From Candidatus Rokuibacteriota bacterium (GTDB taxonomy: Bacteria > Methylomirabilota > Methylomirabilia > Rokubacteriales > JACPHL01), in NCBI GenBank assembly GCA_016188625.1, contig JACPHL010000157.1, forward strand, positions 1 through 6,343: a stretch of DNA of 6,343 bases, in the 5' to 3' direction. A program made the position numbers and the translations under genes. Below the pieces are notes generated by a model. The model was given only the letters and a program-made list of their open reading frames with translations. It had not been told where the DNA came from and did no database searches. Shown piece after piece: positions 1 through 6,343 of this stretch. How positions within the stretch are numbered: position 1 is the first letter of the stretch; every line of letters starts with the position of its first letter.

Positions 1-1203
1 CTCCGACCCGAAGGGCGCCTCGCGGTCGAGGCGTTCGAGCAGGGTGGCGAGGTCGCGCTGGAACGCCTCGCGGTGCCGGCTGGGGACCGGGGCGCCCGGG
101 ATGAACTTCTCGGAGAGCGGGTTCACGAAGCGCCCGTTCCTGATCACGCGGTAGTCCAGGTGGGGCCCGGTCGAAAGGCCGGTGGAGCCGACCCGGCCGA
201 TGACCTGGCGCTGGCGCACGCGCTCGCCCCGCCGGACCAGGACCTTCGAGAGGTGGTTGTACATCGTCCGGTAGCCGCGCGCGTGGCGGAGCGTGATGCT
301 CAGGCCGTTCCCGCCCTGCCAGCCCGCGAGCACCACGACCCCGTCGGCCACCGCGCGGACGGGCGTCCCGGTCGGGGCCGCGTAGTCGATGGCCAGGTGG
401 GGCCGGACCCCGCCGAGGATCGGGTGCCTCCGGGCCTGGGAGTAGCCGGAGGTGATGCGGGTGAAGTCCAGCGGGGCCCGGAGGAACATCTTCCGGATCG
501 AGCGCCCCTCGGCGTCGTAGTAAGCCGTCTTCCCGTCGGGCCCTCGGAAGGCGACGGCCGTGAGGAGCGGGCGGCGGGCGCTCTGGTACTGGGCGATGAG
601 GGTGTTGCCGTACCCGACGAACTCTCCCTCGGCGTAGCGTTTCTCGACGAGGAGCCGGAACATGTCGCCCGGTAGGGCGTCCGCGGCGAAGTCAAAGTCC
701 CACTCGAAGAGGTTGACGAGCATGGCGGTCAGGGTCGCGCCCTCGCCGAGCCGGTCGATGGCCTCGAAGAGCGAGCGCTCCACAGTGCCCGCGAGGGCGA
801 TCTCCCGCCTCTCGACGGGCGTGAGCACCTTCTCGGCGCTCCAGCCCTCACCCTCCGGGCGGAGGACGTGACGCTCCACGGGCGTGCGCCGGTAGGTCAC
901 CTCGAGGAGCTGGCCGTCGCGGGCCCGCGTGATCTGGAGGCGCTCGCCGGGCTGGATGCGGCGCATATCCACCTCGGCGCGCAGCGCCGTGATGATCCCG
1001 GTCGCCTCGGCCGGCCCGAGCCGGCTCCGGGAGAGCGCCTGCTCGAGGGTCTCGCCGGGCGCGAGGACGGTCTCGGTGACGATCGGCGGCGGGGGCGGGG
1101 GCGGCGGCGGATGGAAGGTCGTGGTCGCGAGCCCTCCGAGCGCCACGGCGAGCACCGCGACCGCGAGGACGACCGGGCCGGTATGGCGCATCATAATCAA
1201 CAT
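1..1203 (-). CDS. Exported M23-family peptidoglycan endopeptidase (MepM/OapA-like), 3' end outside window
   Basis: This is probably a zinc endopeptidase that cuts peptidoglycan cross-links in the periplasm, in the MepM/Csd3/OapA-like group. 401 codons are visible and no stop is reached at base 1. A hydrophobic signal or anchor segment lies at residues 10-26, followed by nine prolines (32-40). Residues about 42-92 form a LysM/OapA-like module (APGETLEQAL, QPGERLQI), and 93-235 a MepM-type middle domain. The M23 catalytic domain spans about 245-365: H269-LAI-D273 then GTPV, NHLS with H317, and GPHLDYRV with H348. The family's usual HxH is HxD here (D350), which replaces a zinc ligand. The motif usually read HxGxD has Ala in place of Gly. 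The start is uncertain. ATG 1203 is the longest ATG start, but GGG about 10 nt upstream favours ATG 1194 (MMRHTG); an in-frame stop at 1233-1231 limits further extension. It is transcribed divergently from the NYN gene. Family assignment is firm; activity is less certain because of D350. Confidence 0.92.
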   Translation of the reverse strand, partial: MLIMMRHTGPVVLAVAVLAVALGGLATTTFHPPPPPPPPPIVTETVLAPGETLEQALSRSRLGPAEATGIITALRAEVDMRRIQPGERLQITRARDGQLLEVTYRRTPVERHVLRPEGEGWSAEKVLTPVERREIALAGTVERSLFEAIDRLGEGATLTAMLVNLFEWDFDFAADALPGDMFRLLVEKRYAEGEFVGYGNTLIAQYQSARRPLLTAVAFRGPDGKTAYYDAEGRSIRKMFLRAPLDFTRITSGYSQARRHPILGGVRPHLAIDYAAPTGTPVRAVADGVVVLAGWQGGNGLSITLRHARGYRTMYNHLSKVLVRRGERVRQRQVIGRVGSTGLSTGPHLDYRVIRNGRFVNPLSEKFIPGAPVPSRHREAFQRDLATLLERLDREAPFGSE

Positions 1204-1290
1204 ACCCAAAAAGCCGCTCGATGCCAACCCTCAATTTCGCGGGCGCCCGTCGGAGGCGGCCGGGGCCGGCCGGGAAGGGGCCGGAAAGGC

Positions 1291-1319
1291 TTGGGCCTGC
1301 GCGACCGCGGGGGTATAAT
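1291..1319 (+). promoter_or_regulatory. Sigma70-type promoter for the NYN/PQQ-dehydrogenase unit
   Basis: TTGGGC at 1291-1296 (3 of 6 to the -35 consensus, with TTG intact) is separated by exactly 17 bp from a perfect TATAAT at 1314-1319. The predicted transcript start is near 1326, giving a leader of about 45 nt before ATG 1371. A perfect AT-rich hexamer is conspicuous in a window of about 70% GC. No operator or riboswitch is evident in the leader. Confidence 0.7.
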
Positions 1320-1370
1320 GAGATGCGTCTGGTCGGGCACGGGGAAGCCCTCGAGCGGAAAGGACGGAGC

Positions 1371-2132
1371 ATGAACGAAGAACGCAAGCTGGCCCTCTTC
1401 ATCGACTTCGAGAACATCGCCCGCGGGATCAAGGACGCCCAGTACAAGGGGTTCGAGATCAAGCTGGTCCTGGAGCGGCTGGTCGAGAAGGGAAAGCTCA
1501 TGGTCAAGCGGGCCTACGCCGACTGGAACCGCTACACCGAGTACAAGCGCCCCTTCCACGAGGCCGCCATCGAGCTGATCGACGTCCCCCAAAGCCGCTA
1601 CAGCGGGAAGAACTCCGCCGACATCCGGATGGTCGTGGACGCCATGGACCTGGCCCACGCCAAGGAGCACCTCGACACCTTCGCCATCGTCTCCGGCGAC
1701 TCCGACTTCTCGCCCCTGGTCTCGAAGCTCCGCGAGAACGCCAAGTACGTGATCGGCCTCGGGGTCAAGACCTCCTCCTCGGAGCTGCTGGTGGCGAACT
1801 GCGACGAGTTCATCTTCTACGAGGACCTGATCCGCGAGACCCGCAAGGCGGCCCTCAAGGGGCTCCCCGAGAAGAAGGCCGAGGCCTTCGGCCAGCTCGT
1901 GGAGGCGATCCAGGCCCTCCAGCGGGAGAACAAGGAGATCCTCTGGGGCTCCATGGTCAAGCAGACCATGATCCGGAAGAACCCCGCCTTCACCGAAAGC
2001 TACTACGGCTACTCCACCTTCTCCAAGCTCCTCGAGGACGCGGCCAAGCACAAGGTGGTCCAGCTCAAGCGCGACGAGAAGAGCGGGACCTACATCATCG
2101 CCGGCCTCGCCGAGGAGGGGCGCGCCGCGTGA
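1371..2132 (+). CDS. NYN-domain putative ribonuclease with C-terminal OST-HTH/LOTUS-like domain
   Basis: This is a 253-aa cytoplasmic protein of the LabA/DUF88 (NYN, PIN-like) family, proposed to be metal-dependent RNases. The N-terminal domain (about 5-150) has the expected acidic sites: LFIDFENIA (D12, N15), NSADIRMVVDAMDL (D84, D90) and VSGDSDFSPLV (D110, D112). A charged linker (155-168) leads to a helical/winged region (about 170-245; WGSMVKQTM, YGYSTFSKLLEDA, SGTYII) typical of OST-HTH/LOTUS RNA-binding modules. The start is set by AAGGA at 1360-1364, six nt before ATG; upstream in-frame codons have no such site. A strong promoter lies just upstream. The stop overlaps the next start (GTGA), so the dehydrogenase is co-transcribed and probably translationally coupled. 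All acidic residues are intact, so an active nuclease is expected. The natural RNA target is unknown, and no functional link to sugar oxidation is evident. Confidence 0.92.
   Translation: MNEERKLALFIDFENIARGIKDAQYKGFEIKLVLERLVEKGKLMVKRAYADWNRYTEYKRPFHEAAIELIDVPQSRYSGKNSADIRMVVDAMDLAHAKEHLDTFAIVSGDSDFSPLVSKLRENAKYVIGLGVKTSSSELLVANCDEFIFYEDLIRETRKAALKGLPEKKAEAFGQLVEAIQALQRENKEILWGSMVKQTMIRKNPAFTESYYGYSTFSKLLEDAAKHKVVQLKRDEKSGTYIIAGLAEEGRAA
2112..2120 (+). promoter_or_regulatory. Ribosome binding site that fixes a GTG start
   Basis: GAGGAGGGG lies inside the last codons of the NYN gene, eight nt before GTG 2129. It is the strongest Shine-Dalgarno in the area. It supports the GTG start and the 4-nt overlap with the preceding TGA, as expected for translational coupling. 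Confidence 0.75.
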
Positions 2133-3226
2133 GGCGGCGCAGCCTACTCCTCGTCCTTTTCCTCGCCGGCCTCGCCCTCGCCGCCCCGGCCCCGGGCCAG
2201 CAGCGTCTCCGTCTCCCTCCGGGCTTCGCCATCGAGCCTTTCGCGGAGGGGCTCGGCCCCGCCCGCTTCATGACCCTCGACCCCGGCGGCACCCTCCTGG
2301 TCTCGATCCCCCGCGCCGGGCGCGTGGTGGCGCTGCCCGACGCCGACGGGGACGGCCGGGCGGACCGGGTGGTCCCGGTGGTCGAGGGCCTCGAGCTCCC
2401 CCACGGCCTCGCCTTCCAGGGCGGCCGGCTCTACGTGGCGGAGACCGGGCGGGTCATCCGCTTCCGCTACGACCCGCGAAGCCTGAAGGTCGAAGGGCCG
2501 TCCGAGGTCGTCGTCCCGGACCTCCCGCCCCGCGGCGGCCACTGGACCCGGACCATCGCCTTCGGCCCCGACGGCCGGCTCTACGTCTCGGTCGGCTCCT
2601 CCTGCAACGTCTGCCGGGAGAAGGACCCGCGCCGGGCCGCCATCCTCAGAACCCGGCCCGATGGCCGGACCGAGCCGTTCGCCACCGGGCTCCGGAACGC
2701 GGTCGGGATCGCCTTTCACCCGGAGAGCGGCCAGCTTTGGGCCACCGTGAACGAGCGCGACTGGCGGGGGGACGACCTGCCGCCCGACTACGTGACGGTG
2801 GTGCGGGAGGGCGGGTCCTACGGCTGGCCGGACTGCTTCGCGGTCGAGGGGCGCGCGGTCCCGGACACGACCTTCGACAGCCGGGCCTCATGCCAGGGGG
2901 TCAGCCTCCCCACGGTGGAGATCCAGGCCCACTCCGCCCCGCTCGGCCTGGCCTTCTACACCGGAGAGCAGTTCCCCCCCGAGTATCGCGGCGACCTCTT
3001 CGTCGCGTCCCACGGCTCCTGGAACCGCTCGGTCCCGACCGGCTACAAGGTCTTCCGGATTCGGCTCGGCGGCCCCCGGCCCCAAGTCGAGGAGTTCGCC
3101 AGCGGGTGGCTCGTGGGGCAGCGGGCGTGGGGGCGGCCGGTGGACCTGGTGGTGGGGCGCGACGGCTCGCTCTTCCTCTCCGATGACCACCAGGGGGTGA
3201 TCTACCGGATCCGCTACCGCGGCTAG
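2129..3226 (+). CDS. Exported PQQ-dependent sugar dehydrogenase (glucose/sorbosone dehydrogenase family)
   Basis: This is a 365-aa six-bladed beta-propeller of the soluble glucose dehydrogenase/L-sorbosone dehydrogenase family (GSDH), which oxidises aldoses or related sugars in the periplasm using PQQ and calcium. The N-terminus (MRRRSLLLVL, then a hydrophobic run to A19 and APGQ) is a Sec signal peptide. Family landmarks in order are PHGLAF (H92), GGHWTRTIAFGPDGRLYVSVG (H138, candidate catalytic His), TGLRNAVGIAFHP (R189, N190), EGGSYGWPDCF, HSAPLGLAFYTG (H268), SHGSWNRS (H295) and GRPVDLVVGRDGSLFLSDD. A Ca-loop-like DADGDGRAD lies at 71-79. C159/C162 form a CNVC pair, and C236 and C255 could make a disulfide. 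It lacks a cytochrome c domain, so electrons must go to a separate acceptor. Start is GTG. The TAG stop sits in CTAG, directly before a hairpin repeat. The exact substrate is unknown, and some relatives bind no PQQ. Confidence 0.9.
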   Translation: MRRRSLLLVLFLAGLALAAPAPGQQRLRLPPGFAIEPFAEGLGPARFMTLDPGGTLLVSIPRAGRVVALPDADGDGRADRVVPVVEGLELPHGLAFQGGRLYVAETGRVIRFRYDPRSLKVEGPSEVVVPDLPPRGGHWTRTIAFGPDGRLYVSVGSSCNVCREKDPRRAAILRTRPDGRTEPFATGLRNAVGIAFHPESGQLWATVNERDWRGDDLPPDYVTVVREGGSYGWPDCFAVEGRAVPDTTFDSRASCQGVSLPTVEIQAHSAPLGLAFYTGEQFPPEYRGDLFVASHGSWNRSVPTGYKVFRIRLGGPRPQVEEFASGWLVGQRAWGRPVDLVVGRDGSLFLSDDHQGVIYRIRYRG

Positions 3227-3227
3227 A

Positions 3228-3345
3228 CCTCGGAGGGGGGCTTCGCCCCCCTTCCGAACCTCCCCCCGGAAGTTGCGCGGGCGAAGCCCGCGCTCGGAGC
3301 GGACCACCCATCCGCGAGAGCGTGCGAACGCGCCCCCCTCCGAGG
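3228..3345. repeat. 118-bp palindromic intergenic element with 14-bp perfect terminal inverted repeats
   Basis: CCTCGGAGGGGGGC (3228-3241) is mirrored perfectly by GCCCCCCTCCGAGG (3332-3345). Inside are two hairpins. The first is C3231-G3256 (GGGGGG, loop CTTCG, CCCCCC, extended by CGGA/TCCG with one bulged T). The second is 3275-3293 (GCGCGGGC, loop GAA, GCCCGCGC). The element fills the gap between two convergent genes, starting one base after one TAG and three bases after the other. The first 60 bases recur at 6284-6343. I see no clear target-site duplication and no coding potential. It could be a REP/MITE-like dispersed repeat, a bidirectional terminator, or both. Confidence 0.8.
3231..3256 (+). 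terminator. Strong G6/C6 hairpin after the PQQ dehydrogenase, no T-tract
   Basis: The stem is CGGAGGGGGG against CCCCCCTTCCG with a five-base CTTCG loop and one bulged T, beginning four bases after the stop codon. There is no following U-run, so it is not a textbook intrinsic terminator. It may block RNA polymerase or protect the 3' end. A second perfect 8-bp stem at 3275-3293 follows. Confidence 0.5.
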
Positions 3346-3348
3346 CAC

Positions 3349-3720
3349 CTAGTCGCGGTAGACGATCACCTCGACCCGCCCCCGGTCGCTCAGGAAGGCC
3401 GTCAGGAGCCAGCTCACCAGCCCCACCACGATCGCCCCGAAGACCGAGGCCCAGAACCCTGCGACCGTGAACCCGCCCACCAGCCACGCCACGAGCTGGA
3501 GGAGGAGGCCGTTCAGGACCAGGATGAAGAGGCCGAGGGTGAGGAACGTGAGGGGCAGGGTGAGGAAGAGGAGGACCGGCCGGATGACGGCGTTCACCAG
3601 TCCGAGCACCAGGCCCGCCAGAAGGGCCGGCCCGAGGCCGGTCAGCTCGATCCCCGGGATCAGGAGCGAGGCGAGGTAGAGGGCCAGGGTGTTGATGAGG
3701 ACGCGAAGGAGGAATCCCAC
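3349..3720 (-). CDS. Small membrane protein, PF04020 'phage holin family' (YvlD-like)
   Basis: This is a 123-aa, almost wholly hydrophobic inner-membrane protein with four predicted helices at about 3-22, 29-47, 50-81 and 86-110, and a short charged tail (SDRGRVEVIVYRD). The signature NAVIRPVLLFLTLPLTFLTL followed by GLF and LVLN is characteristic of PF04020. Despite the family name these are housekeeping membrane proteins with no proven lysis role, and nothing phage-like is nearby. The GTG start at 3720 is chosen because AAGGAGGG (3733-3726) lies five nt upstream. The frame stays open far upstream, across the opposite-strand dehydrogenase gene, but that is a GC-rich artefact. The gene converges on the PQQ dehydrogenase; its TAG stop lies in CTAG, three bases from the inverted repeat. 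No confident promoter was seen. Confidence 0.88.
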   Translation of the reverse strand: MGFLLRVLINTLALYLASLLIPGIELTGLGPALLAGLVLGLVNAVIRPVLLFLTLPLTFLTLGLFILVLNGLLLQLVAWLVGGFTVAGFWASVFGAIVVGLVSWLLTAFLSDRGRVEVIVYRD

Positions 3721-3725
3721 GGAGG

Positions 3726-3733
3726 CCCTCCTT
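3726..3733 (-). promoter_or_regulatory. Ribosome binding site for the PF04020 gene
   Basis: On the minus strand AAGGAGGG precedes GTG 3720 by five nt. This near-perfect site decides the start over an in-frame ATG (MDTGCYEC) 15 codons upstream, whose added residues do not fit the family. Confidence 0.75.
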
Positions 3734-3810
3734 GGCCGGCATTCATAGCATCCAGTATCCATCCTAACACCGATCGGCGCGAAACGGGCGCCTTCGGCGC
3801 TCTGGCCGGC

Positions 3811-3840
3811 TTGCACCCGATGGGGGATTGCCGCTACCAT
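3811..3840 (+). promoter_or_regulatory. Possible weak promoter for the oxidoreductase operon
   Basis: TTGCAC (3811-3816), 18 bp, TACCAT (3835-3840) is a 3/6 plus 4/6 match to sigma70 hexamers, lying about 140 bp before ATG 3982 in the only AT-richer part of the spacer. This is a weak match and could be chance. Confidence 0.25.
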
Positions 3841-3905
3841 AGCTCCATGCGATCCAGGGCTGGGCGGTCCGCTCCCCGACACCCCGATCCTCTTCGACGC
3901 CGGCC

Positions 3906-3971
3906 TTCCCCTTGAAGATCGCCGGGGGCGACGGGGCGCCCGCGCGCGTCTTCGCCCTCCTCGAGGAGTAG
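3906..3971 (+). pseudogene. Likely 3' remnant of a cyclase-family (PF04199) gene
   Basis: The frame ending at TAG 3969-3971 reads FPLKIAGGDGAPARVFALLE then E and stop. This resembles the C-terminal strand of cyclase/arylformamidase-like proteins (a pattern like LPLKI-GG-GAP-R-A). Upstream in this frame the sequence turns to nonsense and hits TAG at 3840. A neighbouring frame reads PLPDTPILFDAGLPL directly before, as if a frameshift had split one protein. The stop sits immediately before the Shine-Dalgarno of the next gene, as in an intact operon. I infer that an upstream operon gene was lost, leaving its tail. The family resemblance is from memory and the stretch is short, so it could be chance. 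Confidence 0.35.
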
Positions 3972-3981
3972 AGGAGGCGCG

Positions 3982-4932
3982 ATGGTGAGGGTGGGCTTCA
4001 TCGGGACCGGGCAGATGGGGCGGCCGATGGCGGAGCGTCTCCTGGCCGCGGGCTTCGCCCTCACGGTCCACGACCACCGCCCCGAGGCCGCCCGGCTCCT
4101 GCTCGCGCAGGGGGCGCGCTGGGCCGAGACCCCCGCTGGCGCGGCCGCGGGTGCCGAGCGGGTCATCACCATGCTCCCCTCCTCGGCCGAGGTCGAGGCG
4201 GTCATCCTCGGGCCCGACGGCGTCCTGGAGCAACTCGCCCCCGGCGCCATCGTCCTCGACATGTCCTCGGCCGACCCCGCCAGCACCCATCGCCTGGCGG
4301 AGCGGGTCGCGGAGCGGGGCGGGATCATGCTCGACGCCCCCGTCTCGGGCGGGGTGAAGGGGGCCCGCGAAGGGCGGCTGGCGATCATGGTCGGCGGCCC
4401 GCTCGATGCCTTCGAGGTCTGTCGGCCGCTCCTGGCGGCGATGGGGGCGAAGCTCTTCCACGTGGGCGGGCACGGCACCGGGCACGCGATGAAGGCGGTC
4501 AACAACGCCTGCTCCGCGGCGGGGCTCTTGATCACCGCCGAGGCGGTCGCGGTGGCGGTCAAGGCGGGGATCGATCCCGCCCGCGCGGTCGAGATCCTCC
4601 AGGCCGGGACCGGCCGCTCCCACGCCAGCGACTACAAGTTCCCCGAGTTCGTCCTGACCGGCCGCTTCGACGCCGGCTTCGCCCTCGGGCTTCTCGTCAA
4701 GGATCTGGACTGTTATACCCGCCTGGCCAGGGAGGTCGGGGTCCCGAGCCTGGTCGGCGGAACGGTCGCCGAGCTCTACCGTCTGGCCGTGAGCCTCGGG
4801 ATGGCGGCCGAGGACCACACCGCGATCGTCCGCCTGATCGAGCGGTGGGCGGGGATCGAGCTCCGCGGACAGTCCGGGACCGAGGGCGCGGAGTCGGACG
4901 GCCGGCTGCCCGACGCCCCGGGACCGCGGTAA
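3982..4932 (+). CDS. NAD-binding 3-hydroxyisobutyrate dehydrogenase family oxidoreductase
   Basis: This is a 316-aa cytosolic beta-hydroxyacid dehydrogenase (HIBADH/tartronate semialdehyde reductase superfamily), interconverting a 3-hydroxyacid and its semialdehyde. The Rossmann domain (1-165) opens with GFIGTGQMGRPMAERLLAAG (G8, G10, G13). D31 in VHDHRP, at the end of the second strand, suggests NAD over NADP. DAPVSGG (118-124) is the substrate-binding loop, and GHAMKAVNNA carries the expected catalytic Lys171 with N174/N175. The helical C-terminal domain contains KDLDCYTRLA (K240). Length is slightly above the usual 290-300 aa because of a polar tail (about 295-316) of low complexity. The start has GAGGAGG (3971-3977) four nt upstream. 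It is first in an operon with the methyltransferase (8-nt gap) and YCII gene. The substrate (3-hydroxyisobutyrate, tartronate semialdehyde, other) cannot be told from sequence. Confidence 0.93.
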   Translation: MVRVGFIGTGQMGRPMAERLLAAGFALTVHDHRPEAARLLLAQGARWAETPAGAAAGAERVITMLPSSAEVEAVILGPDGVLEQLAPGAIVLDMSSADPASTHRLAERVAERGGIMLDAPVSGGVKGAREGRLAIMVGGPLDAFEVCRPLLAAMGAKLFHVGGHGTGHAMKAVNNACSAAGLLITAEAVAVAVKAGIDPARAVEILQAGTGRSHASDYKFPEFVLTGRFDAGFALGLLVKDLDCYTRLAREVGVPSLVGGTVAELYRLAVSLGMAAEDHTAIVRLIERWAGIELRGQSGTEGAESDGRLPDAPGPR

Positions 4933-4940
4933 GGGCATCG

Positions 4941-5747
4941 ATGCCCCAGGCCGGGAGCCCGGCCCCGACCCGCCCCTACGGCGCCCTCGCCCCCTACTTC
5001 GCGCGGGTCTACCCCGCCGACGGGGTCGCCCCCTGGTTCCACCGGGCCCTCGCCCTCGCCGGCGCCTGGGGGGTCCGGGGCGGCGCGCTCCTCGACGTGG
5101 GCGCGGGGACCTGCCGCTTCAGCCGCTTCTGGGCCCGCCACGGCTTCCGCACCGTCTGCCTCGACCGCTCCCTCCCGATGCTCCGGGCGGCCCGGCTCGG
5201 GCCCGAGGCGGGACGGCTCCACCGGGTGGCGGGCACCCTCGACTGTCTCCGGGAACGACCGCGCTTCGACGTCGTGACGGCTATCGACGACGTCGTCAAC
5301 TACCTCGGCGCCGAGCACGGCTCCCTCGTCCGCTTCCTCGACTCGGCCGCCCGGCTGCTGGCCCCCACGGGCCTCCTCCTCTTCGACTTCCTCACCCCCG
5401 AGGCCCGGACGTGGTACGACCTCGACGCCACGCGCTCCACGGGCGAGGTCCGCGTCAGGAGCCGGGGGGCCTTCGATGCGGTCTCGCACCTCCTGGAAGT
5501 CACCTACGAGGTCGTCACCCGGACAGGGACGAGTCGCGAGCGGCACCGGCTGCGGCTGTTCACGCCCGCGGAGGTCGAGGCCGGGCTCCGCCGCGCCGGG
5601 TTCCGGACCCGGATCCTCACCCGCCTCCTCGGCCATCCCCCGGGGCCGGCGGAGCCGGCGTACGACGTCCTCGCGAGCCTGGAGGCCTCCCCGAGCAAGG
5701 CCGGTCGGCTCCGGCGCGTCCTCGCCGCGGGCGGTGCGGAGGCGTGA
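4941..5747 (+). CDS. Class I SAM-dependent methyltransferase, substrate unknown
   Basis: This is a 268-aa soluble protein with a seven-strand Rossmann methyltransferase fold. Motif I is LLDVGAGTCRFSRFWA (D52, G54, G56). The acidic residue after strand 2 is D75 in VCLDRS. FDVVTAIDDVVNYLG (109-123) is motif IV-like, and the post-motif strand is GLLLFDFLTP (144-153). A beta-rich insertion (about 155-205) precedes RLRLFTPAEVEAGLRRAGF, the usual end of small-molecule methyltransferases. The start is set at ATG 4941 by AAGGG five nt upstream; the frame is open back to 4845 but that would overlap the dehydrogenase. Its TGA shares one base with the ATG of the YCII gene (TGATG), implying coupling. The operon suggests a small metabolite substrate, but neither the acceptor atom nor the pathway can be inferred. 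Confidence 0.9.
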   Translation: MPQAGSPAPTRPYGALAPYFARVYPADGVAPWFHRALALAGAWGVRGGALLDVGAGTCRFSRFWARHGFRTVCLDRSLPMLRAARLGPEAGRLHRVAGTLDCLRERPRFDVVTAIDDVVNYLGAEHGSLVRFLDSAARLLAPTGLLLFDFLTPEARTWYDLDATRSTGEVRVRSRGAFDAVSHLLEVTYEVVTRTGTSRERHRLRLFTPAEVEAGLRRAGFRTRILTRLLGHPPGPAEPAYDVLASLEASPSKAGRLRRVLAAGGAEA

Positions 5748-6280
5748 TGGTCGTCGTCCACGCGGTGCTCGACTACGCCGACGATCATGCCACCCGGGGC
5801 GGACCGCACCGGGAGGCGCACCTGGCCCGGCTCTTCGAGCTGCGGGCGCGAGGCCGGGTGGTCGGGGTCGGGGTCCGACTCGGGGCGCCCAGGGCCGACA
5901 TCTTCTACCGGGGCGCGACCCGGGCCGAGGTCGAGGGGCTGATCACGGCCGACCCCTACTACGCGCACGGGGTCGCGACCGGGTACACCCTCCGACCGTT
6001 CGTCCAGTTCGTCGAGCCGTGGCACCCGGCCGAGGCCAAGGTGGACGGCTCGCGGATCGCGATCATCGCCGAGGCGCCGGTGGCCGACCTCGACCTCGCC
6101 TCCCTCGTCCTCGTGGAGCTGCGGGGCCGGGGGCAGATGACCTTCGGCGGGTTCCTGGAGAAGCATGCGCTCATGGTCCTCGCCACCCCGGAGCGGGCGA
6201 CCGCGGTCGGGTGGCTCGAGGAGACCGGGCTCTGGCGCGAAGCCGACCTGACCGCCTGGGAGTGGGCCTACCTCTTCTAG
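5747..6280 (+). CDS. YCII-related domain protein with C-terminal extension
   Basis: This 177-aa protein starts with a YCII/YciI-like ferredoxin-like domain (about 1-90): HAVLDYADDHATRGGPHREA has the conserved D and R, then HLARLFELRARGRVVGVG (with H25), and DPYYAHGVATGYTLRPFVQF, the family's DP-Y/F-G motif. YciI-type proteins are usually about 90-110 aa and of poorly known enzymatic function. The conserved His/Asp pair is thought to be catalytic. The remaining 85 residues (EPWHPAEAKVDG to the terminal WEWAYLF) do not match anything I recognise. Their aromatic-rich end suggests a folded domain, not a tail. GGAGG (5738-5742) lies four nt before ATG, inside the methyltransferase gene. It is last in the operon; the TAG lies in CTAG and a hairpin repeat follows three bases later. 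Family call is good; function unknown. Confidence 0.82.
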   Translation: MVVVHAVLDYADDHATRGGPHREAHLARLFELRARGRVVGVGVRLGAPRADIFYRGATRAEVEGLITADPYYAHGVATGYTLRPFVQFVEPWHPAEAKVDGSRIAIIAEAPVADLDLASLVLVELRGRGQMTFGGFLEKHALMVLATPERATAVGWLEETGLWREADLTAWEWAYLF

Positions 6281-6283
6281 ATG

Positions 6284-6343
6284 CCTCGGAGGGGGGCGCT
6301 GCCCCCTTTCCGAACCTCCCCCCGAGGGTGCGCGGGCCAAGCC
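6284..6343 (+). repeat. Second copy of the gene-end hairpin repeat, cut by window edge
   Basis: This copy aligns along its whole visible length with 3228-3290. The head CCTCGGAGGGGGGC is identical, TTCCGAACCTCCCCCC (6308-6323) matches 3252-3267 exactly, and TGCGCGGGC (6329-6337) matches 3274-3282. Its first 17 bases, with the preceding TG (6282-6298), are also the exact reverse complement of 3331-3347. The far end is outside the window. Confidence 0.8.
6287..6312 (+). terminator. Hairpin after the YCII gene, no T-tract beyond three T
   Basis: GGGGGC, loop GCT, GCCCCC (6292-6306), extended by CGGAG/TTTCCG with a bulge, starts seven bases after the stop. The loop differs from the copy at 3231-3256 (GCT against CTTCG), yet the paired arms are kept, which supports selection for structure. 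It is likely the operon terminator or 3' barrier. Confidence 0.5.

Follow-up and report, generated by a model that had tools for sequence, protein, structure and literature searches.

Small palindromic elements at gene junctions of Rokubacteria, with target duplication and filled and empty sites in one genus

The hairpin repeats that follow three genes of the window, i.e., the whole 6,343-nt stretch of DNA analyzed here, are members of a dispersed family. This family most probably (probability of about 0.8) consists of small non-coding mobile elements, which insert at gene junctions with duplication of their target. As read from aligned filled and empty sites, target duplication upon insertion and presence/absence polymorphism of the element are shown within one genus.

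Copies of the element in the window and in the order

Three heads with the sequence CCTCGGAGGGGGGC are present in the window (3228–3241 and 6284–6297 on the forward strand, 3332–3345 on the reverse strand), located 1, 3 and 3 nt past stop codons. As an earlier note had described, the stop on the head side is in all three cases a TAG within CTAG. The CTAG at 3223–3226 contains the TAG (3224–3226) of a GSDH/DUF7133-type gene (2129–3226), the one at 3349–3352 on the reverse strand the TAG (3349–3351) of a holin superfamily IV gene (3349–3720, reverse strand), and the one at 6277–6280 the TAG (6278–6280) of a YCII-like gene (5747–6280). The other visible stops are TGA (2130–2132), TAA (4930–4932) and TGA (5745–5747). 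By count, the window contains exactly three CTAGs, all of them at heads.

The first copy starts with the head hairpin CCTCGGAGGGGGGC-TTC-GCCCCCCTTCCGA (3228–3257). The core body, defined by an order-wide core alignment, follows at 3259–3293 and is built of CCTCCCCCC, a spacer and a second hairpin, GCGCGGGC-GAA-GCCCGCGC. The copy continues with a truncated tail of the 140-bp subfamily (3294–3331; nhmmer match up to 3324), which leads into the second head. Of this head only the 5′ arm is present, facing the convergent holin-superfamily gene (3332–3345, reverse strand). The arm, fused to the first copy's body, closes a palindrome with the first head, so that 3223–3352 forms one composite palindrome of 130 nt between convergent genes. 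Its predicted fold has an energy of −79.9 kcal/mol (z −6.3), in which both CTAG-containing ends can pair. The third copy (6284–6343, forward strand) comprises the head hairpin and the start of the body and is cut by the contig end.

The draft genome containing the window contig (2.6 Mb, 84% complete; G000) has 63 exact copies of the 14-nt head, and none of a reversed control pattern. By its NYN protein, the source is nearest to Candidatus Rokuibacteriota, this one protein being at most 85% identical to those of the MAGs. The head was found in 31 of 40 relatives of the same order, with up to 92 copies; those named below are G002, G010, G019, G025, G033, G037 and G039. Many contigs of the source genome (C38, C52, C68, C72, C82, C153, C293 and C343), as well as the window, end within ~250 nt of a head, which suggests that the repeats break the assembly and that the copy number is under-counted.

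Across the order, the element consists of a ~70-nt core containing two strong hairpins; in the source genome it is lengthened to ~140 bp. Pairing of the head helix is retained in 98% of the alignment cells, and 10 of its 12 pairs are invariant. In hairpin 2, paired changes were observed in 18 cells, all resting on two pairs, compared to 0 of 500 shuffles and far lower values in shifted registers. These changes indicate that the structure itself is preserved or copied, be it at the DNA or the RNA level. The only clear terminal inverted repeats belong to the 140-bp form and measure ~5 bp (G[T/A]GCC); the core form shows no clear ones. No Rfam family matched the window at the gathering threshold. 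The same head is also joined to unrelated bodies with palindromes of their own (body B at L009, L015, L023, L024 and L026; body C at L011, L021, L035, L047 and L067; body D at L011-, L018- and L062-), giving a modular, mosaic repeat system. Head-tail and inverted fusions, with GAGCCCGTCCGAGTAGGTA directly 5′ of the head, are present at L025 and L371 and point to recombination or nested insertion.

Position statistics were obtained for 81 deduplicated heads of the source genome, with one mismatch allowed; genes were called by a simple codon-usage caller seeded with the genes of the window, so start positions are approximate. Thirty-seven heads lie from −1 to +6 nt of a same-strand stop, a position occupied by 2.2% of random intergenic points, and in 25 of these 37 the spacing is exactly +3 nt. 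The copies are positioned non-randomly relative to stops, but only these 37 heads are stop-adjacent. Another 16 of the 81, versus 4.1% expected, are found 0–12 nt before a start codon on the opposite strand. Thirteen of 31 heads stand just before a start codon in G039, and in G033 one head follows a tRNA-Ser gene by 4 nt. In the relatives, the stops beside heads are mixed and the spacing varies from 1 to 4 nt. Complete 140-bp copies often abut the stop with whichever end faces the upstream gene, head or tail: the head side stands at +3 nt, while on the tail side the distance is 0 nt for four copies and up to ~16 nt for some others.

Heads and related hairpins also occur at tRNA genes (L181 in G039, L324 in G033, L320/L338 in G033/G019). 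At the 3′ end of the same tRNA-Ser gene as in G033, G019 has a variant head, TCGGAGGGGGCCTCGACGGCCCCCTCCGAGG. The rho gene ends with a CTAG stop followed by a head in both G000 and G010, from two families of the order (L067, L291); most other relatives have no repeat at the rho stop, and several of the repeat-free ones still end rho in CTAG.

Filled and empty sites within one genus

The flanks of 17 heads of G033 were searched in G037 and G019, the three genomes representing one genus. At several of these sites, among them L318, L323, L327, L329, L330 and L336, the element is absent from G037 and/or G019. In the clearest case, the filled site of G033 reads CTCCATCATGGAC, then the head and the rest of the element, then GCGAAGCCCATCATGCC, while the empty site of G037 reads CTCCATCATGCC. 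A perfect 8-bp duplication, CCATCATG, flanks the element in G033 and is single in G037 and G019, the latter having the same single-copy arrangement. On the coding strand, CCATCATG is a TGA stop overlapping an ATG start.

It is the only site with an empty counterpart at which the duplication is perfect. The duplications at other G033 sites with empty counterparts are shorter or diverged (GTTCAT, ACTCACC, CATGGCTA and TGATCAC), about 6–8 bp in length, and lie over GTGA, ATGA or TAG-CC-ATG junctions. Four loci (L322, L331, L332 and L333) yielded no assignment. G019 has a related but oppositely oriented element at the L318 junction.

Shared flanks are also seen in single copies, with TCGTTCAT, CTCATGA, GGCTCAT, CATGGC and CGCTCA repeated on both sides, the first three being the best examples. 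In 29 start-side copies from G000, G025, G039 and other relatives, the shared flanks are longer than in permuted pairs (p = 0.0005), and at least 5 nt are shared in 8 copies versus 3.4 after permutation (p = 0.0085). The 140-bp subfamily has CCTCCTAG, CTAGCGG, CTAGGG and CCTAGG on both flanks, with a weak result in a flexible permutation test (p = 0.046); CTAGGG on both sides is found in L384 as well.

At the start side, the distance between head and start codon peaks at 4–6 nt, and the native GAGG/GGAG motifs stand at 5–8 nt. The terminal GAGG of start-facing heads lies mostly 1–6 nt (up to 12 nt) before the start codon, a position from which it may serve as a ribosome-binding site.

Stop codons, CTAG and alternative readings

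The stops at the 37 stop-adjacent heads of the source genome are TAG in 22 cases, TAA in 9 and TGA in 6, and 14 of the 37 are within CTAG. TAG/CTAG at every copy, as noted in the window, is therefore a feature of its three copies and does not extend to the whole genome. TAG accounts for 59% of the stops beside heads and for 24% of the other stops (109/459; Fisher p = 1e-5), far from the genome average: the bias is real and strong but not strict.

The rarity of CTAG puts the window in context. About 15 copies would be expected there from base composition and 10.8 from dinucleotide shuffles. In 507 kb of sampled stretches of the source genome, on which the genome-wide CTAG and stop statistics are based, CTAG occurs 134 times (expected 571 by an order-2 Markov model, 1194 by base composition). 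It is ~4-fold under-represented relative to the Markov expectation, and the majority of the other palindromic tetramers tested occur at about the expected frequency. At the real rate of the genome, ~1.7 CTAGs are expected per 6.3 kb. That the window has no further CTAG is thus ordinary; the unusual feature is that all three are located at heads. The 110 CTAGs away from heads in the sampled stretches are found at stop codons (42), in intergenic DNA (49) and in coding DNA (19).

The left end of the 140-bp subfamily has the sequence CTAG-GTG-CCTCGG. Its right end is GACGGGCTC-CTAG, and decayed forms such as CTGG, CCAG and CTAC occur. The claim that the element includes CTAG holds insofar as the tetramer belongs to the insertion boundary; CTAG-like tetramers occur at the far end too. 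CTAG is found at the right end in 8 of 35 copies, comparable to TAG at the left end away from stops (10/44), and such similar survival at both ends would fit neutral decay there, with selection where the TAG serves as a stop. The best reading of this CTAG is probably a target or duplicated target. Against it, fixed 4-mers at left and right match no more often than permuted pairs (53/140 versus 56.6), so that the CTAG may instead be intrinsic to the element.

The latter is the model of the earlier note, in which CTAG is a terminal part of the element, which would bring a new TAG stop with it when it inserts, as GTAG-type REPs are reported to do. The enrichment of TAG at adjacent stops agrees with it, as do the CTAG-like tetramers at both ends, which show no copy-specific matching when compared at fixed positions. 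TAG is also present at −6 to −4 in 10 of the 44 heads that are not at stops (background 0.4%, p = 1e-15); one of these ten, L025, is a head-tail fusion. A precedent exists, since flanking ORFs often take their TAG stop from the end of a GTAG REP (Di Nocera 2013, PMC3733652). However, across the order at large, most heads lack a TAG at −6 (29/81 heads with it in G000, 4/76 in the other genomes). The ends of genes that bear a head were compared with loci of twelve relatives, found by searches with C-terminal fragments. Usable orthologues were available for 12 genes, and for each of the 12 at least one of them ends at the identical residue, nearly always without a repeat and with any of TGA, TAA or TAG, which argues that the element is not the maker of the stop. 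Of the window genes, the GSDH/DUF7133-type and YCII-like ones have G002 orthologues that stop at the same residue with TGA (without a repeat) and TAA, respectively, and of the holin superfamily IV homologues without the repeat, one ends in TAG and another in TGA. The head at L192 follows the TAA of an NYN gene, and a relative (L191) has the same TAA without a repeat; the syntenic regions around this gene in named Rokubacteria contain one filled site (L192) and are too distant for a clean empty one. A stop made on arrival is thus quite unlikely. By these alignments, which for the copies of the window genome are at family distance, the stop is native in position, though perhaps not always in identity.

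A hairpin selected close behind the stop, as a post-stop terminator or an mRNA 3′ end, would explain the peak at exactly +3 nt (25/37) and the very stable head hairpin with its 10 of 12 invariant pairs. REPs of E. coli have been reported to lower translation when closer than 16 nt to a stop (PMC12306157), an effect that would also speak for this function. The strict form of the idea, proposed earlier, fails on distribution: only 37 of 81 heads are stop-adjacent, many copies are reversed and end before a start codon (16/81 in G000, 13/31 in G039), and one stands behind tRNA-Ser. No T-run terminator was found at the heads of the window, where the stem is followed by TTCCGAACC. Copies are, moreover, gained and lost between genomes of one genus, and a terminator or 3′-end role as the basis of the family is unlikely. 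Less probable still is a RAYT-mobilized REP of the GTAG superfamily, although the repeats are palindromic, dispersed, intergenic and beside gene ends, sometimes with GTAG or CTAG before the head. The flank varies, with no constant GTAG tag, and a target duplication was found, which is not known from IS200/RAYT chemistry. The 84%-complete source genome has no match to Y1_Tnp (PF01797), a profile that did match in control genomes. DDE_Tnp_1 (PF01609) is absent from it as well, and a right-end pattern search for an autonomous copy in this genome returned only composites, body copies and one chance match.

Relation to known repeats and possible role at gene junctions

In design, the Rokubacterial family is closest to YPAL/RU-2, and it behaves like a small non-autonomous transposable element. 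YPAL/RU-2 of Yersinia (168 bp) is a non-coding palindromic, intergenic sequence with internal inverted repeats, not A+T-rich (PMC2229807), for which variable-length target duplications and filled and empty sites are known (as reviewed in PMC2229807). The likeness is one of design, drawn from descriptions: small palindromic non-coding elements, variable duplications, filled and empty sites. Unlike YPAL, the repeats described here share a fixed G-rich head and occupy stop/start junctions, and their duplications look shorter (6–8 versus 3–26 bp). With MITEs such as RUP and Correia/NEMIS, the family shares short, non-coding, multicopy, target-duplicating and presumably non-autonomous copies, but it lacks long terminal inverted repeats, and no partner transposase was found in the searches made. 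GTAG REPs and BIMEs, associated with RAYTs, are likewise hairpin repeats close behind genes; the present family differs by the absence of a constant GTAG and of Y1_Tnp, the target duplication and the native stop position. BOX elements of pneumococcus are modular, with one end hairpin joined to different bodies. The resemblance to them is in modularity; as far as is known, they are unrelated in sequence. The family is thus a new, MITE/YPAL-like one, neither a GTAG REP nor an intrinsic terminator. In the open-access literature searched, no description of this repeat family was found, and none for Rokubacteria.

For the insertion of such mobile elements, the filled and empty sites of the one genus show the following course. 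Landing at a gene junction duplicates ~6–8 bp, which often contain an overlapping or abutting stop/start. The first gene then ends in one target copy and the second starts in the other, with the GAGG of the element end offering the second gene a putative ribosome-binding site. If right, this would explain how a mobile element gets into gene-dense operons while both neighbors survive: stop and start are both present in the duplicated target, and the element may contribute a ribosome-binding site. Natural pairs of filled and empty sites would then make the effect of uncoupling overlapping genes testable. With CTAG rare and a large share of its remaining sites being TAG stops, many insertions would fall onto a pre-existing stop. 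A stop-codon bias beside a repeat can hence stem from target choice in a CTAG-avoiding genome, a caution for the interpretation of such biases.

More tentatively, and with considerable doubt, the family might act as a splitter of junctions. It would have repeatedly entered the 4-nt stop/start overlaps of translationally coupled genes, each gene gaining a copy of the overlap and the second finding its Shine-Dalgarno sequence in the base of a strong hairpin. Coupled genes might in this way have become separately, perhaps conditionally, initiated across the order.
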